Origin: Turicimonas muris
Lineage (GTDB): Bacteria > Pseudomonadota > Gammaproteobacteria > Burkholderiales > Burkholderiaceae_F
Direction of reading: 5' to 3'
NCBI RefSeq assembly: GCF_002221595.1
Contig: NZ_NHMP01000007.1
Coordinates: 1 to 64,000 of the forward strand
Length of the DNA stretch: 64,000 bases
The notes below the pieces were generated by a model that was not told the DNA's origin, ran no database searches, and saw only the letters and a program-made list of their open reading frames with translations. The position numbers were made by a program, and so were the translations under genes. Below, one piece after another: positions 1-64,000 of this stretch (the first letter of the stretch is position 1; the number at the start of each line of letters is the position of its first letter).

Positions 1-122
1 TTTGCTATCTGCTTCTTTCAGCCTGTACATCACTGCACACACCTTGCAGATTCGCTAGCTCTTCCCACTAGCGGGCGAGCTCGGGACTTTCACCCTTTAG
101 ATTGCACTCATGCCGAGCACAC
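1..122 (-). mobile_element. Group II intron, 5' end of ribozyme domain I (partial, probable class IIC)
   Basis: On the minus strand the sequence from 122 downwards starts GTGTGCTCGGCATGAGTGC and continues through AAAGGGTGAAAGTCCC and CTGAAAGAAGCAGATAGC. This is the conserved 5' end of bacterial group II introns (GUGYG start, then the domain I motifs GGGUGAAAGUCCC and CUGAAGGAAGC). The intron runs off the left edge, so its reverse transcriptase and domains V-VI are not visible. The 5' exon junction falls directly after the T-run of the ppiD terminator hairpin. Insertion downstream of a Rho-independent terminator is the known target choice of class IIC introns. The class is inferred; the intron identity is well supported by the motifs. 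Confidence 0.82.
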
Positions 123-145
123 AAAAATCCTCCCACTAAGGAGGA
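123..145 (-). terminator. Rho-independent terminator of ppiD, target of the group II intron
   Basis: On the minus strand TCCTCC, a 6-nt loop, GGAGGA and then TTTTT form a terminator 22 nt after the ppiD stop codon. The last T touches the first base of the group II intron. Confidence 0.8.
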
Positions 146-167
146 CTTGATAAAACAATAGAATTAA

Positions 168-2090
168 TTATTTCAAAACAGTAGGAAGCTTGTAATCATA
201 CTCAGGTTTCAATATTTCTAATGTGTAGAGTTTCTTCAAAGCATCATAATAAGCAAGTTCTTCACCCATAGAGTCGGCTTGAGCTAACTCTTCTTTGATT
301 CTCTGAAAGTCTTGGTCATCCTTAGGAGCGCTTTTACTAGATTCAACATAAGAGATAACGTAATCTTCGTGGTTCATAGCTCCAGTATAGGCAGGGAGAT
401 TCTTAACAGGAATAGCCATCTCTGCCGAAATCAAATCCTGAGACTGACCCAAAGAATTGACCCGGGATACCGTAATAGTTTTTCCAAAGCCTGCGAGATT
501 GGATTTGTTTTGGAGTTCTTTTAATTTTTCTTCGCCGGCTTGACGTGCTAATTCGGTTGCAGCGGAGAGTTCAAGAGAATCTTTGATTTCATTCTTAACT
601 TCGCTCAGAGGACGAATATGCTCAGGATTTTCTTTAACAACTCTCGCGGAGACGATTGTATTACTGTTGATTTCTACAGCAGAAATATTTCTCTTATCTG
701 CAATTGAGTCTGGCTGGAAGAGTTCAGCAATTACTCTCTTATTAATATCGGGAGTATTTAGGGAAGGATCCAAGAAACCGTTTTCCGTCAGTCCGGGAGC
801 CTTATGAAGACTTAAGCCAAACTTTTCAACTACGGGCTGCAAAGATTCGCTCTGTTCGTAAACCATATTAGAGAACGTATCGGCATTTTCAGCAAACACA
901 TTATGTCTCTGCTGATTTTGCCAGGTAGTCAAAATTTCAGGTTCAACTTCCTCGAACGGCTTAATAGAGGCAGGACGAACGTCTGTCACTTCAATGATAT
1001 GGTAACCGAATTCAGATTTAACAGGTCCGACGATGTCGCCTTTCTTTGCTGAGAATACTGCATTTTCAAATTCAGGGACCATCATGCCTTTAGTGAAAAA
1101 GTCTAAATCACCACCGTTTCGAGCGCTTCCCGGATCAGCAGAATTTTCTTTTGCTACTTCAGCAAAGGATGCCGGATTTGCTTTAACTTCAGCATAGAGT
1201 TTTTCCGCTTTAGCCTTAGCTTCTGCATCTGCCTTAGCCGCATCTTTTTCATTTTCGTCTGCAACGATCAAAATATGAGAAGCGCGGCGGGTTTCTTCCT
1301 GGCTGAACTTGCTCTTATTCTGTTCGTAATATTGTTTGAGGACTTCTTGTGACGGTTTATCTTGAACTTTGATAGTTTCCGGAGAGAACACTACGTATTC
1401 AATGTCCAAAGTTTGCGGGACTCGGAACATTTCTTTGTTATCGTCATAGAACTTCTGAATCTGCTCTTCAGTAATCTTAACGTCCTTTCTATAAGCGTCC
1501 GGAGAGAACACCAAAGTTCTGACCTCTCTTTCTTCCCGCAAAGCTGCATTTAAGAATTCAGCAGTTTTAGCAGGAACGATTACAGTTCTTGAAACAGCAT
1601 TAATAACGAGGTCTTTGGCCAAATCTCTTCTTAATTCGTAAACGAATTGTTCGTCGCTCTTGCCAGTTGCTGCTAAATAATTTTGGTAAAGTTCAGGGCT
1701 GAATTTCCCATCTTTCTGGAAAGCTTTAGCATTTTTAATAAAGTTGATAGCTTCTTGTTCAGAAATATTGATGTAATGATGTTGAAGCAAAGCGTTAACG
1801 GCTTTTTCGGTAGTCAAGTTATAAAGAATTGCTGCATTTGCTTCCGGAGTGTCAAACAATGAAGAATCCACCGAACCACCCTGTTGGACTCGGATTCTTT
1901 CAATATGATTGCGCTTAGCAGCATCAAATTCTTCAGGCTGGATCCCTTTGCCGTCAACTTTAGCGATTGCGTTTGCGTCAGGATTCAGACGGCTGTATCC
2001 GTTAATACCAATAAATACAAACGCCGGGATGATAAGAATCATCGCTAAGAGCATCAACCATCTTTTTTGATTTCTAAAAGATTGGAACAT
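168..2090 (-). CDS. ppiD: Periplasmic folding chaperone / peptidyl-prolyl isomerase PpiD
   Basis: This 640-residue protein is anchored by one N-terminal membrane helix (about residues 11-30, after a short basic start FRNQKRW) and faces the periplasm. A SurA-like N-terminal chaperone region is followed by a parvulin domain near residues 260-375 (RRASHILI, then NGGDLDFFTKGMMVPEFENA and FGYHIIEVTD), then a long C-terminal chaperone part. In the PpiD family it helps newly translocated outer-membrane and periplasmic proteins fold at the Sec translocon. The start is supported by GAGG five bases upstream of ATG. In related betaproteobacteria ppiD follows tig-clpP-clpX-lon-hupB and tRNAs directly; here about 13 kb separates it from hupB. 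Its terminator carries a group II intron. Confidence 0.93.
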   Translation of the reverse strand: MFQSFRNQKRWLMLLAMILIIPAFVFIGINGYSRLNPDANAIAKVDGKGIQPEEFDAAKRNHIERIRVQQGGSVDSSLFDTPEANAAILYNLTTEKAVNALLQHHYINISEQEAINFIKNAKAFQKDGKFSPELYQNYLAATGKSDEQFVYELRRDLAKDLVINAVSRTVIVPAKTAEFLNAALREEREVRTLVFSPDAYRKDVKITEEQIQKFYDDNKEMFRVPQTLDIEYVVFSPETIKVQDKPSQEVLKQYYEQNKSKFSQEETRRASHILIVADENEKDAAKADAEAKAKAEKLYAEVKANPASFAEVAKENSADPGSARNGGDLDFFTKGMMVPEFENAVFSAKKGDIVGPVKSEFGYHIIEVTDVRPASIKPFEEVEPEILTTWQNQQRHNVFAENADTFSNMVYEQSESLQPVVEKFGLSLHKAPGLTENGFLDPSLNTPDINKRVIAELFQPDSIADKRNISAVEINSNTIVSARVVKENPEHIRPLSEVKNEIKDSLELSAATELARQAGEEKLKELQNKSNLAGFGKTITVSRVNSLGQSQDLISAEMAIPVKNLPAYTGAMNHEDYVISYVESSKSAPKDDQDFQRIKEELAQADSMGEELAYYDALKKLYTLEILKPEYDYKLPTVLK

Positions 2091-2336
2091 CTAGTCCTCT
2101 TCCTTTCAGGTACGTTTAAAAAATTCTTTTGATTATCCTCTATTTTGCGATTATTAACCACGAGCACACATCGAAAAATGTCGATTTTAGAAAGCGTTGA
2201 GTGATTCATATTGCATTTGTGAGCAGTCCTTTTCTTTGTTACTTTTTGAATAACTTTTCCAATGCACAACAACCATTTGAAAATTCAATAATTTTTTGAA
2301 AACCAGAAAAATTTAGAATTGTTTTTGAAATTTAAC

Positions 2337-2364
2337 TTGCATGATTTCAAAAAGCCTGTACAAT
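2337..2364 (+). promoter_or_regulatory. Promoter of tRNA-Asp copy 1
   Basis: TTGCAT (2337-2342), 16 bases, then TACAAT (2359-2364), followed by a GC-rich discriminator GCGC. A GC-rich discriminator is typical of stringently controlled stable-RNA promoters. A hairpin with arms GAAACGAA/TTCGTTTC (2378-2404) lies in the leader between promoter and tRNA. Confidence 0.7.
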
Positions 2365-2412
2365 GCGCTTCTCTCACGAAACGAAGCAAACAAAAATTCG
2401 TTTCGACAGAGA

Positions 2413-2489
2413 GGAGTGGTAGTTCAGTTGGTTAGAATATCGGCCTGTCACGCCGAGGGTCGCGGGTTCGAGTCCCGTCCACTCCGCCA
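2413..2489 (+). tRNA. tRNA-Asp (anticodon GTC), copy 1
   Basis: A 77-nt tRNA: acceptor GGAGTGG pairs with CCACTCC, discriminator G, encoded CCA. The anticodon loop CTGTCAC gives GTC. It is identical to the copies at 2729-2805 and 15858-15934 (opposite strand). Confidence 0.97.
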
Positions 2490-2496
2490 AAATTTT

Positions 2497-2532
2497 GGTC
2501 CGAATTTATGAATAAGTTCGGACCTTTTCATT
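2497..2532 (+). terminator. Terminator of tRNA-Asp copy 1
   Basis: GGTCCGAA (2497-2504) pairs perfectly with TTCGGACC (2517-2524) and is followed by TTTTCATTTTT. Confidence 0.8.
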
Positions 2533-2652
2533 TTTCCTTTGTTTGTTCTTTTAATCTGATTTTTACCCCCTCCCCTTTTTTTTTAAGAATGAAAACTTCC
2601 ATGTCCTGCAAATCCCAAAATCCAACAAATCTGAAAAAATTTGGGACTGGAC

Positions 2653-2680
2653 TTGCAGTATTTCAAAAAGTCTGTACAAT
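2653..2680 (+). promoter_or_regulatory. Promoter of tRNA-Asp copy 2
   Basis: TTGCAG (2653-2658), 16 bases, then TACAAT (2675-2680), with the same GCGC discriminator and leader hairpin as copy 1. Confidence 0.7.
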
Positions 2681-2728
2681 GCGCTTCTCTCACGAAACGA
2701 AGCAAACAAAAATTCGTTTCGACAGAGA

Positions 2729-2805
2729 GGAGTGGTAGTTCAGTTGGTTAGAATATCGGCCTGTCACGCCGAGGGTCGCGGGTTCGAGTCCCGTCCACTC
2801 CGCCA
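2729..2805 (+). tRNA. tRNA-Asp (anticodon GTC), copy 2
   Basis: 77 nt with encoded CCA and anticodon GTC, identical in sequence to copy 1. Confidence 0.97.
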
Positions 2806-2882
2806 GAATTTTATATAACTTATTGAATATAAATCGTTAGTTTTAATCTGTGTACCATTTTGTGTACCGGACGCGAAAATTT

Positions 2883-2912
2883 AAGGCAAGGTTTGATTCC
2901 TGCCTTTTCTCT
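2883..2912 (+). terminator. Probable terminator after tRNA-Asp copy 2
   Basis: AAGGCA (2883-2888) and TGCCTT (2901-2906) form a short stem followed by TTCTCTTT. It is weaker than the terminator of copy 1. Confidence 0.5.
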
Positions 2913-3399
2913 TTAATGGTTCCTGTTGTAGCCTAAAGACCTGCTCCTAGATTACAAAACAAGAGGAGCGGGAGTTTTGACTTCCACTCTTTTAGCAGTT
3001 CCCTACATCGTTTCAGCCATTCTTGCCAATAAATAGTAACCCACTTCTCTCTCTGCCTAGTGGGAGAACGAAATGATGCTGTTCAGTTCATCGATAATTC
3101 TGGGCAAATTCAGCGGATTTTTCTTAGATTGTTCCTACCGTCTTTGGACAACCAGGCGCATGCACTGGGACAGATGCCTTCCTTCTCTGTGTATTTTCTC
3201 AAAATCGAGAGATTGTCTCCTTGTTGTTTTCCGTCTCTCTCAAAGAATACATAACTACTTGATTTTTAACGTTACCAATCGTTTACCCTTAATACTTTTT
3301 ACTGGCTTATTTATCTGGCTAAGAATAAACCGCTTATGTTACGAATTGTTAAGAAATTCTCAATAAGTAACACGACCTCAAAACTTTCAGGAAGAAAAA
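2913..3399. other. Intergenic region without a supported gene
   Basis: No convincing coding sequence was seen. Short plus-strand frames near 3060-3366 lack a ribosome binding site and look like chance. The last bases carry AGGAAG seven bases upstream of the DASS carrier start. Confidence 0.5.
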
Positions 3400-4809
3400 A
3401 TGAGTAAAACATCACGGAATTGGATCATAGTCTTAGGACTAGAACTGATCGTCTGGATCTGTCCTACCCCCGAAGGCTTGACTCCTATGGCATGGCATCT
3501 GTTTGCCATCTTTATAGCAACCATCGCTGGATTTATCCTGCAGCCTATTTCCATGGGTGCGGTTGCTTTCTTAGCTCTCACATTCTGTGCGGTAACCGGC
3601 GTTCTTAAGACCGGCGAAGCATTGATGGGTTTCGGCAACGGCACCATCTGGTTGATCGTCTGCGCCTTCTTCCTTTCCAGAGGCTTTATCAAGACCGGCT
3701 TTGGAAAGAGAATCGCTTTCGTCATCATTAAATACATTGGCCGCTCCTCTCTCTCTTTGGGCTATTCCATCGCTCTTTCAGAACTGGTTATCTCTCCGGC
3801 TATGCCTTCGGCGACAGCACGCGGAGGCGGTGTGTTTTATCCGATCGTTCAGTCCTTAAGCAACGCTTTCGGCTCCTCCCCGGGACCGACAGCCGGTAAA
3901 ATCGGTAAGTACTTGATGCAAGTCGGTTATCACACAGACGCCGTCACTTGTATGATGTTCTTGACATCTATGGCCGGCAACCCCTTGTGCGTAGGATTAG
4001 CTGAAAGCACTTTAGGCGTAGAAGTCACTTGGATGGGTTGGGCTGTTGCCGCAATTGTCCCGGGCTTGATTTCTTTGTTCCTAGTACCTTTGGTCATGCT
4101 CAAGCTCTCTCCTCCGGAACTTAAAGCGATGCCTGACGCTCATAATTTGGCCGTTAAAGAACTCGAAAATATGGGTCCAATGACTCTCCAAGAAAAGGTT
4201 TTGGCATTTGTTTTCGTTCTTTGCCTTATCCTGTGGGCAACCGGAAGCTGGACAAAGCTGGGCGCAACACCTGTCGCTATGCTTGCTGTGTCTATTATGC
4301 TGGTCTTCAAAGTTTTAGATTGGAAAGACATCCTTTCTGAAAAAGGCGCATGGGACGCAATGTTCTGGATGGGCGGCTTGGTAGCATTAGCAACCGCATT
4401 AGCAAAATCCGGATTTATTGCTTGGATCGCTAAGATTATCGGCACAGCAATCGCTGCTGCAAATCTTGGCTGGATTGCTTCCTTTATCGCTATCACCCTT
4501 ATTTACACATACTCTCACTATTGCTTCGCGTCCGTTACAACTCGTATTTCCGCCATGTATGCAGCATTCATCGCTGTTGCTGCAGCCTGCGGTGTTCCGG
4601 GTTTGTTAGTCGCTTTGGCATTCGGCTTCTTCGCCAACTGCCCGATTTCTCTTACTCACTACGGTAACGGTTGCGGCCCTGTTTACTTCGGTGCCGGTTA
4701 TGTCTCTCAGAGCGAATGGTGGAGAAACGGTTTCGTAATTTGCACTATCAACGTTGTGATTTGGCTCACAATTGGTATGGCTTGGTGGAAGGTCATCGGT
4801 TTATACTAA
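3400..4809 (+). CDS. DASS-family anion:sodium symporter (SLC13/CitT type)
   Basis: A 469-residue polytopic inner-membrane protein of the divalent anion:sodium symporter family, which imports di- and tricarboxylates or sulfate. Family features are the hydrophobic repeats, the loop GNGTIWLIVCAFFLSRGFIKTG near residue 80, the segment ELVISPAMPSATARGGGVFYPI near 125-145, and a matching C-terminal half with TYSHYCFASVTTRISAMY. The length is normal for the family. AGGAAG lies seven bases before ATG. The substrate cannot be told from sequence; succinate, malate, citrate or 2-oxoglutarate are plausible and would fit an asaccharolytic lifestyle. It is a single gene, closed by a strong terminator. Confidence 0.88.
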   Translation: MSKTSRNWIIVLGLELIVWICPTPEGLTPMAWHLFAIFIATIAGFILQPISMGAVAFLALTFCAVTGVLKTGEALMGFGNGTIWLIVCAFFLSRGFIKTGFGKRIAFVIIKYIGRSSLSLGYSIALSELVISPAMPSATARGGGVFYPIVQSLSNAFGSSPGPTAGKIGKYLMQVGYHTDAVTCMMFLTSMAGNPLCVGLAESTLGVEVTWMGWAVAAIVPGLISLFLVPLVMLKLSPPELKAMPDAHNLAVKELENMGPMTLQEKVLAFVFVLCLILWATGSWTKLGATPVAMLAVSIMLVFKVLDWKDILSEKGAWDAMFWMGGLVALATALAKSGFIAWIAKIIGTAIAAANLGWIASFIAITLIYTYSHYCFASVTTRISAMYAAFIAVAAACGVPGLLVALAFGFFANCPISLTHYGNGCGPVYFGAGYVSQSEWWRNGFVICTINVVIWLTIGMAWWKVIGLY

Positions 4810-4834
4810 TTTCAAATTACCCAACCTAGGTTAA

Positions 4835-4866
4835 AATAAGGCGTCCGAACGGGCGCCTTATTTTTA
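4835..4866 (+). terminator. Terminator after the DASS carrier
   Basis: A GC-rich hairpin with arms AATAAGGCG/CGCCTTATT, then a run of T. The annotated start of the next gene is only a few bases after it. Confidence 0.85.
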
Positions 4867-4869
4867 GCC

Positions 4870-5706
4870 ATGAGATTTATTACGCTTCTTTTATTATTTG
4901 TCCTAGCCTGTCTGAATACGGGCTGCACTGTCATTGGAGTCGCCTCCACAGGACTTTCTATCGGAACGCCAAAGCATGGTTGGTTTCCTTCCGATTCGCC
5001 CTATATAAAAGATGAAGAAATAAAGCCGACTCCGGCCCCCCTTAACCTTTCTCTCTCAACCAGATATATTATTCAAGGGGTAGACGCCGATGGTGAAGGA
5101 ATAATGGAAGAATCCGTGTCTATGTTCTTTGAAGACAACTTTAAAAACCAGATAACCCAGTTTTTAGAAAGAAATAATTTTGCTCTTATTAACGATCGAG
5201 GATTAGACGGAGAAATATACGTTGAAGCCTCTAATACAATGGAAAATTTAGGCATGCGCTTCTTGCCATATATCGGCGCTATCCGGCTAACAGAAAGAAA
5301 GGTTGGAAAACTTCGGGTAACCTTCAGGAATAAAAACGGTGAGGAAGTGACCTCGCGAATCGTTGAAGGCGATGTTTATGTCCAGTCAGGTTTGTTCGCT
5401 GACTCCCCAAGCAGCCCTGAAAAAGTTGAACCTTTCGAAGTTCCGCGTTTGGACTACACCATAAAAGGCGAATCCGTTGCCCTGGATAAACTTAACGAAC
5501 AACTTCTTAAAAGAGCCCTTTTCAAGATTCAAGAATCCGTCAACTTAAACGCATTCTTCAACGAACCGGGAACACCTTATCTCATCACAAAAACACAAAA
5601 GAAAACATCGTCAGAAAAACCGGACATCCTTGAAGAAGTTGTAATCTTGGAAACTCAAAAAGAAATGCCGGGCGACAAAACCCGGCAAGCTGATACTGTC
5701 AACTAA
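4870..5706 (+). CDS. Putative lipoprotein of unknown function
   Basis: A 278-residue protein with an N-terminal hydrophobic segment (residues 4-15) running into LNTGC, a lipobox-like site with Cys19, so it is probably exported and lipidated. The rest has no domain I recognise. It is charged and soluble, with a Glu/Lys-rich C-terminus. The ATG follows the terminator of the preceding carrier within about ten bases and no Shine-Dalgarno sequence is visible, so translation initiation is unclear and the transcript may start very near the ATG. The stop codon abuts the stop codon of the convergent peptidase gene with no gap. Confidence 0.6.
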   Translation: MRFITLLLLFVLACLNTGCTVIGVASTGLSIGTPKHGWFPSDSPYIKDEEIKPTPAPLNLSLSTRYIIQGVDADGEGIMEESVSMFFEDNFKNQITQFLERNNFALINDRGLDGEIYVEASNTMENLGMRFLPYIGAIRLTERKVGKLRVTFRNKNGEEVTSRIVEGDVYVQSGLFADSPSSPEKVEPFEVPRLDYTIKGESVALDKLNEQLLKRALFKIQESVNLNAFFNEPGTPYLITKTQKKTSSEKPDILEEVVILETQKEMPGDKTRQADTVN

Positions 5707-7029
5707 TTATTGAAATTTATAGTGGTGCTGAGACTGGCCCGAATAAATTCCTAGCATTGGAGCCGGACCGTTTTCAATTCCGACTAAAGCCAAAACCGTC
5801 AGCAAAGCAAGCTGCGGACCCTCGAAAGAGCGATAAGGTTCGTACCATTCGTTTAACGAGTGACTAAGCCCTTCTCGGCCGCCTGTACCGAGCGTCGTTG
5901 ACGGAATACCCATTGACATGGGTACGTTTTGATCGGTAGAAGCGCTGGTATAGTTAGTCAGTTCGATGCCAAGAGCTTCCATTGCCGCTCCTGCAGCCTG
6001 TAGAACTGAACTTGAGTCATCCTGCATACCTGCCGGACGATGACCGAGAGGAGTTACTTTGCATTTAACCTTCAGCTCCTCTTGAGTAATGCCCCACCTC
6101 TGGTTTTCTAATTCAGCACCTTCCGAGAAAAGAGGAAGAACTGAATCAACCAAGCTGTAGAGAGTTTCATTGTCAGTACTTCTCAAATCAATTTCGCATT
6201 CAGCGTGTTCAGCTATCGAGTTGACGGATGTACCGCCTTTCATTGTGCCGATCGTAAATGTAGTACGCGGACTGTCGGGAACTTCTAATTCCGCAAGAAG
6301 ACTTCCTGCTCTGCAAAGGGCTTGGGTAGCACTTGGACATTGACCGAAGTTCAAATAGCTGTGACCTCCGGGGCCCGTGAATTCGATTTTGTATCTCTTG
6401 GAGCCTGTTGATCCCCATAAAAGTCGTCCAGGGTCAGCTGAATCCAGAGCCAACATTCCGTCAATATGAATTCCGGAAGTATAGAAAAGTCTTTTTACTC
6501 CTCGGAGATCTCCTTCAGCCTCTTCTCCCACGGTAGCTACGAAGAGAATATCTCCCTGCGTCTTGATATTGTTGCTCACCAAGCAGCGAATAACTTGCAG
6601 CATACTGGCCAGACCACGTGTGTCATCAGAAATTCCAGGAGCATAAAGACGTCCTTCTTTTCTTCTAACCTTAATTTCTACTTCTTCTCCAAAAACTGTA
6701 TCTAAGTGGGCAGTAATGACGCAGACAGGTGCTTCAGAGCAACTCCCTTTATAGCGGGCAATTACGTTTCCTACAGGATCCATTTCCGCTTCGAGTCCGT
6801 ATGCACGCATTTTTTCTTTGATTAGTTCTCCCCTTTGGAGTTCTTTCATCGGAGGGGCGGGAACCTCGCAGATCTCAATTTGTTCTTCAATGGCATAAGG
6901 TTCTTGGAGTTTAGCCATCTCCAAGGCTTTTTGTACGGATTCAGTCCCGTAAATAGCTCTCACTACCTTTTGGGAGTGTTCCGAGACGTTCAGCATCCTA
7001 TCTCTGTCTTGCATAATCTTTTCCATCAA
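5707..7029 (-). CDS. M20-family metallopeptidase (PepT/ArgE/CPG2-like)
   Basis: A 440-residue zinc-dependent amino- or carboxypeptidase-like hydrolase. The metal and catalytic motifs are in order: TAHLDTVFG (His ligand, catalytic Asp), APGISDDTRGLA (bridging Asp), VGEEAEGDLRGVK (catalytic Glu pair) and a C-terminal His in GREGLSHSLNEWYEP. A dimerisation domain lies between them (TGPGGHSYLNFG). No signal peptide is visible, so it is cytoplasmic, probably cleaving small peptides or acylated amino acids. The N-terminus is about 40 residues longer than in small M20 enzymes; a second Met at residue 2 or 6 could also serve as start. The tusA gene lies 13 bp upstream on the same strand. Confidence 0.87.
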   Translation of the reverse strand: MMEKIMQDRDRMLNVSEHSQKVVRAIYGTESVQKALEMAKLQEPYAIEEQIEICEVPAPPMKELQRGELIKEKMRAYGLEAEMDPVGNVIARYKGSCSEAPVCVITAHLDTVFGEEVEIKVRRKEGRLYAPGISDDTRGLASMLQVIRCLVSNNIKTQGDILFVATVGEEAEGDLRGVKRLFYTSGIHIDGMLALDSADPGRLLWGSTGSKRYKIEFTGPGGHSYLNFGQCPSATQALCRAGSLLAELEVPDSPRTTFTIGTMKGGTSVNSIAEHAECEIDLRSTDNETLYSLVDSVLPLFSEGAELENQRWGITQEELKVKCKVTPLGHRPAGMQDDSSSVLQAAGAAMEALGIELTNYTSASTDQNVPMSMGIPSTTLGTGGREGLSHSLNEWYEPYRSFEGPQLALLTVLALVGIENGPAPMLGIYSGQSQHHYKFQ

Positions 7030-7042
7030 ATCTGTCCTTGGA

Positions 7043-7279
7043 TTATTTGCGGCGCATCAAAATAACGTAAACACCGTCTTCTAAATTCGAAGAGATAAAT
7101 TCATGTCCGGTCTGCTGAGCAAACTGCTTTAAATCAATCTCTGCATGAGGATCTGTCGCTAATATTCTCAGAACTTCACCGGATAGCATTTTTGCCAAAG
7201 CTTTTTTCGTCTTTAACATCGGCATCGGGCATTTTGTACCTTTTGTGTCTATTTCAGAATTCACAGTCAAATCTTCCAT
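7043..7279 (-). CDS. tusA: TusA-family sulfur carrier protein
   Basis: A 78-residue protein with the TusA signature: TKGTKCPMPMLKTKKAL carries the persulfide-bearing Cys17 in CPMP, then a beta-alpha-beta-beta fold ending DGVYVILMRRK. TusA proteins pass sulfur from cysteine desulfurase to tRNA thiolation or other acceptors. GGAAGTGAG precedes the start. The pairing with an M20 peptidase (13 bp) suggests a bicistronic unit whose substrate link is unknown. Several TusA paralogues usually exist per genome, so the exact role is uncertain. Confidence 0.85.
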   Translation of the reverse strand: MEDLTVNSEIDTKGTKCPMPMLKTKKALAKMLSGEVLRILATDPHAEIDLKQFAQQTGHEFISSNLEDGVYVILMRRK

Positions 7280-7457
7280 ATCTCACTTCCTTGAATGCCA
7301 TTTAATTGGTTCTTATGTCAGATTTTACTTCTCAAGAACTCGAGAAATGATTTTTAGGTCAAATTTCCACCAAGATCTTTTTTTTTTTGAAAATCCAACA
7401 GTAAACTCAATAATTCAGTTTATTTATAACAATATTTACGTTTTTAGAAAGTTAGAA

Positions 7458-8789
7458 ATGTCCGATAGAAGTAATTGGGGTTCAAAACTCGGCTTTATTC
7501 TTGCAGCTACCGGTTCGGCGGTAGGTTTGGGCGCCATATGGAAGTTCCCATATATGGTTGGTGCAAATGGAGGAAGTGCTTTCCTACTTCCTTTCATTCT
7601 TATGGTCTTTACCATGGGAGTAGTTCTGATTTTGGCAGAGTTCATTATCGGACGTGCAGGAAGAGGGAGCGTTGTCACCAGCTTCAAAAGAATTGCCGGT
7701 CCTCTTTGGGCACCTTTAGGTTTCATAGGCGTCTTTTGCGCCTTCTTAATCATGACCTACTACAGCAACGTAGGAGGCTGGTGCTTAACTTATCTATTCG
7801 AATCCGTCATGGGAAAAGCCGCATCTACTGATTTGGCTCTCCTGGAAAAGACTTTCACTGACACGGTCAGCACGCCTTTGTCTGCCATTATTTATCAAAC
7901 CTTATTCTTGGCTATTACCGCCGGCATTTTGATCTTCGGCGTCAATAAAGGTATTGAAAGAATTTCAAAGATTCTCATGCCATTGCTCTTCGTGCTCATG
8001 ATCATTCTTATTGTCAAAGGTTTGACTCTTCCGGGCGCAACGGAGGGGCTTAAGTTCCTTTTTGCTCCTCGCTGGGATCAGGTAACAGCCAACTCCTTGC
8101 TGAATGCAATGGGTTTTACTTTCTTCTCATTGTCTTTGGGCATGGGCATTATGATTACCTACGGCTCTTACATCAGTCATAAAGAAGACCTTCCCTCATC
8201 TGCCATTTGGGTTGCCTTCCTTGCCTTGGTATCAGCATTGCTCGCAGGTTTAATGGTTATTCCGCCAGTATTAGCTTTCGGATTAAATCCAAGTGCAGGT
8301 CCCGGACTTACTTTCATTACCATGCCTGCAGTCTTTGCAAATTTTCCCTTCCCTAATTTCTTTGCATTTTGCTTCTACGGCTGTTTGTTCGTGGCCGCTC
8401 TTACTTCAATGATCTCCTTATTTGAAGTACCTTTGGCATATCTCATGGATGAATGGCACTTAAAACGCAAATCTGCAGCAATTCTTTTATTTGTCTCTCT
8501 AACTATCTGCAGCATTCCTTGTGCGCTTGCAATGGGTCCGTGGTCAGATATTAAGATTTTCGGGAAAAATTTCTTTGACTTCGCCGATTTTGTCGCTTGC
8601 AACATCCTCATGCCTGTTTCTGCTTTGTTTGTCATTGCAATTACCGGCTGGTTCTTCTTCGACAAATCAAAATATGAAGTCAATTTAACTAAAGAGCGCA
8701 ACGAAACATGGATGAAGGTTTTCCGATTCCTTTTGGCTTTCGTAGCACCTTGTTTTATCGCAGTCATTGCGGTCTTCAACTTAATGTAG
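7458..8789 (+). CDS. NSS-family sodium-dependent amino-acid transporter, paralogue 1
   Basis: The frame is open from 7245, but similarity to its neighbour starts at ATG 7458 (MSDRSNWGSKLGF), giving 443 residues, exactly the length of the next gene. A multi-helix member of the neurotransmitter:sodium symporter family with TM1 signature GSAVGLGAIWKFPYMVGANGG (sodium and substrate site) and TM6 region FFSLSLGMGIMITYGSY. Bacterial NSS members import tryptophan, tyrosine, branched-chain or other neutral amino acids with sodium. The ribosome binding site is weak. It lies 12 bp before paralogue 2. Confidence 0.9.
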   Translation: MSDRSNWGSKLGFILAATGSAVGLGAIWKFPYMVGANGGSAFLLPFILMVFTMGVVLILAEFIIGRAGRGSVVTSFKRIAGPLWAPLGFIGVFCAFLIMTYYSNVGGWCLTYLFESVMGKAASTDLALLEKTFTDTVSTPLSAIIYQTLFLAITAGILIFGVNKGIERISKILMPLLFVLMIILIVKGLTLPGATEGLKFLFAPRWDQVTANSLLNAMGFTFFSLSLGMGIMITYGSYISHKEDLPSSAIWVAFLALVSALLAGLMVIPPVLAFGLNPSAGPGLTFITMPAVFANFPFPNFFAFCFYGCLFVAALTSMISLFEVPLAYLMDEWHLKRKSAAILLFVSLTICSIPCALAMGPWSDIKIFGKNFFDFADFVACNILMPVSALFVIAITGWFFFDKSKYEVNLTKERNETWMKVFRFLLAFVAPCFIAVIAVFNLM

Positions 8790-8801
8790 GAGTTTTTCAG
8801 A

Positions 8802-10133
8802 ATGTCTTCGCAACCCTCTAACTCTTGGACCGGCAAATTAGGCTTTGTTCTAGCCAGCGTTGGTGCTGCCGTAGGTCTGGGAGCCATCTGGAAATTCCCG
8901 TACATGGCCGGGGCTGAGGGAGGCGCAGCATTTTTGCTTCCTTATGTCATTCTTTCCTTTACCTTGGCCTTAGGTCTTCTCTTAGCGGAAATTACGCTGG
9001 GTAAAGCCGGCAAAGGAGGCATAGTCACTGCTTACCGCAACCTTGGCGGACCTTTCTGGGCCTTTTTGGGTTACCTTGGAATCATAATCGGTTTCGTTGT
9101 TCTCTCTTTCTACTCAGTAGTCGGCGGATGGTGCCTTCTTTATTTTTACGAAGCAGTGATTGGGTTTCCGGAAGCCACTCCTGCCGCTTTAGGCGCATTG
9201 TTCGGAGAACTATCTTCTTCTCCTTACGTAGCAGTTTCAGCGCAGGTTGGGTTCCTCGCCTTAGTGGGAATTGTCGTCGGCGGCGGAATTCGTAAAGGGA
9301 TTGAGCTTTGTTCCAGAATACTCATGCCTTTGCTGTTTCTCTTCATGATCGTTCTCATTGTTACGGGGCTCATGCAAGAAGGATCTTGGGAGGGAGTGAA
9401 ATATCTTTTCTATCCGGATTTCAGCAAATTCAGCTTTAAAGCTCTTGTTGACGCAATGGGACTGGTATTTTTCTCTTATTCCGTCGGTGCCGGCTGCATG
9501 CTGACCTATGGAGCATACCTTGATGACAAAACAGATCTCATCAACAGCAGCTTCTGGATTATCACTTTATCCTTAATAGTTTCCTTAATGGCAGGCCTTA
9601 TGATTCTTCCGGCAAACTTTGCTTTCGGAATGGATCCCACCGCAGGCCCAGGCCTAACTTTTATTACGATGCCAGCTATCTTCAGTCAGTTGCCGGGAGG
9701 ACAATTCTTTGCAGTTGTTTTCTTTGCCTGCTTAATTGTTGCAGCTTTGACCTCTGCTGTTTCAATGCTGGAAATTGATATTACTTGGATGGTTCAAGAG
9801 CTTAAGATTTCCCGACCGAAGTCAGTAGTCATCTGCCTGCTCTTTATGCTCATCCTTAGTATTCCGTGTGCCCTCTCCTTCGGAGTTCTCGCGGATACAA
9901 AGTTATTTGGCAAAACTCCTTTCGATTTAGCAGACTTCTTCGTCTCTAACCTTGCCCTTCCCGTCGGCGGCATTATTTCCGCCATCTTAGCTGCTTGGTT
10001 TGCTTGGGACAAAGTACATACTCAATGGCCGACCAAAGAAGGCTATCCGGCATGGAAGAAATGGTTACGTATTCTTATCGGAGTCTTTTGTCCTGCTTTA
10101 GTGCTGGTTATTATGATCGCCGGCTTAATTTAG
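8802..10133 (+). CDS. NSS-family sodium-dependent amino-acid transporter, paralogue 2
   Basis: 443 residues, clearly paralogous to the preceding gene: TM1 GAAVGLGAIWKFPYMAGAEGG, unwound TM6 FFSYSVGAGCMLTYGAY, and a shared motif GPGLTFITMPAIF. The tandem pair probably arose by an old duplication, since identity is only partial. Either each carrier takes a different neutral amino acid or they differ in affinity. GGAG lies before ATG. Transcription probably continues into the small gene at 10174 and ends at the terminator at 10518. The substrate is not deducible. Confidence 0.9.
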   Translation: MSSQPSNSWTGKLGFVLASVGAAVGLGAIWKFPYMAGAEGGAAFLLPYVILSFTLALGLLLAEITLGKAGKGGIVTAYRNLGGPFWAFLGYLGIIIGFVVLSFYSVVGGWCLLYFYEAVIGFPEATPAALGALFGELSSSPYVAVSAQVGFLALVGIVVGGGIRKGIELCSRILMPLLFLFMIVLIVTGLMQEGSWEGVKYLFYPDFSKFSFKALVDAMGLVFFSYSVGAGCMLTYGAYLDDKTDLINSSFWIITLSLIVSLMAGLMILPANFAFGMDPTAGPGLTFITMPAIFSQLPGGQFFAVVFFACLIVAALTSAVSMLEIDITWMVQELKISRPKSVVICLLFMLILSIPCALSFGVLADTKLFGKTPFDLADFFVSNLALPVGGIISAILAAWFAWDKVHTQWPTKEGYPAWKKWLRILIGVFCPALVLVIMIAGLI

Positions 10134-10173
10134 TAAACTTGCGGCATAACAGGTTTTGATTAAAGGAAACAAA

Positions 10174-10497
10174 ATGTCTTTGAGCATTGAAAATCTTTTT
10201 AAAGCAAGAGATTTTGTGGATCTGAAGAATATTTCAGGTGAACACATTGAACTCACCTTTAAGAATCCAATTGTTGCCATGCTGGCCAAAGGAAAAATTC
10301 AAGAAATTGCGGAACAATGCAGCCCAGACTCAGCTTTTAACAGCTGCGAACTTAAAGGCAATGATCTCCATATTACCTACAATCCGGAACTTGTAAGCGA
10401 AAGACTTCTTTCGGAGATTTTTGTTGGTTCAGATGCTCGAGCAAAACTCGCTGCAAAGGAACTTTCTGATTACATCGCAGATAAGATGAAAGCATAA
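10174..10497 (+). CDS. Small cytoplasmic protein of unknown function
   Basis: 107 residues from ATG 10174 (MSLSIENLFKARDF), chosen because AAAGGAAAC lies just upstream; an upstream TTG start at 10156 is less likely. No signal peptide, membrane segment or recognised motif. It has a mixed alpha/beta character with two Cys residues (EQCSPDSAFNSC). It sits 40 bp after the second NSS carrier and is followed by a terminator, so it is likely the last gene of that operon. Confidence 0.6.
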   Translation: MSLSIENLFKARDFVDLKNISGEHIELTFKNPIVAMLAKGKIQEIAEQCSPDSAFNSCELKGNDLHITYNPELVSERLLSEIFVGSDARAKLAAKELSDYIADKMKA

Positions 10498-10517
10498 TTT
10501 CCGAAAAATTATTTGAG

Positions 10518-10547
10518 ATCCCGTGCCGAAAAGCGCGGGATTTTTTA
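10518..10547 (+). terminator. Terminator of the NSS operon
   Basis: ATCCCG pairs with CGGGAT across a 12-nt loop, followed by six T. Confidence 0.85.
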
Positions 10548-10595
10548 TTCGAAAGTTAACAAAAAAAATAAAAGCTAAACCATATTTTGAATGTG

Positions 10596-10668
10596 AGAGC
10601 GTTAACGTTCGAGCCCAGCGCTGGGAGGAAGATGAACCGTAGTTTCAACCAACTGAGCTTAACGACCT
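10596..10668 (-). pseudogene. Decayed tRNA-like sequence
   Basis: On the minus strand GTCGTTA, then AGCTCAGTTGGTTGAA (a near-perfect D-arm), a TTCAT at the anticodon-loop position, CTCGAAC at the T-loop and TTAACGC at the 3' end. The acceptor ends still pair over five bases but the anticodon and T stems do not form. It overlaps the last codons and stop of the exported protein gene. A tRNA fossil is the best reading; a CAT anticodon would make it Met-like. Chance similarity cannot be ruled out. Confidence 0.35.
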
Positions 10669-10988
10669 AACAGCGCACTTGCTTCCATAGTGCAGAATTC
10701 CGGATTCTTTATCGGCTCAATGACAACTTGCTGAATCCACAAAGAACCCTTTTGTTCTCGGACGAGATTAATTTTTACGCAGGGATTGTCTCGAATGGGA
10801 TTATTTTCCATATCAAGCAAGTCTATATTCTTTTGAGGAAGAAGTTGTTCTGTTTGAACAATCCACTCCCCCTTAACTGTCTGATCGGGATCTGTAAGAA
10901 TATTAGAGATTAAGTTTTCTGAAGCAACGGCGGTTGTAGAAATAATGGCTGTGGCTAAGAAACTGCTAATGAGTAGTTTGATTGACAT
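10659..10988 (-). CDS. Small exported protein of unknown function
   Basis: Start chosen at 10988 (MSIKLLISSFLATA) because GGAGG lies six bases upstream and a Sec signal peptide follows at once, ending near AVAS-E (about residue 23). An upstream ATG at 11036 would bury the signal peptide. The mature part of about 85 residues has two Cys (NPCVKINL and PEFCTMEA) that could form a disulfide. No family recognised. It is divergent from the serine ammonia-lyase gene. Confidence 0.65.
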   Translation of the reverse strand: MSIKLLISSFLATAIISTTAVASENLISNILTDPDQTVKGEWIVQTEQLLPQKNIDLLDMENNPIRDNPCVKINLVREQKGSLWIQQVVIEPIKNPEFCTMEASALLGR

Positions 10989-11133
10989 TGATACCTCCAA
11001 GCCAAAGCATATATCATTTATGAGCATAGTTCTCATCTCGTCTCATTTCTTGCTTTTCTCCTATATTGAGCCTTCTTCATTAAAAATTAAGCTTCCACTA
11101 AAATAGCGTTCTAACTTAATTGAACTAAAAGAA

Positions 11134-12531
11134 ATGACGATATCTATATTTGATATGTTTCGGGTCGGAGTAGGACCTTCATCATCTCACACCGTCGGCC
11201 CAATGAGAGCTGCCCGAAAATTTGCAAACCGTCTGGTCGAGAACGGACTTCTAGACAAAGTTCATCGGCTTCAAATCGATTTACTTGGAAGTTTAGCCGC
11301 CACCGGTATTGGCCACTCCACGGATCAGGCAGTACTTCTCGGTTTGATGTTGGAAAGCCCGTCTGAAGTAGATATTGACAGCATCCCCGCAACAATTAAA
11401 TCAATTAAAGAAAATAAGATCATTAACCTTGCAAAGCAGCATAAGGTTAAATTTGATTACGACACAGATCTCGTCTTTAAACCGACCGTTGAAGATCCTT
11501 ACCACACAAATACATTGTTATTTAAAGCATTCGATAAACAAGGAAATATTCTTCTGCAAGAAAAGATCTATTCCGTAGGCGGCGGTTTTATTGAAACCGA
11601 AGAAGAGGCTAAAGCAGAGAACAAAAAGTTGTCCTACACAATGGACAAGGAACCAGTATCAGTCCCCTATCCTTATTCAACTGCCAGAGAACTAATCAAC
11701 TTATGCAAGAAGCACAACAAGACTATTGCTGAATTAGTTCGAGAAAATGAGCTCTCAAGAAAGAGCAATGAAGAAATCGACAAACAATTAGATTACATTG
11801 CTTCAGTTATGGACGAATGTCTGCAGAGAGGACTTAGAAACTCGGAAGTCCTTCCGGGACCGTTAAAGGTAAAGAGAAGAGCCAAGACACTTTTCGAAAA
11901 GCTTAAAAACAGCCGTCTTTCTTTAGACCAAGATCCTCTTCAAATTATCGACTGGATAAATGCTTTTGCACTTGCCGTCAGTGAAGAAAATGCAGCCGGA
12001 GGCCGTGTAGTCACTGCTCCGACAAATGGAGCAGCCGGTGTTATACCAGCTGTCTTAGCTTATTACAGAACCTTTGTTAAAGGCAGTTCTCAAGAGGGAA
12101 TCAGAAACTTTCTTCTTACTGCAGGCGCCATCGGCGCTCTGTACAAAACAAATGCATCTATATCGGGCGCAGAAGTCGGATGTCAAGGAGAAATCGGTGT
12201 CGCTTGTTCAATGGCCGCAGCCGGACTTGCGGCAGCTTTAGGCGCAACAAATAACCAAATTGAAAATGCAGCAGAAATTGCTATGGAGCATCACCTTGGT
12301 CTCACGTGTGATCCTGTCGCAGGCCAAGTGCAGATTCCATGTATTGAACGTAATGCTGTCAGCGCCGTCAAAGCAGTGAACTCCGTCCGTCTTGCTGTTC
12401 AAGGTGATGGTTCTCACTATATTAGTCTTGACCAAGTCATCAAAACCATGTTAGCCACGGGCAAAGACATGAAGACAAAGTACAAAGAGACTAGTTTAGG
12501 CGGCTTAGCCGTGTGCATTGTAGAGTGTTAA
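11134..12531 (+). CDS. sdaA: L-serine ammonia-lyase (iron-sulfur type)
   Basis: A 465-residue single-chain enzyme converting L-serine to pyruvate and ammonia with an oxygen-labile [4Fe-4S] cluster. The N-terminal beta domain starts [22 protein letters not shown]. The catalytic alpha domain has the motifs [15 protein letters not shown] and [22 protein letters not shown], and [17 protein letters not shown], which together carry the cluster cysteines. The length fits proteobacterial SdaA/SdaB. Only a weak ribosome binding site is visible. Serine deamination is a main energy and carbon route in asaccharolytic bacteria and fits the neighbouring amino-acid carriers. Confidence 0.95.
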
Positions 12532-12561
12532 TGTTATAACTAACATGTAGCAGGAGGTTAC

Positions 12562-13779
12562 ATGATTAGTATCTTAAAAAAATTAAAACACCAATCAAAG
12601 TTATTCGAGCTTTACAAGTTTGTAACCGGAAGAATAGAAGAGGCACAGTTAAAGCAAGTTGCTTCAACGTTGACGCTGACTACTATTCTTTCGATTGTTC
12701 CCGCTATTGCCGTCATTATGGCGGCCTTTGCCGCCTTCCCGTTATTTGCTACTTACCGAGAAAGTCTGGAGCAGTTTCTTTTTTCCACCCTGCTTCCGGA
12801 ACAATACAGCGTACAAATAATGGGATATATCAAAGAATTTGCAGAAAAAGCCACCGGCTTGACGATATTCGGTGTAATAGGTCTCGGCGTATCAGCAATT
12901 CTTTGTATTGCCACCATTGACGAAGGTTTAAACAGGACATTCCAAGTTAAACATCTTAGAAACTGGGTAAGCCGTTTCTTGCTTTACTGGGCACTTCTCA
13001 CTCTTGGGCCCGTCATTTTAGCCATGAGCTTGGCCGCCTCCTCTTATGTCACCGGTTTAGCTGTCATGGGAAAATTGACAGCGGAATTCCAATGGATTTA
13101 CCAACCTGTTCAAGCCCTTATTCAAGGAGTTATCTTAGCCTGTCTATATAAATACGTCCCTAACTGCAGAGTTTTGTGGAAAGACGCGATTATCGGCGGC
13201 TGTGTGACAGCCACTGTAATGGCAATATTCCGATGGGGATTTGGAGTGTACATCCTCCGAGGCTCATACACGACAATCTATGGAGCCTTTGCTGCTATCC
13301 CTGTTCTTTTGACCTGGATGTATATTATGTGGATGCTTGTGCTTGGCGGAGCTGCTTTAACAGCAACTTTACCGATGCTGCGCGCCACTAGATACTCTGA
13401 CTTTAATAAAACCGGGAATAAACTTCTCTCTGCGGTGGCTTTAATTAAATTGTTATACGAAGCCAAGCAAAACGGCAATCCAATCATGACAGACATAGAG
13501 CTTGCCGATAAATCGGGGAGTTATCCCAATGCTGTCGACCATATTCTTTCTCGTCTTTTAGCTAAACACTATGTCGTAAGAATTGGGGGAAAATACTCCG
13601 TGAGCTGGGCATTGTTGGTAGATGGAAACAAAGCCACCCTCAAGGAAGTCTTTGAAGAATTTGCCGTTGATACAAGCAATTCTTTGCTGACCTCGGATGA
13701 ATCTGAAAGAGTTTGGATTGAATCGGGTCTGAACGACCAATGGCTCAACACTCCTATTGCTCAGATTTTCTCAAAGTAA
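12562..13779 (+). CDS. YihY/BrkB-family inner-membrane protein
   Basis: 405 residues. The N-terminal 290 residues hold about six membrane helices typical of the YihY/UPF0761 family (QVASTLTLTTILSIVPAIAVIMAAFAAFP, later GAFAAIPVLLTWMYIMWMLVLGGAALTA). A soluble C-terminal part follows, resembling the winged-helix-like tail of some members. Older databases call this family RNase BN, which is wrong. Function is unsettled; a transport role has been proposed. AGGAGG lies five bases before ATG. It follows sdaA by 30 bp and may be co-transcribed. Confidence 0.85.
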   Translation: MISILKKLKHQSKLFELYKFVTGRIEEAQLKQVASTLTLTTILSIVPAIAVIMAAFAAFPLFATYRESLEQFLFSTLLPEQYSVQIMGYIKEFAEKATGLTIFGVIGLGVSAILCIATIDEGLNRTFQVKHLRNWVSRFLLYWALLTLGPVILAMSLAASSYVTGLAVMGKLTAEFQWIYQPVQALIQGVILACLYKYVPNCRVLWKDAIIGGCVTATVMAIFRWGFGVYILRGSYTTIYGAFAAIPVLLTWMYIMWMLVLGGAALTATLPMLRATRYSDFNKTGNKLLSAVALIKLLYEAKQNGNPIMTDIELADKSGSYPNAVDHILSRLLAKHYVVRIGGKYSVSWALLVDGNKATLKEVFEEFAVDTSNSLLTSDESERVWIESGLNDQWLNTPIAQIFSK

Positions 13780-13930
13780 CTCTCAGAAAATATTCTCGGA
13801 AAAGGAAATTCGTCGGGGCCAGCCTGAATTCCCGTTAATCTAGGTGCATATTTAACAATTTCTTGCTTTTTCTTAATAACTTGCTGATTTAGTGCTCTTT
13901 TTGAGTTACGAATCAGCTTTTTTATATATT

Positions 13931-13956
13931 TCATAGGTGATAATTATCTCCTATGA
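13931..13956 (+). promoter_or_regulatory. Palindrome enclosing the transposase start codon
   Basis: TCATAGG...CCTATGA arms enclose the inner palindrome GATAATTATC, so almost all 26 bases can pair. The ATG at 13953 is inside the right arm. In RNA this would sequester the start, a known way for insertion sequences to stop transposase expression from outside transcripts. Confidence 0.6.
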
Positions 13957-15743
13957 AAACCGATACTTCTCAAACAAATTTTGATCCTTCGGCTCAAGAA
14001 AACTATTTCATTGAGTCAGGAGTTATCTCACCCATTTTTATTAAGAACAATCATGGGATTAGATACGCGATTTTCTACAGAAATAAATGGGAAGGCTCCA
14101 CTTGCCAGAAACAATTCCAGAAAACGGTAGGAAGAATTTTTGATGATGACTCAGTAGAGCTAGGAAAGAAATTCTTAAGTCAGTTTCCTGCTTTAAAGGA
14201 CTGCAAGGCCACCTTATCTGGAAGAACAATACGTCTTGCCGGTCCAAATATTGCGGTGCTTCCACCTCTTGAGCCCATGGCTCAACAACGTCAGGCTTTC
14301 TTTGATGAACTCGATCAGAACACTCGACTTTCTGCCGGAGCCTCCTATGTCTTGTGGCAAATAGCCCAACAAAACCATCTGCTGACTGATCTTGAGGATG
14401 TATTTGGGAAAAACCGTGCGGCAGTTCTTCTGTCTTTGGCTATTTTCTTTGCCTCCGATCCGGGCGCCGTTGCCTCAGAATTTGAGATCTACAGCCATCA
14501 CACTTGGCTGCCTTGCTCTCCCTTGAGCTCTCAGGAAGTCTCCGAAGTTTTTCAAAGCATCTTAAATCCAGAAGTCATGCGATTTCTTCACAAAAGGATT
14601 CAACACTCTAAATCTTCCGAGCAGAATTCTCTTTATTGGAGCTTTGACACCACCTCTATCTCTTCTTACTCTGAAACCATCCGAAAAACTGCCTATGGTT
14701 ACAGCAAAGAAAATCCAGAACTGCCTCAGTTAAACTTGGGTCTGATCGTTTCCGAAAATTCCGGAGAACCTCTGTATTACAAAGTTCTGGAAGGTTCAAT
14801 TTCTGATCCTCTGGCTTTAAGGCAGTTGTTGGTAGACACCGCTCAATTGGATACCTCCAACGTTAGCTTAGTCATGGATAGAGCCTTTAGCTCACCTTCT
14901 TTGCTTGACCAACTTTATAAAAACAATCTTGGATTTATCTGCGGCTCTAAGACCAACCTTAATTACTGCAAATCGGTTATTAACAGTTTTGCCAGGGAAT
15001 TGCAGTTAGGAGGCGTGGATACATTCTTAGAAGAATATGGACTGCAAGCCAAAACATCTTCAACTACTTGGTCTTACTACGATCCTTCAACAGGTTATCG
15101 TGAAAGGAAGCCACTGTATATCCATGTTTATCTTGACCCATTCCGTGCCGCCGGAGAAAGAGAAACATTGTTGAAAAAGCTGAAAAAACTGCAGAAAAAA
15201 ATTAAAGCTAAATCTCCCTTAAATAAACCGGAAGCAGACTTGCGTAAACAGTTCTTTATCAAGGGCCCTCTAGGATGGGCTTACGACAAAGAACTGTGGC
15301 AGCAAAATGAAAAACTACTAGGGCTATTCGTATTGGTGTCCAGCTCAGTATCTTCGGCAGCTGAAGCTTTGAGAATTTACCGGCAAAGAGACATTGTGGA
15401 GAAGAACTTCAATAACCTCAAAGAGAGATGTTCGGGACGCCGCATGCGTTGCCAGGAAAGCGCTTTAGAAGGAAAAGTATTTGTTCTATTTCTAAGCTTG
15501 ATTTTGCTGATGAATTTAAAAATGCGTTTCCACCGGGCAAGAGAAGAAGAAAACTGTCAGGAAGAAAAAGCAAAATTTTTGCCTGACGATGTCCCCGACT
15601 TCTTAAGAAGCCTGAGTGTGATAGATGTCACAAGCCGGAAATCAGAAAACAATCAATTCTTTTATTGGGACTTAATTCCAAAGAAAATAAGATTAACTTT
15701 GGAAGCCATAGGAATCAAAGAACCTCCTAGATTTATCACCTAG
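13953..15743 (+). CDS. IS1634-family DDE transposase
   Basis: A 596-residue transposase of the IS4 superfamily. The first catalytic Asp is in SFDTTSISSYS, the second in SLVMDRAFSSP, and the Glu in the diagnostic Y-x2-R-x3-E-x6-K motif YRQRDIVEKNFNNLK. Both start and stop codons lie inside inverted repeats. The palindrome 13931-13956 covers the ATG, and a hairpin with arms ACCTCCTAG/CTAGGAGGT (15723-15749) covers the stop. The frame is unbroken. No Shine-Dalgarno sequence stands outside the palindrome. Confidence 0.93.
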   Translation: MKTDTSQTNFDPSAQENYFIESGVISPIFIKNNHGIRYAIFYRNKWEGSTCQKQFQKTVGRIFDDDSVELGKKFLSQFPALKDCKATLSGRTIRLAGPNIAVLPPLEPMAQQRQAFFDELDQNTRLSAGASYVLWQIAQQNHLLTDLEDVFGKNRAAVLLSLAIFFASDPGAVASEFEIYSHHTWLPCSPLSSQEVSEVFQSILNPEVMRFLHKRIQHSKSSEQNSLYWSFDTTSISSYSETIRKTAYGYSKENPELPQLNLGLIVSENSGEPLYYKVLEGSISDPLALRQLLVDTAQLDTSNVSLVMDRAFSSPSLLDQLYKNNLGFICGSKTNLNYCKSVINSFARELQLGGVDTFLEEYGLQAKTSSTTWSYYDPSTGYRERKPLYIHVYLDPFRAAGERETLLKKLKKLQKKIKAKSPLNKPEADLRKQFFIKGPLGWAYDKELWQQNEKLLGLFVLVSSSVSSAAEALRIYRQRDIVEKNFNNLKERCSGRRMRCQESALEGKVFVLFLSLILLMNLKMRFHRAREEENCQEEKAKFLPDDVPDFLRSLSVIDVTSRKSENNQFFYWDLIPKKIRLTLEAIGIKEPPRFIT

Positions 15744-15820
15744 GAGGTCCGGAATTCAGGGGCCAGGGAAGAAGGAATCTGCTGCAAATAGTCCTTAAGT
15801 CAGCTCCAGAAAAGAGAAAA

Positions 15821-15848
15821 TCCGGAATCAATTTTTTTCGATTCCGGA
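15821..15848 (-). terminator. Terminator of tRNA-Asp copy 3 / tRNA-Val unit
   Basis: Arms TCCGGAATC and GATTCCGGA pair perfectly; on the minus strand they are followed by TTTTCTCTTTTC. Confidence 0.8.
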
Positions 15849-15857
15849 CCAGAATTT

Positions 15858-15934
15858 TGGCGGAGTGGACGGGACTCGAACCCGCGACCCTCGGCGTGAC
15901 AGGCCGATATTCTAACCAACTGAACTACCACTCC
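15858..15934 (-). tRNA. tRNA-Asp (anticodon GTC), copy 3
   Basis: Minus-strand 77-nt gene identical to the two plus-strand tRNA-Asp genes at 2413 and 2729, with encoded CCA. It lies three bases after tRNA-Val. Confidence 0.97.
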
Positions 15935-15937
15935 ATT

Positions 15938-16013
15938 TGGTGGATGCTGAGAGTCTCGAACTCCCGACCTACGCCTTGTAAGGGCGCCGCTCTACCAACT
16001 GAGCTAAGCATCC
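15938..16013 (-). tRNA. tRNA-Val (anticodon TAC)
   Basis: 76 nt: acceptor GGATGCT pairs with AGCATCC, loop CTTACAA gives anticodon TAC, CCA encoded. It is probably co-transcribed with tRNA-Asp. Order hupB, tRNA-Val, tRNA-Asp is the usual betaproteobacterial arrangement. Confidence 0.96.
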
Positions 16014-16051
16014 GTTGCGAGAACGACTGGGTTCTCATCAACAACAGAACG

Positions 16052-16324
16052 TTATTCTACAGCATCTTTTAAAAATTTACCAGCCTTAAATTTAGGAACT
16101 TTTTTAGCTGGGATTTCAATTTCTTCATTAGTGTGAAGATTTCTTGCTTTTCTTGGAGCTCTTTCAGCAACAGAAAATGTACCGAATCCAGCCAAAACAA
16201 CTTCATCACCTTTTTTCAAAGCATTTAATACATTGTTGGTGAAAGCGTCCAAAGCCCTTTGGGCTGAGGCCTTAGAGATTTCGCACTCAGAAGCAATTGC
16301 TTCGATCATTTCGCTTTTATTCAA
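16052..16324 (-). CDS. hupB: HU family nucleoid protein
   Basis: A 90-residue DNA-binding protein of the HU family that bends and compacts DNA. It begins MNKSEMIEAIASECEISKASAQRALDAF and carries the GFGTFSVAERAPRKARNLHTNEEI hallmark with the DNA-intercalating beta arm, ending PKFKAGKFLKDAVE. The start codon is TTG (16324-16322 on the minus strand), supported by GGGAG seven bases upstream and the family N-terminus MNK. It is downstream of lon as in other proteobacteria. Confidence 0.95.
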   Translation of the reverse strand: MNKSEMIEAIASECEISKASAQRALDAFTNNVLNALKKGDEVVLAGFGTFSVAERAPRKARNLHTNEEIEIPAKKVPKFKAGKFLKDAVE

Positions 16325-16787
16325 TTTAAACTCCCTTTAGGAATAAAACTACTTGTCAAAATTTTGGCGCAAAGCAGGATTCATCTTGTCTGTTGTAAAA
16401 CACTTTTAAGCAGAGTTTTCTTTACAATTATTAACAATATGAAAAAGTGCTTTTTAGTGCTCCAAAGCAATCTCGGTAATTATAACTATCTGAACGTTGT
16501 TAAATTACCACAATGATGATTTTTTGACTGAAAATCAATGCTTTTTCGATCTCTTTTTGGGTTTTATCTCAAATTTTTTCAAAAAATCACAAAACAAGTG
16601 AGTAAAAATACCCAAAACAAAGGGGATCCCCTCTCTCTCATTCGATTTCTTGATTCTTCAAAAGACAAAAAACTGATGTATTTCAGTATCCGAAAGATCA
16701 AAATCTGCATAGAAATAAAACTGTCTTTCTGATGATTTTTGCAAGAAATTTGACGACTATTGTGGTTTAAACAAACGAGCAAAAGAA
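16325..16787. other. Intergenic region between lon terminator and hupB
   Basis: About 460 bases, AT-rich, presumably holding the hupB promoter. I could not choose a convincing -35/-10 pair. Short open frames on both strands near 16538-16782 lack ribosome binding sites and are not supported. Confidence 0.5.
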
Positions 16788-16815
16788 AACCTCCCAGACT
16801 TTTACCAAGGAGGTT
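16788..16815 (-). terminator. Terminator of lon
   Basis: AACCTCC and GGAGGTT arms, followed on the minus strand by TTTCTTTT. It separates lon from hupB, which therefore has its own promoter. Confidence 0.8.
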
Positions 16816-16829
16816 AATAGTTCAACGAA

Positions 16830-19232
16830 TTAGACGTGCGAAGTCGAACGACTTAATAAAGGTTCAGGAACCGTTATAGGCTGGATGGCCGGTTCTTCTT
16901 TCAAAGGTTCCGGCAGATGTTCCAAACCATTTTCTAAAACCTGATCGATGGTACGAACAGGAAGAATGTCCAAACCTTCTTTGACATTAGCCGGAACTTC
17001 TTCCAGATCTTTAATGTTTTCTTCCGGAATCAGAACAGTCTTAATGCCGCCTCTTAATGCAGCCAGAAGTTTTTCCTTCAAACCACCAATCGGCAAGACT
17101 TCTCCGCGAAGTGTGATTTCACCGGTCATGGCGACATCGGCTTTAACGGGAATACCGGTCAACGCAGAAACTAAACCCAAAGTAATCGCAGAACCTGCGC
17201 TTGGTCCATCCTTGGGAATAGCTCCTTCAGGGAAGTGAACGTGAATGTCCGTCTCGCTAATCTGCTTATAAGAGATTCCCAAACGAGATGCTCTTGAACG
17301 AACCACTGTGCGGGCAGCTTCAATTGATTCTTTCATGACGTCACCAAGAGAGCCGGTACGAGTAATAACGCCTTTGCCCGGCATTGTGGCAACTTCAATA
17401 GTAAGAAGATCTCCGCCGACCTCTGTCCAAGCTAGACCTGTAACTTGACCCACCAAGTCTTTTTTATTCTTCATGCCGAAGTTAAAGCGTTTAACCCCTA
17501 AATAATCTCCGAGGTTCTTTGACGTAACTACAGTTCTGCCGGAAGTTTTCTTTAACAAAAGATCTTTGACCACTTTACGGCAAATCTTGCTGATTTCTTT
17601 TTCCAGACCGCGGACACCCGCTTCTCTAGTGTAGAAACGAACAATATCAACTATTGCATCCTTTTCTATCTTTAGCTCTTTGGCCATTACGCCGTTAAGC
17701 TTCACCTGCTTAGGGATCAGGTGACGTTGAGCGATATGAACCTTTTCATCCTCTGTATAGCCAGAAAGGAAAATAACTTCCATTCTGTCCAGGAGAGGAG
17801 CCGGAATGTTCATAGAGTTGCTTGTGGCAATAAACATCACATCAGACAAGTCAAACTCGACTTCTAAATAGTGATCTTGGAAAGTACTGTTTTGTTCCGG
17901 ATCCAGTACTTCCAGCACAGCCGCTGCAGGATCTCCTCTATAGTCCATTCCCATCTTGTCAACTTCATCAAGAAGGAACAACGGGTTATTTACTCCGACC
18001 TTATTGATACTCTGCAAAATACGACCGGGCATAGAGCCAACGTAAGTTCTCCTGTGACCTCTGATTTCACTTTCATCCCTCACGCCGCCTAAAGCCATAC
18101 GAACAAACTTTCTTCCTGTTGCTCGGGCAATAGACTGGCCTAAGGAGGTCTTTCCAACACCGGGAGCACCAACTAAGCAAAGAATTGGAGAGCGGACTTT
18201 TTTGGCACGACTCTGAACTGCTAAATACTCTATAATTCTTTCTTTGACTTTCTCCAAGCCATAGTGATCTTCATCGAGAACCTTAGCTGCTCTTGTTAAA
18301 TTACAGTTAATCCTGCTTCTCTTGGACCACGGCAATCCGAGCATAGTATCCAAATAGTTGCGTATAACGTTGGCTTCCGCACTATTCGAACCCATCATTC
18401 TTAACTTTTTAAGTTCAGAATTTGCCTTCTCAGTAGCCTCTTCGCTCATCTTGGCTGAAACGATCTTCTCTTCATATTCAGTGAACTCTTGTTCATTCTG
18501 ACCAAGTTCTTTCTGAATGGCTTTAACCTGTTCATGGAGATAATAGTCCCTTTGACTCTTCTCCATTGACTGTTTTACTCGTCCTCTGATGCGCTTTTCA
18601 GTTTGCTGAATATCTAACTCTTGTTCAAGAAGAGTCAGAAGAGTTTCCATTCTCTTAACTGCATTCGTCCCTTCAAGAAGAGTCTGTTTTCTGTTCGGGG
18701 CAATCATAAGGAGCTGGGCGATCATATCGACCAGCTGGTGTCCGTCAGACAACGTTTGAATCTTGTTTAATTGATCCGGAGTGATGCGTTTGTTGTTCTT
18801 CTGATAAGTATCAAATGTTGAGAGCAATGCCCTTCTAACGGCTTCGAAGGAAGGATCGTCTACAGGGATTTCTTGGACTTCTTCATAAGTTGCAGTTAAA
18901 GCTCCGTCATTTAATGTTCTGAGGTTTTTAACCTTACAGCGGAAAAGGCCTTCCACTAAAACCTTATGAGTTCCGTCCGGAAGTTTTAATGTCTGAATAA
19001 CTCTTGCAACTGTTCCCACATCAAAAAGATCAGAAGCAGTCGGATCTTCTGTCGAAGCTTCTTTCTGTGAGAGAAGAAGAATTCTATTTTTTCCTGTGCT
19101 GCTTTCTGTTGCTCTACGTAAAGCTGCCAATGACTTGGACCTTCCTACGTAAAGAGGCATAATCATGTGCGGGAAAAGCACAACATCTCTTAACGGCAAA
19201 ACAGGAATTGCTTTTGAAACTCTATTTGTCAT
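16830..19232 (-). CDS. lon: ATP-dependent Lon protease
   Basis: 800 residues, normal for LonA. The N-terminal substrate domain (from ALPVLPLRDVVLFPHMIMPLYVGR-like start) is followed by an AAA+ module with Walker A GAPGVGKTS (about residue 355) and Walker B LFLLDEVDKMG. The C-terminal protease domain has the Ser-Lys dyad: Ser in PKDGPSAGSA near 680 and Lys in the GGLKEKLLAA segment. Lon degrades misfolded and regulatory proteins in the cytoplasm. AGGAA precedes ATG. A sigma-32-like promoter lies 39 bp upstream, so heat induction is likely. The C-terminal tail of about 30 residues is Pro/Glu-rich. Confidence 0.97.
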   Translation of the reverse strand: MTNRVSKAIPVLPLRDVVLFPHMIMPLYVGRSKSLAALRRATESSTGKNRILLLSQKEASTEDPTASDLFDVGTVARVIQTLKLPDGTHKVLVEGLFRCKVKNLRTLNDGALTATYEEVQEIPVDDPSFEAVRRALLSTFDTYQKNNKRITPDQLNKIQTLSDGHQLVDMIAQLLMIAPNRKQTLLEGTNAVKRMETLLTLLEQELDIQQTEKRIRGRVKQSMEKSQRDYYLHEQVKAIQKELGQNEQEFTEYEEKIVSAKMSEEATEKANSELKKLRMMGSNSAEANVIRNYLDTMLGLPWSKRSRINCNLTRAAKVLDEDHYGLEKVKERIIEYLAVQSRAKKVRSPILCLVGAPGVGKTSLGQSIARATGRKFVRMALGGVRDESEIRGHRRTYVGSMPGRILQSINKVGVNNPLFLLDEVDKMGMDYRGDPAAAVLEVLDPEQNSTFQDHYLEVEFDLSDVMFIATSNSMNIPAPLLDRMEVIFLSGYTEDEKVHIAQRHLIPKQVKLNGVMAKELKIEKDAIVDIVRFYTREAGVRGLEKEISKICRKVVKDLLLKKTSGRTVVTSKNLGDYLGVKRFNFGMKNKKDLVGQVTGLAWTEVGGDLLTIEVATMPGKGVITRTGSLGDVMKESIEAARTVVRSRASRLGISYKQISETDIHVHFPEGAIPKDGPSAGSAITLGLVSALTGIPVKADVAMTGEITLRGEVLPIGGLKEKLLAALRGGIKTVLIPEENIKDLEEVPANVKEGLDILPVRTIDQVLENGLEHLPEPLKEEPAIQPITVPEPLLSRSTSHV

Positions 19233-19270
19233 TGATTTCCTAACGTTATTTTTTCCATTTCACAATGTCC

Positions 19271-19298
19271 AGATGGGGGCTTTCCTAAATTATTCAAG
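19271..19298 (-). promoter_or_regulatory. Sigma-32-type heat-shock promoter of lon
   Basis: Minus strand: CTTGAA (19298-19293), 14 bases, CCCCATCT (19278-19271). This matches the RpoH consensus CTTGAA-N13-15-CCCCATNT at nearly every position and would start transcription about 30 bases before the lon ATG. Confidence 0.78.
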
Positions 19299-19504
19299 TC
19301 TACTTTTACAGTTACTCACTTTTGTATAATCAACCACACCCCTCTGTATTTCTTCGAACTTACTTTTGAGTATAAAACGGCATTTAGAAATTGAAGGCCT
19401 CAGAAGAAAAGAAAATGAGTAACAAAAACGGCGATTTATCGTAATTTTTACGCCTTTCTAACTCAACCCCGGGATAGTTAATCAGTCATAAGCGCTTTTT
19501 GCAG

Positions 19505-19535
19505 AAAAGGCCTCAGCATCTCTGCCAAGGCCTTT
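19505..19535 (-). terminator. Terminator of clpX
   Basis: AAAGGCCT and AGGCCTTT arms flank a 14-nt loop; on the minus strand the second arm runs into TTTT. It ends the clpP-clpX unit before lon. Confidence 0.75.
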
Positions 19536-19553
19536 CAGGTAACGTCTTAAAGA

Positions 19554-20903
19554 CTATGAGTCTGACGAAATTCTTGAATTCGGTTCACTATCCAAAAACT
19601 CTTCATACTCAGCCTTTCCATTTCTGATTGTCTCGGCCGTAACTACAACTTTCTTAACTTGTTTATTGTCGGGCACTTCGTACATGGCTGCCATCAATGC
19701 CTTTTCAATAATCGATCTAAGACCTCTGGCACCGGTCTTTCTTTCCTTAGCCAGTAAAGCAGCTTCTTTGAGCGCTTCAGGTTTGACTTCCAAAATCACA
19801 TTTTCCATTTCGAACAACTTGGCAAATTGCTTGATAACCGCATTTTTCGGTTCGGTCAAAATACGAATCAAAGCATCTTCATCCAAATTGTCCAAGGTTG
19901 TGATGATGGGAAGTCGGCCTACCAATTCCGGAATTAAACCGAAATGCACTAAATCTTTAGCTTCGATATCGTGAAGAATCTCTCCTTCACTTCTTTCATC
20001 TTCGCCGCGAACTTCAGCCTCAAAGCCTATACCGCTCTTTTCTGTTCTTCTGCGGATAATCTTATCCAAGCCCTCAAATGCACCACCGCAAATAAAAAGA
20101 ATATTTGTAGTGTCGACCTGAATATTCTTTCCGTTAAGGTGTTTCCTTCCGCCTCCGGGAGGAACAGAAGCAACAGTGCCTTCTACCAACTTAAGAAGTG
20201 CCTGCTGAACGCCTTCACCGGAAACGTCTCTGGTGATGGAAGGATTTTCACTTTTACGAGCAATCTTATCAATTTCGTCTAAGTAAATAATGCCGGTCTC
20301 GGCCTTCTTAACATCAAAATCACAACTCTGAAGGAGCTTCAGAATAACGTTTTCTACGTCTTCTCCAACATAGCCGGCTTCGGTCAAAGTTGTTGCATCG
20401 GCAATAGCAAAGGGAACATTCAGCATCTTTGCCATTGTCTGAGCAAGAAGTGTTTTGCCGGAACCTGTCGGGCCTAAAAGCAGGATATTGCTCTTTTGAA
20501 TTTCCAGATCCTCGCCGTCACCGTTCCCCTGAAACTTGTTCTTCAGTCTCTTATAGTGGTTGTAGACGGCAACAGAAAGAACTTTTTTAGCCTCTGCCTG
20601 TCCAATCACGTACTGGTCAAGGTTCTCGCAAATTTCCCTTGGAGTCGGGATCTTCTTATTCAGAATAGATTCGCTTACTGCTGCAGCTCCCGCTGCCTCA
20701 GAATCTTTTGCAGACGCAGGAGAAGAAGCAGACAGACCGGATTGCTTCATTGCTTCGGCAATAACGCCGGAGTATTCAGCCAGCTGGCGAGTGCAGTCTT
20801 TGCAAATATAGCTGTCCCCTTCGCTGGATTTGTAAATCGCCTCGTACTGCCCTTTCTTGGCTCCGCAAAAGGAGCACACTGGATCTTTGCTTCCAAACTT
20901 CAT
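19554..20903 (-). CDS. clpX: ClpX, ATPase subunit of the Clp protease
   Basis: 449 residues. An N-terminal zinc-binding domain has CSFCGAKK and CKDCTRQ (four Cys). The AAA+ ATPase has Walker [14 protein letters not shown] and Walker [14 protein letters not shown], a pore loop after GYVGEDVE, the IGF-type ClpP-binding loop ([10 protein letters not shown]) and sensor motifs. It unfolds tagged proteins and feeds them to ClpP. GGGGTGAG precedes ATG. The gene starts 15 bp after clpP, as in most proteobacteria. A Ser/Ala-rich linker near residues 55-80 and a short Ser-rich tail look slightly longer than usual. Confidence 0.97.
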
Positions 20904-20918
20904 TGTCTCACCCCGGAA

Positions 20919-21554
20919 TTACGCCTTAGCCTGGATTTCTGAACGTTTTGTAAATACACGGTCAATAATGCCGTACTCTTTAGCTTCCAAGCTGCTCATA
21001 AAATTATCTCTCTCGGTGTCTTTAGCAATCTTTTCGATGGTCTGACCTGTATGAGAAGCAAGGATTCCGTTTAAGCGGCTTCTCAATTCCAAAATTTCTT
21101 TGGCCTGAATCTCGATATCAGCTGCGGTACCTTGAGAACCGCCGGAAGGCTGATGAATCATAATTCTGGAGTTCGGGAGAGCATAACGCTTACCTGCGGC
21201 TCCTGAAGCCAACAAGAAAGCGCCCATTGAGGCGGCCATACCTAAGCAGATTGTTGAAACATCAGGCTTAATAAACTGCATAGTGTCGTAAATAGATAGA
21301 CCGGCGTAAACGCTTCCTCCCGGAGAGTCAATATAAAGAGAGATGTCTTTATCAGGATTTTCGCTTTCTAAGAAAAGAAGCTGAGCAACGACCAAATTAG
21401 CACTCTGTTCAGTCACAGGTCCAACAAGAAAAATCACACGATCTCTCAACAGTCTGGAATAGATGTCGAAGGAGCGTTCACCTCTTCCGCTCTGCTCGAT
21501 TACCATTGGGATCAAATTGTTCATAGTAGGAGGAGTGAAAATCTTATCTTGCAT
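20919..21554 (-). CDS. clpP: ClpP, proteolytic subunit of the Clp protease
   Basis: 211 residues with the serine-protease triad: Ser in [14 protein letters not shown] (about residue 110), His in [10 protein letters not shown] (about 135) and Asp in the following helix region. It forms the tetradecameric chamber fed by ClpX. The N-terminal [19 protein letters not shown] is typical. It sits 75 bp after tig and 15 bp before clpX. A propeptide of about 10-15 residues is probably removed. Confidence 0.97.
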
Positions 21555-21574
21555 GTTTTATTCCTAAAGACAAA

Positions 21575-21602
21575 TGGGCGATGACTTCGCAGCCCCCGCC
21601 CA
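21575..21602 (-). terminator. Possible weak terminator between tig and clpP
   Basis: TGGGCG and CGCCCA arms with a 16-nt loop, followed on the minus strand by TTTGTCTTT. It could reduce but not block read-through into clpP. Confidence 0.4.
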
Positions 21603-21629
21603 ATTAAAAACCTAAATCAAGAATTTGAA

Positions 21630-23024
21630 TTAAGCCTGTGCAGCCATCAAATCTTCAAATTTAACAGTTTCTTTCTGAGTATCAGCATTCTTCAATGCCC
21701 AATTTACGACATTGTTTTCAAGAACAACACCGATCAATTCGGATTTACGCTGTGGATCATTCAAGTACCAGTTGATAACTTCTTCCGGATCTTCGAAGCT
21801 CTTGGAGATATCTGTAGCCAATGCTTTAACTTCTTCCGGAGTAGCCTTAATGTCTTCTGCCTTGATGATTTCCTGAATCAGGAGACCTAAACGAACACGG
21901 TTAGTAGCTGCATCAAGCATCAATTCCTTGTTGGCGAAAACAGTGTCAGGAAGAGTCAGGCCGCGGGCCTTGAGCATTTCTTTCTGGGCCTCAACCATCT
22001 TCAAACGTTCTTCTTCAACCAAAGCGTGAGGAACCGGGAATTCAGAGGCCTTCAAGAGAGCATCCATAACGCTCTGTTTTGTCTTGTTGGTCAATCTGTT
22101 CTTGAGTTCGCGTTCAAGGTTTTCTTTAACATCAGCTGTCAACTGAGCAACCCCGCCTTCAGTGATACCCAAAGAAGAAGCAAATTCATCATTCAATTCT
22201 GGAAGATGAGGCTCTTCAACTCCAGTGAGTTTGACTGTGAAGGAAACTTCTTTTCCGGCCAATTCCTGAGAAGGATATTCTGCAGGGAATGTGAGCGGGA
22301 AAGTCTTTTCTTCACCGATAGCCATGCCCTTGATAGCATCTTCAAAAGCCGGGAGCATCTGACCTGCGCCGAGAACGAACTTGTAGTTGTCAGCCTTACC
22401 GCCTTTGAAAACTTCACCGTTAAGTTTGCCTTCGAAATCAACTGTAACCAGGTCGTTATCTTGGGCCGGTCTTTCCACCTTGGAGTAAGTTGTACGCTGT
22501 TTGCGCATTACGTCCAATGTCTTGTTTACGTCTTCTTCAGTAAGAGCACATTCGAATTCAGTAACCTTAACGCCTTTGAGGTCAGGCACCTTAACTTCCG
22601 GGAAAACTTCGAAAGCAACTTCGAACTTAACAAGGCCTTCTTCGTCCTGCTTTTCAGCCGGATAGATAGAGGGCTGGCCGACAATTTCAAACTTGCCTTC
22701 CTGCAAAGCTTTAGAAGCTGCATCAACAGCCAACTGGTTGATAGCTTCTTGTTCAGCTTCGAAACCATAAGTGGCGGCAACCATGCTCATCGGAGCTTTG
22801 CCTGGACGGAAACCATGAAATTTTGCCTTCTTGGCATACTGCTTCAAGCGCTTCTGAACTTCTTTTTCGATATCAGCGCGAGAAACGGAGACTTCAACCT
22901 TTCTTTCAAGCGGATTCGGTTCAACTTTAACTGCTTCTTCTTTGGCAGATTCAGCAACTGCGGTTTCAGCTTTAACTTCTTCAGCGGCTGGAGCTGCTTC
23001 AACTTGATCTTTTGTTTCTGTCAT
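21630..23024 (-). CDS. tig: Trigger factor (ribosome-bound chaperone and PPIase)
   Basis: Start chosen at 23024 (MTETKDQVEAAP), giving 464 residues; GAGG lies eleven bases upstream. A ribosome-binding domain has the signature FHGFRPGKAP, then an FKBP-type PPIase domain near the middle (DNDLVTVDFEGKLNGEVFKGG) and a long helical C-terminal chaperone domain. It binds nascent chains at the exit tunnel. The start is odd: about 35 Ala/Glu-rich residues precede the segment (PLERKVEVSVSRADIEKEV) where trigger factor normally begins. First gene of tig-clpP-clpX. Confidence 0.95.
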   Translation of the reverse strand: MTETKDQVEAAPAAEEVKAETAVAESAKEEAVKVEPNPLERKVEVSVSRADIEKEVQKRLKQYAKKAKFHGFRPGKAPMSMVAATYGFEAEQEAINQLAVDAASKALQEGKFEIVGQPSIYPAEKQDEEGLVKFEVAFEVFPEVKVPDLKGVKVTEFECALTEEDVNKTLDVMRKQRTTYSKVERPAQDNDLVTVDFEGKLNGEVFKGGKADNYKFVLGAGQMLPAFEDAIKGMAIGEEKTFPLTFPAEYPSQELAGKEVSFTVKLTGVEEPHLPELNDEFASSLGITEGGVAQLTADVKENLERELKNRLTNKTKQSVMDALLKASEFPVPHALVEEERLKMVEAQKEMLKARGLTLPDTVFANKELMLDAATNRVRLGLLIQEIIKAEDIKATPEEVKALATDISKSFEDPEEVINWYLNDPQRKSELIGVVLENNVVNWALKNADTQKETVKFEDLMAAQA

Positions 23025-23131
23025 TTTCTGTTTTTCCTCTCGACCCGGAAGAGCCGAGCCGTCCAAATAAAAATATTCTTTAGTATCAATAAAGAGGCTT
23101 AAAAATCACTAAGCCATTTAGTAAACGGTTA

Positions 23132-23159
23132 ATTATAACGACTTCCTTGAATTACACAA
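23132..23159 (-). promoter_or_regulatory. Sigma-70-type promoter of tig
   Basis: Minus strand: TTGTGT (23159-23154), 16 bases, TATAAT (23137-23132). A hairpin with arms GGCTTA/TAAGCC (23096-23115) lies in the untranslated leader. Confidence 0.65.
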
Positions 23160-23365
23160 TTTTGTTGCTTAAAAACTTTCCGTCAATGTTAAGAATCTTT
23201 TCTTGTTTTTTTCTAAGATGTTGAAAAGCACGAAGTTTGACAACGCAAAGCCTGCTAGAAAGCAGACAAAGATTGGAAAAACATTCGAGAACGTCTTTCG
23301 CTTAAAAGTGAAAATATGCTCTAGAACTTTGCTTCGAATTTTGAAGCGGCTGACTTGAAAGAGGC

Positions 23366-23442
23366 TGGCAGGGGAAGAAGGATTCGAACCCTCGAATGCC
23401 GGAATCAGAATCCGGTGCCTTAACCAGCTTGGCGATTCCCCT
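23366..23442 (-). tRNA. tRNA-Gln (anticodon CTG)
   Basis: 77 nt on the minus strand: acceptor AGGGGAA pairs with TTCCCCT, loop TTCTGAT gives anticodon CTG, CCA encoded. The core CGCCAAGC...GGATTCTGATTCCGG matches proteobacterial tRNA-Gln. Confidence 0.95.
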
Positions 23443-23493
23443 GCAAGTGAAGCGTGATATTACACAACTCTAAAAAAAAATGCAAATCTTCTT

Positions 23494-23640
23494 TTAATTT
23501 ATCAAAAGACCGATGACCTGCATGAGAATAAATCCTGCACATAAGAATGCAAAATTAACTTTCATCATTTTTTCAATAAGTTGTAAATCTTTTCTAGCTT
23601 CAATTCTTTCTTGAGCTTGGTACTCTTTCGGATATCTCAT
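23494..23640 (-). CDS. Small membrane protein, 48 residues
   Basis: A short frame from ATG 23640 to TAA 23494, preceded by GGGGGT eight bases upstream. The product starts MRYPKEYQAQERIEARKD, a charged amphipathic stretch, then one hydrophobic helix of about 20 residues (VNFAFLCAGFILMQVIGLLI) ending at the C-terminus. It resembles bacterial single-pass small proteins, but I recognise no family. Support is the ribosome binding site, the sharply bipolar composition and its place in a gap between tRNA-Gln and the next gene. Confidence 0.55.
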   Translation of the reverse strand: MRYPKEYQAQERIEARKDLQLIEKMMKVNFAFLCAGFILMQVIGLLIN

Positions 23641-23766
23641 AATCTACCCCCAAAGTTTCTCTATAGGGATTTTACCAATATCTACTTAGTATTTCCACTT
23701 AAAAGATTGCAACGATTTCTTATATTGGTCTTTTCAATTGCTCAAATAGATTGTGTAAATCGGCCT

Positions 23767-24861
23767 TTAATGGTCGCTTTTAATACCTGCTCCGCACATT
23801 GACAGTAAAGAGTCCGGAGTAGCCCCGTAAATTTTGCAATATTGCTCATAGGCAGCCAGAGCCGCCGCCGTTGTATGCTCGGCGTAAATACCCCTAGCAG
23901 CCAGTTTGCGGCGTGCGGGAAGAATTTCTTCTTCCGGTGCCGTCACAACACGAATGTTATGCCGTTTAATCATGTCCATGATCTCCTCTGCTCTTGCTGG
24001 CTTGCCAATCGCAATTCCCTCGGCCAAAGTGGGGACAGGAGTAATTTCGGCGAGATGATCTAATTGTTTTTCAACAGTTTCAAAGAAAGGGGCACAACCG
24101 CTTGCTTGGATAGCAATAACCTGCGGAAAATGAGATATAACACCTGAAGCCAGAAGATGTTCTAAAGCCAACACAGCTCCGATAAACAATGTTCCGTTTC
24201 CTAATTCAATAAAAATATTTTCCGGAACTCGTTTCAATTGTTCATAGGTCTCGTAGATATAAGTCTTTGTTCCCTCATAGAAGAATGGATTAAAAACGTG
24301 GTTGGCGTAATAGGCTCCTTCAGTAACTACTTTTTCTCTACATACATCTGCACAATGATCTCGGGTTCCGGGTACAACGACCGCTTTAGCTCCGAATGCC
24401 TCAATCATAGAAATCTTTTTAGGACTTGTTCCTTCCGGCACATAAATTTCGCATTCGATGCCAACTCTTGCGCAATAAGCAGCAACAGCCACACCGGCAT
24501 TTCCGCTGGAATCCTGAACGCATTTTTTGACGCCGATTTCTTTCATATGAGCCACCAGCGCTGCTGCGCCTCTATCTTTAAAAGAAAGAGTCGGCATCAT
24601 GTAATCCATCTTGACCATGACATCCTTGTCAAATGAGATGATCGGGGTTCTGCCCTCTCCCATCGTGACATCGCGCCAGCTTTCCCCTTCGATGTTCATA
24701 AAAACCCGATAGCGGAAAAGACTCCATTCATTTTTATCGATTAGCTTTTCTTCAAATTTTGGAAACTCATTAGGAAGAGAAAACAATCCGCCGCAAGAGC
24801 ATGAAGCTTGAGGAGTATGTGTCGGTGTTAATTTTCCACATTTGCTGCAAATGAAATTCAT
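23767..24861 (-). CDS. Threonine synthase-like PLP-dependent enzyme
   Basis: 364 residues from ATG 24861 (MNFICSKCG), chosen because AAGGA lies seven bases upstream; the frame continues to 24924 without support. An N-terminal zinc ribbon-like CSKCG...CSCGG is followed by a fold-type II PLP domain with the lysine in TLSFKDRGAAA, phosphate/cofactor loop DSSGNAGVAVAAYCARVG, and ELGNGTLFIGA. This matches the ThrC-like family (threonine synthase, cysteate synthase and relatives). It may be a true threonine synthase or a paralogue with another substrate. It is a monocistron after mtnN, from which a terminator separates it. Confidence 0.82.
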   Translation of the reverse strand: MNFICSKCGKLTPTHTPQASCSCGGLFSLPNEFPKFEEKLIDKNEWSLFRYRVFMNIEGESWRDVTMGEGRTPIISFDKDVMVKMDYMMPTLSFKDRGAAALVAHMKEIGVKKCVQDSSGNAGVAVAAYCARVGIECEIYVPEGTSPKKISMIEAFGAKAVVVPGTRDHCADVCREKVVTEGAYYANHVFNPFFYEGTKTYIYETYEQLKRVPENIFIELGNGTLFIGAVLALEHLLASGVISHFPQVIAIQASGCAPFFETVEKQLDHLAEITPVPTLAEGIAIGKPARAEEIMDMIKRHNIRVVTAPEEEILPARRKLAARGIYAEHTTAAALAAYEQYCKIYGATPDSLLSMCGAGIKSDH

Positions 24862-24934
24862 AAAAAATCCTTGAGAGCTGAGTTGAGATACAAGAATAAT
24901 AATCGTTGGACAAACCGTTATCACATTGCCTCAA

Positions 24935-24958
24935 CAAAAAAGCCCGCGATTTGCGAGC
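24935..24958 (-). terminator. Terminator of the PRTase-mtnN operon
   Basis: Minus strand GCTCGC, AAATC loop, GCGGGC (one G-T pair), then TTTTTT. Confidence 0.8.
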
Positions 24959-24981
24959 TCTCTAAGTTGAAAATAACGAAA

Positions 24982-25674
24982 TTATGATGCGTAGCTTTCA
25001 GCTATTCCTTTGACAACTTCCATCGATTCTTTAGCCGCTCCATCAAGGAACACAGCATAATCCACGTTTGCTCCGTCATCGGCGCAGTCAGACATAACTC
25101 TAATAACTAAGAATGGAATCTTATTTACCGCGCAGACTTGGCCGATAGCACCGCCTTCCATTTCTACGGCAACTGCCTTAAAGGTAGATGCAATTAATTC
25201 TCCCTTGACGGTGTCTTTCATAAACTGATCGCCGGTCGCAATAACTCCGGTTACGCACTTGAAGTCCTTGTCTCTGGCACTTTCAAGAGCAAGCTCTTGA
25301 AGAGCTTTATCGGTCTCAAAGAAAATCTGATTGAGGCCCGAAACCATTCCGACAGGATCGCCTAAGCCGGAAGTATCCATATCATGCTGGCAAACTGCAG
25401 TGGCAACAACCATGTCTCCCACCTCCAAGTCAGGAGAAAGGGATCCGGCCACACCGGTATTAATAATTTTGTCCACGCCGAACTTCAAAATCATTGTCTG
25501 TGCACAGATAGCTGCAAAGACTTTCCCGATGCCGCACACAGCGATAACAACAGAAGTTCCGTTCAAAAATCCTTGGTTGAATTCGATGCCGCTGATAGTA
25601 GTTACCTTCAGATCTTTCAGTTCTTTTTTGAGGCCTTCAACCTCAACTTTCATCGCTCCAATAATGCCAATCAT
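24982..25674 (-). CDS. mtnN: 5'-methylthioadenosine / S-adenosylhomocysteine nucleosidase
   Basis: 230 residues of the nucleoside phosphorylase superfamily. It starts MIGIIGAMKVEVEGLKKEL, the usual MtnN N-terminus, has the phosphate-loop-like NTGVAGSLSPDLEVGDMVVA, and the purine/ribose site AVEMEGGAIGQVCAV followed by RVMSDCADD with the catalytic Asp. It cleaves MTA and SAH to adenine plus the thioribose, recycling SAM by-products. The phosphoribosyltransferase gene sits 13 bp upstream, which could salvage the released adenine. Confidence 0.93.
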   Translation of the reverse strand: MIGIIGAMKVEVEGLKKELKDLKVTTISGIEFNQGFLNGTSVVIAVCGIGKVFAAICAQTMILKFGVDKIINTGVAGSLSPDLEVGDMVVATAVCQHDMDTSGLGDPVGMVSGLNQIFFETDKALQELALESARDKDFKCVTGVIATGDQFMKDTVKGELIASTFKAVAVEMEGGAIGQVCAVNKIPFLVIRVMSDCADDGANVDYAVFLDGAAKESMEVVKGIAESYAS

Positions 25675-25687
25675 TGCTTTTCCTTAA

Positions 25688-26248
25688 TTAAGAAATCGGT
25701 TCGCCTTCTGCATTGAAAAGAGGCAATTTTTCTAAGAAAAGGATATCGTCGCGATCAGCCGCTTCCCCTTCAGCAAGAATAGCCATCTTCCCAACAACGT
25801 TAGCTCCGCATCTTTCAGCCAGCTCTTCCAATGCCTCCAAAGATTTTCCGGTTGAAATAACGTCGTCAACGATTAATACTTTCTTCCCCTTCATGGTTTC
25901 GACATCGAGCTGATCTAGATAGAGCTTTTGCCGAGCGGCTGTGGTAATAGACTGAACTTCAACAAAGAAAGGATCGACCATGTAGAGTTTCTTACTCTTT
26001 CTGGCGACGATATATTTAGCGTCTCCCCTTTGTCTTGCCATTTCATGGACTAAAGGGATGCCTTTGGTCTCTGCAGTAAGAACGTAATCAAATTCAGGAG
26101 CGATCTTAAGAAGCTCTCTGGCGCAATGCTCAGAAAGCGAAGGATCCCCGACTATGATAAAAGCTCCAATGTAAAGATCGTCATTAATTGCGCAAAGAGG
26201 CAATGCTCTTTCCATGCCTGCAATATTAATCTTGTATGTTTTCACCAT
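25688..26248 (-). CDS. Purine phosphoribosyltransferase (adenine/xanthine type)
   Basis: 186 residues from ATG 26248; an upstream TTG at 26269 is possible but less likely. Type I PRTase fold with the PRPP-binding motif VLIVDDVISTGKSLEAL and an N-terminal segment AETKGIPLVHEMARQRG typical of APRT/XPRT enzymes. It converts a free base plus PRPP to the nucleotide. Its place directly upstream of mtnN suggests adenine from MTA/SAH cleavage as substrate, which is inference. The ribosome binding site is weak. Confidence 0.8.
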   Translation of the reverse strand: MVKTYKINIAGMERALPLCAINDDLYIGAFIIVGDPSLSEHCARELLKIAPEFDYVLTAETKGIPLVHEMARQRGDAKYIVARKSKKLYMVDPFFVEVQSITTAARQKLYLDQLDVETMKGKKVLIVDDVISTGKSLEALEELAERCGANVVGKMAILAEGEAADRDDILFLEKLPLFNAEGEPIS

Positions 26249-26710
26249 CACACCGATAAATTCAACCAAATATGGGTTAATCCTACTTCAAAAATAGCCT
26301 AAAAACCAAATAGGAGCTCAGGCACTCAAGCAGGATTAGGCATTATTGGATCAAGTGGGGGAAATAAAGAAGAATTCTGCCCATTAATGAGCCCAAAGAA
26401 ACCTTATTTATTCGCAAAACTTAGAAGAACGGAACTTTCTTTTTCCGAAAAATCCCTCAGACCAACTCCCACCTAAGTAATTTCCATCTATTACTGCTTT
26501 TCAGTGAGCTCAGTTTTGAAGAACAGCAGAAATTATTGTTAACATATTGACAATGGAACAGGAACCCACAAAGCTTCCTTTTCCTAACTGCACATCCATT
26601 GTCCAAGATGGAAGCCATAAGCCGTGAAGTTATAAAAACTAAGAAAGACTAGCGGCTTTGTATTGCCTCTAATTTTTAAAAACTCAATCCACACAAATAG
26701 GAGATTCAAC
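26249..26710. other. Intergenic region upstream of the TRAP operon
   Basis: About 460 bases between divergent units, with no supported gene. It must hold both promoters. A 20-base imperfect palindrome at 26535-26554 is the only clear candidate site. Confidence 0.5.
26535..26554. promoter_or_regulatory. Possible operator upstream of the TRAP operon
   Basis: ATTGTTAACATATTGACAAT has outer arms ATTGT/ACAAT in a spacing like a dimeric regulator site. The regulator is unknown and the inner bases pair imperfectly. Confidence 0.3.
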
Positions 26711-27784
26711 ATGAAGCACTTGATCGGCAAAGCGCTTTTTACCCTCGCCTGTGCAGGGTTAATGACAGCCGTATCCGCTGCATATAAAGCAGAATACAAA
26801 TTAAGCGTTGTTCCAGGAGCCACCTCCGGCTGGGGTCAAACAGCAACTTTCTTTGCTGACTGCGTAAGAAACAAAACCGACGGAAGAGTCAACATTAAGC
26901 CTTATTTCGGCGCTCAGCTGATGGCAGGCAAACAAACATCCGAGCTTCTTTTGGTTCGCCGCGGTGCCATCGACTTTGCTCTTGCCTCCACAATTAACTG
27001 GTCCCCGCAGATCAAAGAACTTAACTTGACTGCTCTTCCTTTCTTTGTAGCCAACAATCCTAACCGTTACAAAGCTATGGATGCCATCGAAGCCGGAAAG
27101 TCCGGCAAGATGCTTCAAGACGCTATTGAAAAAACAGGCGTTAAATTCATCGGTTGGTCCGAAAACGGTTTCCGCGAACTGACAACCAGCAAGGGTCCAA
27201 TCAACAAGCCTGAAGATATGAAGGGCATGAAGCTTCGCGTTTGCGGCACCCCAATCTTCATTGATATTTTCACAGCTTTAGGTGCCAATCCACAGGCTAT
27301 TAACTGGTCTGAAGCCGTTACCGGTTTCCAACAAGGCATTGTTGACGGTCAAGAAAACCCGACCAACGGCATCAACATCCCAATGAAGATGTGGACATGG
27401 CACAAACACATGACCGATTGGCATTACATGATCGACCCACTCTTCTTGACGGCAAACAAGAAAGTTTGGAACGGTTTCTCCAAAGAAGACCAAAAAATCA
27501 TTCTTGAATGCGCAGCTGAAGCAGAACTTTACGGCAAAGCCCTCTCCCGCTTAGGCTTTGACAATGGCGAAGCCTTAGCTTACTTGCAGAAGATCGGTAA
27601 AGTTCCTGCCGTCAGCGATCCTAATGCTGAATTGAAGAAGAACGGTATGGAAGTAACAAGCTTCACACCCGAACAAATTCAAGCCTTCTACAAAGCAACT
27701 CAGCAAGTTCGCGACAACTGGACAAAGAAGATTGGTCCTGAACTCGTTAAAGCCGCTGAAGCAGACATGAAAGCCGCTCAGTAA
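26711..27784 (+). CDS. dctP: TRAP transporter solute-binding protein (DctP family)
   Basis: 357 residues from ATG 26711, with AGGAG seven bases upstream. A Sec signal peptide (MKHLIGKALFTLACAGLMTAVSA) is cleaved near residue 23-24. The mature protein has the DctP fold with the family motif GFRELTTSKGPINKPEDMKGMKLRV, containing the Arg that binds a substrate carboxylate, and later FQQGIVDGQENPTN. It captures an organic acid in the periplasm for the DctQM permease. Substrate not deducible. The start at 26663 in the same frame would mask the signal peptide. Confidence 0.92.
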   Translation: MKHLIGKALFTLACAGLMTAVSAAYKAEYKLSVVPGATSGWGQTATFFADCVRNKTDGRVNIKPYFGAQLMAGKQTSELLLVRRGAIDFALASTINWSPQIKELNLTALPFFVANNPNRYKAMDAIEAGKSGKMLQDAIEKTGVKFIGWSENGFRELTTSKGPINKPEDMKGMKLRVCGTPIFIDIFTALGANPQAINWSEAVTGFQQGIVDGQENPTNGINIPMKMWTWHKHMTDWHYMIDPLFLTANKKVWNGFSKEDQKIILECAAEAELYGKALSRLGFDNGEALAYLQKIGKVPAVSDPNAELKKNGMEVTSFTPEQIQAFYKATQQVRDNWTKKIGPELVKAAEADMKAAQ

Positions 27785-27803
27785 TTGAACCATTGAGTAG
27801 TTA

Positions 27804-27829
27804 ACGGGCGGCAAAAGCCGCCCGTTTCA
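27804..27829 (+). terminator. Hairpin between dctP and dctQ (partial terminator or mRNA stabiliser)
   Basis: ACGGGCGGC, AAAA, GCCGCCCGT: a perfect nine-base stem followed by only TTTC. A strong hairpin with a poor T-run after a binding-protein gene usually lets some transcripts through and raises binding protein over permease. Confidence 0.7.
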
Positions 27830-27845
27830 AAATAGAAGTAAAAAG

Positions 27846-28316
27846 ATGCTGAATTTTTTAAATTCCCGGTTTGAAGAAATACTGGGAGCCTTTCTCTTAG
27901 GGTTAATGGCTTGCATATCCTTTATCAATGTCATTGTTAGGTACTGCACAAACTTCTCTTTCTCCGCCTCCGAAGAGTTGACGGTCAACTTCTTTGTATG
28001 GATTGTTCTTCTCGGAACCGCCAGAGCATTCAGAGAGGGAAGCAACTTCTGCATGAACCTTCTTTATAACGCCTGTCCGCTTGCTTTAAGAAAAGGGATG
28101 TACATCTTCGGTGTTGTCTGCAGCATTGCTTTTTTTGCTGCTCTTGTTTATCTCGGCTCCATTGAAGTCTGGGATGAGTTTTCTCTGAATGTTTCCAGTG
28201 AGTCTTTGGACATTCCGGTCTGGCTTTACACCATGGCCACTCCTTTATTTTCCCTTTTAATCATTGTTCGCATTATCCAGAAAGTCATCAGTGACTTTAA
28301 GTCTGGATTGGTGTAG
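27846..28316 (+). CDS. dctQ: TRAP transporter small permease subunit (DctQ family)
   Basis: 156 residues with four predicted membrane helices, typical of DctQ (first helix LGAFLLGLMACISFINVIVRYC, with the ASEELTVNFFVWIVLLGTARAFREG segment conserved in the family). It pairs with DctM as the membrane complex. Ten bases separate it from dctM. Confidence 0.88.
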   Translation: MLNFLNSRFEEILGAFLLGLMACISFINVIVRYCTNFSFSASEELTVNFFVWIVLLGTARAFREGSNFCMNLLYNACPLALRKGMYIFGVVCSIAFFAALVYLGSIEVWDEFSLNVSSESLDIPVWLYTMATPLFSLLIIVRIIQKVISDFKSGLV

Positions 28317-28325
28317 GAGGCAGAA

Positions 28326-29618
28326 ATGACAGAACTCTTTCAAGATCCGGCACTGGTTCTACTTCTGCTCTTTGTTATCCCGCTTGCTCTGCGTGTCCCC
28401 ATTGCGATTTGTCTAGGACTTAGTGCTTCGATTGTTGCCTGGATGTACGACATGGGCATCGATATGCTGCCCTACAACTTTTTTGCCGGTGTAGCAAAAG
28501 TTCCTCTTCTAGCAATTCCTTTCTTTATTCTTGCCGGCTTCATCATGGAGAGAGCCGGTATTGCAGCCCGCATCGTCACCTTAGTCGAGACCATTGTAGG
28601 AGACATGACAGGCGGATTGGCCATTGCAACCGTTGCCGTAGCAACCTTCTGGGGTGCAGTCAGCGGATCGGGCCCCGCAACGGTAGCTGCGTTGGGATTA
28701 ATTTTGATTCCGGCGATGGTTAAAAGCGGCTATGACAAACCTTTTGCGGCAGCCAATGTCTCCGTGACCTCAGGCCTAGCGATTGTTATTCCTCCGAGTA
28801 TCGCATTTATCGTTTACGGCGGTATCGCCGATGCCTCCGTTCCGGCTCTATTTGCCGCGGGCATCATTCCCGGTCTGCTTGTTGCCGGATGCCTGATGAT
28901 TTGCGTTTACCTCATTTCTAAGAAACACGGCTACAGAGGTCTTCCTCGTTCAGTCCCTGTTTGGAAAGCTTTCAAAGATGCTTTCTGGGGTATCATGACT
29001 CCAGTTGTGATTTTGGGCGGCATTTACGGCGGTATCTTTACTCCAACCGAAGCGGCCGCTGTGGCTATTTTCTATGGTCTTTTTGTTGGTGTCTTTATTT
29101 ATAGAACATTCAATTCTTTTGAAATTTTATTAGAAGTTCTGGTTGAGTCTGTCAAAGCGACTGCCGTTATTATGTTTGTTGTGACCTGCGCCGGGCTTTT
29201 TGCATGGGTTGCAAGTACCGTAGGCTTAGTCGAAAAAGGCGCTGAATTCTTATTAGCATTGTCTGATAATCCTTGGGTTCTCCTTGCGCTTATCAATATC
29301 ATCCTGTTACTTGCAGGAATGCTTTTAGATGCGATTTCTATTTACTACGTCTTACTGCCCTTCCTTCTTCCATTGATCAGGCACTTCGGCTGGGACGTTG
29401 TATGGTTTGGCGTAATGATGACGGTTAACTTGGCCATCGGTCAGATTACTCCTCCCGTGGCGGTTAACTTATACGTGGGAGCTCAGATTAGCGGACTAAC
29501 GATGGAAGAAATTACACCTGCGGTTATTCCTCTGCTGATAGCTGCGGTTTTGGCGTTGGTACTAATCATTTACGTACCCTGGTTCAGTACTTTCTTGCCA
29601 GCGCTTTGGGGCCTATAA
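28326..29618 (+). CDS. dctM: TRAP transporter large permease subunit (DctM family)
   Basis: 430 residues, about 12 membrane helices, with DctM hallmarks: VPLLAIPFFILAGFIMERAG, WGAVSGSGPATVAALG, SGLAIVIPPSIAFIVYGG and GGIYGGIFTPTEAAAVA. It catalyses sodium-driven uptake of the acid delivered by DctP. GGAGG precedes the ATG. It is the last gene of dctPQM; the CRISPR array begins within 80 bp of its stop. Confidence 0.94.
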   Translation: MTELFQDPALVLLLLFVIPLALRVPIAICLGLSASIVAWMYDMGIDMLPYNFFAGVAKVPLLAIPFFILAGFIMERAGIAARIVTLVETIVGDMTGGLAIATVAVATFWGAVSGSGPATVAALGLILIPAMVKSGYDKPFAAANVSVTSGLAIVIPPSIAFIVYGGIADASVPALFAAGIIPGLLVAGCLMICVYLISKKHGYRGLPRSVPVWKAFKDAFWGIMTPVVILGGIYGGIFTPTEAAAVAIFYGLFVGVFIYRTFNSFEILLEVLVESVKATAVIMFVVTCAGLFAWVASTVGLVEKGAEFLLALSDNPWVLLALINIILLLAGMLLDAISIYYVLLPFLLPLIRHFGWDVVWFGVMMTVNLAIGQITPPVAVNLYVGAQISGLTMEEITPAVIPLLIAAVLALVLIIYVPWFSTFLPALWGL

Positions 29619-29632
29619 ACCTTCGTCATAAA

Positions 29633-29660
29633 GTTTTCAGTTCAAGTATGTTGTACTTTT
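29633..29660 (+). CRISPR. Decayed first repeat of CRISPR array 1
   Basis: GTTTTCAGTTCAAGTATG then TTGTACTTTT follows the repeat sequence with several substitutions and a short deletion. It is spaced 63 bp from the first intact repeat and followed by a spacer-sized 35 bp. The TACAAT of intact repeats is lost. Confidence 0.65.
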
Positions 29661-29695
29661 GCTACTTGCGTCTCGAGTTTCTCCAAAGGAGAAAG

Positions 29696-32600
29696 GTTTC
29701 AGTTGAAGGATGTAAGTTTGTACAATTGAAACTTTTTCCACTCAGAAGCTGCTGAATAAGACTTCAGTTTCAGTTGAAGGATGTAAGTTTGTACAATTGA
29801 AACTTAAAGCCGGTAAAAGAGTCGATTGAGATGGTTACGTTTCAGTTGAAGGATGTAAGTTTGTACAATTGAAACTTCTTACCGGGATCCTAAGCAAAAG
29901 TCAGCGGATTCGGCGTTTCAGTTGAAGGATGTAAGTTTGTACAATTGAAACTTCTTACCGGGATCCTAAGCAAAAGTCAGCGGATTCGGCGTTTCAGTTG
30001 AAGGATGTAAGTTTGTACAATTGAAACTTCTACTAATTTTCTTGTTGCACGAGGCCACTTTCGTTTCAGTTGAAGGATGTAAGTTTGTACAATTGAAACT
30101 TAAGGATTGCTTGTTCACCTAAGTGAGCAAGGGAGTTTCAGTTGAAGGATGTAAGTTTGTACAATTGAAACTCCTCTTTAAATTCACAGAAGGAATCATC
30201 GAAAAGGTTTCAGTTGAAGGATGTAAGTTTGTACAATTGAAACCTTGACGAAGGTCATTAATCGTAATTGCATTGACACGTTTCAGTTGAAGGATGTAAG
30301 TTTGTACAATTGAAACTATGAATTTTTCTTCCGGTTCTGTTTACGACTATTTGTTTCAGTTGAAGGATGTAAGTTTGTACAATTGAAACTAGAAATGATC
30401 TACAAGACCGGGAACACCATAGACGTTTCAGTTGAAGGATGTAAGTTTGTACAATTGAAACTAACAGCCGTTTGGTCCAACCGATTAAAAACTGAATATT
30501 GTTTCAGTTGAAGGATGTAAGTTTGTACAATTGAAACCAAGAGGCGTCCCAACCACAAATCCACCAGAGTAGCGTTTCAGTTGAAGGATGTAAGTTTGTA
30601 CAATTGAAACGATGAGAATCTTCAAAATTCTGTAAATGTTCCGACGTTTCAGTTGAAGGATGTAAGTTTGTACAATTGAAACCGTAAAATTCGTTACTTT
30701 GCTTGCGGTGAGTAGTTTCAGTTGAAGGATGTAAGTTTGTACAATTGAAACTGAATGAATCACCGGGAAGGACTTCGTCAACGTAAAAGTTTCAGTTGAA
30801 GGATGTAAGTTTGTACAATTGAAACCGCGTGGTATTCCTACTCTAAGAAGACTAGTAAGTTTCAGTTGAAGGATGTAAGTTTGTACAATTGAAACCGCGA
30901 TGATTCGCTGTATTCATGAGTCAAAAATGGTTTCAGTTGAAGGATGTAAGTTTGTACAATTGAAACTGATTACATTAGTCGGATTCCTCGTGCACAATAT
31001 GGGTTTCAGTTGAAGGATGTAAGTTTGTACAATTGAAACTCATACCAGGCTGATTAAGCACAGTAGATCCAATACGTTTCAGTTGAAGGATGTAAGTTTG
31101 TACAATTGAAACTACTTCTTTTGCCAACGGCACTGTTTTTGACTACTTGTTTCAGTTGAAGGATGTAAGTTTGTACAATTGAAACTCCTGACCCTGTTTC
31201 GAATTTCAATCTTTTGAAGCGGTTTCAGTTGAAGGATGTAAGTTTGTACAATTGAAACTTTAACAAGTCCTTTGTGGAACATGGTTATATTATGTTTCAG
31301 TTGAAGGATGTAAGTTTGTACAATTGAAACTGCAAGTGTGCTCGTCCTATGCCGGTTTACGGTGTACGTTTCAGTTGAAGGATGTAAGTTTGTACAATTG
31401 AAACGCACTGACCGCACGGAATTTGAAAATGCGTATAGTTTCAGTTGAAGGATGTAAGTTTGTACAATTGAAACGAGGTACTCGCTACACAGAAATTCTC
31501 CGGTCTCATTTGTTTCAGTTGAAGGATGTAAGTTTGTACAATTGAAACGCCTGACGCTCGTTTGCAACGGCCGGAGTACTTGGGGTTTCAGTTGAAGGAT
31601 GTAAGTTTGTACAATTGAAACTTGCTAATTTAGGCTCTTCGCTTCTGTCTGACGCTACGTTTCAGTTGAAGGATGTAAGTTTGTACAATTGAAACGGCGC
31701 CACCAACACCGCCGGATAAAAAACTACCAAGTTTCAGTTGAAGGATGTAAGTTTGTACAATTGAAACATACACTGACCGCAAGGAATTTGAAAGTGCGTG
31801 TAGTTTCAGTTGAAGGATGTAAGTTTGTACAATTGAAACAAAGAAGAAAGTTTCTAAGTAGACGTTATCCATGAAGTTTCAGTTGAAGGATGTAAGTTTG
31901 TACAATTGAAACTTTCCAATCATCCTTCCGATTTTAGTCTTGTCTGGATGTTTCAGTTGAAGGATGTAAGTTTGTACAATTGAAACGACGTAAAATTCGT
32001 TATTTCGCTTGTGGCGAGTAGTTTCAGTTGAAGGATGTAAGTTTGTACAATTGAAACCTCGACCCCCCAACCTACTGATGTCGGTAATAAGGTTTCAGTT
32101 GAAGGATGTAAGTTTGTACAATTGAAACTTCCAGATTCAGAAGTTACTAGAGCGTGATGCCCGGTTTCAGTTGAAGGATGTAAGTTTGTACAATTGAAAC
32201 TTCGATGATGCTACTCGTTCTTTTCAAGGCATCTATTTGTTTCAGTTGAAGGATGTAAGTTTGTACAATTGAAACGACGTAAAATTCGTTATTATGCTTG
32301 TGGCGAGTAGTTTCAGTTGAAGGATGTAAGTTTGTACAATTGAAACGCTATTTTTGATTCTGTAGCTAATGAGTACAATCCTCGTTTCAGTTGAAGGATG
32401 TAAGTTTGTACAATTGAAACGCAATCAACCTACGTTATTTAGGTATTTTAATTCGTTTCAGTTGAAGGATGTAAGTTTGTACAATTGAAACGATAAGATT
32501 TTCGTTAAATACGGAAACCGCCTCTCAGTTTCAGTTGAAGGATGTAAGTTTGTACAATTGAAACTAAGAATAGCTTGTTCGCCTAAGTGCGCCAGAGAGT

Positions 32601-33356
32601 TTCAGTTGAAGGATGTAAGTTTGTACAATTGAAACTTGACTGCAAGTGTGCTCGAGCTATGCCTGTTTAGTTTCAGTTGAAGGATGTAAGTTTGTACAAT
32701 TGAAACCGACACCGGATACATTAGCAAATCCGGCCCTTACACGTTTCAGTTGAAGGATGTAAGTTTGTACAATTGAAACGCGGTTGAATGTCTCTTCGCC
32801 GTTAATCTTTGTTAAGTTTCAGTTGAAGGATGTAAGTTTGTACAATTGAAACTGAAATTTGAAACAGGGTCAGGACCGTCACCCATGTTTCAGTTGAAGG
32901 ATGTAAGTTTGTACAATTGAAACTTGGCAGCTTATGGTCTTGCTTCTGATGTCCGTCGGTTTCAGTTGAAGGATGTAAGTTTGTACAATTGAAACCCAAG
33001 AAAGACAAGACTAAAATCCATAGGATGATGTTTCAGTTGAAGGATGTAAGTTTGTACAATTGAAACACAACAAACGTCTAATACGAACGATGTTTCCCCG
33101 CAGTTTCAGTTGAAGGATGTAAGTTTGTACAATTGAAACGACGCAACTTACTCAACAGTTGCTCAATCGTGCTCGTTTCAGTTGAAGGATGTAAGTTTGT
33201 ACAATTGAAACTCAATCGTGCGATGTTAGAGACGCAACTTACTCAACGTTTCAGTTGAAGGATGTAAGTTTGTACAATTGAAACTTCAACAAATCTTTTG
33301 TTGAGCATGGCTATATCATGTTTCAGTTGAAGGATGTAAGTTTGTACAATTGAAAC
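29696..33356 (+). CRISPR. CRISPR array 1: 51 repeats, 50 spacers
   Basis: By my reading 51 intact 37-bp repeats (start GTTTCAGTTGAAGGATG, end TTTGTACAATTGAAAC) alternate with 50 spacers of 32-39 bp, mostly 34-36. The crRNA strand is plus, inferred from the tracrRNA anti-repeat and from NGG motifs 3' of protospacers. Spacers 3 and 4 are identical. At least 19 spacers encode peptides of gokushovirus capsid or replication proteins. Several are homologous sets: 14/32/36, 24/29, 22/50, 9/20, 6/40, 21/44, 23/41, 31/46, 48/49. All repeats appear identical except the decayed one upstream. Confidence 0.98.
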
Positions 33357-33460
33357 CCTCAGCTAATGCTATGAAATTTATAAATTTTATTTTGTGTTAG
33401 CTGAGGATTTCTTCGAAACAGTTCAAACTGCACGAAAAGTGCCATAATTTTCGAAAAATC
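33357..33460 (+). promoter_or_regulatory. Conserved leader-like flank of array 1
   Basis: The first ~104 bases after the last repeat match, with few differences, the flank of array 2 (reverse complement of 50587-50689). They include a 10-bp inverted repeat CCTCAGCTAA (33357-33366) / TTAGCTGAGG (33397-33406) and a small hairpin GCAC...GTGC. Conservation between distant arrays suggests the leader where Cas1-Cas2 insert new spacers. Confidence 0.75.
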
Positions 33461-33690
33461 TTATATTCACCCTCCCTATATCATCTTCAAAATATAACCC
33501 CCTATCAATCAGGAGCTCCCGCCGAGTTAGTTTTGGTTTTTAATTGAAAAGTACTCAAACTTGTCGATTTCAGCAAAATTGAATCTTTTTCTGCCCGAAG
33601 AATGAGATAGACCAGAAGTTAAGTTTCCGTTAGACATCTTTCCGAACAATAAGAAAGAATCGCTGGAACGTGACTGCAAAAGAAGTTTTC

Positions 33691-33728
33691 AGCTCCCAGT
33701 TTTTCGAATCGTCTTTCCTGGGAGAGCT
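33691..33728 (-). terminator. Possible terminator after the thioesterase gene
   Basis: Arms GCTCCCAG and CTGGGAG with an 18-nt loop lie just downstream of the stop; the following tract GAAAACTTCTTTT is only moderately T-rich. Confidence 0.4.
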
Positions 33729-33742
33729 CGGAAAGGTTCTTT

Positions 33743-34171
33743 CTATTTCCAGCTCTTCGACTTATCTTCAACAATGAAATTGGTGACTCTGACAGTACTG
33801 ATCAACTTTTCATCTTTATTAAAGATGTCTACATTCCAGATGTGTGTTCGGCGTCCATGATGCAAACACTTTGCAACAGCATAGACCCATACGCCATCTC
33901 CGGTCTTAACGGAAGAAATATGGTTCCCCGAGACGGATGAGCCAACTGCAATCTCATTTTCGCCGCAATACAGAAAAGAACCATACCCGGCAATAATTTC
34001 GGCAAAAGCTAAAGATGCGCCCCCGCACAAAACACCGAAAGGTTGAGAAGTCTTTTCATTGACCGGCATCTTGGCCTTTACAAGCCCTTCTTCCTCACTG
34101 ATGAGCTCAATGCCCAAATAGCCAATCATAGAATGTTCGAGAGAATATTTATCCGAGTACTTAGCCTGCAT
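33743..34171 (-). CDS. Hotdog-fold acyl-CoA thioesterase (PaaI/MenI type)
   Basis: 142 residues of the PaaI-like hotdog family. The segment PFGVLCGGASLAFAEIIAGYGS carries the active-site helix, where the family has a catalytic Glu (here in FAEI), and VGSSVSGNHISSVKTGDGVWVYAVAKCLHHGRRTHIWNVDI forms the central strands. These enzymes hydrolyse acyl-CoA thioesters, for example 1,4-dihydroxy-2-naphthoyl-CoA in menaquinone synthesis or phenylacetyl-CoA. The substrate cannot be assigned. Monocistronic between the array 1 flank and a divergent small exported protein. Confidence 0.85.
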   Translation of the reverse strand: MQAKYSDKYSLEHSMIGYLGIELISEEEGLVKAKMPVNEKTSQPFGVLCGGASLAFAEIIAGYGSFLYCGENEIAVGSSVSGNHISSVKTGDGVWVYAVAKCLHHGRRTHIWNVDIFNKDEKLISTVRVTNFIVEDKSKSWK

Positions 34172-34298
34172 TCTTAGCTCTTTATAGATTTGATAAATGA
34201 AGACATTAATTTACACTTACATTCTTTACAAATTTTATTTTTAAAATAGGATAAAACCCCTATATCATTAGTTTGTTTCTATTTATAGGAGAGACAAC

Positions 34299-34619
34299 AT
34301 GAAAAAGATTTTAGTGATCTCGTCTTTAATCTTAGGACTTTCCGCTCTCGGTGCACAAGCAGCTGATAAGCTCGAAGTTCCAACCTCGAGCGATTCTGTA
34401 CCTGCTGCTGAAACAGTGCTTCCTCAGGACCGGCCCAATGGTTTCGTCTCTGATTACCAAAGCGCAAAAGAACATGCCGCTTCTTTGAAAGACAATGCAA
34501 AATCGCTAGATCTTCAATCTCTTCAACAAAACAAAGAGAATCTCAAAAACGATGCCTCCAATTTGAAGTCTGATTTAAAAGAATTCAAATTCTCCAGCGA
34601 TAAATCAACAGTTAAATAA
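34299..34619 (+). CDS. Small periplasmic protein of unknown function
   Basis: 106 residues: a clear Sec signal peptide (MKKILVISSLILGLSALGAQA, cleaved before ADK) and a hydrophilic mature part rich in Lys, Ser, Asp and Asn. Its last 50 residues form short repeated motifs (SLKDNAKSLDLQSLQ, ENLKNDASNLKSDLKEFKF) likely to be helical. TAGGAGAG lies before ATG. A strong terminator follows, so it is expressed alone. No family recognised. Confidence 0.7.
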   Translation: MKKILVISSLILGLSALGAQAADKLEVPTSSDSVPAAETVLPQDRPNGFVSDYQSAKEHAASLKDNAKSLDLQSLQQNKENLKNDASNLKSDLKEFKFSSDKSTVK

Positions 34620-34636
34620 TCCTCCTACCTTTTTTG

Positions 34637-34670
34637 TCCGGTGCAGCGAAAGCCGTCACCGGATTTTTTT
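34637..34670 (+). terminator. Terminator of the small periplasmic protein gene
   Basis: TCCGGTG and CACCGGA arms with a 13-nt loop, then seven T. Confidence 0.88.
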
Positions 34671-34815
34671 AAGACTTGTTCAATCTTGCTACTAATTCTC
34701 ATTCAAAATTTTTCTTTTCATGGAATGCAAAAAGTAGTAACCTTAAACAGTTAAATTTTGTAACATAACCACGTCCTTGAGCCTCTAAAAGGTACAAGAA
34801 AGTAAGAAGGCTAAG

Positions 34816-36432
34816 ATGAATAATAAAAATATTGACCTTTCCCGCTACGGGATTACCAACGTTAAAGAAATCATTTACAACCCATCCTTCGACAAACTTT
34901 ACGAAGAAGAAACTCATCCTGAACTAAACGGCTACGAAAAAGCCTTCAAAACTGAGTTAGGTGCTCTCAATGTGATGACCGGCGTTTACACCGGCCGCTC
35001 TCCCAAAGACAAGTACATTGTCAAAGATGATGTAACGGAAGAAACAGTTTGGTGGAATACTCCGGAATATCCCAACGACAATAAGCCTATCACTCCGGAA
35101 ACTTGGGAAGAATTAGAAAAACAAGCTGTCAAAGAACTTTCAGGCAAAAAACTTTACGTCGTTGATGCCTTCTGCGGAGCCAACGAACATACTCGTTTGA
35201 AAGTCCGGTTTGTTATGGAAGTAGCTTGGCAAGCCCACTTTGTCACCAACATGTTCATTCGTCCCACACCTGAAGAATTAGCAAAATTCGGAGAACCTGA
35301 CTTTGTAGTTTTAACTGCTAGCAAATCCAAAGTAGCAAATTACAAAGAACTCGGCTTACACAGCGAAACTGCCATTGCTTTCAACCTCAAAAAGAAAGTC
35401 CAAGTGATTTTGAATACTTGGTACGGCGGCGAAATGAAAAAAGGTATGTTCTCCGTAATGAATTACTTAAATCCATTGCGTGGAATTGCTTCTATGCACT
35501 GCTCCGCAAATACCGATAAATCTCTCAACGAAACTGCCATCTTCTTCGGTTTATCCGGCACAGGTAAAACAACTCTGTCCGCTGATCCGAAACGCCTTCT
35601 CATCGGCGACGACGAACACGGCTGGGACGATGAAGGTGTCTTTAATTACGAGGGAGGCTGCTACGCGAAGGTAATTAATCTCGATGCAGAAAGCGAACCC
35701 GATATTTACAAAGCAATCCGCAGAGACGCTTTACTGGAAAATGTCATCGTTGATGAAAACGGAAAGATAGATTTTTCTGATTCTTCAGCTACAGAAAATA
35801 CTCGCGTCTCCTATTCGATTTACCACATTGAAAATACCGTCGAACCAATTTCAAAAGGTCCGCACGCTAAAGACATTATCTTCTTGACGGCTGATGCCTT
35901 TGGAGTCCTTCCTCCGGTATCCATTCTTGATTCAGATCAAGCTATGTATTATTTCTTATCCGGCTATACCTCCAAATTAGCCGGAACAGAAAGAGGAATT
36001 ACGGAACCGAAGCCGACATTTTCTGCCTGCTTCGGAGCAGCTTTCTTAACTCTTCATCCCTTCAAGTATGCCCAAGAGCTGGTGAAAAAAGCTGAGAAAA
36101 GTAATGCCAAGTTCTACCTCGTTAATACCGGATGGAACGGAACTGGAAAACGCATTTCTATTAAAGAAACGAGAGCAATCATTGACGCAATTCTGAATCA
36201 GTCCATTTTGAAAGAACCGACTGCAGTTATTCCCTTCTTCAATTTGAGATATCCAACTGAAGTCTTTGGAGTGACAAAAGACGTTTTGGACCCAAGGAGC
36301 TCTTACAAGAACCCTGCAGTTTGGGACAAAAAAGCTAAGGAACTCGCTTCTAAATTCATTGCTAACTTTGCCAAATTTGCGGCAACAAATGAGAAATGCA
36401 AGAAACTTGAGAAATCTGGTCCTCACATTTAG
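34816..36432 (+). CDS. pckA: Phosphoenolpyruvate carboxykinase (ATP)
   Basis: 538 residues, standard for the ATP-dependent PckA. The kinase motif [26 protein letters not shown] combines the P-loop with the metal-binding DDEH. Upstream are [13 protein letters not shown] (substrate site) and the Arg-containing [19 protein letters not shown] and the adenine-binding NTGWNGTG complete the signature. It interconverts oxaloacetate plus ATP with PEP plus CO2 plus ADP. In anaerobes it can run toward oxaloacetate for succinate formation. AAGAAGG lies a few bases upstream of ATG. Single gene with a bidirectional-looking terminator. Confidence 0.97.
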
Positions 36433-36452
36433 CTCAGTTGACTGAGTCTAAG

Positions 36453-36478
36453 AAAAACCCGGAACAATCCGGGTTTTT
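36453..36478. terminator. Bidirectional terminator between pckA and azlD
   Basis: AAAAACCCGG (36453-36462) and CCGGGTTTTT (36469-36478) form a symmetrical hairpin that can serve both convergent genes. Confidence 0.88.
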
Positions 36479-36483
36479 CACAA

Positions 36484-36810
36484 TTAAAACATAGAGTTAA
36501 ACAGGACAACGTAAACTAAAGTTCCGGTAAAAATAGAAAGCAACGCATTTTTCCAGAACCACTGAAGCACTAATGTTGCAACAATCGCTGCTAACTCGGG
36601 GATCGGCAATCCGCCGTGAGCTAATGCCGCTCCTGTCGAAGAGTGAAGAACCAGCAAAAACATAATAGCCAGCGGCAAGAACTTCCCCAGCACAATTGCC
36701 CACTTCTGCTTTTGCAGCCATTCTCCGGCCGCAAAAGGCAGTGCTCTCTCCCCGAAACTAATAATCATCATTGCGAAAAACGTCGCAAAAAGATAACCGT
36801 AATCATTCAT
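36484..36810 (-). CDS. azlD: AzlD-family branched-chain amino-acid exporter subunit
   Basis: 108 residues, about four membrane helices, with the AzlD N-terminal pattern FGERALPFAAGEWLQKQKW. It forms a two-component exporter with AzlC for branched-chain amino acids (and analogues). Its start overlaps the end of azlC by 8 bp, indicating translational coupling. Confidence 0.88.
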   Translation of the reverse strand: MNDYGYLFATFFAMMIISFGERALPFAAGEWLQKQKWAIVLGKFLPLAIMFLLVLHSSTGAALAHGGLPIPELAAIVATLVLQWFWKNALLSIFTGTLVYVVLFNSMF

Positions 36811-37504
36811 AAATCTTCTCCTTCATCTTTCTGCGCGGCAGCATCAGCAGCAATGCTCCAATGCTGGAGAACGCGATAGCCAAGGCCAGACAATGTTCAA
36901 CACTGATTAATCTGGCTGCTCCATAAGAGGCCAATGCTATCCAGACCGGCCACGAAGAGTCTCTTTGTCTCCATTGCTCACATAAGAGCATTGCAAATAA
37001 ACTTGTCAGCACAAAATCAAAACCGCCTAAGTTGACTTTGATCCCTAACCCTAAAAGAGCGCCAATCAGACTTCCAAGAATCCACCAAAGATAATTAAAG
37101 AAAGCTAAAAAGAGTCGGTTGCTCAGAGGAACCGATTTTGGAAGAGTAGTTAATAAAGAGTATGTCTCGTCTGTCAGCAGAAAAGATAAAAACCACTTAG
37201 CCGGACCTTTTTTCGGAACGGTATCTATCAGTGAGAGACCATAGAACACATGACGGAGATTAACAACAAAAGTAGCAAAAGCGATGGCAGAAATCGGAAG
37301 CCCTTCCGCCAGCATCGGAATCATCATGTACTGAACTGCTCCTCCATAAATCATGATTGAAGACAGTGGGGCAAGCCACCATTCAGCACCTGCCTGAACA
37401 AACAAAAATCCAAAAACAACGCCTAATGGGATATATCCCATAAACACAGGGACAGAAGTTTTTAGGGCCCACTTAATTGCTTGTGACCGGGAATTTTCTT
37501 CCAT
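36803..37504 (-). CDS. azlC: AzlC-family branched-chain amino-acid exporter, large subunit
   Basis: 233 residues with the AzlC signature near the start (ALKTSVPVFMGYIPLGVVFGFLFVQAG) and SSIMIYGGAVQYMMIPMLAEG, then NLRHVFYGLSL. Membrane protein of about seven helices. It lies 2 bp after an EamA carrier on the same strand, so three exporters form one operon (eamA-azlC-azlD), consistent with amino-acid efflux when peptides or amino acids are the main nutrients. Confidence 0.92.
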   Translation of the reverse strand: MEENSRSQAIKWALKTSVPVFMGYIPLGVVFGFLFVQAGAEWWLAPLSSIMIYGGAVQYMMIPMLAEGLPISAIAFATFVVNLRHVFYGLSLIDTVPKKGPAKWFLSFLLTDETYSLLTTLPKSVPLSNRLFLAFFNYLWWILGSLIGALLGLGIKVNLGGFDFVLTSLFAMLLCEQWRQRDSSWPVWIALASYGAARLISVEHCLALAIAFSSIGALLLMLPRRKMKEKIYE

Positions 37505-37506
37505 TT

Positions 37507-38409
37507 TTAGTTCTTTTTCTCCTCTGACTGAACAGAAATAATCATTACATTCGCAAATACAAAAAGAATTCCTAACAGTTCATAAAGACCAACGGATTTT
37601 CCATAGAACATGATAGACAAGATGTAAGCCGTAACCGGTTCCATACACCCAATCAGACTGACTAAAACTGCTGAAAGATATTTGACACTGGAAAGATAGC
37701 ACCAGAAAGATAAAACGGTTCCAATCGTTACAATAAAAGTGAAAGCCGCAATCGAATTAAGATTCCAGTCAACCTGAAGCGTCCAAGGAGGATTAAAGCA
37801 GCAAGCAACCATTCCTCCGATTATCATGGCCCATCCGACAACCGGGCATACTCCTAATTTCTTTATAACTTTCTGAGGCTGAATGGAGTACAAAGCACAT
37901 AAAGCACTGGAACACAGTCCCCATAGCAATCCCACAACAGAGAAGTTAAGCTTGCTGAAATCTCCGTCCGTCACGACCAAAGCAACGCCGGCTGAAGCTA
38001 GGACAAAACAAAGACAAATTGCCGGAGAAGGAAACTTTTTGTCCACAGCGCAGTAATAACCGGCGCACATCAAAGGAATGACGGTAAATAAAATAGTTGC
38101 CAGCGCTGCATCTGCAGCTTTGATAGACAGCATAAATGTCAGTTGGGAACCAAGGATAGTAACGCCTGCAATAGCCACTTGAGTAAATGCCCACCGAGAA
38201 GAGAACGGAGACATGACGTCTGTACCACCTAAAATTCGGTAGATAAGCAGCAAAAGAATTCCGGCCGACACGAGACGGATAGAAACTAGATCGATTGCTT
38301 CAAAACGACAATAGTGAAGAAGATATTGGGCAGCGATCCCCATCGCACCCCAACTGACAGCCGCTCCGAGAGCTAATGATATCCCGAGGGCTACTTTGTT
38401 ACTAGCCAT
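37507..38409 (-). CDS. EamA-family (DMT superfamily) transporter
   Basis: 300 residues, ten predicted helices made of two EamA repeats, with the typical loop EPVTAYILSIMFYGKSVGLYELLGILFVFANV in the second repeat. Family members mostly export amino acids or metabolites. It starts the operon with azlCD. Substrate unknown. Confidence 0.88.
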   Translation of the reverse strand: MASNKVALGISLALGAAVSWGAMGIAAQYLLHYCRFEAIDLVSIRLVSAGILLLLIYRILGGTDVMSPFSSRWAFTQVAIAGVTILGSQLTFMLSIKAADAALATILFTVIPLMCAGYYCAVDKKFPSPAICLCFVLASAGVALVVTDGDFSKLNFSVVGLLWGLCSSALCALYSIQPQKVIKKLGVCPVVGWAMIIGGMVACCFNPPWTLQVDWNLNSIAAFTFIVTIGTVLSFWCYLSSVKYLSAVLVSLIGCMEPVTAYILSIMFYGKSVGLYELLGILFVFANVMIISVQSEEKKN

Positions 38410-38541
38410 GATACTTAACTACTTTGATCTTATTGTTTTTAACCTTGAAAACGGAACTTATTTTGGGCTATTAGGAACCTAGTTAGTTTGCAAACCCTTT
38501 ATATTCCAAGGCATGTATATCTCTTTTTCTAAGGTGAGTTT

Positions 38542-38949
38542 ATGGATTATAAAGTTTTAGATATTGAAGGTGTCGGTGAGGAATATGCAAAAAAACTCAA
38601 TGACGCTGGTATTTTTACTACCTCGGAATATCTTTCCAAAACCGCAACTCCGGCCTTAAGAAAGAAATTAGCAGAGGAAACAAAGATTTCTCCGAAATTG
38701 ATCCTAAAGTTCGCCAACCATGCTGATTTAATTCGCATCAACGGCATTGGACCTCAGTACGCTGAAATTCTTGAACGCGCAGGAGTGGACACTGTTAACG
38801 AGTTGAAAAACCGTGTTCCGGCAAATCTAGCTAAAAAAGTTGTTGAAATTAACGAAGAAAAACATCTCGCAAAACGTTCTCCAACATTGAAAGATGTGGA
38901 AAAATGGGTCGAAGAAGCCAAGACTTTAAAACCGGCTCTCACTTATTAA
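38542..38949 (+). CDS. DUF4332-type helix-hairpin-helix protein
   Basis: 135 residues containing two helix-hairpin-helix-like repeats: IEGVGEEYAKKLNDAGIFTTSEYL (residues 8-31) and INGIGPQYAEILERAGVDTVNEL (residues 64-86). This is the DUF4332 pattern, similar to DNA-binding HhH units of DNA polymerases. Cytoplasmic, role unknown; nonspecific DNA binding is a reasonable guess. AAGGTGAG precedes ATG. Terminator directly after. Confidence 0.75.
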   Translation: MDYKVLDIEGVGEEYAKKLNDAGIFTTSEYLSKTATPALRKKLAEETKISPKLILKFANHADLIRINGIGPQYAEILERAGVDTVNELKNRVPANLAKKVVEINEEKHLAKRSPTLKDVEKWVEEAKTLKPALTY

Positions 38950-38963
38950 TGTGTTAGTATTTC

Positions 38964-38986
38964 GGGCCCGAATACTTCGGGCCCTT
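38964..38986 (+). terminator. Terminator of the DUF4332 gene
   Basis: GGGCCCGAA, TAC, TTCGGGCCC perfect hairpin followed by TTCCT. Confidence 0.75.
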
Positions 38987-39183
38987 CCTATCCAGGACTT
39001 TCTCTTAGCTAATAATAGCTACCTATTGCATGAGAAATGTAAATAAATTGCCCTGCGTATTACGAATTATTACGCTCAGTTAATCAAATTAACATTTAGG
39101 ATGTTACATTTCGGGCTTTTTGTGTATCTTGTATGCGTGGAGCAAGAAGCTCCATACCTCCAATAATTCAATCAAAGGAAACC

Positions 39184-39813
39184 ATGATGAACAAAGCATC
39201 TCAGCTCCTTCTCAAGGGATCTCTTATCGGCTCCTTAGCACTCTTAGCAACTGCTGCATCTGCTCAGTGGGTACCAGGCCCCGGCTGCGGTATGGGAATG
39301 ATGGGTCCTGGTCCTAACTGCGGCGCTCCTTGTTACGGCACTTACAACGGCGCTCCTTGCTATTTTGGTCAGGGCAATCAAATGCGCGGTCCGGCAGTCG
39401 GCTATCAGGACAGAAAACTTTACTTGCTTGGCTCTCTTAATTTGAACGATTCTCAGAAGCCCGCTTGGAATAACTATTCCGCTGCTATCGACGCTCTTCA
39501 TGCTCAGAGAAATGCGAACCAGCAGGCTCCGGGCTGGCAGCTCAGCCAAGAACAGCGCTTAGAAGCAAGAGTCGCCAGACTCCAGCAGCAACTCGAGGCT
39601 ACTCAAAACCTGATCAAGGCTCGTGCTGAACTTGTTAAGGTTCTGACTCCAGAACAAGTTAAAGTTTTAGAAGCTCTCGAAAGCAAGAGCCACTTCAGAG
39701 GCCATAGAGGACCACGTCATCATGGATTTGCTCCGCAACGCCATCATGGCTTCGGACCGCAAGGTTTCGGTCCACAAGGTGCTCCGGCTCCTATGCCCAA
39801 AGCTCCGGTCTAA
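39184..39813 (+). CDS. Periplasmic Spy/CpxP-like protein (LTXXQ type)
   Basis: 209 residues from ATG 39184, with AAAGGAAA just upstream; a Sec signal peptide (ASQLLLKGSLIGSLALLATAASA) follows. The mature part starts with a Gly/Pro/Met/Cys-rich stretch. A helical core with two LTxxQ-like motifs follows: LNLNDSQKPAWNNY and LTPEQVKVLEAL. This matches the Spy/CpxP/CnrR family of periplasmic chaperones and metal sensors. The tail is rich in His, Gly, Phe and Pro (HHGFAPQ and HHGFGPQ repeats), which could bind metal. The terminator at 39878 follows. Confidence 0.75.
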   Translation: MMNKASQLLLKGSLIGSLALLATAASAQWVPGPGCGMGMMGPGPNCGAPCYGTYNGAPCYFGQGNQMRGPAVGYQDRKLYLLGSLNLNDSQKPAWNNYSAAIDALHAQRNANQQAPGWQLSQEQRLEARVARLQQQLEATQNLIKARAELVKVLTPEQVKVLEALESKSHFRGHRGPRHHGFAPQRHHGFGPQGFGPQGAPAPMPKAPV

Positions 39814-40125
39814 TAAGAAAACGTTAGAAGGAACTGCCGGAAGTTAAAAAGCGCAGTTTTTAAACTCTAACTCCGCAGGCTGCAAACATAACAAGTGTTT
39901 GCAGCCTTTCCTGTTTTAAGTTTCTGAAAACCGACACAGTTTAGAAAAAGATTTGAGTGATTAGCTTTGCCTAACTGCAAAACGTAAAAAATGAAGCGCC
40001 CTCTCCTGAAAAGGCGAAGCGGTCCATTCAGAACCGCTTTGTAGCAAATACTAAAATAATAAGCAACGACCAAAGCTCCAAAGAGAAGAACTCGATGGAG
40101 CCCAAAGGTTCGTTTTTTCTAAAAA
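39814..40125. other. Intergenic region between two convergent genes
   Basis: It contains the terminator at 39878-39912 and a hairpin AAGCGGT/ACCGCTT near 40017-40042 that may end the minus-strand membrane gene. No supported gene. Confidence 0.5.
39878..39912 (+). terminator. Terminator of the Spy-like gene
   Basis: GGCTGCAAAC (39878-39887) and GTTTGCAGCC (39897-39906) pair perfectly, then TTTCCT. Confidence 0.75.
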
Positions 40126-40359
40126 TTAATAAAAGCCCATTACCAACATGGCCAACAGAGTGCCGGGCCATAAAAGAGCACCGATTACAACATACATGAT
40201 GTTGAAGGCGAAATCTAATAGGCTTGTCCATAAATCTGCAATAACCGGAGTGTTAGCCCAGAGGTAGATGAACATGCCGATTGCGCATGCAAAATAGCAG
40301 ATAGAGAACCAGTTAACAAAACTTTGAGAAGTTCTTAAAGGTATAGTGTTTGTGCTCAT
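40126..40359 (-). CDS. Small membrane protein of unknown function
   Basis: 77 residues with two or three hydrophobic helices (FVNWFSICYFACAIGMFIYLWA, then ADLWTSLLDFAFNIMYVVIGALLWPGTLLAMLVMGFY). AAGGAATTACG stands directly upstream of the ATG, which supports real translation. No family recognised. Divergent from the NUDIX gene. Confidence 0.65.
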   Translation of the reverse strand: MSTNTIPLRTSQSFVNWFSICYFACAIGMFIYLWANTPVIADLWTSLLDFAFNIMYVVIGALLWPGTLLAMLVMGFY

Positions 40360-40537
40360 CGTAATTCCTTTTGGGGTTTTTCTTGCACCCCCTTCCTTTG
40401 TAAATTATTGCAAGTTAATAAGGAAGAATAAAGTCCTTGAACCTATTCTAGGCATTAAGGCAAATACTAAGAAACATCATACCAACGTGATAAGCTTTCT
40501 GAGATTCGTCAAAAGTGACTAGCTATAAGGACTTGAA

Positions 40538-41095
40538 ATGGATTCTCTCGAAGAAAAGCAAATTTCAACTGAGGAAGTTTACAAAGGCAACTTCTTAAAA
40601 ATTTACAAAGACAAAGTTGAACTTCCGGACGGAAAAATAACAACAAGAGAATATATTAAACATCCCGGAGCAGCGGCAATTATTCCTCTAACCAAGGACG
40701 GCCAAGTTGTTATAGAAAGACAATGGCGATACCCAGCCGGAAAAGCTTTTTTAGAAATTCCTGCCGGGAAATTGGACCCAAATGAAGATCCTCTTGTCTG
40801 TGCCAAACGCGAACTTTTAGAAGAAACCGGCTACGAAGCAGCAAACTGGGTCTTCCTAGGAAAGATCAATAATGCTATCGGCTATTCAAACGAAAGTATT
40901 TGGATCTACCTCGCCAAAGATCTTGTGAAAAAAGAACAACATCTTGATCCTGGAGAATTCGTAGAACTCTCCCTTCTTCCATGGAAAGAACTTGTCAAAA
41001 AATCTCTGAACGGCGAGATTACTGATGTAAAAACCATCATTGGCTCTCTTTGGCTAGAGAAATACTTGGGCGGCGCTGACTTCTCTAAAAAATAA
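40538..41095 (+). CDS. NUDIX hydrolase, ADP-ribose pyrophosphatase type
   Basis: 185 residues with a complete Nudix box: G-x5-E-x7-RELLEETG in AGKLDPNEDPLVCAKRELLEETGYE (read as GKLDPNE then RELLEETG). The preceding VVIERQWRYPAGKAFLEIPAGKL is typical of ADP-ribose pyrophosphatases (NudF/YffH group), which cleave ADP-ribose to AMP and ribose 5-phosphate. Exact substrate not proven by sequence. Monocistronic, followed by the tRNA-Leu pair. Confidence 0.88.
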   Translation: MDSLEEKQISTEEVYKGNFLKIYKDKVELPDGKITTREYIKHPGAAAIIPLTKDGQVVIERQWRYPAGKAFLEIPAGKLDPNEDPLVCAKRELLEETGYEAANWVFLGKINNAIGYSNESIWIYLAKDLVKKEQHLDPGEFVELSLLPWKELVKKSLNGEITDVKTIIGSLWLEKYLGGADFSKK

Positions 41096-41151
41096 TTTCA
41101 AAAGACTCAGTTTAGATTTTATATTAGAACCTCACCTCAACTCTTCAAAAA

Positions 41152-41235
41152 TCGAATTTGGCGAAAGTGGTAGAGGCGTTAGGTTTGGCTTCTAGAATCC
41201 TAGACGTGTCGGTTCGAGTCGGACCTCTTGCACCA
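41152..41235 (+). pseudogene. Decayed tRNA-Leu copy with a TGG anticodon
   Basis: 84 nt aligned end to end with the intact tRNA-Leu at 41383, including D-arm, variable arm, T-loop and CCA. The acceptor (TCGAATT against CTCTTGC) is mostly unpaired and the T-stem has a G-G clash. The anticodon loop TTTGGCT would read TGG (Pro codon). The upstream promoter-like sequence is also duplicated, so it may still be transcribed. Confidence 0.75.
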
Positions 41236-41382
41236 AACACCAAATCAACTCCTAACTTACGAGCTTTCTTGTGTTTTAGAAACATACAAAGGCACTTTTT
41301 ATTTAACCCCTTGAGATTATTAAATAAATAATTTCAAAAGATTCAATTTTGATTTTGTAGTAGAATTACGGCTCTTCAAAAA

Positions 41383-41466
41383 GCGAGTGTGGCGAAATTG
41401 GTAGACGCGCTAGATTTAGGTTCTAGTGTCTTAGACGTGTCGGTTCGAGTCCGACCTCTCGCACCA
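41383..41466 (+). tRNA. tRNA-Leu (anticodon TAG)
   Basis: 84 nt with long variable arm (TGTCTTAGACG), anticodon loop TTTAGGT giving TAG, T-stem GTCGG/CCGAC and encoded CCA. The acceptor GCGAGTG pairs with CTCTCGC except for one T-T mismatch at position 6-67. Confidence 0.93.
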
Positions 41467-41744
41467 ACCAATTCTTTCATATCCGTTGCTACTCAGGGCG
41501 TAAAAATCTTCTCTTATATAGCAAGTAAGTCAAAGCTTAGATTGCATTTTTTGAAGTGAGTAATGCTCATCCATAAACTATAACCCCAAGCACTCCGGGA
41601 AACCTTTCTCTTTCTCAAAAGACAATTGAACTCTTACCTTCTCGTTTCTGCTGATTTCCGTCTTATTATTGAGGAAGAATTTTGGAACCATAATCGAACA
41701 CAACACAGGCCAAAACGTAAGCTTGCAGAAAAACCAATATTGTT

Positions 41745-43310
41745 ATGTCCCAATTAGATTTTGATGCTCCCCTTTCACAGTATTTTTTTGAAGATGTCTC
41801 CGAACACCTTAAGTCCAACGAAATCTACAACCTAGATGACTTAATGGACTTAATTTATATCAATGACAATAATTGGTGGAAATCCGTCCATCTTGAAAAG
41901 GAAACGGCGAATGGAATCCTTAAATGGTTGTATGACCATCGCCTAGAAGGAGTAGAGCTTCCGGATTCGGTTTTAAAAAAGGCCATTGAACTTACCAAGC
42001 CTTACTACGGACATAAAATCGGTGTTGTAGCAGGAGCCCAATTTACTGAAGTCGTTAATCCTGAAACTCACTTCAAAAAAGTTCCGCAACGCGCTGGATT
42101 CATGCACTCCGAGCGCTCACAAATTGTTCCTCTCGAATCTTTTAAGGTGCCTGATCTTTTTAACGGAAGAGAAGGGACAAACCGCGGAGACAAAGCCAAC
42201 TGTCAACTTAGTGCTGAAGATGACCTACAGGCCATTCATTCTTGGTTGAAAGCAAGAGGAAAAAATCAAAATACTCAAGCGGCTTATAAAAAAGAAGCCG
42301 AAAGATTTCTTCTTTGGGCCATTATCGAAAAAAGAACTGCCCTCTCCTCCCTTACCTTGGAAGACTGCGCCGAATACTTAACTTGGTTGGAAATGCTCGG
42401 ACGCTCCAGCGATGAAACGTGGGGTGCCCGCTGGAACCAGCCTCAAAGTACCTGGCTCGGACCAAAGAATACAACTCGATCGTCCGGAGCTTGGCGCCCT
42501 TTTAGCTCGGCTTTGTCTTATTCCAGCAGAAAAATTGCTATGACCGTTGTGCGTCAGCTCTTTTCCTTCTTGCAAAAAACGGGATACCTGAAAATGAATC
42601 CTTTCGATCAGATATCGCCCAAAATACCGCTCCTTCCGGGGGAAGGAAAGCCAAAAGAATACGCCGATCGATCTTTGTCTAAAGAACAATGGGACGAAAT
42701 CCTTGCTTATCTTGAGGCGATGCCCGAGTCCATTCAAAAGGCAAGGTTAAAAGTTATTCTGCTTCTTGGAAAAGGTCTGGGCATGCGCTGCAGCGAAATG
42801 ATTAATGCCCGCTCTTCATGGATTGCAGCTCGCAACATCGGCGGCAGCAGCGTGATGTTTATTACCGTCATTGGAAAAGGAGACAAAGAAAGACGCCTTC
42901 CTTTATCCAATGAACAAGTAAAAATGATTTCCGATTACTTAGAACTCCGCAATCTTCCGCCACTGGGAGATGAAGCCGGTTCTCAATCCCTGCTTCTGGC
43001 TTCTATGAGGAAATCTAAAAAGAATTTAGAAGGCGGCGTAACCCGTTCAGGTCTTTACGTCATCCTTTCTAATTTCTTAGGCGATGTCGCTGACCATATT
43101 AAAAAGGAACGTCCATTGGACGCTGCCAAACTACGCACCAGTTCCACTCACTGGCTCAGACATACCTTTGCCGTAACAAGCTTGGAAGTCATGCCGGTTA
43201 ACGTCGTACAAACTGCTCTTGGGCATGCTTCCGTCGGCACAACCAGTAAGTACATTATTCCGGATGAACAGACTATCGTAGAGGCTCTGAAGAAGAAACC
43301 GGACTTATAA
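41745..43310 (+). CDS. Tyrosine recombinase with DUF3701-like N-terminal domain
   Basis: 521 residues. An N-terminal part of about 100 residues resembles DUF3701 (NNWWKSVHLEKETANGILKWLYDH). A SAM-like core-binding domain starts near residue 160 (WLKARGKNQNTQAAYKKEAERFLLWA). The catalytic domain has Arg in GLGMRCSEMINAR, HWLRHTFA (His-x-x-Arg), GH in ALGHASVGTTSKYI and the tyrosine nucleophile in SKYI. All catalytic residues are present. It lies 280 bp after tRNA-Leu. No other phage or island genes adjoin, so it may be a resident recombinase. The holB stop is 4 bp away, convergent. Confidence 0.88.
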   Translation: MSQLDFDAPLSQYFFEDVSEHLKSNEIYNLDDLMDLIYINDNNWWKSVHLEKETANGILKWLYDHRLEGVELPDSVLKKAIELTKPYYGHKIGVVAGAQFTEVVNPETHFKKVPQRAGFMHSERSQIVPLESFKVPDLFNGREGTNRGDKANCQLSAEDDLQAIHSWLKARGKNQNTQAAYKKEAERFLLWAIIEKRTALSSLTLEDCAEYLTWLEMLGRSSDETWGARWNQPQSTWLGPKNTTRSSGAWRPFSSALSYSSRKIAMTVVRQLFSFLQKTGYLKMNPFDQISPKIPLLPGEGKPKEYADRSLSKEQWDEILAYLEAMPESIQKARLKVILLLGKGLGMRCSEMINARSSWIAARNIGGSSVMFITVIGKGDKERRLPLSNEQVKMISDYLELRNLPPLGDEAGSQSLLLASMRKSKKNLEGGVTRSGLYVILSNFLGDVADHIKKERPLDAAKLRTSSTHWLRHTFAVTSLEVMPVNVVQTALGHASVGTTSKYIIPDEQTIVEALKKKPDL

Positions 43311-43314
43311 AAAA

Positions 43315-44352
43315 CTACCGTCTTTTTGGAAAGATATCTTTATATTTAAATAACATATCCTGCGTCATCATCCTGGGATTCAAAGCAATCTGCAGGTGGC
43401 GTCTGGTTGTATTCAGCTCATCCCAAAATGCATACAGTTTTTTGAGATTAACTGAAGACGCTATAGATTTTGTTTGATTTGCTCTTCTTAAGAAATAACG
43501 CGGTTGAAGTCCTTGAGAGACTAAAACCAGATCATTACACCATCTTTGCAGAAGCGTAGTTAAAGGCACCAGAGAATATTCCGCCGAAGAAAGATCAATT
43601 ATGCTTCGGGCATCCAGAGCAGGTCCTTTTGCCAATAGGTCTAGAAGTTTTTCTTCTTTTTCCGGATCTAGGCGCAGTTTCTGATCTTGCTCAAAATAAA
43701 GTAAAGGCATTCCGCCAAGCTTAGCTAGTTCCTCGACGGGATTTTTGACACCCTTTTCTTTTAAAAATTGAACTCCTTGCTCCTGTGTCGGAGGTGCAAC
43801 TCGCACAAGCTGACATCTTGATCGAATCGTCGGCAGCATCCTATCCAAGTTGTCTGACACTAGAATAAAAACCATGCTTGGAGGCGGCTCTTCCAGAGTT
43901 TTAAGAAGAGCTGAACTTTGATCAGCCATCATGGTATCAGCCGGATAAACCAAAACAACTCTTCGGCCTCCTCGATGAGAACTGATTCCGATAAAGTCGC
44001 TTAAAGCACGGATCTGTTCGATGGAAATCGTTCTGGATATAGTTTTCTTGCCCGTGACCGGCTTAGCTTCTTTTTGCCATGGCAACGGATGGATCGCTTC
44101 CTCCGCTTCTGAGAGAAGCAGTTTGAAATCAGGGTGGTTACCCGCTTCAATTAACTTACATTCTGCGCATTGCCCACAGGCATGCCCGTCTACTGGAGAA
44201 CTACATAAGATTAATTTAGCAAATGCTTCTCCAAGCTCATACGTTCCGCTGCCTCTGGGACCGTGAATAAGAATCGAACTCGGGAGCTTCTTTGTGAAGG
44301 ACTCCAATAACTCTGCAGGCTTCTGGAGCCAGGGATAAGGAGCTAACCCCAT
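43315..44352 (-). CDS. holB: DNA polymerase III subunit delta'
   Basis: 345 residues of the clamp-loader AAA+ family. A P-loop-like GPRGSGTYELGEAFA lacks the canonical Lys, as expected for delta', followed by a zinc module CGQCAECKLIEAGNHPDF and LLKTLEEPPPSMVFILVSDNLDRMLPTIRSRCQ with the SRC motif. It overlaps tmk by 10 bp, the usual tmk-holB coupling. Confidence 0.93.
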   Translation of the reverse strand: MGLAPYPWLQKPAELLESFTKKLPSSILIHGPRGSGTYELGEAFAKLILCSSPVDGHACGQCAECKLIEAGNHPDFKLLLSEAEEAIHPLPWQKEAKPVTGKKTISRTISIEQIRALSDFIGISSHRGGRRVVLVYPADTMMADQSSALLKTLEEPPPSMVFILVSDNLDRMLPTIRSRCQLVRVAPPTQEQGVQFLKEKGVKNPVEELAKLGGMPLLYFEQDQKLRLDPEKEEKLLDLLAKGPALDARSIIDLSSAEYSLVPLTTLLQRWCNDLVLVSQGLQPRYFLRRANQTKSIASSVNLKKLYAFWDELNTTRRHLQIALNPRMMTQDMLFKYKDIFPKRR

Positions 44353-44957
44353 TTAGAAAACTCCTCTTTTAAGAAAGCGCTTATTTCGTCCTTTGGCTGT
44401 GAAGAATCAATAACTAAAAATCTTTCCGGTTCGTTTCTTGCCAGAGTCAGGTAGCCTTCACGGACCCTTCTATGAAAGTCTTTCTCTTCAGCTTCGAAAC
44501 GATCAAGTTTTCTTTGAAGTCTTGCTGCAGCAATTTCGGTGTCAATATCGAACAAAACCGTTCTGTCGGGAGAAATATCTGAATGGACAAAGTCAGCTAA
44601 CAAATCTACCCATTCTTTGGGCTGATTACGCCCATAGGCCTGGTAAGCATAAGAAGCGTCGGTAAAGCGATCGCATAGTACCCACTTCCCTTCAGCAATT
44701 GCCGGCTTAACGACCTTGTCTAAATTCTCTTGACGAGAAGCAAACATAAGAAGCATTTCGCACTTCGGAGACATTTCATCGTGCAGGAGAATTTCTCTTA
44801 TTTTTTCTGCTGTCGGAGTTCCCCCCGGCTCTCTCGTGATAACCAAGTCAATTCCTCTGTCCCGAATCGCTTGTGCTATCACATCGATTTGACTGCTTTT
44901 ACCTGCACCGTCCACGCCTTCTACTGTGATAAAACGTCCTCTTGGTTTTGCACTCAC
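44343..44957 (-). CDS. tmk: Thymidylate kinase
   Basis: 204 residues with P-loop EGVDGAGKSSQ, the DR(F/Y) motif DRFTDASYAYQAYGR and the LID-region ARLQRKLDRFEAEEKDFHRRVREGY. It phosphorylates dTMP to dTDP. Gene order mltG-tmk-holB with 2-bp and overlapping junctions is the standard proteobacterial operon. Confidence 0.96.
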   Translation of the reverse strand: MSAKPRGRFITVEGVDGAGKSSQIDVIAQAIRDRGIDLVITREPGGTPTAEKIREILLHDEMSPKCEMLLMFASRQENLDKVVKPAIAEGKWVLCDRFTDASYAYQAYGRNQPKEWVDLLADFVHSDISPDRTVLFDIDTEIAAARLQRKLDRFEAEEKDFHRRVREGYLTLARNEPERFLVIDSSQPKDEISAFLKEEFSKWG

Positions 44958-44959
44958 GA

Positions 44960-45976
44960 TTACTTTCCTTTGCTTCTTAAATATTTCTGTACGGCCGCAT
45001 TATGCTCCCGTAAAGTTTGAGAAAAATAAGATTTTCCTTCACCTTTGGCCACAAAGTATAAATATTTGGTGTCCGCAGGGTGTGCAGCGGCCTCTAAAGA
45101 AGCCAAGCTCGGATTAGCAATAGGAGTTGGAGGAAGTCCCGGGTGAATATAAGTGTTGTAAGGATGATCGGCTGCTAAATGGGAGCGAAGGATCTTTCCT
45201 TGATAGTCTTTCGTTCCATAAATAACCGTCGGATCTGTCTGCAACAGCATATTTTTCTTCAGACGATTATTAAACACGCTGGCGACCAGATTTCTGTCCT
45301 CCGGATGCCCCGTCTCTTTTTCGATAATACTTGCAAGAATCAATAATTCATAAGGATTCTTTACCGCAATGGAAGGATCGCGAGAGTTCCAAACTTTTTT
45401 GAGTCTCTTTTGCTGTTCGTTATAAGATTGTTTAAGAATAGAATTAGCAGAAGAGCCGGCGGCAAATACAAATGTATCTGGCGCAAACTGACCTTCGGGA
45501 TGTGTATTTTCAGGTGCCCCGACCACCTTCATTACATTCTCCATAGTAATCGGCTCAGAATTCTGTTCTAAGTTAGTATCAGAATTGACCTTATCTACAA
45601 TTTTCTTAGTTTCCGTTCCTTCAATGAAGGTGATCTTGCTCATAATCACCTTGCCGCTTTTAAGATGAGCAATGATTTCATTAAGAGTCCAACCTTTAGG
45701 AATCAGGTACCGGCCGACATGAATATTTTTATCTGCATCTAACAGCTTAAAAGCTAAAGCAGATATGTCAGGATGCACATCAAGCCCTTCCGACTGCATT
45801 TCTCTCACAATGATTCTTGTGGTATCTCCCTTATGAACTTTTAATACTAATTCTTGTTGTCCCTCCGGAAAAGGCACAATCCGATCCTGAACATACCAGT
45901 AACCATAGCAGACAGCGAGGGCTGCCGCAGCTGCGGCGGCAAGTGCAAAATACTTAATTATCTTGAGCAATGTCAT
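44960..45976 (-). CDS. mltG: Endolytic murein transglycosylase MltG
   Basis: 338 residues: one N-terminal membrane helix (IKYFALAAAAAAALAVCYGYWYV), a LysM-like region, and the YceG domain with the catalytic Glu in ILASIIEKETGHPEDR, then FNNRLKKNMLLQTDPTVIYG and HPGLPPTPIANPSLASLEAAAHP. It cuts nascent peptidoglycan strands and sets glycan length. First gene of mltG-tmk-holB. Confidence 0.95.
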   Translation of the reverse strand: MTLLKIIKYFALAAAAAAALAVCYGYWYVQDRIVPFPEGQQELVLKVHKGDTTRIIVREMQSEGLDVHPDISALAFKLLDADKNIHVGRYLIPKGWTLNEIIAHLKSGKVIMSKITFIEGTETKKIVDKVNSDTNLEQNSEPITMENVMKVVGAPENTHPEGQFAPDTFVFAAGSSANSILKQSYNEQQKRLKKVWNSRDPSIAVKNPYELLILASIIEKETGHPEDRNLVASVFNNRLKKNMLLQTDPTVIYGTKDYQGKILRSHLAADHPYNTYIHPGLPPTPIANPSLASLEAAAHPADTKYLYFVAKGEGKSYFSQTLREHNAAVQKYLRSKGK

Positions 45977-46205
45977 CTCCTACAGTCTTTTTGTTCAAAA
46001 GTTCAAGTTTACTTATACAAACTCTTTCCGACTTTAGTTTTTGGAGCTAATAATTTTACTTATGAGATTGAATTCCGTTAAGGTCTTGAGCTTCTCATAA
46101 CATTAGATACAATCTTTAAAACCTTCGTTGCCTAATTTGTTTAGCAATGCCATTCAATACATTGCCTGGCAGGTAACCTAGCAAAATCTAGAAATGGAGA
46201 AAATT

Positions 46206-47120
46206 ATGACTATGTCTAGTTCTGATTTATGGACATTCAGCAATGAACCTAACTACCGTTTAGTCTCTGTCACCGGGGACGATGCTGAATCGTTTCTTCA
46301 GGGCCAATTAACCCAAGATGTTCATCACTTTAAAGAAGACGAAGCAAAATGGACGGCCAGCTGCAATCATCAAGGCCGTGTTGCTTCTTCCTCTTTAATT
46401 TTCAGAATTCCCAACGGATTCGGTTTGATGATGCCTGTCTCTATTGCTGAGACAGAAGTTCAAAGACTCTCTAAGTTTATTCTTAGAAGTAAAGTCACCA
46501 TCGCCATCGAGTCTGTTCCCATCACTTTCTTCGCAACAAAAGAAAAAGACTCTGAAAAAATTACCGTCTGCCCCGCTATTCCAGCAGAACCGATGAAGGC
46601 TTACCGCGGAAAGTCAGTAACCGTAGTACGTCTTCCCAGCAAAGCAGCCGACGGCTTTTCCGCCAAGTTCGTGGCTTTTGGCAAACTGCCTGACATGATG
46701 GAATCGGGCAAGACTGAAGAAAATATGCTTCCTAAAGCACTCATGGAAGAAGGCGTCGCTTTGATTGACAAAGCTGAAAGCTTAGAGTGGCTTCCACAGT
46801 TCCTGAACTTGGATTTGATTGGTTCTATTTCCTTTAATAAAGGCTGCTACACAGGACAAGAAGTCGTTGCCAAGACTCAGCATCTCGGCCGTGTAAAACG
46901 CCGCATGCTTCTTGGTCAGGCCAACATCGAAAACGTTGACGAGGGGACAGAAGTATTCATGATTAACGAACCGATGGGACGTGTTATCCAATGCGTTGGA
47001 AATACTTTCCTCTTCGTTATCAGGGCTGATTATCTTGATTCTGACTTCACCGTTAAAGGAGAATCCGTCAAGGTCATTGATTTCCCGTACACAGTTTCAT
47101 TGCCTGAAAGCAAGATCTAG
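46206..47120 (+). CDS. ygfZ: Folate-binding tRNA-modifying protein YgfZ
   Basis: 304 residues from ATG 46206, chosen because GGAG lies six bases upstream; an ATG at 46194 overlaps that site. It has the GcvT-like fold and the family signature K-G-C-Y-x-G-Q-E in FNKGCYTGQEVVAKTQHLGRVKRR near residue 215, with the conserved Cys. YgfZ proteins assist iron-sulfur enzymes such as MiaB using folate. Divergent from mltG, closed by a strong terminator. Confidence 0.9.
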   Translation: MTMSSSDLWTFSNEPNYRLVSVTGDDAESFLQGQLTQDVHHFKEDEAKWTASCNHQGRVASSSLIFRIPNGFGLMMPVSIAETEVQRLSKFILRSKVTIAIESVPITFFATKEKDSEKITVCPAIPAEPMKAYRGKSVTVVRLPSKAADGFSAKFVAFGKLPDMMESGKTEENMLPKALMEEGVALIDKAESLEWLPQFLNLDLIGSISFNKGCYTGQEVVAKTQHLGRVKRRMLLGQANIENVDEGTEVFMINEPMGRVIQCVGNTFLFVIRADYLDSDFTVKGESVKVIDFPYTVSLPESKI

Positions 47121-47142
47121 AACTTCTTTGCTGTTTTAATAC

Positions 47143-47187
47143 AAATCGGCTGCTCAACCTTATGTCATTTGAGCAGCCGATTTTTTT
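47143..47187. terminator. Terminator between ygfZ and the feo operon
   Basis: Fifteen-base arms AAATCGGCTGCTCAA and TTGAGCAGCCGATTT with an 11-nt loop, followed on plus by a T-run. It can act for both convergent units. Confidence 0.9.
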
Positions 47188-47209
47188 GGAGGATTAATTT
47201 GAAACTCGG

Positions 47210-47458
47210 TTATTTATTCACAAATTTCACTACTCTAGGTCCAATCCATTCGTAATGAAAACGTGCGTCATCTCCGCAAAAGGCGCATCCTGAACATTGA
47301 GCTTTTGTTGGCTCAACCTTCTTAACAAGTCCTTTTTGGATCCAACGATCCATCATGGCTTCAATAGCAGACTCATCAGACCCGAAGTGGAGGGAGAGTT
47401 CTTTCAGAGAAATCTGTCCCCGCTCCTGCACCAAGATTTTAAGTTCGCTTAATGTCAT
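47210..47458 (-). CDS. feoC: FeoC-family winged-helix protein
   Basis: 82 residues with a winged-helix start (MTLSELKILVQERGQISLKELSLHFG) and a Cys cluster CSGCAFC that may hold an iron-sulfur cluster. In enterobacteria FeoC regulates or protects FeoB. It ends the feoA-feoA-feoB-feoC operon, 6 bp after feoB. Confidence 0.85.
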   Translation of the reverse strand: MTLSELKILVQERGQISLKELSLHFGSDESAIEAMMDRWIQKGLVKKVEPTKAQCSGCAFCGDDARFHYEWIGPRVVKFVNK

Positions 47459-47464
47459 TAGCTT

Positions 47465-49813
47465 TTACTCCATCACCGGACCTTTACCTTCTTTTCTCAG
47501 ATAGGCAAAGGTAAAAATGAACACTAAGCAGACGGCAGCAATACACACGGAAGAATAGACCGGGTGATTGCCAAAACGTCCAATCTGATAGATCAATGTG
47601 GCAGAGCCATAGCCCAGAGCTGAAGTCCAGAATGCTGCAAAGATGGTCCATTTAGCGCCGATTTCACGATACATTGCACCAATGGAAGCACAGCATGGGA
47701 TATAAAGAAGAACCATAACGAGATAAGCGAAAGCGCCTAAATCTCCGTCAAAAAGCTTCTTCATATTGTGGATGGTACCAACGCCAACTTCTTGCTCTGC
47801 AGCCTGCTCATCAACGTCAGTCAGATCTTTTTCTACATTGACACCCAGAGGATCAACTAAGAAATCTCCAAGCTTTGAAAGATTTTCCGGAATTGTGGCA
47901 AAAGCTTCTTTTGTGGATTCCCAGATACTGAATTCTTTTTCCTCTTCCTCTACTGCAGGCGAAGGTTCTTTAACAGTGTTAACTTCACTGTCGTCACCTC
48001 GAGCAGAACGAGTTCCCATGCCGGAATATAAAGAATCCAGTGTGCCGACTACAGCTTCTTTTGCAAGAATGCCGGTAAAGATACCTACGGCAGCAGGCCA
48101 GTTATCTTGCTGCATACCCATTGGTTCAAATGCCGGAACGATTGTCTTACCGATATTGGAAAGTACAGACTTGTCTGTATCCTCGTTGCCAAACGAACCG
48201 TCAGTGCCTAAAGAGTTCAAGAAAGCCAAAACCGCAACAATAATAACAATCAGCTGACCCGCCTTGAGAATAAAGCTCTTTAATCTATCCCATGTACGGT
48301 AGGCCAATGTCTTGATTGTAGGTAAATGGTAAGGAGGAATCTCCATGACGAAGGCTGTAGGTGCACCTTTCAAAGCGGTACGTTTGAGTACAAAGCCGGT
48401 GATGATGGCAACAACAATACCAATCAGGTAAAGAGAGAAAACTAAGTTTTGTCCTCCCAACGGCCAAAAAGCTGTTGCAAAGAGAACATAAACCGGCAGT
48501 CTCGCACCGCAGCTCATAAACGGAGCCATGAGGACTGTAGTAATTCTGTCGGATCTCTTTTCCATCGTTCTAGCGCCCATGATCGCAGGAACGCTGCAGC
48601 CAAAGCCAACAATCAATGGAACAAAGGATTTCCCCGGCAAGCCCAACGTTCTCATCAAGCGGTCCATCACAAAAGCAGCTCGAGCCATATAGCCGGAGTC
48701 TTCCAAGAAGGACAAACTCAAGAACAAACAAGCAATTACCGGAATAAAAGTAGAAACAGTTTGAATACCGCCGCCAATACCGTCAGCCAAAATTGTCTTT
48801 AACCAATCCGGCGTTCCCCAGGAAGTAAGAAGATTTCCAAAACCTTCTACAAAGATTGCGCCGAAAAGGATGTCAAAGAAATCAATAAATGCAGAGCCGA
48901 TGTTGATTGAGAAAACAAACATCAGATACATCACAAACAGGAAGAACGGAATACCGAGCCAACGGTTAAGAACGAACTTATCGATTTTTTCAGTAGTGCT
49001 CTGATTAACTTCGCCTTTTCTGATGATGCAGTCGGCCGCGACTTCAGATACAAAGCTGTAACGAGCATCGGCCATCGCGATATCTAAGTCACCTTGGTAT
49101 TTCTCGTTAAGAGCATCGATAATCTTTTTAGCTTCTGTTAAGTCAACGCCATGAAGACGAGTGAGAAGTTCTTCGTCCCCTTCAAGAAGCTGCTCTGCAA
49201 CCCACTGAGGTTTCTCAACATTCTGCTTCGCCAGTAAAGCGCCAATTTGCTTAATGGCTTCCGTGATATCAGGATGGAACGCAATTGGATTAGGAGGAGT
49301 TTTAAGGTCATCGAGCTGTTCATCGATAGCTTCACACAACTCTTTAAGACCTTCTTCTTTCGAAGCAACGATACCGACAACCTTACAGTTCAAATCTCTT
49401 TGAAGGTTCTCAATATTAATTTCAATCTTATGAGCGGCAGCGACGTCGAGCATGTTCACAACTACAATCATTGGAACACGCATTTCAATAAGCTGTGCCG
49501 TTAGATAAAGATTTCTTTCCAGATTACTGGCGTCAACGATATTAACAACCAATTCCGCTTCGTTTTGGAGGATGTAATCACGCGCGACTTTTTCATCGAT
49601 GCTTGCGGCGGAGCTCGGCTGTAAAGAATAGATGCCAGGCAGGTCGACAATTGTGATGTGACGGTTCTTATAAACAAAGTCACCGCTTTTTTTCTCTACG
49701 GTGACTCCGGGCCAGTTTCCGACGATTTGATTCGAACCTGTCAGACCATTAAAGAGCGTGGTCTTACCACAGTTTGGGTTACCGACCACGCAAATAGTAT
49801 TTTTTATAGGCAT
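47465..49813 (-). CDS. feoB: Ferrous iron transporter FeoB
   Basis: 782 residues. An N-terminal GTPase domain has G1 GNPNCGKTTLFNGLTG, G2/G3 with VDLPGIYSL and G4 VNMLDVA, then a GDI helical domain. Two Gate repeats form the membrane channel (SFLEDSGYMARAAFVMDRLMRTLGLPGKSFVPLIVGFGCSVPAIMGAR is the first). It imports Fe(II) under anaerobic conditions. A charged insertion of about 80 residues (near 590-670, with runs such as PAVEEEEKEF) lies between helices. A Fur-like box lies upstream of the operon. Confidence 0.97.
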   Translation of the reverse strand: MPIKNTICVVGNPNCGKTTLFNGLTGSNQIVGNWPGVTVEKKSGDFVYKNRHITIVDLPGIYSLQPSSAASIDEKVARDYILQNEAELVVNIVDASNLERNLYLTAQLIEMRVPMIVVVNMLDVAAAHKIEINIENLQRDLNCKVVGIVASKEEGLKELCEAIDEQLDDLKTPPNPIAFHPDITEAIKQIGALLAKQNVEKPQWVAEQLLEGDEELLTRLHGVDLTEAKKIIDALNEKYQGDLDIAMADARYSFVSEVAADCIIRKGEVNQSTTEKIDKFVLNRWLGIPFFLFVMYLMFVFSINIGSAFIDFFDILFGAIFVEGFGNLLTSWGTPDWLKTILADGIGGGIQTVSTFIPVIACLFLSLSFLEDSGYMARAAFVMDRLMRTLGLPGKSFVPLIVGFGCSVPAIMGARTMEKRSDRITTVLMAPFMSCGARLPVYVLFATAFWPLGGQNLVFSLYLIGIVVAIITGFVLKRTALKGAPTAFVMEIPPYHLPTIKTLAYRTWDRLKSFILKAGQLIVIIVAVLAFLNSLGTDGSFGNEDTDKSVLSNIGKTIVPAFEPMGMQQDNWPAAVGIFTGILAKEAVVGTLDSLYSGMGTRSARGDDSEVNTVKEPSPAVEEEEKEFSIWESTKEAFATIPENLSKLGDFLVDPLGVNVEKDLTDVDEQAAEQEVGVGTIHNMKKLFDGDLGAFAYLVMVLLYIPCCASIGAMYREIGAKWTIFAAFWTSALGYGSATLIYQIGRFGNHPVYSSVCIAAVCLVFIFTFAYLRKEGKGPVME

Positions 49814-49820
49814 TTAGTAC

Positions 49821-50048
49821 TTAAATGGGTTTAACGTCCAAAATTTCGATTTCGCCCTTTCGGACACTGATGTATGAACCTCTCAGTTTGATTTCAACAG
49901 GGTCGCCAAGAGGAGCCACTCTAGTGACTTCGAAATCTGTGCCGGGCAAAGCGCCCAAGGCAAGCAATCTTTTTCTGTATTCAGGCAAACCTCTTTTAAA
50001 AGAAACGATCTGACCTTTTTCTCCGGGATGCATATTTTTAAGAAGCAT
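49821..50048 (-). CDS. feoA: FeoA-family protein, second copy
   Basis: 75 residues from ATG 50048 (MLLKNMHPGEKG), preceded by GGGAGAAAG. An SH3-like FeoA domain: GLPEYRKRLLALGALPGTDFEVTRVAPLGDPVEIKLRGSYISVRKGEIEIL. The start overlaps the stop of the upstream FeoA gene by 11 bp in another frame, so the two are coupled. FeoA supports FeoB activity in the cytoplasm. Confidence 0.9.
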   Translation of the reverse strand: MLLKNMHPGEKGQIVSFKRGLPEYRKRLLALGALPGTDFEVTRVAPLGDPVEIKLRGSYISVRKGEIEILDVKPI

Positions 50049-50301
50049 TTCTTTCTCCCAAAACAACTTTAAGCTCTTTAGCGATTTCCGTGCCAATGGC
50101 AAGTCTTGAATCATTTAATACGACTACGACAGGACCTGAGATGGTTTGTTCTGCAACTCGGATAGTGACACCGAGAAGGATACCTGTTTGATTCAAACGT
50201 TGAACCGTTGGTTCGTCCAAGGCTCCCCATTTGACCAAAGTGCACACCTGATTCACAGGTACATCGCACAATGAAACTTGAGTTAAATTTGCGTGAGGCA
50301 T
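50038..50301 (-). CDS. feoA: FeoA-family protein, first copy
   Basis: 87 residues, more divergent than the second copy: LCDVPVNQVCTLVKWGALDEPTVQRLNQTGILLGVTIRVAEQ and VVVVLNDSRLAIGTEIAKELKVV fit the FeoA SH3-like fold. It is first in the feo operon, 35 bp downstream of a Fur-like box. Tandem feoA genes before feoB occur in several betaproteobacteria. Confidence 0.82.
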   Translation of the reverse strand: MPHANLTQVSLCDVPVNQVCTLVKWGALDEPTVQRLNQTGILLGVTIRVAEQTISGPVVVVLNDSRLAIGTEIAKELKVVLGERNAS

Positions 50302-50335
50302 CGGAATCTCCGTTATTCAATTCGCTGATTATATT

Positions 50336-50354
50336 GCAAATAAGAACGATTATC
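50336..50354 (-). promoter_or_regulatory. Probable Fur box of the feo operon
   Basis: Minus strand GATAATCGTTCTTATTTGC matches the 19-bp Fur consensus (GATAATGATAATCATTATC) at about 12 positions, including the GATAAT half-site, and lies 35 bp before the first feoA. Confidence 0.65.
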
Positions 50355-50586
50355 AACAACAGTAAAGCCGTTATGAACAAACTCTGTTTTGATTGAGTTG
50401 ACGAGATTTTTGTTTCGAAAAATTTAAGAACTGGTCTACCAGCATTAGGTAAAACGGAAATCTAGGTAGTTAAAAGACGAAAGACTGCACAAGGAGTTGA
50501 CATTTCTAGAAACGAAGAATCAACCGAACCAAAATAAATTAGATTTTTTGATTGAAAAATGGGTGGGTAAATCTATCCAAAAATCA

Positions 50587-50689
50587 AAATTTTCGAAAAA
50601 TTCGGCACTTTTTGTGCAGTTTGAAGTGTTTCGAAAAAATCCTCAGCTAACACAAAATAAAATTGTTAGATTTCATAGCATTAGCTGAG
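50587..50689 (-). promoter_or_regulatory. Conserved leader-like flank of array 2
   Basis: In reverse complement this matches the flank of array 1 with few changes, including CCTCAGCTAA/TTAGCTGAGG (50641-50650 and 50681-50690, the final G shared with the first repeat). It lies at the downstream end of the array relative to crRNA direction. Confidence 0.75.
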
Positions 50690-53600
50690 GTTTCAATTGT
50701 ACAAACTTACATCCTTCAACTGAAACGGTCTTGGTTTGACGGGTGGCTGCGTGCGATGATGTTTCAATTGTACAAACTTACATCCTTCAACTGAAACAGT
50801 CAACTGTGGCGGAAAAATGAAGAAGTTCCGTGTTTCAATTGTACAAACTTACATCCTTCAACTGAAACATGCATTCATCATTTCGCGCCTGCGGAGGAAA
50901 AAGTTTCAATTGTACAAACTTACATCCTTCAACTGAAACAGCGGTGCTATTACTTATCGTTCTGATCTTCTTAGCGTTTCAATTGTACAAACTTACATCC
51001 TTCAACTGAAACGAGAAGAAAAAGTAATAGCACGATTGCCTTTACTAGGTTTCAATTGTACAAACTTACATCCTTCAACTGAAACTTACGGAAAACTTTG
51101 CGGGAACGTCTACGGGTTAAGTTTCAATTGTACAAACTTACATCCTTCAACTGAAACAAACTGAAGACGAATATCCGAAGGTAAAGATTCAAAGTTTCAA
51201 TTGTACAAACTTACATCCTTCAACTGAAACAACCGCCGGAGTTTGCTGACAAAATCGGATTTAAGTTTCAATTGTACAAACTTACATCCTTCAACTGAAA
51301 CAAACCACTCATTCCAAATAAGGTTATATGCTCGAAGTTTCAATTGTACAAACTTACATCCTTCAACTGAAACTGCGGAGAAACATCGTTAGTGTTCGAT
51401 GTCTGTTGGTTTCAATTGTACAAACTTACATCCTTCAACTGAAACTCATTACCATGCAATTATTTTCAATTGCGATTTTGTTTCAATTGTACAAACTTAC
51501 ATCCTTCAACTGAAACTGAGGCAACGTCTTGAACATTGCACTTTCATTAGGCGTTTCAATTGTACAAACTTACATCCTTCAACTGAAACAAATGAGCAAG
51601 AGACGGCCAATAAAAATCGAATCTGTTTCAATTGTACAAACTTACATCCTTCAACTGAAACGTAAAAATCGAATCTAGAACGTCTAGACCACATACGGTT
51701 TCAATTGTACAAACTTACATCCTTCAACTGAAACGTTGTTGGTTTTGAGGGTGTTAGGTTTAACGTTAGGTTTCAATTGTACAAACTTACATCCTTCAAC
51801 TGAAACACTGGTGATGGTCCTGACCCGATTTCGAATTTCAAGTTTCAATTGTACAAACTTACATCCTTCAACTGAAACTTGCATCAGCAGAACGAGCTAA
51901 CCGACAGCCAATAGTTTCAATTGTACAAACTTACATCCTTCAACTGAAACGGCAAAACTTCATCGACATAAAACGGAACTAAATAGTTTCAATTGTACAA
52001 ACTTACATCCTTCAACTGAAACTATCTTCCTGCGGCCGTTGGGCAATTCTTGGACACTGTTTCAATTGTACAAACTTACATCCTTCAACTGAAACGTACT
52101 GGTTTAAATAGCGCACTTTCCCTTGCAAATGAGTTTCAATTGTACAAACTTACATCCTTCAACTGAAACTTTTGGTCCATTCCTAACCGCTGAATACTGT
52201 TTGGTTTCAATTGTACAAACTTACATCCTTCAACTGAAACCTGTGAGGGCCGAATAGTCCACGCTAAGGTATCCGTGTTTCAATTGTACAAACTTACATC
52301 CTTCAACTGAAACACGACAAAAACGCTTCCAGCAAGGATTGATTGAAGTTTCAATTGTACAAACTTACATCCTTCAACTGAAACATAAACGATGTTAGTC
52401 CATCTATCACGCCACGGTAAGTTTCAATTGTACAAACTTACATCCTTCAACTGAAACCATTCATCAATGTGGATATTTAGACCGCTGACATGTTTCAATT
52501 GTACAAACTTACATCCTTCAACTGAAACAAAATCGGCTCACGGCCGAGGACATAAAGCAGATGAGTTTCAATTGTACAAACTTACATCCTTCAACTGAAA
52601 CAGAAACAGGCTGAACAACAGCGGGAAGCTATGCGGTTTCAATTGTACAAACTTACATCCTTCAACTGAAACTCAGCAGATACGCAAGCGGATCGCATTC
52701 TTTAGTTTCAATTGTACAAACTTACATCCTTCAACTGAAACAAGCCCATCCCGGCCCAGACAGCGCACCTCTTGTGGGTTTCAATTGTACAAACTTACAT
52801 CCTTCAACTGAAACTCATTACCATGCAATTATTTTCAATTGCGATTTTGTTTCAATTGTACAAACTTACATCCTTCAACTGAAACTGAGGCAACGTCTTG
52901 AACATTGCACTTTCATTAGGCGTTTCAATTGTACAAACTTACATCCTTCAACTGAAACAAATGAGCAAGAGACGGCCAATAAAAATCGAATCTGTTTCAA
53001 TTGTACAAACTTACATCCTTCAACTGAAACGTAAAAATCGAATCTAGAACGTCTAGACCACATACGGTTTCAATTGTACAAACTTACATCCTTCAACTGA
53101 AACGTTGTTGGTTTTGAGGGTGTTAGGTTTAACGTTAGGTTTCAATTGTACAAACTTACATCCTTCAACTGAAACACTGGTGATGGTCCTGACCCGATTT
53201 CGAATTTCAAGTTTCAATTGTACAAACTTACATCCTTCAACTGAAACTTGCATCAGCAGAACGAGCTAACCGACAGCCAATAGTTTCAATTGTACAAACT
53301 TACATCCTTCAACTGAAACTATCTTCCTGCGGCCGTTGGGCAATTCTTGGACACTGTTTCAATTGTACAAACTTACATCCTTCAACTGAAACGCTGAGCG
53401 GCTTGTGCTCTGGCCATGAGATTTTTGTTTCAATTGTACAAACTTACATCCTTCAACTGAAACCTGTGAGGGCCGAATAGTCCACGCTAAGGTATCCGTG
53501 TTTCAATTGTACAAACTTACATCCTTCAACTGAAACACGACAAAAACGCTTCCAGCAAGGATTGATTGAAGTTTCAATTGTACAAACTTACATCCTTCAA

Positions 53601-53967
53601 CTGAAACATAAACGATGTTAGTCCATCTATCACGCCACGGTAAGTTTCAATTGTACAAACTTACATCCTTCAACTGAAACCATTCATCAATGTGGATATT
53701 TAGACCGCTGACATGTTTCAATTGTACAAACTTACATCCTTCAACTGAAACAAAATCGGCTCACGGCCGAGGACATAAAGCAGATGAGTTTCAATTGTAC
53801 AAACTTACATCCTTCAACTGAAACAGAAACAGGCTGAACAACAGCGGGAAGCTATGCGGTTTCAATTGTACAAACTTACATCCTTCAACTGAAACGGCTT
53901 AATAGTGATCGGGGTGTTCTTTTCACCCTTGTTTCAATTGTACAAACTTACATCCTTCAACTGAAAC
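50690..53967 (-). CRISPR. CRISPR array 2: 46 repeats, 45 spacers
   Basis: By my reading 46 identical 37-bp repeats in inverse orientation to array 1 (plus strand starts GTTTCAATTGTACAAAC, ends CATCCTTCAACTGAAAC) and 45 spacers of 33-37 bp. The crRNA strand is minus, co-directional with the cas genes. Counting from 50690, spacers 11-27 recur as 30-44 in the same order with three losses and one extra. Spacers 10, 16 (=35) and 18 encode gokushovirus capsid peptides. Spacers 13 and 14 come from overlapping protospacers. Confidence 0.98.
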
Positions 53968-54124
53968 TTGGATAGCCTGAATGCGCAGACTTGTCGCCTA
54001 TCCATAGGTTGTCATAATACTTTCCCGAGAGAATTTAAGAGGGCTAAATAAATGGGAAAAGGGGGTTTATTTCGATTTTACAAAGTCTCCTATTGTCCTC
54101 TAAATATTGGAACCAGGGAAACCC

Positions 54125-54736
54125 CTAAAATCTATCTGCACAGAAGTTTAAATATTCGCATTGGCAACATTGCCTCTCACTTGCACTGCTCTCAGGTAAT
54201 AGACCTGCAACAAGGGAGGCTTTGATGTACTCTAAGCACTTCTTTACATCTTCTCTTTTCTGCTCATCAATCCTTATGCCAAATACTTTGCCCTTTTTCC
54301 CTAAAACCAAGAAGCCTTGTTGTATAGATTTACAATATTTTTCTTCCAGTGCAAGCGCATAAGCTGAGAGCTGGAGCACATGAGCTCTCCTTATTTCTTC
54401 TTTTTCAGCCAATTTAAACTCGATCGGGCAAATATCTCCCGAGTTGAAGAAAAAGACCCCGTCCACTCTGCCGTGAAACTTAAGAAGTTCACTTTTAACG
54501 TCTACATGGGGTACAAACCTTCCCTCATCAAAGCGAACTGAAGAAAGATTTCGACGTCTCTGCAAAACCGACATCCTCTCATGAAAGCTCAGTCCTTCCT
54601 CAACCCATGGTTTTAGTTCGGGGCTGATGCCATAAACGAGATAGAAAAAAGGTATTCTTGGACAAAAACAATATTGCCGAATTAAAGAAATGGGAATACT
54701 GTCTTCAAAGGAAAAGATATCCGTCGGCTTCAACAT
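54125..54736 (-). CDS. cas4: CRISPR-associated exonuclease Cas4
   Basis: 203 residues of the PD-(D/E)XK family. An N-terminal Cys in RQYCFCPRIPFF and a C-terminal CCQCEYLNFC cluster are the iron-sulfur ligands. The nuclease core is GRVDGVFFF (Asp), PIEFKLAEK (Glu-x-Lys) and QLSAYALALE (Q-x3-Y). Cas4 trims prespacers and checks the PAM during adaptation. Its presence with cas9 defines type II-B. It overlaps cas2 by 32 bp. Confidence 0.93.
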   Translation of the reverse strand: MLKPTDIFSFEDSIPISLIRQYCFCPRIPFFYLVYGISPELKPWVEEGLSFHERMSVLQRRRNLSSVRFDEGRFVPHVDVKSELLKFHGRVDGVFFFNSGDICPIEFKLAEKEEIRRAHVLQLSAYALALEEKYCKSIQQGFLVLGKKGKVFGIRIDEQKREDVKKCLEYIKASLVAGLLPESSASERQCCQCEYLNFCADRF

Positions 54737-54995
54737 ATTGAAAATCTCTATATCCCAAACAGGCCCGTACTTTATTTATATCTAAGTGGCAAGGGAACCA
54801 CAAGCACCTGTCCTCTTCGTCCAATAAAACTTTTCTTGCGAGAACCTCTAAACTTCGAGCCTCTGGCGGGTTAAGACCTCCATAGAAGACTGATTTTTGC
54901 AGTGGTACCAAACCCAACTCTTTTAGAGAATCCGAAAACTTCTTCCTTCTCGTGCTGTCAGAAACGTCATAGCAGACCAAATAATTTACATACAT
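54705..54995 (-). CDS. cas2: CRISPR-associated endoribonuclease-fold protein Cas2
   Basis: 96 residues starting MYVNYLVCYDVSDSTRRKKFSDSL, the usual Cas2 ferredoxin-like beginning with the Asp in YDVSD, followed by LVPLQKSVFYGG. It is the structural partner of Cas1 in spacer integration. Located 7 bp after cas1 and overlapping cas4. Confidence 0.95.
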   Translation of the reverse strand: MYVNYLVCYDVSDSTRRKKFSDSLKELGLVPLQKSVFYGGLNPPEARSLEVLARKVLLDEEDRCLWFPCHLDINKVRACLGYRDFQYVEADGYLFL

Positions 54996-55002
54996 TTCTT
55001 CC

Positions 55003-56010
55003 TCACCACTTGAAAGTTAACCCTTTATATCTTTTCTGACCCACAAACGTTGCGCAAAGCCGGTAAACCTGTCGCTGTAGGACATTTTCTAAGCGGCATT
55101 TTTTCCCTTTGTATAGCACCAATCCAGACATTACCGCGTCAATATTGTCTGAAATTTGCTTCTTTAAATTTTTATCCAAAAGCTGTCGATTCTCATCTTC
55201 ACCTTTTTCTAAACAGGATTTCATTTTTATAATCGTCCGATCCACAACCCAAGCCCTATATTCTTCCATCAGATCGAGAGCTAGCGACGGTTTGCCAGGT
55301 CGATCGACATGCAAAAATCCGGCATACAGCTCCAACCCGGCGTTGGCCAGAGCAGAATGCACATAGCTTTGTAGAATTGCGTAGGCGTAGTTGAGAGCTG
55401 CATTTGTTATCTCTTGTGCTCCTCTGCCCTCTCGATTAGTAAATGTTGAAGGAAGAAGATGAGTATCCCGAAGAGCTTGCCAGTAGTGGACAGAAACTCG
55501 GCCCTCAATACCTAGAAGCCTGTCTCTCCATTCTGTCTCTTTTGTGTTGATAGAACTGATAGCGTTTAGAAGAGGATTAATGTCATCAGCTTTATCCTTC
55601 AGCAATTTACCAGCAGGTAGTCCTTTTTTGCATAAATACTTGCTGAAATAGAGTAATACCGCACGTTGATTCTTGATTTTTGTCTTTATAACTTCTTGTG
55701 CTAGGGAGCAACTGTTTTCTGAATTAATAAAATCGAATTGACTCTTTCGTACTTTGACAACAGCATGTTGGTACGTTCCAGATAGTTCGCTGACCCCTAC
55801 ACCTCTCCAATCAAGAAACACAAGTTTAATTCCCCGAGCCGCACAGGCTAAAACAAGATCAGAAGACAACGCAATGTGTCGCTCCAACCTCACAGTTCTT
55901 AATCGCGAGAGTGGAGCTTCATAAATGACTCGGTTGTCTTCTTTAACTACAAGCAAATTTCCCTTCAGGCCTACAAAGCTTCCTACGGAGGAAATTGTAA
56001 GATGTCTCAT
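55003..56010 (-). CDS. cas1: CRISPR integrase Cas1
   Basis: 335 residues with the Cas1 fold. The N-terminal beta domain is LTISSVGSFVGLKGNLLVVKEDNRVIYEAPLSRLRTV. The helical catalytic part has NAALNYAYAILQSYVHSALANAGLELYAGFLHVDRPGKPSLALDLMEEYRAWVVDR, with the metal-binding His in LHVD and Asp/Glu in DLMEEYR. It integrates spacers with Cas2. The cas9 gene ends 4 bp upstream. Confidence 0.96.
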   Translation of the reverse strand: MRHLTISSVGSFVGLKGNLLVVKEDNRVIYEAPLSRLRTVRLERHIALSSDLVLACAARGIKLVFLDWRGVGVSELSGTYQHAVVKVRKSQFDFINSENSCSLAQEVIKTKIKNQRAVLLYFSKYLCKKGLPAGKLLKDKADDINPLLNAISSINTKETEWRDRLLGIEGRVSVHYWQALRDTHLLPSTFTNREGRGAQEITNAALNYAYAILQSYVHSALANAGLELYAGFLHVDRPGKPSLALDLMEEYRAWVVDRTIIKMKSCLEKGEDENRQLLDKNLKKQISDNIDAVMSGLVLYKGKKCRLENVLQRQVYRLCATFVGQKRYKGLTFKW

Positions 56011-56013
56011 AGC

Positions 56014-59000
56014 TTATGCAGTCACGTAAGAGAACTTAACCGTACTTCCAACTAGCTCAATATTCATCGTAAATTTCTTATTATTCTCCCTAGGTTTTGG
56101 GAAGAACTGTGCCAGTTCTTCGTTCTTATAAATGCCCTCCTCAAAAAAATCTTTTGTCTCACGTATGACTTTACTTGGAAGAGTTAAGGAACTTTTATCT
56201 TTGGCTTTTTGCAGTTCTTTATCCCACAATAGATAAAGATCAAACGGTAGCGTGGCTCTAATGTATCGGCGGGCTTTCGTGCCGGGTGCGTGCTCGACTA
56301 TTACTCCTTCTTTTTCATAAACGGTCTTCCACTCGTCCATTTTTACACACTCGTTAACAGGCTGATACTGGTATTCATAAATTTTTAGATTTTTGGTTGT
56401 TAATCGAGGATGTGGTAGCGGAGAATTAAATAAAATCTTGCCGTCCTTCTTAGAAAAACCATAATAAAGCTGATTTGCATCAATTGATTGGTAAACGTAC
56501 CCATCTCGAAAGTCTTTTCTTCTTATACGCACTGCACCCGATTGACTTGCTAGCATGGGTAAGCTCATAGATCTTTTAACTTTTTTATGTCTTACACTGC
56601 TCTTTTCCGATGTTGTCCATAAAGAAGATAACCTGGCATTTACTTCTTCCAATCCTCCTTCTGGGCAAGCAGTCAGGAAATTACTCAATTCCTCTGATAG
56701 TTCTTGCCATCTCTTATAAGAGGGATAGACAATATTTCCTTTTGCTGAAAATTGTCTTTCTCTGTCTCTCAGCTCCAATTTAAGCAAAAATTCTCTCTTG
56801 AAGTTAGATTGATATTTCGACTTCAATTTAATTTTTTTAGAGGCCGTATCTACCAATTCTGTCAATACCTCTTGCTTCAAAGTAGTGTAATGAAGCTGAT
56901 TCAGAAGACTAAGCTGCCTTGATTCATCGTTAGATAATAAAGCACAACCGGCTTTGCCCATCAACTGGAAAGCTTTAGTTTTGTCAATGCGGTAAGTGCC
57001 TTCGTCTTTACTCTCGTTCCTTTTTTCAAAGAACGGTTCAAGAATCTGTAACAAGAGATGAGGATTCTTACCCTTGACCTGAGTCAGACTCTCTTTTTCA
57101 TTAGAGCCTTTTTTATCGTTATCAAATCCAACAAAAACCTCCTCCTTCTTTTTATAAATATTCAAAAATCTTTCTGCATATATAGTGTCTTTAAAGATAG
57201 CCGAATTATTAATTCGATCTTTTTGAGAAAAAGATTTTGGAGATATCTGAACCACTTGACACGTTTCAGGATATAACTTTTTAAGAAGTTGGGCGGCTCT
57301 CATACTATGTGAATCGGCTAGCAGAGCGTCCCCATGGAGGACACATTCTGCACTCGCATCTCCACATGCGGCTGCATAAACGCACATCGCATCAACGCTG
57401 TGAGAGGAGACGGATTGAATGTCTTCTTTAAACATGGAGTTTTCAAGCTCTCCCAGCTGTGAACGCAACGAGCTCACAGTGACAGCGGGAATCGAAAATG
57501 CATCAAAAGATAACTTGTTGCCGGTCTCTGTTAGCCAATTCTGCAAGCCATTTTCTAAGTAGCTTCTAAGAGTTCGTATAAACCAAGCTTGGGAACCATT
57601 AACTACTGTTTTTCTGCGAGCTCCCAAAACTGAGAGCACCTCTTTTCTGGCATCGCTTCCAGGATTTAGAAATAGAGCGTGGCGTACACAATTCCTTTCC
57701 TCTTGGCTTAACAAATCTAGATATCCGAGTCGTTTGTTTTCGATTAGCTGTTGAACAGTTGATTCTATCTTGCTCTCAATAGTGGAAAAATCAGATGTTC
57801 CGAAAACTGCAGTTAAATAAGCGGAATTGAGTTGTTTAAGGAAGTAGAGATTTTCCTTTTTAGCCGCATTTCCCTGTCTGGATACGAAAATGAGATTAAC
57901 TTCAGAATTAAAAATTGAAGAATAATTTTTGATAGTTTTGCTTCTGGGAATAATATGGTCTACTTCCCCTTCGCTATTTAGAGGCGCACCTGTGTACGCA
58001 CAGATTCCCTTAGCATCATCTTTGATTCTTTCTTCTTTAGAGAGCCATTTCTTTTTCTGAGCCTCTCCGGCTTTTTCGATCTTTTCTTGTTTCTTTTTAA
58101 GTCTTGAATCCGATAACTCTAACCGTTTAAGTTCCAGCAAGGAGGCCGTAAAATTGAATTTATTCTCTTCAACTAAAATCGGTACTACTATCTCGGCGCC
58201 TTGATCTTGAGTGTCCCTCTTGATTTTTTCTATCAGACGTTTACCTACTTCGCGAGCATTTCTCTCTAAAACTCTTCTCATATACCCGTCAAACGGTCTT
58301 ACTGAGTCAGCGGGTAGTGGTCCGCATTGGGCGGCACCATTTTTAAACGTTAATCTCCACGCGTTTTCCAATAAAGCAGCAGTAGTGATTTTGGTAAAGC
58401 CCGATCTTTCTGTCTCGATAATTGTATAAAGTTGTGCTAAAGAGAAGGGATTCGCAAATTTTGTTCTTTGTTCGTCTGACAGTCCCAACTGCTCCCCAAT
58501 AAAAGCCGCAGTCAACGAAACATCCTGCTTCAGCTTCACATATTCTTTTTCTTCTGAATCTAATTTTTCATTACCAAGGGCGGCTTTGGTCAAGGCACTT
58601 TGGTACTCTAAGTTAAAAGCAGAACCTCGATCTTTTCTTAATTGCTCTATGCGAGTACAAATACTTTTTACCGTACTGTTGCCTTTGACCTTTCCGTTCC
58701 AAACGTCAGCAATAAATCTTTTTGCTGTCTCTTCGTCAACTCTTAGGACATTAGCTACAAGACGATCTAAAACTTTTTTCTTCTGTTTTGGATGCAAATC
58801 AGATCTTTCCAGAATAGATTCTTTCTCATTCCACAACCCTTTCTGTGCCTTTGCTACTTCGTAGAAATATCTTCTGGCGAAGTCCAAAAATGGTCCAAAA
58901 TTTTGCTCTTCCAATGTCTTAAACAACAGCAAATTTCTTGTAGCAGCTTCAGAATAAAGTGTAGGGCTCGAAAGTATCTTTCTTATTTCGAAAATATCAT

Positions 59001-60282
59001 TTACCTTGGAGCGGTCTAAAGCTCTTTGAAGAATGTAAGAAAGTCGAAAATCCAAAGAGTCTTGAGTTGTTCTCCTGGATTTTCTATCACGATTCTGCAA
59101 AATAACATCTAAATTGTCTTGCAAATCAGAATCTGCGTTAACCAAACGAGAAGCCCAACTCCTCCATGAGTCGCCGTAGACCTCAGTGAGCTTAGCTGGG
59201 TTAAGGTAAAGAGTGTAGTCAAGAGGAGGTCTGCGATTATTTTGGTCCTCATACGGCGGAATTGTGCTCTTGCAATCTAATTCACACAAGCAGTCAATTA
59301 TGTCATCGGCCTTGGAAAGAGCTCTAATCACGTCTGAAATTCTTGCCTTGTTTTCAGGATCCGGATGAAAGTACTTATAAGCTCTAACCCAGATATCCTT
59401 GAGTTTTTGCTCATTCAAGGGCTGAGAGTTTTCAGTCTCCACAGGCTTAACTTTCTCGATCCAAGGATCGTTAAAATACCAGCGAAGCGCTCTCAGCTGG
59501 AGATTTGATAAATTCCCTATCAAGTTCCAAAACCGGCATATGCCCCCGAAAGCTTCTCCAATTTTTTTCAGCCGAGAATCGCGGCCCATATCGTGAAGAA
59601 TATTATCTAAATACTTTTCTCTGTGCAGATGGCCTAGAGAAGTTAACTCAGAAATTTGTCGAGCTGCCTCAATAATTGTTTTTCTCGCTTCAAGATATCT
59701 TTCTAGACTTTCTTTTGAACTGTAGTCAGGAAAATTATCCTTGACGTATTTTTTAAAGGTTTTTACATCCGGAATTTTTTTATTTGAATTTATTTTATTT
59801 ACTTCGGACAAATCAGCTGTGAGAGAGTTCCACTGAGTTAAAAGTTCAATATCTGAACTAAAGAAATCTTCAAACCCGGGGCACATGGCAAAAACAATCG
59901 GATCTACATCATTCAAGCTATCAAGGTCGATTTCTGTCTCGATTCGTGAATAGCCTCTTCTCTTTAAATATCCTGACAAAGCTTCTGTCAGCTGAGACTT
60001 TTCCTGAGCGCTAAGGACAAAACCTGCTTTCATTAGCTGATGGTCAACAATAAGATTAAGCAGTCTACGAGCCAGAACAAATCTCTTTTTTGATCGGACT
60101 CTGTGCCGCACCGCAGTTCTATGTTTCATAGAGTAGTGAATCTTATCGGAGTTCACAATCGTCATTGCTGTTGCATCGGCAGCAGTAGGGAGAACGCCGT
60201 CGAGATGAGAAAGCATGAAGACGCCGGTATACTTTGCGCCCATATCGATTCCCACAGGGAAAATATACTTAGAAGATTCCAT
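56014..60282 (-). CDS. cas9: Cas9 endonuclease, type II-B
   Basis: 1422 residues, in the long Cas9 class typical of type II-B. RuvC-I VGIDMGAKYTGVFML has Asp13; an Arg-rich bridge helix follows (MKHRTAVRHRVRSKKRFVLARR). RuvC-II is IVVPILVEEN (Glu near 705). The HNH domain has EVDHIIPRSK with Asp775-His776 and Asn in FNSEVNLIFVSRQGNAAK. RuvC-III is SSHSVDAMCVY with His961 and Asp964. All nuclease residues are present, so it should cut both strands. AAGGAG lies seven bases before ATG. Order cas9-cas1-cas2-cas4 and the tracrRNA upstream resemble Francisella II-B. It is expected to use an NGG PAM from the spacer evidence. Confidence 0.98.
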   Translation of the reverse strand: MESSKYIFPVGIDMGAKYTGVFMLSHLDGVLPTAADATAMTIVNSDKIHYSMKHRTAVRHRVRSKKRFVLARRLLNLIVDHQLMKAGFVLSAQEKSQLTEALSGYLKRRGYSRIETEIDLDSLNDVDPIVFAMCPGFEDFFSSDIELLTQWNSLTADLSEVNKINSNKKIPDVKTFKKYVKDNFPDYSSKESLERYLEARKTIIEAARQISELTSLGHLHREKYLDNILHDMGRDSRLKKIGEAFGGICRFWNLIGNLSNLQLRALRWYFNDPWIEKVKPVETENSQPLNEQKLKDIWVRAYKYFHPDPENKARISDVIRALSKADDIIDCLCELDCKSTIPPYEDQNNRRPPLDYTLYLNPAKLTEVYGDSWRSWASRLVNADSDLQDNLDVILQNRDRKSRRTTQDSLDFRLSYILQRALDRSKVNDIFEIRKILSSPTLYSEAATRNLLLFKTLEEQNFGPFLDFARRYFYEVAKAQKGLWNEKESILERSDLHPKQKKKVLDRLVANVLRVDEETAKRFIADVWNGKVKGNSTVKSICTRIEQLRKDRGSAFNLEYQSALTKAALGNEKLDSEEKEYVKLKQDVSLTAAFIGEQLGLSDEQRTKFANPFSLAQLYTIIETERSGFTKITTAALLENAWRLTFKNGAAQCGPLPADSVRPFDGYMRRVLERNAREVGKRLIEKIKRDTQDQGAEIVVPILVEENKFNFTASLLELKRLELSDSRLKKKQEKIEKAGEAQKKKWLSKEERIKDDAKGICAYTGAPLNSEGEVDHIIPRSKTIKNYSSIFNSEVNLIFVSRQGNAAKKENLYFLKQLNSAYLTAVFGTSDFSTIESKIESTVQQLIENKRLGYLDLLSQEERNCVRHALFLNPGSDARKEVLSVLGARRKTVVNGSQAWFIRTLRSYLENGLQNWLTETGNKLSFDAFSIPAVTVSSLRSQLGELENSMFKEDIQSVSSHSVDAMCVYAAACGDASAECVLHGDALLADSHSMRAAQLLKKLYPETCQVVQISPKSFSQKDRINNSAIFKDTIYAERFLNIYKKKEEVFVGFDNDKKGSNEKESLTQVKGKNPHLLLQILEPFFEKRNESKDEGTYRIDKTKAFQLMGKAGCALLSNDESRQLSLLNQLHYTTLKQEVLTELVDTASKKIKLKSKYQSNFKREFLLKLELRDRERQFSAKGNIVYPSYKRWQELSEELSNFLTACPEGGLEEVNARLSSLWTTSEKSSVRHKKVKRSMSLPMLASQSGAVRIRRKDFRDGYVYQSIDANQLYYGFSKKDGKILFNSPLPHPRLTTKNLKIYEYQYQPVNECVKMDEWKTVYEKEGVIVEHAPGTKARRYIRATLPFDLYLLWDKELQKAKDKSSLTLPSKVIRETKDFFEEGIYKNEELAQFFPKPRENNKKFTMNIELVGSTVKFSYVTA

Positions 60283-60603
60283 TTTTTCTCCTTGTTATGA
60301 GTTTTATATAGCGACATCTGTCGGAGAGAAAAAAGAAAAGCTCCCCCCAGGATCAAATCACTACAAATAAATTCTTCTTTTGCTTTACCGATTATCCCCT
60401 ATTTTTAACAGATTGACACTAATTTTCTAAGGGAGACCTCAGTCAAAGGTGAGCAAAACGCAACTAACTGTTTTTCAGGGATTTTCTAAGAAAAAGAAAA
60501 CAAAGAGTCGAGAAAGCTAAGCAAATTTACGGCAGCTAACAGGAGCAAGAGTTGAAATCACAGAAGTGCAAGCACAGGACATGCGAAATGATAATCGGAA
60601 AAT
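60283..60603. other. Region between cas9 and tracrRNA
   Basis: About 320 bases with no supported gene. It holds the cas9 promoter and leader: GATAAT at 60396-60391 (minus) is a possible -10 element but its -35 partner is weak. No second anti-repeat (scaRNA-like) was seen here. Confidence 0.45.
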
Positions 60604-60700
60604 GAAAAACTCCGGATGGTTAACCCAGAGGCCGGAGCCACAACTTAATTTCGTTGATTTCAGCCCGCAAAAAGCGGCTTCTGAAAGATGTAAGTTTGTT
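60604..60700 (-). ncRNA. Predicted tracrRNA
   Basis: On the minus strand, from about 60700: AACAAACTTACATCTTTCAG pairs with the crRNA repeat over 17 bases with one G-U pair. Then come hairpin 1 (AGCCGC, TTTTT, GCGGGCT; 60662-60679), hairpin 2 (CAAC...GTTG; 60641-60656) and a terminator hairpin CTCCGG...CCGGAG (60610-60637) followed by TTTTT. Length about 97 nt. A good promoter lies directly upstream. Confidence 0.85.
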
Positions 60701-60706
60701 ATGTAC

Positions 60707-60735
60707 ATAGTACGGGAAAGTTAAGAATTTTTCAA
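60707..60735 (-). promoter_or_regulatory. Promoter of tracrRNA
   Basis: Minus strand TTGAAA (60735-60730), 17 bases, TACTAT (60712-60707). Transcription would begin near 60700, at the first base of the anti-repeat. Confidence 0.75.
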
Positions 60736-60750
60736 CTCCCCCGCACTAAT

Positions 60751-63522
60751 TTATTTTTGCCCTTCCGTTTTAGTTTTTTTCAAATCACCTGCAAGAACGT
60801 AAGTAATTTGATCAGGCTTAATATACTTCTTCAGGACTGCATTGACCTGAGCAGTAGTTAATGCATTGATCTTGTCTTCCATTTCCTTGTTAAATTTCCA
60901 GTCTCTATTGAGCTCAAGCTTTTTGATCCAGCTGGCAGAAATGACACGATCCTGAGCACGAGCAACGGCTTGGCTCTGTAAAAATCCCTTCTTAGCCTCT
61001 GCAACTTCCTGATCAGTAAAGCCGTCTCTTACGGCTGTCTCAATCACATCTTTTGCGCTGGCTTCAGCCTTCAAAAGATTTTGAGGAGCTACGATAGCTC
61101 TGAAAACAAATGCGCCTTCATTACCTTCAGCCGGAATCTTCACCCCAGAGCCAGCCCCGTAAGATAAGCCCTCTTTTTGACGCAGACGGTCAATGAGTCT
61201 GTTAGACAAACCGGTACCCCCACCTAAGATCCAGTTAGCAATCATCAGGGCTGGAGCATCAGCATCGGTGTCTTTAATTGGAAATACAGCTCTTCCCGCT
61301 AAAACTGCATTTTCTTTTTCAGGAGTATCGATGGTGATTCGAGTGGCTGCAACAGGCTTGAACTCTTTATAAATCTTGCCGAACGCTACTTGACTCTTGT
61401 TGTCAGCAAAAGCTTTCTTAATTGTTTCTTCGGCTTTCTTTGCATCAAAATCGCCGACAATTGCAATCTCTCCGCGAGCTGTTCCGAAGTACTCCTTGGC
61501 AAAGGCCTTGACATCAGCATCGGACAAAGCATTTAATGCTGCAATCTTTTCTGCCAAAGAAGGAGAATGGCGAGGATCTCCTTTCGGATAGGTGTTGAAG
61601 TGCTGAGCCATCGCATCGTCACTTAAAGCATCCGGTTTGTCCTTCATGCTTTCGAACATGACGGTCAGTTTCTTCTTCAGATCTTTAAATTCGTTTTCCG
61701 GATAAACGGAATGCTTCCAGAGATCGGCAACAAAGTTCAAAGAAGCATCCAGATTAGATCTTGTAGTGACGTAATTAGAAATCGAGCCAGTCATCTTTAA
61801 TTTAGACATCTCGTCTTCGATTTCTCCTCTGGAAAGCTTGTCGGTACCATAAGTCAGCATGGCATTAGCTAATGTCATGGCAGTTTCTTTTCCAGAGAGA
61901 TTCTCGAGATTACCGTAGTCAAACTTCAGCATTACCGTGACGGTTTCTCCTCGGTTCTTCTTAGGAAGCAGAGCAACCTTCAGGTCACCCACATTAAATT
62001 TGATAGTTCTCTTGTCTAAATTAGCAAAAGAAGAATCGAATGTTTCTGCTTCTGCTGAGTCTTGCTTAGGTGTGTAATTCACTAAAAGCTGCTCAGCCGT
62101 TGGAGAAGCCGGAATCGTGGCTCTCTTAGGATTATCTTCAGGCAGGAAAACGCCGACAACTCGGTTGTCTCTGACAAAGTATTTAGAAGCTGCATTTTCA
62201 GCTTCCTTAGCAGTCACCTTCTGAATTTGGTCGCGTCCGTAGAAGAAGAGTCTCCAATCACCTAAGGCAATAAACTCAGATAATCCAACGCCAAAAGCTT
62301 CAGGATCAGAGAAGAGAACTTCATACAAGTTTTCAGCTTCAATCTTTGTTCTATCCAGCTCCTTAGAGGAGATCGGAGTTTTTTCTAAAGAAGTTTCAAT
62401 TGTCTCGATTAAAGCTTTTCTAACCGGCTCGATTGGTTCGCCCTTTTTGACGACAGCCATAAAAATTACATAACCAGGCTGTTTAGTCCCCATAACGGAA
62501 CCAAAAACTTTAGTTGCCAAACCGGTTTTAACCAAGTTTTGGTAAAGACGTCCATTAGGATCGTCGCTCAGAATGTCTACTGCAGTTTCGACTGCCGGAG
62601 AATCAGCGTGCAAAGCGCTTGGAATGCGGTAGGCAACCGCAACTAACTGAGATTCCCCTTTTCTTCTGATTTCAAAGGAGCGTTCGCCGTCGGCTGTCGG
62701 CTCAACTGTCCACTCCGGAGGCAGAGTCTCAGCCGGATTCTCAATCTTTCCGAAGTCTTCCGCAATCCAGTTGAGAGTTTTTTGGATATCGAACTTTCCG
62801 CTTACCGTGAGTACGGCATTATCGGGACGATAATAGCGGTGATAGAAGTCTTGAAGGTTTTCGATTCTGACGTTCTCAATATCGCTCTTGTTGCCGATGG
62901 TGCTCTTTCCGTAGTTATGCCAGTCAAAAATCATGGACTGCATACGCTTCATCATGACGCTGGTCGGAGAGTTTTCTCCCATTTCGTATTCATTGCGAAC
63001 AACGCTCATTTCACTGTCTAAATCTTTCTTAGCAATGAAAGAGTTGCGCATGGCATCGGCACTCCAAGCCAAAGCCCATTTCAAATTGTCTTCAGTTGAA
63101 GAGAAAGAAACGTAATAATTAGTACGGTCAAACCAAGTGGAACCGTTCATACGGAATCCGCGGCGAGTGAATTCTTTTGTTGGAGCCGGAAAATTTTTAC
63201 TACCTTTGAAGATGAGATGCTCAAGCAAGTGAGCCATTCCCGTTTCGCCATAATTTTCTTGACGGGAACCAACCAAGTAAGTCATATTGACTGTGGCAGT
63301 AGGCTTGGAAGGATCGGAAAATAAAACTACTCGTAAGCCATTGGCCAAACGATACTCTGTGATACCTTCAACGGTCGGGCCCTGAGTCACTCCGGCAGGA
63401 AGGACTATGGAAGGTTTAACGACTTCTGCTCTAACTTCCGGAATCATTTTTGTTTCGTTATTCATCGAAATCAGCGAGGCACCGACACAAGCGGCCACAG
63501 CTAATTTTTTTATTGTTTTCAT
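60751..63522 (-). CDS. M16-family zinc metallopeptidase (pitrilysin type), fused two-domain form
   Basis: 923 residues with an N-terminal Sec-type signal (MKTIKKLAVAACVGASLISM), so probably periplasmic. The N-terminal M16 domain has the inverted zinc motif H-x-x-E-H in GMAHLLEHLIFKGS and the distal Glu in NEYEMGENSP. The C-terminal domain is M16C-like without a zinc motif and has the KEGLSYGAGSG region. Two-domain proteins of this kind clear peptides in the envelope. No Shine-Dalgarno is visible before the ATG. Its stop lies 16 bp from the tracrRNA promoter; it is not part of the CRISPR system. Confidence 0.9.
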   Translation of the reverse strand: MKTIKKLAVAACVGASLISMNNETKMIPEVRAEVVKPSIVLPAGVTQGPTVEGITEYRLANGLRVVLFSDPSKPTATVNMTYLVGSRQENYGETGMAHLLEHLIFKGSKNFPAPTKEFTRRGFRMNGSTWFDRTNYYVSFSSTEDNLKWALAWSADAMRNSFIAKKDLDSEMSVVRNEYEMGENSPTSVMMKRMQSMIFDWHNYGKSTIGNKSDIENVRIENLQDFYHRYYRPDNAVLTVSGKFDIQKTLNWIAEDFGKIENPAETLPPEWTVEPTADGERSFEIRRKGESQLVAVAYRIPSALHADSPAVETAVDILSDDPNGRLYQNLVKTGLATKVFGSVMGTKQPGYVIFMAVVKKGEPIEPVRKALIETIETSLEKTPISSKELDRTKIEAENLYEVLFSDPEAFGVGLSEFIALGDWRLFFYGRDQIQKVTAKEAENAASKYFVRDNRVVGVFLPEDNPKRATIPASPTAEQLLVNYTPKQDSAEAETFDSSFANLDKRTIKFNVGDLKVALLPKKNRGETVTVMLKFDYGNLENLSGKETAMTLANAMLTYGTDKLSRGEIEDEMSKLKMTGSISNYVTTRSNLDASLNFVADLWKHSVYPENEFKDLKKKLTVMFESMKDKPDALSDDAMAQHFNTYPKGDPRHSPSLAEKIAALNALSDADVKAFAKEYFGTARGEIAIVGDFDAKKAEETIKKAFADNKSQVAFGKIYKEFKPVAATRITIDTPEKENAVLAGRAVFPIKDTDADAPALMIANWILGGGTGLSNRLIDRLRQKEGLSYGAGSGVKIPAEGNEGAFVFRAIVAPQNLLKAEASAKDVIETAVRDGFTDQEVAEAKKGFLQSQAVARAQDRVISASWIKKLELNRDWKFNKEMEDKINALTTAQVNAVLKKYIKPDQITYVLAGDLKKTKTEGQK

Positions 63523-63795
63523 CGCGCTATAATACTCTAATTAAAGATACGATAAGGATATCCCTTTATCCTTAACAAACCCTAAGATTTTCAATTCATT
63601 TAAATCTTTTTTGTATTATTTGGTTACTCTCATCAAACCCATTGAGCTCCAAAGGATATAAAGAGATTTTGATTGTTTTTTATGGTGTTGTCTAATATTT
63701 TCTTAAGATTTTAAGAGAGGTATTTACGACAATTTAACAAATAATTGCTTTTTTTGTAAAATCTAGCTAAATCAACGTCTGTAGGAGCTAAACAC

Positions 63796-64000
63796 GTGAA
63801 GTTTTTTTATGACCTCCTTCCGGTCATCTTATTCTTTGTCACTTTCAAAGTTGCACAAGGCAACCCAGACTATGCTGCTAGCCTTTGCAATTCTTGGCTT
63901 GGCAACGGATTTGATGCTTCGCAGGCCCCTATCATCTGCGCCACGGCGGCGGCAATCCTCGTCTCTCTTCTGCAAATCGTATTTAATTTGGTTAGCGGCA
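63796..64000 (+). CDS. yciB: YciB-type inner-membrane protein (septation protein A family), partial
   Basis: The frame opens with GTG at 63796, preceded by TAGGAG, and runs off the window. The visible 68 residues begin with KFFYDLLPVILFFVTFKVAQ, the typical N-terminus of YciB/IspZ-like intracellular septation proteins, and include two hydrophobic helices (IICATAAAILVSLLQIVFNLV is the second). These membrane proteins influence cell envelope synthesis and division. Confidence 0.85.
   Translation, partial: MKFFYDLLPVILFFVTFKVAQGNPDYAASLCNSWLGNGFDASQAPIICATAAAILVSLLQIVFNLVSG

What the first reader, a model, noticed from the sequence alone, without database searches (positions are those of the whole stretch)
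29696..33356. CRISPR spacers read out as gokushovirus (Microviridae) capsid and replication proteins
Translated spacers give peptides I recognise from the major capsid protein VP1: FQIQKLLERDA (spacer 34), GTRYTEILRSH (25), PDARLQRPEYL (26), FNKSFVEHGYI (22, 50), FYVDEVLPGDSF (15), FMDNVYLETFFF (30), PDPVSNFNLLK (21), QQTSNTNDVSP (47). The replication initiator VP4 gives YTHFQIPCGQC (24, 29) and RKIRYFACGEY (14, 36 with one change, 32). At least 19 of 50 spacers fit. A gut betaproteobacterium whose CRISPR memory is dominated by small ssDNA phages would be a host assignment for gokushoviruses and raises how Cas9 meets an ssDNA phage (through its dsDNA replicative form).
Basis: partly seen in the sequence, partly recalled or inferred. 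Interest (0 to 1): 0.88.

Follow-up and report, generated by a model that had tools for sequence, protein, structure and literature searches.

The report
Gut bacterium's CRISPR memory of gokushoviruses
Two CRISPR arrays in a gut bacterium related to Sutterella are filled mostly with fragments of tiny single-stranded-DNA phages (gokushoviruses), which points to what those phages infect; similar memories and a family-level host prediction are already in print, so this is a strong new example rather than a new kind of system.

Summary
The finding holds and is stronger than stated. Arrays A (29696-33356, +, 50 spacers) and B (50690-53967, -, 45 spacers) share one invariant 37-nt repeat and sit with a subtype II-B locus (cas9/csx12, cas1, cas2, cas4, predicted tracrRNA). 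Of 80 unique spacers, 52 match one 4,680-nt rat microvirus (ON840044.1) at <=30% mismatch (0 of 1,600 shuffles); three are perfect. Of the 52, 41 have NGG at +1..+3 (background 4%). Of 209 mismatches in four coding regions, 157 are at codon position 3. That phage carries gokushovirus hallmark genes. Arrays A and B hit 85 and 76 phage records (overlapping); the 40 and 60 rows shown are all microviruses. The host genome matches the phage only inside the arrays. Of 20 other II-B loci with arrays, three (Sutterella wadsworthensis, an Oxalobacter MAG, a Bathymodiolus symbiont) also carry NGG-flanked microvirus spacers and 17 do not. Best reading: Cas9 memory against gokushoviruses, cut as double-stranded replicative form (inferred, untested). 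Prior art: Legionella spacers against gokushoviruses, and a 2025 virome study that predicts Sutterellaceae as hosts of Malgrandaviricetes. New member of a known kind.

The parts
29696..33356 (+). CRISPR array A: 51 identical repeats GTTTCAGTTGAAGGATGTAAGTTTGTACAATTGAAAC, 50 spacers (49 unique); 36 of 49 match ON840044.1
33357..33460 (+). Putative leader of array A (3' side in repeat orientation; CTCAGCTAA...TTAGCTGAG inverted repeat and TTCGAAA / CTGCACGAAAAGTGCC motifs)
   Evidence: by eye: shared with the array B flank and in part with Parasutterella array flanks
50690..53967 (-). CRISPR array B: 46 identical repeats, 45 spacers (31 unique; B02-B07 reappear as B19-B24, and B09-B16 as B27 and B29-B35); 16 of 31 match ON840044.1
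50580..50689 (-). Putative leader of array B, on the side away from cas4
   Evidence: by eye
54125..54736 (-). cas4 (203 aa)
   Evidence: PF01930, TIGR00372 above cut-off
54705..54995 (-). cas2 (96 aa)
   Evidence: TIGR01573 above cut-off
55003..56010 (-). cas1 (335 aa)
   Evidence: PF01867, TIGR00287 above cut-off
56014..60282 (-). cas9 / csx12, subtype II-B (1422 aa)
   Evidence: PF21069, TIGR03031 above cut-off; D13, E705, H776, H961, D964 invariant among four II-B Cas9 (their catalytic role is recalled)
60605..60700 (-). Predicted tracrRNA: anti-repeat 60700-60656 (interrupted by a hairpin), then a CTCCGG..CCGGAG TTTTT terminator
   Evidence: duplex with the repeat -30.3 kcal/mol, the lowest found outside the arrays in the window, next -27.8; fold, z only -1.9; sequence

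Best explanation
The arrays are the memory of a subtype II-B CRISPR-Cas9 system in a Sutterellaceae bacterium that has repeatedly met a diverse population of gokushoviruses. Cas1-Cas2-Cas4, with Cas9 choosing NGG sites, takes pieces from both strands of the phage genome, most likely from the double-stranded replicative form. crRNA paired with tracrRNA then guides Cas9 to cut that replicative form of a returning phage. Shown: gokushovirus origin of most spacers, NGG 3' of the protospacer, both strands used, cas genes of full length, a tracrRNA candidate, no copy of the phage in the host genome outside the arrays. Inferred: uptake from and cleavage of the replicative form, and that this strain is or was a host.
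For: 52 of 80 unique spacers match one 4,680-nt genome, 0 of 1,600 shuffles; 41 of 52 with NGG; 157 of 209 mismatches in VP1, VP2, Rep and scaffold at codon position 3, so the sources were related phages with conserved proteins. blastn of array A hit 85 phage records and of array B 76; the 40 and 60 rows shown are all microviruses. Array A has no plasmid match (B not searched there). Phage gene content is gokushoviral. The own genome matches the phage only inside the arrays, 37 of 37 places, and has no PF02305 hit. 30 sites lie on the + and 15 on the - strand, and 34 of 52 crRNAs have mRNA sense, which speaks against RNA as target. cas9, cas1, cas2 and cas4 score above curated cut-offs; tracrRNA. 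The same VP1 sites are also targeted in S. wadsworthensis (D22 at the site of A30, D23 at that of A25).
Against: 28 of 80 unique spacers do not match this phage in nucleotides, nor does any of the 7 of array C. 11 of 52 protospacers lack NGG in register; 2 of these regain it with a 1-nt shift. In the wrong orientation the NGG test still gives 3 of 49 in A and 1 of 31 in B. I know of no phage isolated on this host; the host link rests on spacers. Three spacers are perfect with NGG against ON840044.1, so that phage itself should be blocked by this strain and is presumably a relative of those met. A published screen of viromes that included a Turicimonas culture or community found no Microviridae proteins (PMC10197239, passage); whether that species is this host was not tested. 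No expression or interference data.
Confidence: 0.93

Rival explanations
1. The spacers were picked up from gokushovirus DNA that entered the cell without productive infection, so the arrays record exposure rather than host range.
For: Spacers show contact only; the closest phage came from rat and the other hits from many animals and waters.
Against: 36 + 16 unique spacers in two arrays, with six protospacer sites hit by two or three different spacers: repeated uptake from several related phages. The two P. excrementihominis arrays give no microvirus hit, so exposure alone does not fill arrays; but only 9 of its spacers could be tested (masked stretches).
Confidence: 0.06
2. The spacers come from integrated gokushovirus prophages of relatives, not from free ssDNA phages.
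For: A 4,682-nt gokushovirus contig sits in the bin of a same-family genome (G034:C26).
Against: That contig is of whole-virus size and carries no bacterial flank; the other 66 of 67 family genomes have no PF02305 hit; the own genome has no copy outside the arrays.
Confidence: 0.03
3. Chance or composition-driven resemblance.
For: None found.
Against: 0 of 1,600 shuffles; NGG p 1.5e-47 and third-position excess.
Confidence: 0.001

Closest known systems
Subtype II-B CRISPR-Cas (Csx12 Cas9; e.g. Sutterella wadsworthensis)
   Same: Csx12 Cas9, cas1-cas2-cas4 after it, 37-nt repeat, tracrRNA upstream of cas9, NGG
   Different: Two large arrays with one repeat plus a small third; array B runs in the direction of the cas operon, whereas in the three II-B loci whose polarity NGG fixes (L119, L122, L131) it runs opposite
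Legionella pneumophila arrays with Microviridae/gokushovirus spacers (PMC9863629, Table 3 passage; one Microviridae match also in PMC5654357, passage; Deecker et al. 2021, Appl Environ Microbiol, recalled, not held)
   Same: CRISPR spacers matching gokushovirus VP1
   Different: Here the host is a Sutterellaceae bacterium and one phage genome accounts for 52 of 80 spacers with a clear NGG
CRISPR-based prediction of Sutterellaceae as hosts of Malgrandaviricetes in infant gut viromes (PMC12101590, passages read)
   Same: The same family-level host link, at the level of the virus class
   Different: The passages name no system, phage, PAM or site; here the cas locus, the arrays, the phage genes and the PAM are worked out for one genome
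Gokushovirinae (Microviridae)
   Same: ON840044.1 carries Phage_F capsid, Chlamy_scaf, Rep, VP5-like and pilot genes
   Different: Its record says only Microviridae; Microvirus, and no tree was built

Membership tests
Subtype II-B CRISPR-Cas | Csx12-type Cas9 | tested here: met
   TIGR03031 428 bits, cut-off 399.4; PF21069
Subtype II-B CRISPR-Cas | cas1, cas2 and cas4 in the operon | tested here: met
Subtype II-B CRISPR-Cas | tracrRNA complementary to the repeat | tested here: met
   anti-repeat 60700-60656 and terminator by sequence and energy; expression not tested
Subtype II-B CRISPR-Cas | NGG 3' of the protospacer | tested here: met
   41 of 52
Subtype II-B CRISPR-Cas | Interference activity | not testable with these tools
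   needs a bench assay
Gokushovirinae (the target ON840044.1) | F-type major capsid protein | tested here: met
   PF02305 620 bits
Gokushovirinae (the target ON840044.1) | VP3 scaffold of the Chlamydia-phage type | tested here: met
   PF09675 86 bits
Gokushovirinae (the target ON840044.1) | Rep (VP4), VP5-like DNA-binding and VP2 pilot genes | tested here: met
   phrog_942, phrog_1670, phrog_8693
Gokushovirinae (the target ON840044.1) | Capsid phylogeny inside the subfamily | not tested
   only pairwise identities seen (best 63%, to L019)

The most novel reading that the evidence does not exclude
Gokushoviruses are a recurring enemy that helps keep subtype II-B systems in unrelated proteobacteria (Sutterellaceae, Oxalobacter, mussel symbionts), so II-B Cas9 acts in part as an anti-ssDNA-phage system on the replicative form. 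Some of these phages may answer with an RNA copy of the host repeat: OQ686955.1 carries the first 21 nt of this repeat with one change, between two genes and ahead of a terminator.
Probability: 0.12. Interest if true: 0.82.

Novelty: new member of a known kind. Interest (0 to 1): 0.54.

Why it matters
Gokushoviruses are common gut viruses with few known hosts (general knowledge; PMC12101590, passage, says that only Enterobacteriaceae and Bacteroidetes had been shown as hosts of Malgrandaviricetes before its own predictions). Fifty-two spacers against one 4.7-kb genome with the expected NGG is a very strong host link, turns a family-level prediction into a named cas locus, phage and set of sites, and points to a cultivable group (Sutterella, Parasutterella and kin) for isolation. 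It is also a natural case for asking how Cas9 immunity works against a phage that enters as single-stranded DNA.

Tried and rejected
Chance matches: rejected by shuffles, NGG and codon positions. Prophage source: rejected for this genome. Plasmid targets of array A: no match; array B was not searched against plasmids. Other phages for unmatched spacers: array C and B01-B08 gave only weak hits (E 0.6); the one for array C lies on its repeat. A translated test of 35 unmatched spacers (28 of A and B, 7 of C) found A09 and A20 in VP1, and C01 and C03 weakly (1 of 280 shuffles as good). Strand bias: 30 of 45 sites on +, GG supply 200:172, p 0.10, inconclusive. Newer spacers having fewer mismatches: no correlation in A or B. 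Unmatched spacers lie towards the old end (p 0.016 in A, 0.013 for unique spacers of B), which depends on my leader placement. Same-site recurrence: 8 pairs against 3.6 expected, p 0.03, biased because conserved sites are easier to match. Repeat mimic in OQ686955.1: odd for a microvirus (BLAST E 0.3-0.6), but its duplex energy with the tracrRNA is not special (-28 against random microvirus windows down to -43), it folds into its own hairpin, and no second copy turned up; kept only as a lead. G058 match to L019: no repeat array seen there, dropped. Two Rep-based scans of IMG/VR gave 4 and 6 contigs, the latter at most 39% identical; the VP1 scan, capped at 80 of 600 or more, gave 63% at best. 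Repeat count: one search counts 113 repeat-like places in the genome; arrays A, B and C explain 105. Searches did not place the other 8 (two to three changes each), so a fourth array may exist and was not read.

Full report
What is there. Array A (29696-33356, +) has 51 repeats and 50 spacers; array B (50690-53967, -) has 46 and 45. All 97 repeats are identical, and there are 80 unique spacers. A third array of the same genome (array C: 8 repeats, 7 spacers, contig C11, L013) has variant repeats. One search counts 113 repeat-like places; 8 with two to three changes remain unplaced. Next to array B on the - strand lie cas4, cas2, cas1 and a 1422-aa Cas9 of the Csx12 type, all above curated NCBIfam cut-offs: subtype II-B. 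Upstream of cas9 is a predicted tracrRNA: its anti-repeat pairs with the repeat at -30.3 kcal/mol, the lowest found outside the arrays in the window, and a terminator follows. This fixes the crRNA direction and predicts the PAM 3' of the protospacer.

Test of the claim. blastn (11-base words, E<=1) of array A against 50,697 phage records hit 85 records and array B 76, with overlap. I saw 40 of 85 and 60 of 76 rows; all are microviruses by name. ON840044.1 from rat (4,680 nt) took 13 and 12 pieces. An ungapped scan put 52 of 80 unique spacers on that genome at <=30% mismatch, 10 at <=5%, three perfect (A33, A37, B39); none of 1,600 dinucleotide shuffles reached 30%. Counting copies of a spacer, that is 58 of 95. 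NGG follows 41 of 52; the phage's GG frequency is 4.0%, p 1.5e-47. Of 209 mismatches in VP1, VP2, Rep and scaffold, 157 are at third, 34 at first and 18 at second codon positions, so the sources were related phages whose proteins are conserved. By gene: VP1 25, Rep 12, VP2 8, VP5 3, scaffold 3, intergenic 1. Array A has no plasmid match.

What the phage is. ON840044.1 encodes a Phage_F capsid (620 bits), a Chlamydia-phage-type scaffold, a Rep, a VP5-like DNA-binding protein and a pilot protein, the gokushovirus set. I built no tree. The host genome matches it only in the arrays (37 of 37 places) and has no capsid hit; 1 of 67 family genomes has one, on a free-standing 4,682-nt contig.

Host. 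The window's genome belongs to another genus of that family. From memory Turicimonas would fit; this was not tested.

How it most likely works. Sites lie on both strands (30 +, 15 -), and 34 of 52 crRNAs have the sense of the mRNA, so RNA targeting is unlikely and double-stranded DNA is the fitting substrate. For a phage with an ssDNA virion that means the replicative form (established microvirus biology; the cutting is inferred). Six sites are hit by two or three different spacers. A14, A32 and A36, for instance, read the same peptide but for one residue in A36, with different codons, which looks like repeated uptake from diverging phages. Five protospacers with <=3 mismatches lack NGG (A07, A08, A28, A49, B26), three of them reading CAG. 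This could be escape, untested.

Direction of growth. The 3' flanks (repeat orientation) of A and B share about 100 nt. Motifs of it recur beside Parasutterella arrays, while array C lacks the first ~90 nt of it (by eye). I take this side as the leader. A degenerate terminal repeat at the other end of array C and of the S. wadsworthensis array agrees. Unmatched spacers lie towards the old end (p 0.016 in A, 0.013 in B), as do the unmatched D01-D17 in S. wadsworthensis.

How general. Of the 23 II-B loci, 20 had an array by my finder. Against 93 microvirus sequences, requiring NGG and <=27% mismatch: window A 29 of 49, B 14 of 31 (the set includes ON840044.1, which was chosen by these spacers), C 0 of 7; S. 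wadsworthensis 5 of 22, Oxalobacter formigenes MAG 3 of 8, Bathymodiolus sp. 5 South symbiont 6 of 51; the other 17 loci 0 of 208 (one hit without NGG in L136). Shuffles: 1 of 867 for the 20 loci, 0 of 240 for A and B. Wrong orientation: 3 in A, 1 in B, 1 in Oxalobacter, 1 in the symbiont. blastn of the S. wadsworthensis array hit 37 phage records; the 20 rows shown are all microviruses. Its spacers D22 and D23 fall on the VP1 sites of A30 and A25. The two Parasutterella arrays gave only weak hits to unrelated phages. So the pattern recurs but is far from universal in II-B.

What is known. Gokushovirus/Microviridae matches of L. pneumophila spacers are tabulated in PMC9863629 (passage), and one in PMC5654357 (passage). 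A 2021 paper on recurrent Legionella encounters with Microviridae is recalled and not held. PMC12101590 (passages) already predicts Sutterellaceae, from CRISPR spacers, among the hosts of Malgrandaviricetes in infant guts. PMC12927875 (passages) notes Malgrandaviricetes among vent-symbiont spacers. PMC8761997 (passages) finds Microviridae preferentially with Bacteroidetes. PMC11740987 (passages) links Sutterella to tailed phages by spacers. PMC10197239 (passages) found no Microviridae proteins in its viromes. Searches for Gokushovirinae + Sutterella (0 papers) and Gokushovirinae + CRISPR + Parasutterella (0) found no report at the level of gokushoviruses in this open-licence library, which lacks most subscription papers.

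Verdict. Real, well supported and more extensive than reported: a new member of a known kind that gives a precise form to a host link already predicted at family level.

Noticed in passing
OQ686955.1 (L117) 4070-4096: A kangaroo-rat microvirus carries the first 21 nt of the window's CRISPR repeat with one change (it turns a G-U into an A-U pair with the tracrRNA), in an intergenic gap before a terminator: possible repeat-mimic RNA, or a plain hairpin by chance.
   Followed up: partly
window 50690-53967: Array B runs in the direction of the cas operon with its putative leader away from cas4, unlike the three II-B loci whose polarity NGG fixes; arrays A and B face each other and could invert the 17 kb between them by recombination.
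   Followed up: partly
window 51446-53858: Array B contains a large internal duplication: spacers B02-B07 reappear as B19-B24 and B09-B16 as B27 and B29-B35, with a few spacers differing between the copies.
   Followed up: no
L013 4219-4760 (own genome C11): Small third array with variant repeats and a truncated leader-like flank near a transposase-like gene; none of its 7 spacers matches the gokushovirus in nucleotides, as if it stopped recording earlier.
   Followed up: partly
own genome G000, place unknown: Eight further repeat-like sequences with two to three changes are counted but not placed; a fourth array is possible.
   Followed up: partly
L103 (G034:C26, 4682 nt): A gokushovirus contig of whole-virus size is binned in a same-family genome: a further hint that Sutterellaceae are hosts, or a binning error.
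   Followed up: partly
L131 (Bathymodiolus sp. 5 South symbiont): II-B array with 6 of 51 spacers matching microvirus sequences with NGG (1 of 153 shuffles), in a deep-sea mussel symbiont.
   Followed up: partly
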